Part shown: piece after piece, positions 1 to 7,512 of the stretch | Layout: every line of letters begins with the position of its first letter | Position numbering within the stretch: position 1 is the stretch's first letter | Program-made: the position numbers and the translations under genes | Assembly (NCBI GenBank): GCA_002478145.1 | Contig: DLMI01000217.1 | Span: forward strand, 1-7,512 | Length of the DNA stretch: 7,512 bases | Direction of reading: 5' to 3' | From: Acidobacteria bacterium UBA7540 | GTDB lineage: Bacteria; Acidobacteriota; Terriglobia; UBA7540 | Notes under the pieces: generated by a model | Databases searched by the model: none | The model's input: the letters and a program-made list of their open reading frames with translations, nothing else | What the model was told of the DNA's origin: nothing

Positions 1-45
1 GGCCGGTTATTTCCGACTATACGTCCAAGTGACGCGCCGGTGTGA

Positions 46-97
46 GGAACTCTTGTCGGGCCCAGAGGGGCGTTTTCGAAATTCTTTGGAACTCTTG
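46..97. repeat. 10-base direct repeat upstream of padR
   Basis: The decamer GGAACTCTTG occurs exactly at 46-55 and again at 88-97, 42 bases apart start to start, which is about four turns of the helix. Both copies lie before the PadR regulator and would sit on the same face of the DNA. They could be paired operator half-sites or activator sites. No known PadR operator consensus (ATGT/ACAT type) is clearly present, so a regulatory role is inferred from position only. Confidence 0.4.
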
Positions 98-106
98 GGC
101 GACTGC

Positions 107-121
107 TATCGTATTCCGATA
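107..121. promoter_or_regulatory. Palindrome just before the padR ribosome-binding site
   Basis: TATCG at 107-111 and CGATA at 117-121 form a perfect 5-base inverted repeat around TATTC. It ends at the start of the Shine-Dalgarno stretch AAGAGG (121-126). A TTGGAA at 86-91 could serve as a -35 element, with a poor -10 within about 107-116, so the palindrome may overlap the promoter. PadR proteins commonly repress their own operon from such a position. The promoter assignment is weak. Confidence 0.3.
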
Positions 122-131
122 AGAGGTGACC

Positions 132-464
132 ATGGGTGAAAAAAGAGCCGATCTTCTACGTGGAACTCGCGACCTGCTGGTATTGAAAGCGCTGTCCTTG
201 GAACCTTTGCATGGAGTTGGCGTCTCCCGACGCGTCACGCAAATCACCAAGGGAGCCTTTCAGGTGAGTTTCGGTTCGCTCTTCCCCTCTTTGCACCGCA
301 TGGAGGAGAGGGGATGGGTGGAAGCCGAGTGGCGCACGTCAGAAAATAATCGTCGGGCCAAATACTACAGGCTGACTTCATCTGGGCGTACACAACTCAA
401 GGTCGAAGAGCGGGATTGGAACCAGGTGGTCAAGATCATGACGGCGGCCGTTCAATCCACCTGA
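132..464 (+). CDS. PadR-family transcriptional regulator (acidobacterial type)
   Basis: This 110-residue protein is a small winged-helix DNA-binding regulator of the PadR family. The order is typical: an N-terminal helix carrying RGTRDLLVLKAL (about residues 9-20), a helix with LHGVGVSRRV, the recognition region FGSLFPSLHRMEERGWVEAEW-like near 47-68, then the wing and the YYRLTSSGRTQL strand-helix near 80-91, followed by a C-terminal dimerisation helix. It lacks the long C-terminal domain of PadR subfamily 1, which fits the short acidobacterial subfamily usually found next to ADOP permeases. ATG at 132 is chosen as start because the ribosome-binding site GAGG (123-126) lies 5 bases before it. 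An in-frame GTG at 126 overlaps that site and is less likely. The permease gene starts 18 bases downstream, so the two are probably co-transcribed, with this protein repressing the operon. Its inducer cannot be told from the sequence. Confidence 0.92.
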   Translation: MGEKRADLLRGTRDLLVLKALSLEPLHGVGVSRRVTQITKGAFQVSFGSLFPSLHRMEERGWVEAEWRTSENNRRAKYYRLTSSGRTQLKVEERDWNQVVKIMTAAVQST

Positions 465-482
465 GTCCGGATGGGAGGCATC

Positions 483-3311
483 ATGTCAACGCGAATACTG
501 AGTTTGTTCCGGAACCTCTTGCGCAAGCACACAGTTGAGCAGGCATTGGACGACGAACTCCGGTCTTCTGTGGAAGTTCTGACGGAGGAGAAGATGAAGG
601 ATGGGTATTCGCGATCAGCAGCCCGTCGGCAGGCGCTCATTGAACTCGGCGGCGTGGAGCAAGTCAAGGAGGAGGTCCGCGCCATACGGGCTGGGCGCTT
701 TCTGGAGGACTTTGCCAAGGACGTCCGTTTTGCATTCCGTACTCTGGCCAAGTCGCCCGGCTTCACTGCCGTGGCTGTGCTGACGCTGTCGCTGGGCATC
801 GGGGCCAACACCGCCATCTTCAGCATTGTCCACGACTTCATTTTCAGCCCGCGGCCCTACCCCCACGAGGCGCAAGTCGTCCAGTTCTACACGCAGGACA
901 AGAGACACCCCAGCAACTTCCGCTCGTTCTCCTATCCCACCTACACCGACATCCGCGAACGGAGTGCGGCGAGAGCTGTCTTTTCCGGCGTGCTGGCTCA
1001 CAACATGGCGATGGTCAGCCTCGGCGAGGGCGAAACCTCCCGGCGCACGTTCGTTGCTCTCGTCAGCTCGAACTACTTCCGCACGCTCGAAGTTCCGCTG
1101 CTGCGGGGCCGCGCGTTCCTCCCCGAGGAAGAAACCCCCGGCAGCGCCGCCCCCGTCGTCATCGCCAGCCATGTTTACTGGAAGAAGACGGGCTTCGACC
1201 CTCAACTCGTCGGCAAGGCCATCCGGGTCAACGAGCGCTCGTTCACGGTGGTCGGCATCACGCCGGAGCATTTCACCGGAACGATGATGATCTTCGGGCC
1301 CGAGCTCTATTTCCCCCTCGGGGATTACGACCTGCTCACGAACGATTTCGAAGCCCAGGCCAAGCGCACCCTCGAACGGCGCGATGGCTATGCTCTCCTC
1401 CTTGTCGGACGCCTCAAGCCCGGCGTCACCGCCGTGGCCGCAGGGGCTGCCCTCCAGTCCGTCGCCACCAATCTCGAAAGGGCCCTGCCGGTTGAGCAGA
1501 AGGATCAGACTTTCATCATCCGCCCCCTGCCCCGTTTGGACACGGGGGGAAGCCCTACCGACGAGAGCGGTCTGACCGTGATCGGCCTCATGCTGTTTGC
1601 CTTGGCCGCCATCGTGCTCTTCGTCGCCTGCCTCAATCTTGCGAGCGTACTGCTCGCCCGGGGCTTGGCGCGCCGCAAGGAGATTGCCATTCGCCTGGCG
1701 CTAGGGGGCGGCCGCAATCGCATCATCCGGCAACTCCTGACCGAGGGCCTGGTGCTTTCCCTCGCGGGCGGCGCCGGCGGCTTCCTGATCGGTCTTCTGT
1801 CCTCCGGTCTGCTGGCGGCCTCCCTGGGCGCTCGCATGCCGGTGGCCGTATTTCTCCGCGGCGGCGCTGATCCCGCCGTCTTCGTGGCCACCCTCGGCTT
1901 CTGCGCCCTCGCCACGCTATTCTTCGCCCTGGGACCCGCGCTCAAGCTCACGCGCGCCGACCTGGTCACCGATCTTAAGGAGCAGGCGGGCGAGGATTCC
2001 GCTCCGCGCCGCCACCGCTGGCTCCCGCGCAATCCCCTCGTCGTGGCGCAAATCGCTCTCTCGCTCGGCCTGCTCACCGCCGCCGGACTCTTCATCCGTG
2101 GTGCGCTCAAGGCCGGCAGCGTCGAAACCGGCTTTAAAGCCGATTCCACCATTCTCATCGAGGCCGACGCCAGTCTCGGCGGCTACGACCAAACCCGCAG
2201 CTTACAGGTTTATCGCGCTGCTTGCGACCGCCTGGCCGCGCTGCCCGGGGTGCAGGCCGCCAGCATCGCTTCCATCGTGCCCTTCGGTCTCCTCACCCTG
2301 AACCGTCCCGTACAGCGCGCTGGGGCGAAGTCCGGCCCCGACACTCACCCCACTACCGCCGCCGATGGCTTGGCCTTCAGAGTCCGCTGGAGCAGCGTCG
2401 GTGCTGACTACTTCGCGACCATGGGTCTGCCGCTGCTGCGCGGCCGCGCGTTCACCAAGATCGAAGCCGAGGTGCCAGGCGCCCCGCCCGTCGCCATCAT
2501 CGACGAAGTGCTCGCGAAAAAGCTCTGGCCCGAGGGCGACGCGCTGGGCCAGCGCATCCAATGGGCCGAAAGCGGCACTCCCACGGCCGGCGGCGGAGGG
2601 AGCGGCACCATGGGCGTCAGCGACGACATCGCCAGACGCGCCCAGGACCCCCCATCGGTCGAGATTGTCGGGATCGTGCCCGCTACGCGCTGGGAACTTT
2701 TCCAGTCGGGGGTCGGCGGCCAAATTTTCGTGCCCTTCGCGCAAGATTTTCGGAGCAACGTCTTCTTCCATGTGCGCACCGCGCCAAGCGCCGCCGGAGG
2801 TGACGCTGCCTTGCTTGATGTCCTTCGCCGAGAGGTTCGCTCCGCCGCGCCCGGCGTGCCGGTCTTCACGGTGAGAACCTTCCGCCAACACTTCGACGCC
2901 AACATGCAGCTCTGGATCGTCCGGGCAGCCGCCGCCATGGTTTCCCTCTTTGGCGGTCTGGCGTTGGTCCTCGCCGTCGTGGGCGTCTACGGGGTCATGG
3001 CTTACGCGGTGGTCCGGCGCACGCGCGAGATCGGCATCCGCACGGCGCTCGGTGCTGAGCCGGGCGCAGTGCTGCGCATGATCCTCCGCGAAGGCCTGCT
3101 CATGACGCTGGGAGGCGCGGCGCTGGGCTTCCTGCTCGCGCTCGGCATCGGCCGTGCGTTCAGCGGCATGCTTTACCAAGTCAGTCCGGTGGATCCCGTC
3201 GCCTTTACCCTCGCACCCGCCATGCTCGTTGCCACCGCGCTGTTCGCCTGCTGGCTCCCTGCCCGCCGGGCAGCCAAAGTCGATCCCATGGTGGCTCTCC
3301 GCAACGAATAG
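483..3311 (+). CDS. ADOP-family MacB/FtsX-like duplicated permease
   Basis: This 942-residue inner-membrane protein matches the acidobacterial duplicated orphan permease family: two MacB/FtsX-type permease halves in one chain. Residues 1-90 form a soluble helical prefix (permease prefix domain type), then comes SPGFTAVAVLTLSLGIGANT with the first membrane helix (95-117). A MacB-like periplasmic domain (about 125-350) precedes three FtsX helices (about 366-392, 421-447, 465-488). A second half repeats the plan: membrane helix 518-538, periplasmic domain 545-800, helices near 812-842, 868-890 and 908-925. The duplication is clear from RRKEIAIRLALGGGRN (397-412) against RRTREIGIRTALGAEP (845-860), each before a REGL/TEGL helix. 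It ends PARRAAKVDPMVALRNE, the usual FtsX/MacB tail. ATG 483 is preferred because GGGAGG (473-478) lies 4 bases upstream; ATG 471 overlaps this site. No ATPase is encoded nearby, so any energy-coupling partner must be elsewhere. Substrate unknown; relatives act in efflux or envelope stress. Confidence 0.93.
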   Translation: MSTRILSLFRNLLRKHTVEQALDDELRSSVEVLTEEKMKDGYSRSAARRQALIELGGVEQVKEEVRAIRAGRFLEDFAKDVRFAFRTLAKSPGFTAVAVLTLSLGIGANTAIFSIVHDFIFSPRPYPHEAQVVQFYTQDKRHPSNFRSFSYPTYTDIRERSAARAVFSGVLAHNMAMVSLGEGETSRRTFVALVSSNYFRTLEVPLLRGRAFLPEEETPGSAAPVVIASHVYWKKTGFDPQLVGKAIRVNERSFTVVGITPEHFTGTMMIFGPELYFPLGDYDLLTNDFEAQAKRTLERRDGYALLLVGRLKPGVTAVAAGAALQSVATNLERALPVEQKDQTFIIRPLPRLDTGGSPTDESGLTVIGLMLFALAAIVLFVACLNLASVLLARGLARRKEIAIRLALGGGRNRIIRQLLTEGLVLSLAGGAGGFLIGLLSSGLLAASLGARMPVAVFLRGGADPAVFVATLGFCALATLFFALGPALKLTRADLVTDLKEQAGEDSAPRRHRWLPRNPLVVAQIALSLGLLTAAGLFIRGALKAGSVETGFKADSTILIEADASLGGYDQTRSLQVYRAACDRLAALPGVQAASIASIVPFGLLTLNRPVQRAGAKSGPDTHPTTAADGLAFRVRWSSVGADYFATMGLPLLRGRAFTKIEAEVPGAPPVAIIDEVLAKKLWPEGDALGQRIQWAESGTPTAGGGGSGTMGVSDDIARRAQDPPSVEIVGIVPATRWELFQSGVGGQIFVPFAQDFRSNVFFHVRTAPSAAGGDAALLDVLRREVRSAAPGVPVFTVRTFRQHFDANMQLWIVRAAAAMVSLFGGLALVLAVVGVYGVMAYAVVRRTREIGIRTALGAEPGAVLRMILREGLLMTLGGAALGFLLALGIGRAFSGMLYQVSPVDPVAFTLAPAMLVATALFACWLPARRAAKVDPMVALRNE

Positions 3312-3512
3312 GGATCGGCATATCGAACACCTGTTGATCTCGCCGGGCTGCAGAGCCGCGGCAAGATCTCCGGGCAAATCCTGCCAAATATGCGGGGGAC
3401 CCGATCCCGATGGCCGGTTCAAACCTGATGCTCAGAAGTTGAACCTTCGGGAGGAAACCTCGTAACAAATCAGCTTCAGACGTCAGCTAACGGGCCTCCG
3501 TAGGAGTGAATC

Positions 3513-3635
3513 ATGTGCAACCGGCCAGAAGTCTGCTTGTGGGAAGTTGGAAGCTCCATCGGCACTCGCTGCCGATTGTGGGCGGATGACGCATTCGCAA
3601 ACAATTCACTTGGACGTATTGCGCGCTACACGTAA
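3513..3635 (+). CDS. Possible 40-residue small protein
   Basis: An ATG at 3513 opens a 40-codon frame ending in TAA at 3633-3635. It is preceded by AGGAG (3502-3506) at the good spacing of 6 bases. The product starts MCNRPEVCLWEVG, has three cysteines (residues 2, 8 and 20) and no clear membrane segment or signal peptide. I do not recognise it. A frame this short is common by chance, so the only positive evidence is the ribosome-binding site and the otherwise empty spacer. The site could be partly hidden in a small CTCC-GTA-GGAG hairpin (3496-3506), and a 7-base-pair hairpin lies inside the frame (3558-3576). Confidence 0.22.
   Translation: MCNRPEVCLWEVGSSIGTRCRLWADDAFANNSLGRIARYT
3558..3576. 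repeat. Perfect short hairpin inside the spacer
   Basis: ATCGGCA (3558-3564) and TGCCGAT (3570-3576) pair perfectly around a 5-base loop CTCGC. No T-run follows on either strand, so it is not a standard terminator. It falls within the candidate 40-codon frame. It could be part of a structured RNA or simply chance. Confidence 0.35.
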
Positions 3636-3836
3636 AAGCGGTCACCTCGACTCGATGGCTGCGGCTTCTTCGCGCGTTGGACCGGTTCTGGGCGAATCGT
3701 CGGCCACCCTTCCATGACGGGTTGTGTCCGGGTCCGCCGTACCACTGGTCCGGCTTCTACGCCCAAGGGCCTCTTGTTTTTCCTGCCGCAGGTATCAGCG
3801 ATGGATTCTTTCTAAACCACGGACGCAGTGAGCTTA

Positions 3837-4583
3837 TTACAGAAGAACCTTTTGCTTTAAATCCTGAGCGGCTTGCATCAGATTTTCCGGCCTGCCGAGA
3901 TCACGCCAATAATATTCATCGGCCCGAAAGGCGAGGATTTTTTCATCGCGGGCGGCGAGATGCAGATAGGAGGTGATGATGGAGAAAACGCCTTCTTCCA
4001 TCATCATCGGAAACAGACGAGGAGAAATAACGTGGATGCCGGAAAAAGCCAGCGCCTGCGCCTGCTGTGAAGATCGCACAAATTCAATGTTTTGATCGCG
4101 CCCGGATCGGCGGCCGCAAAGCTGGAGCTGCTCGTCGAAGATAAGGTATCGAGAGGTCTCCCGGTTTTGCACCGCCAGTGTGGCGAGGGCCTGCTTTTCA
4201 TTGTGAAATTGCACCATGCGGCGGAGATCAATCGTGCTGATGACATCGACATTGTGCAAAATGAACGGCTCTGCAAAACGCTTGGAATCCTCGAGGAAAA
4301 AATAGGCGGCCTTCTTCAGGCCGCCGCCGGTGTCGAGCAGAACCTCCTCGCGCGAGACTTCGATGCGCATGCCGAAGTTATGGTTCGTTTTCAGATAGTC
4401 AAGAATCATGTCGGCAAAGTGATGCACATTGATAATCACCTCGCGAATCCCATAGGCGCGCAAGCGGGAAAGTGTGATCTCTAACAGCGTGCGGCCGGCG
4501 ACTTCCACCAGCGCCTTGGGGCGATCGTCGGTGAGTGGGCGCAAGCGCGTACCGGGACCGGCGGCCAAAATCATCGCTTTCAT
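3837..4583 (-). CDS. MurU-like sugar-1-phosphate nucleotidyltransferase
   Basis: This 248-residue cytoplasmic enzyme belongs to the RmlA/MurU-type nucleotidyltransferase family, which joins a sugar 1-phosphate to an NTP, giving an NDP-sugar and pyrophosphate. The signature is intact: LAAGPGTRLRPLT (6-18) with PK at 22-23 forms the nucleotide and phosphate-binding loop, DTGGGLKKA (84-92) is the base/sugar-binding segment, NVDV (111-114) carries the metal-binding Asp113, FSGIHVISPRLF lies at 180-191, and WRDLG (226-230) holds the second metal-binding Asp228. There is no extra C-terminal hexapeptide-repeat domain, so it is of the short MurU class. Its ATG overlaps the stop of the upstream kinase gene in ATGA, and GGAGG lies 10 bases before it, inside the kinase gene, so translation is probably coupled. 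Next to an AmgK-like kinase the best reading is MurNAc-1-phosphate uridylyltransferase of cell-wall sugar salvage. A mannose- or heptose-1-phosphate guanylyltransferase cannot be excluded. Confidence 0.88.
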   Translation of the reverse strand: MKAMILAAGPGTRLRPLTDDRPKALVEVAGRTLLEITLSRLRAYGIREVIINVHHFADMILDYLKTNHNFGMRIEVSREEVLLDTGGGLKKAAYFFLEDSKRFAEPFILHNVDVISTIDLRRMVQFHNEKQALATLAVQNRETSRYLIFDEQLQLCGRRSGRDQNIEFVRSSQQAQALAFSGIHVISPRLFPMMMEEGVFSIITSYLHLAARDEKILAFRADEYYWRDLGRPENLMQAAQDLKQKVLL

Positions 4584-6007
4584 TTGCCAAAATCCTCCAA
4601 GTCGCGATGCCGCACCACGACCTCCACCCCGTTCCTGCCGCGCAAACGGTTCGCCAATTGCTCCGCCAGATAGACCGCGCGATGCTGGCCGCCGGTGCAG
4701 CCGAACGACACCATCAAGCTCTTGAAGCCGCGACGCTGATAATTGCTCACGCTGGCCTCCACCAGCGACATGACGCTGGCGAGGAACTGGTGCACACTCT
4801 CTTGCTGATTGAGATAATCGATCACCGGCGCGTCTTTGCCGGTGAGAGTTTTGAAGCGCTCTTCCCGTCCGGGATTCGGGAGGCTACGGGCATCGAAAAC
4901 GAATCCGCCACCATGCCCGGTCTCGTCCGTAGGCAGGCCTCGGTGAAATGAAAAACTGAGAATTCGCACCGTGAGATTTTCTGCTTCCGAAGCCAGGCTT
5001 TGCAATTGCTCTGAGCCCAGCATGCTTCTGAACGCGTCCAGCAGCGTGGGCAGCGGGATAGGCAGCTTGACGTTGTGAAGCAGCCAGCGCAAGCTTTTCA
5101 GCGCGTACGGCACGCTTTCGAGAAAGTGAGCTTTGCGCTCATGGAAGCCGCGAAAGCCATAAGCGCCCAACGCCTGCATGATGCGGACGTAAACGTAGGC
5201 ATAGTAGTGCTGCATGAACACTTCGCGCTCGAGCTTGATGAAACCGGCAAGCGTGTCGAGATAATGATCGAGCAATTGCTGGCGCAGCTCCGGGGGCAGA
5301 TCGGCCTTGCCATCGTACAAAAGAGAGGCGATGTCATATTGCAGCGCCCCTCGGCGGCCGCCTTGGTAATCCACAAAAAATGGATGGCCGTCGCGCAACA
5401 TAACGTTGCGTGATTGGAAATCCCGATAGAGAAAGTAATTGCGGTCGGCGCTCAACAAGAACTTCGTCAAGCGGCCGAAATCGTCTTCCAGCGCTTGTTC
5501 GTTGAAGGGGATGGTGGCCAGCCGGAGAAAGTAGTACTTGAAATAATTCAAATCCCAAGCCATGGACTGGCGATCGAAGCTCGAGCGCGGATAGCACACT
5601 TTGTAATTCAAATCGCGCCCGGCTTCGATCTGGAAGCGTGGCAACACGGCAACAACTTTGCGATAGGCTTCCACGGCCTCGGGAGCAATGTTCTCCCCGA
5701 CACGATTCTTCGAGAGAAACTCAAAAAGTGTCGTGTCCCCCAGGTCTTCTTCGAGATAAGCGCCGTGGCTCAAATCTTCAGCATAAATTTCCGGCACCGG
5801 CAGACCGTGTCGGCGAAAATGCCTGGAGAATTCGAGGAAGGCGATATTCTCTTCGCGCACGTCATACAGAATGCCAATGGCGCTGAATTGTTCGCTGGCA
5901 AGCCGGATGATTTTGCGCCCCGAACCGCCCAGCTCGCCCTGAAGCGGCTGCACCCGCCCGACCGCTGAGTGGAAATGCTGCTCAAAAAGTTTTTTGAGAA
6001 CGTCCAT
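4580..6007 (-). CDS. AmgK-like sugar kinase fused to RapZ C-terminal domain
   Basis: This 475-residue cytoplasmic protein has two domains. Residues 1 to about 325 are an aminoglycoside-phosphotransferase/choline-kinase fold of the AmgK type: a GGSGRKIIRL nucleotide-binding segment (27-36), hinge YLEEDLGD (84-91), catalytic loop YRDFQSRNVML (194-204) with Asp196 and Asn201, and metal-binding FVDYQGG (211-217) with Asp213. AmgK phosphorylates MurNAc or GlcNAc at the anomeric carbon. Residues about 343-475 match the RapZ C-terminal domain: LTVRILSFSFHRGLP (345-359), FVFDARSLPNP (369-379), TGKDAPV (389-395), SFGCTGGQHRAVYLAEQLA (434-452) and VVRHRDLED (464-472). The N-terminal P-loop domain of true RapZ is absent, its place being taken by the kinase. 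RapZ C-domains sense glucosamine-6-phosphate and bind small RNAs in enterobacteria. ATG 6007 has GGAAG 8 bases upstream. It is first gene of the operon, overlapping the nucleotidyltransferase by 4 bases. Kinase substrate is inferred; domain calls are firm. Confidence 0.88.
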   Translation of the reverse strand: MDVLKKLFEQHFHSAVGRVQPLQGELGGSGRKIIRLASEQFSAIGILYDVREENIAFLEFSRHFRRHGLPVPEIYAEDLSHGAYLEEDLGDTTLFEFLSKNRVGENIAPEAVEAYRKVVAVLPRFQIEAGRDLNYKVCYPRSSFDRQSMAWDLNYFKYYFLRLATIPFNEQALEDDFGRLTKFLLSADRNYFLYRDFQSRNVMLRDGHPFFVDYQGGRRGALQYDIASLLYDGKADLPPELRQQLLDHYLDTLAGFIKLEREVFMQHYYAYVYVRIMQALGAYGFRGFHERKAHFLESVPYALKSLRWLLHNVKLPIPLPTLLDAFRSMLGSEQLQSLASEAENLTVRILSFSFHRGLPTDETGHGGGFVFDARSLPNPGREERFKTLTGKDAPVIDYLNQQESVHQFLASVMSLVEASVSNYQRRGFKSLMVSFGCTGGQHRAVYLAEQLANRLRGRNGVEVVVRHRDLEDFGK

Positions 6008-6015
6008 GGATATGA

Positions 6016-6020
6016 CTTCC
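6016..6020 (-). promoter_or_regulatory. Ribosome-binding site of the kinase-RapZ gene
   Basis: GGAAG on the minus strand lies 8 bases before the ATG at 6007. It begins directly after the last base of the hairpin at 6021-6038, so folding of that hairpin, or a protein bound to it, would affect ribosome access. Confidence 0.5.
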
Positions 6021-6038
6021 AGCGGTTCAGTAACCGCT
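6021..6038 (-). promoter_or_regulatory. Perfect stem-loop in the leader of the kinase-RapZ gene
   Basis: On the minus strand AGCGGTT, loop ACTG, AACCGCT forms a perfect 7-base-pair stem with a 4-base loop, ending one base before the ribosome-binding site GGAAG. As DNA it is an 18-base palindrome that could be an operator. As RNA it is a stable hairpin placed to control translation initiation. Which of these applies, and whether the transcript starts upstream of it, cannot be told from the sequence; no convincing promoter was found in 6039-6190 on this strand. Confidence 0.45.
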
Positions 6039-6173
6039 ACAAAGATATCATCGAACGCGCGATCCGAGAAAGGGTAAGGTCATCGTCCGTGGCAAGTCGA
6101 TGGCCCGAAGCATGGTACCCAGCGGCCGGCATGTCTTGGACTCCTGCTGCGTCGCACCAGCGATTGCAAAAAA

Positions 6174-6182
6174 TGATAAAAT
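6174..6182 (+). promoter_or_regulatory. Possible -10 element of the lipoprotein gene
   Basis: TGATAAAAT resembles an extended -10 hexamer and stands out in otherwise G/C-rich sequence. It ends 10 bases before the preferred GTG start, implying a nearly leaderless message. No -35 box is seen at proper spacing, so this is tentative. Confidence 0.25.
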
Positions 6183-6192
6183 CCCTGGTGAC

Positions 6193-6771
6193 GTGAAACT
6201 TAGAGCCTTGCCATTCTTGTGGTGCAGTCTGGCGTTATTCATCGGAGGTTGCCCGAAGCGGCAAGCCCCCACGCGAATCGTGTACGTTCCTTCGCCACCA
6301 CCCGCGGCTACGCAGGCTTCCGCCGCAGGCGCGCCGTCAATGGTCATCGAAGAGCCGGCGCCGCCCGAAGAGCCCCTAGCGCCTCCGCCTCAGCCAACCA
6401 CCCAGCCTGAACCTGCGCGGCGGCGGCACGTGCTGCGGAGGGAAGCACCGGCCGCGGCCCCTGAAAACACTCCTGAAACGACCGAGCCGCTTACTCCCCA
6501 GGTGCCCTCACAGGTGCCCTCATTGGAGCCGCGCGAGAGTTCTGCCCAGGAAGCGGCTCTGCGCCGCCAAATCCAAGGGTTGCAGGATGACGTCCGGCAG
6601 CGGATTGCCAAACTCAGCCGAGCGGGACTATCCGGCGCGGATCGCAAAACCCTTGACGATGCGCGCACATTCTTCGCACAGTCCACTCGGGCTCTGAATG
6701 ACGCAGACCTCCAACGCGCGCTTAACCTGGCGCGTAAGGCCTCCCTGTTGGTCTCGGCGCTCGAACCGTGA
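6193..6771 (+). CDS. Proline-rich lipoprotein of unknown function
   Basis: Read from GTG 6193 this is a 192-residue lipoprotein. The N-terminus MKLRALPFLWCSLALFIGGC is a textbook lipoprotein signal: basic start, hydrophobic core, and lipobox IGGC with the lipid-carrying Cys20. Residues 21-115 are a low-complexity linker rich in Pro, Ala and Glu, including a tandem QVPSQVPS (103-110) encoded by a perfect 12-base repeat. Residues about 118-192 are predicted helical (RRQIQGLQDDVRQRIAKL, then ADLQRALNLARKASLLVSAL), resembling short helical-repeat tails such as DUF4398-type lipoproteins. A longer reading from ATG 6100 would place 31 polar residues before the signal and bury it, so GTG 6193 is preferred although it lacks a clear ribosome-binding site. 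An A/T-rich TGATAAAAT (6174-6182) lies just upstream and may be a -10 element, giving a very short leader. It is probably anchored to a membrane and spans the periplasm. It is transcribed divergently from the kinase operon. Function unknown. Confidence 0.75.
   Translation: MKLRALPFLWCSLALFIGGCPKRQAPTRIVYVPSPPPAATQASAAGAPSMVIEEPAPPEEPLAPPPQPTTQPEPARRRHVLRREAPAAAPENTPETTEPLTPQVPSQVPSLEPRESSAQEAALRRQIQGLQDDVRQRIAKLSRAGLSGADRKTLDDARTFFAQSTRALNDADLQRALNLARKASLLVSALEP
6499..6522 (+). repeat. 12-base tandem repeat in the lipoprotein linker
   Basis: CAGGTGCCCTCA is present twice in immediate succession (6499-6510, 6511-6522) and in frame, encoding QVPS twice. A recent slippage duplication in the unstructured linker is the likely origin. 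Confidence 0.8.
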
Positions 6772-6786
6772 GGGCCTGCGCCAGGA

Positions 6787-6820
6787 GCCAGGATTCAGGA
6801 TTCAGGATTCGGGATTCAGG
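6787..6820 (+). repeat. Left arm of 34-base inverted repeat (GGATTCA heptamers)
   Basis: Four heptamers GGATTCA, GGATTCA, GGATTCG and GGATTCA follow one another at 6791-6818, preceded by a degenerate GGAGCCA (6784-6790). The 34 bases 6787-6820 match the reverse complement of 7034-7067 at 32 positions; the two differences are adjacent, in the second heptamer. The arm starts 16 bases after the lipoprotein stop codon. Confidence 0.85.
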
Positions 6821-7033
6821 GACATGCAAACCGGGATCGCATTCTCGTTCTGGGTCGCGTCCTACTTTAATCATCACCCTGCCCTTCAGGGGGAAACATG
6901 CCGAAATGATCCATCCTGACCTGTCCCGACCTGTCCCGGTGCTTTTGATTGGGATGTTCTTGATCGGGACCTTTCCCGATGTTTCTAATCGGAAAGCCCG
7001 CCGCCCCTCCAGAAATCAGAACGCGGCCCTTCT
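6821..7033. repeat. Repeat-rich centre of the element between convergent genes
   Basis: The 213 bases between the two arms show no credible gene. They contain a perfect tandem decamer GACCTGTCCC (6918-6937) and an imperfect 15-base tandem unit starting TTGATTGGGA (6945) and TTGATCGGGA (6960). There is also a short CCCTG/CAGGG hairpin near 6876-6890. The content looks like an intergenic repeat element rather than decayed coding sequence. Confidence 0.6.
6963..6980 (+). terminator. Possible terminator hairpin after the lipoprotein gene
   Basis: ATCGGGA (6963-6969) and TCCCGAT (6974-6980) form a perfect 7-base-pair stem with loop CCTT, followed by GTTTCT. The T-run is short and interrupted, and the hairpin lies about 190 bases past the stop codon, so termination here is uncertain. 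On the other strand no T-rich tail follows. Confidence 0.3.
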
Positions 7034-7067
7034 CCTGAATCCCGAATCCTGGTTCCTGAATCCTGGC
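7034..7067 (-). repeat. Right arm of 34-base inverted repeat
   Basis: Read on the minus strand this arm has heptamers GGATTCA, GGAACCA, GGATTCG and GGATTCA, the same order as the left arm except for the second unit. It begins one base after the stop codon of the minus-strand gene (7069-7071). Both converging genes therefore carry the same heptamer array, in the same orientation relative to transcription, right after their stop codons. Confidence 0.85.
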
Positions 7068-7068
7068 C

Positions 7069-7512
7069 TCACAGCCACAGGTGCCTGTTGGAGTAAAACG
7101 TGACAGGGCCGTGGGGATGTTTGGCTCGGTAGGCGCGATACTGCTTCAACATGGCAGCATATCGGCGGTCGGAGGTCTTGAGCTTCTTATGAGGCATTTT
7201 GATGAGGGCGCGTTCCACTTCCCAGACGCTTTCCTCGGAGAGCCGCCAGTCGCCTTTCACCAAAGTGCGTAATTCAGCGACCCCGTAGCCTGTAATTCGT
7301 CCGGACCCGTCCACGTAAGGGTCCACGTAACTCATCACCAATTGCCGGATGGTGGGAAAGAGTGGCTTGCGTCCATGCAAGCCGGCATCACGGGAGCGGG
7401 CTACTGTTCCCCATCGTCCCCGCCGCCTGAATAGGAACAGGACGTGGTCCAATTGGTCCTGGGATTCGAGGTCGAGGAGCAACGGCGGGTAGCCATGCTG
7501 CTCGAGAATTGT
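7069..7512 (-). CDS. Conserved protein, 3' part only, possibly transglutaminase-like
   Basis: The frame is open to the window edge, so only the C-terminal 147 residues are seen and the start lies outside. The visible part begins TILEQHGYPPLLLDLESQ, then DHVLFLFRRRGRWGTVARSRD, GLHGRKPLF, a segment RQLVMSYVDPYVD, and ends in a basic helical region with YRAYRAKHP. This pattern (HGYPPLLLDL, then DHV, then RWG.A/VA.S...GL..R.P) recalls a family of bacterial conserved proteins with a papain/transglutaminase-like layout. In these the His of DHV would be catalytic and the Cys would lie upstream, beyond this window. That assignment is from memory of the pattern and remains uncertain. A TTG at 7482 could be taken as a start, but the strong similarity in character of the preceding residues argues that the gene continues. 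It converges on the lipoprotein gene across the repeat element. Confidence 0.6.
   Translation of the reverse strand, partial: TILEQHGYPPLLLDLESQDQLDHVLFLFRRRGRWGTVARSRDAGLHGRKPLFPTIRQLVMSYVDPYVDGSGRITGYGVAELRTLVKGDWRLSEESVWEVERALIKMPHKKLKTSDRRYAAMLKQYRAYRAKHPHGPVTFYSNRHLWL

What the first reader, a model, noticed from the sequence alone, without database searches (positions are those of the whole stretch)
4580..6007. Sugar kinase fused to a RapZ C-terminal sensor domain
A complete AmgK/APH-type kinase (catalytic Asp196/Asn201, metal-binding Asp213) is joined to a RapZ C-terminal domain (GCTGG.HR at 436-443, VRHRDL near 465-470), replacing RapZ's own P-loop domain. In enterobacteria this domain reads glucosamine-6-phosphate and sets amino-sugar synthesis. 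Here it sits on an enzyme that would salvage amino sugars, suggesting a single-protein link between pool sensing and kinase activity. The domain calls are seen in the sequence; the sensing role is inference.
Basis: partly seen in the sequence, partly recalled or inferred. Interest (0 to 1): 0.75.

Follow-up and report, generated by a model that had tools for sequence, protein, structure and literature searches.

The report
Cell-wall sugar kinase with RapZ domain
This gene joins a kinase that probably recycles cell-wall amino sugars to the part of the E. coli protein RapZ that binds an amino-sugar phosphate, a pairing seen in several bacterial phyla that could let one protein both salvage the sugar and respond to, or even act on, its phosphate pool.

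The parts
4580..6007 (-). Fusion gene: APH/AmgK-type kinase plus RapZ C-terminal domain, 475 aa, ATG start, TGA stop
5018..6007 (-). Kinase part, about residues 1-330
5405..5428 (-). Catalytic loop YRDFQSRN, residues 194-201 (D196, N201)
   Evidence: D196/N201 invariant in a 38-row alignment; YRDFQSRN in 355 of 360 listed homologues
5369..5371 (-). Metal-binding Asp213
   Evidence: invariant; role by homology to APH kinases (recalled)
4595..4972 (-). RapZ C-terminal domain, residues 346-471
4904..4918 (-). Fusion-specific Gly-rich loop G364-H-G-G-G368 before invariant D372
   Evidence: absent from E. coli RapZ; in 355 of 360 listed fusion homologues
4868..4870 (-). Gly380 at the position of E. 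coli RapZ His190
4679..4702 (-). Phosphate-binding loop GCTGGQHR, residues 436-443 (E. coli C247, T248, G249, H252, R253)
3837..4583 (-). MurU-like sugar-1-phosphate nucleotidyltransferase, 248 aa, 4-bp ATGA overlap with the fusion gene
   Evidence: NF045761 137.9 bits, best of its NCBIfam matches but under the cut-off of 250; overlap read

Best explanation
The gene encodes an anomeric amino-sugar kinase of the AmgK type that most likely makes MurNAc-1-phosphate (and/or GlcNAc-1-phosphate) for the overlapping MurU-like nucleotidyltransferase, giving UDP-MurNAc and bypassing MurA/MurB. Its C-terminal RapZ_C domain binds an amino-sugar phosphate on the CTGGxHR loop and adjusts the kinase or its assembly, so that salvage follows the amino-sugar-phosphate pool. 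Shown here: the two domains, the two-gene unit, conservation, one clade of fusion domains, the remodelled pocket. Inferred: substrate, ligand, direction of regulation. The ligand need not be GlcN6P; losing His190 and gaining a Gly-rich loop would fit a different or bulkier sugar phosphate.
For: Domain calls and fold. The nucleotidyltransferase follows on the same strand in 80 of 80 loci (the best 80 kept of 529 related stretches), 44 with the 4-bp overlap by longest-ORF starts, largest gap 280 bp. In 10 of 10 fusion genomes the fusion is the only match to AmgK model NF045698 and the neighbour is the best match to MurU model NF045761, all under the cut-offs. Divergent murQ upstream in 14 of 80 loci (12 of the 67 with at least 1.3 kb upstream) and murA beyond it in 12 (named by model in one locus). 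AnmK and MurQ in 10 of 10 genomes. Same pair in Bacteroidota; T. forsythia AmgK and MurU let E. coli incorporate MurNAc probes (PMC13041923, passages), though whether that AmgK is the fusion was not checked. RapZ-CTD alone binds GlcN6P (PMC7073468, passages). Loop CxxGxxRS in 358 of 360 listed homologues. Clean natural loss of the domain in L174 with catalytic residues intact fits an accessory role.
Against: Kinase and nucleotidyltransferase score well under the curated AmgK and MurU cut-offs, so another sugar is possible; the MurU model rings in 14 of 14 control genomes (none over its cut-off), so it discriminates poorly. His190 is lost. No coordinates or docking: contact between the domains was not shown, and pTM is only 0.69. 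AnmK and MurQ are not special to fusion genomes (controls ring in 5 and 12 of 14, MurQ over its cut-off in 5) and also fit a MurQ route. murQ is a neighbour in a minority of loci and is not in this window.
Confidence: 0.5

Rival explanations
1. The RapZ_C domain is an active cysteine phosphatase. Its CX5R(S) loop removes the 6-phosphate from MurNAc-6-P (the MupP step), handing MurNAc to the attached kinase: a bifunctional phosphatase/1-kinase.
For: CxxGxxRS in 358 of 360 listed fusion homologues and 44 of 44 canonical RapZ looked at, on a strand-loop-helix; that this is the PTP signature is recalled, and a 2020 review says the RapZ pocket resembles the phosphatase loop of cysteine-dependent tyrosine phosphatases and raises GlcN6P hydrolysis (PMC7199280, passage). 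E. coli C247A, C247S, R253A inactive (PMC9841335, passages). Profile search's next hit after RapZ is LMW-PTP YwlE over the same loop, E 0.89, not significant. AnmK, which makes MurNAc-6-P, in 10 of 10 genomes. In Pseudomonas the route runs AnmK, MupP, AmgK, MurU (PMC13041923, passage).
Confidence: 0.17
2. The domain is an RNA adapter as in E. coli RapZ, so the protein is a kinase that moonlights in sRNA turnover (what the label 'RNase adapter RapZ' implies).
For: 40% identity to E. coli RapZ-CTD; R184 kept and K194/R196 positions still basic in most.
Against: In the window H190 is Gly, K170 His, R211 Gln, R238 Phe, K251 Gln and the basic tail K281-R282-K283 is not kept; K170 is His or Arg in the other Acidobacteriota-type rows and Lys, Arg or His in the five Bacteroidota-type rows. 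H190A and K170A inactivate E. coli RapZ (PMC9841335, passages). Canonical acidobacterial RapZ also lack some of these residues, which weakens the contrast. A separate canonical RapZ is present. No Rfam family in the window.
Confidence: 0.08
3. The domain only helps the kinase assemble or stay soluble (RapZ-CTD dimerises in E. coli) and binds no ligand that matters.
For: E. coli RapZ-CTD forms dimers (PMC5737377, passages); domain lost once without change of catalytic residues.
Against: The phosphate loop is among the invariant or nearly invariant parts of the protein, which scaffolding alone does not explain.
Confidence: 0.15
4. The kinase acts on a different sugar, for example for a nucleotide-activated surface sugar, and the partner makes a GDP-, dTDP- or CDP-sugar.
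For: Both proteins miss the curated cut-offs; the neighbour also matches mannose-1-P, heptose-1-P and glucose-1-P nucleotidyltransferase models.
Against: MurU is the best model for the neighbour in the window and for two Bacteroidota neighbours; murQ/murA beside some loci.
Confidence: 0.2

Closest known systems
AmgK-MurU salvage pair (Pseudomonas, Legionella, Caulobacter, Tannerella; list from PMC13046382, passage)
   Same: APH-fold kinase beside a MurU-like nucleotidyltransferase; catalytic Asp/Asn/Asp kept; top structure 3csv
   Different: Extra RapZ_C domain; YRDFQSRN instead of the RDFHSPN of the alphaproteobacterial kinase looked at; scores far under NCBI's AmgK cut-offs
RapZ (E. coli) C-terminal domain
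   Different: No P-loop N-domain; His190 to Gly; Gly-rich insertion; no basic C-tail; own clade (100/99 support)
TsaE-AmgK fusion of an alphaproteobacterium (Rhizobium sp. NLR16a, L176)
   Same: AmgK-like kinase fused to another domain and followed by a nucleotidyltransferase
   Different: Partner is TsaE at the N-terminus, not RapZ_C at the C-terminus
MupP step of the MurU pathway (MurNAc-6-P phosphatase)
   Same: Would be the activity supplied if RapZ_C is a phosphatase
   Different: MupP is a HAD-family enzyme (recalled); no relation to RapZ_C is known to me and none was tested

Membership tests
AmgK (NCBIfam NF045698, NF045759) | score above the curated equivalog cut-off | tested here: not met
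   56.6 vs 500 bits and 42.4 vs 550; a TsaE-AmgK protein of Rhizobium also misses it at 209.5; control: Caulobacter passes
AmgK (NCBIfam NF045698, NF045759) | APH fold with catalytic Asp, Asn and metal Asp | tested here: met
AmgK (NCBIfam NF045698, NF045759) | phosphorylates MurNAc/GlcNAc at C1 | not testable with these tools
   needs an assay
MurU (neighbour gene) | score above the curated MurU cut-off | tested here: not met
   137.9 vs 250 bits, though the best of its matches
RapZ_C domain (PF22740) | score above Pfam gathering cut-off | tested here: met
   126.9 vs 27 bits
RapZ protein (NF003828) | full-length equivalog score and P-loop N-domain PF03668 | tested here: not met
   121.8 vs 244 bits; no PF03668 in the window protein
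RapZ protein (NF003828) | pocket residues H190, T248, G249, H252, R253 (and C247) | tested here: not met
   all but H190 kept; NPG at that place in 86 of 86 distinct fusions and Gly in 356 of 360 listed homologues
RapZ protein (NF003828) | GlcN6P binding | not testable with these tools
   needs SPR or ITC
Cysteine-dependent (PTP-type) phosphatase | CX5R(S/T) loop between strand and helix (signature recalled) | tested here: met
   CX5R in the window (CTGGQHR, followed by Ala, so the final S/T is missing there); CxxGxxRS in 358 of 360 listed homologues
Cysteine-dependent (PTP-type) phosphatase | PTP/DSP/LMW-PTP fold | tested here: inconclusive
Cysteine-dependent (PTP-type) phosphatase | phosphatase activity | not testable with these tools
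   needs an assay

The most novel reading that the evidence does not exclude
RapZ_C in this fusion is an active cysteine-based amino-sugar-6-phosphate phosphatase, or a self-resetting sensor that hydrolyses its ligand. The protein would be a bifunctional enzyme taking MurNAc-6-P to MurNAc to MurNAc-1-P, and it would reveal the chemical activity from which the RapZ sensor of E. coli derives.
Probability: 0.15. Interest if true: 0.82.

Novelty: new variant of a known kind. Interest (0 to 1): 0.57.

Why it matters
It would couple cell-wall sugar salvage to an amino-sugar-phosphate-reading domain in one protein, in bacteria that include gut Bacteroidota, and explain a probably misleading database label. 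It also gives a clean system to ask whether RapZ_C is a portable sensor, a phosphatase or an RNA binder, because the P-loop domain is absent from the protein and a natural domain-loss relative exists.

Tried and rejected
Rejected: chance resemblance (both domains far over their cut-offs; 27 of 31 class genomes with this kinase have the full or near-full fusion). Rejected: that the fusion replaces RapZ in the genome. Rejected: that long-frame RapZ_C hits elsewhere in the phylum are further kinase fusions. All hits with frames of 440 aa or more were looked at: besides the four kinase fusions they match the RapZ N-domain, not the kinase. Nine of them, and the ordinary RapZ L081, were scanned with Pfam and show RapZ-like_N plus RapZ_C and no APH.

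Led nowhere: own-genome search (no genome held); Rfam (no match); global PTP fold match of the domain; proof that T. forsythia AmgK is the fusion (the passages seen do not say). Not tested: MupP in these genomes; whether Bacteroidota also have a canonical RapZ.

Caveat: Bacillus subtilis and Bacteroides ihuae are among the 14 control genomes (named) but did not ring for PF22740, and Bacteroides ihuae did not ring for AmgK model NF045698. B. subtilis has a RapZ homologue YvcJ (recalled), so the tool may miss some; or B. ihuae lacks the fusion. Absences in these surveys prove little, and the Bacteroides result is against a universal presence there.

Conservation counts therefore describe close relatives of the three queries.

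Full report

The partner gene. The stop of the fusion gene overlaps the ATG of the next gene by four bases. That gene, 248 aa, is a nucleotidyltransferase whose best curated model is MurU (137.9 bits, cut-off 250); the kinase's best kinase models are AmgK (56.6 bits, cut-off 500). So neither passes as a formal AmgK or MurU. In 80 of 80 loci of the genome collection (the best 80 kept of 529 related stretches; 78 titled as Acidobacteriota groups, L018 and L069 otherwise) the pair is on one strand, 44 with the 4-bp overlap. In 10 of 10 fusion genomes the fusion is the only hit of AmgK model NF045698 and its neighbour is the top hit of MurU model NF045761, none over the cut-off. In the 14 controls the AmgK model rings in 2, the MurU model in all 14 (none over its cut-off), so the latter is a weak discriminator.

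Pathway context. In 14 of the 80 loci (12 of the 67 with at least 1.3 kb upstream) murQ lies divergently upstream of the fusion, and in 12 loci murA follows it (similarity search; curated models for one example, L055). The window itself has no murQ or murA match. AnmK and MurQ occur in 10 of 10 fusion genomes, but controls ring too (5 and 12 of 14). This favours MurNAc as the sugar but does not prove it.

Distribution. In 101 genomes of the class, 43 match the protein: 31 hold a kinase of this family (20 at 75-84% identity, 7 at 49-51%, and 4 partial cases: kinase only in G170; C-domain frameshifted in G207; contig ends in G217 and G221) and 12 match only through a canonical-type RapZ_C. In a phylum-wide sample of 149, 131 have RapZ_C and 4 have a fusion copy. 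Outside the phylum the fusion at 38-44% identity is in Bacteroides finegoldii, Phocaeicola massiliensis, Parabacteroides distasonis and a Prevotella, all from records filed as plasmids, with the nucleotidyltransferase adjacent in three of the four (L134-L136; not found near L137). Proteins named Gemmatimonadota, Zixibacteria and Calditrichota are among the hits; their neighbours were not examined. All 360 listed homologues carry PF22740, and 357 also PF01636. NCBI names some 'RNase adapter RapZ' and others 'phosphotransferase'.

One clade, remodelled pocket. A tree of 51 RapZ_C domains puts the 25 fusion domains on one side of a 100/99 branch from 26 canonical ones, with the Bacteroidota-type fusions nested among the Acidobacteriota-type ones. 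The root is unknown and some rows are long, so a single origin is likely, not proven. Of the E. coli pocket (H190, T248, G249, H252, R253, with C247 nearby; PMC5737377 and PMC9841335, passages), everything but H190 is kept. H190 is Gly in 356 of 360 homologues (the rest one Ala, one Trp, one Ser, one not found by the pattern); in 43 canonical RapZ it is His 32, Tyr 9, Asn 1, Phe 1. H190A abolishes the control of GlmZ by E. coli RapZ. A five-residue Gly-rich insertion sits just before the invariant Asp372 in 355 of 360. RNA-contact positions K170, R211, R238 and K251 are changed in the window, R184 is kept and K194/R196 stay basic; the basic tail K281-R282-K283 is not kept. The E. coli C-domain alone binds GlcN6P with KD 10 nM (PMC7073468, passages), so a portable sensor has precedent, but the ligand here may differ.

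Not a replacement for RapZ. Ten of ten fusion genomes carry a second RapZ_C gene, with a RapZ-type N-domain by similarity; of 10 further genomes 8 have two RapZ_C genes, G170 only the canonical one and G217 only the fusion; G160 has two, and the 1.6-Mb G159 only the fusion.

A natural domain loss. In L174 (G170) the kinase, 67% identical over 335 residues (225 identical), stops near residue 346 and the nucleotidyltransferase starts at once; no RapZ_C match remains there. Eight of the 11 genomes of its family carry the fusion, one more has only a canonical-type match and one none. Catalytic residues are kept and only 5 of 87 strongly conserved kinase positions differ. The domain therefore looks regulatory or auxiliary rather than essential to catalysis.

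Phosphatase lead. The RapZ_C loop is CxxGxxRS in 44 of 44 canonical proteins looked at and 358 of 360 fusion homologues. That the pocket resembles the phosphatase loop of cysteine-dependent tyrosine phosphatases, with possible GlcN6P hydrolysis, was already suggested for RapZ in a 2020 review (PMC7199280, passage). The new point is its place on a salvage kinase, where a MurNAc-6-P phosphatase step would come right before the kinase step (order AnmK, MupP, AmgK, MurU in PMC13041923, passage). Support is weak beyond the motif: LMW-PTP YwlE at E 0.89 and no global fold match. The window has Ala where nearly all others have Ser.

Literature. No held paper contains both RapZ and AmgK. Searches for RapZ-domain fusions, RapZ in Bacteroides, RapZ with phosphatase terms and RapZ with muramic-acid terms showed nothing on this architecture in the listings seen (one search listed 25 of 243). 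Only open-licence papers were searched. T. forsythia AmgK/MurU are functional in E. coli (PMC13041923, passages); P. distasonis is of the family Tannerellaceae, as T. forsythia is (recalled), so its AmgK may well be this fusion, but I could not check.

Verdict. A real, conserved and, in the listings searched, undescribed domain architecture in the MurNAc salvage setting; a new variant of a known kind. The sensing idea is plausible, GlcN6P specificity doubtful, and a phosphatase role worth a direct test.

Noticed in passing
window 126-3311 (+): PadR-type regulator (TIGR03433, 129 bits, a model named for Acidobacteria) followed by an ADOP-family duplicated permease (TIGR03434, 746 bits); unrelated to the finding.
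   Followed up: no
L174 5910-7678 (G170): Kinase relative that has cleanly lost the RapZ_C domain while keeping the nucleotidyltransferase partner.
   Followed up: partly
L172 5617-6941 (G207): Fusion whose C-domain is split by a frame change, either an assembly error or a decaying copy; described only.
   Followed up: no
L176 2323-4582 (Rhizobium sp. NLR16a plasmid p3): A second kind of AmgK-like fusion: TsaE plus kinase, again followed by a nucleotidyltransferase.
   Followed up: no
L129, L145-L147, L150-L154: Canonical RapZ genes of some Acidobacteriota sit in open frames with roughly 160-350 extra N-terminal residues without a Pfam match; start codons were not resolved.
   Followed up: partly
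L018 and L069: Records titled Paceibacterota and Betaproteobacteria carry Acidobacteriota-like fusion loci, probably mis-binned contigs.
   Followed up: no
L051 8347-9276 (-): A more distant murQ-like gene (51% to the L055 MurQ) lies downstream of the fusion pair instead of upstream.
   Followed up: no
L139 (phage collection, MT837446.1): An 'unverified bacteriophage' scaffold from human faeces carries a Bacteroidota-type fusion plus nucleotidyltransferase, probably a bacterial contig.
   Followed up: no
window 6100-6771 (+) and 7069-7512 (-): Two ORFs without a significant Pfam match, the first proline-rich; not studied.
   Followed up: no
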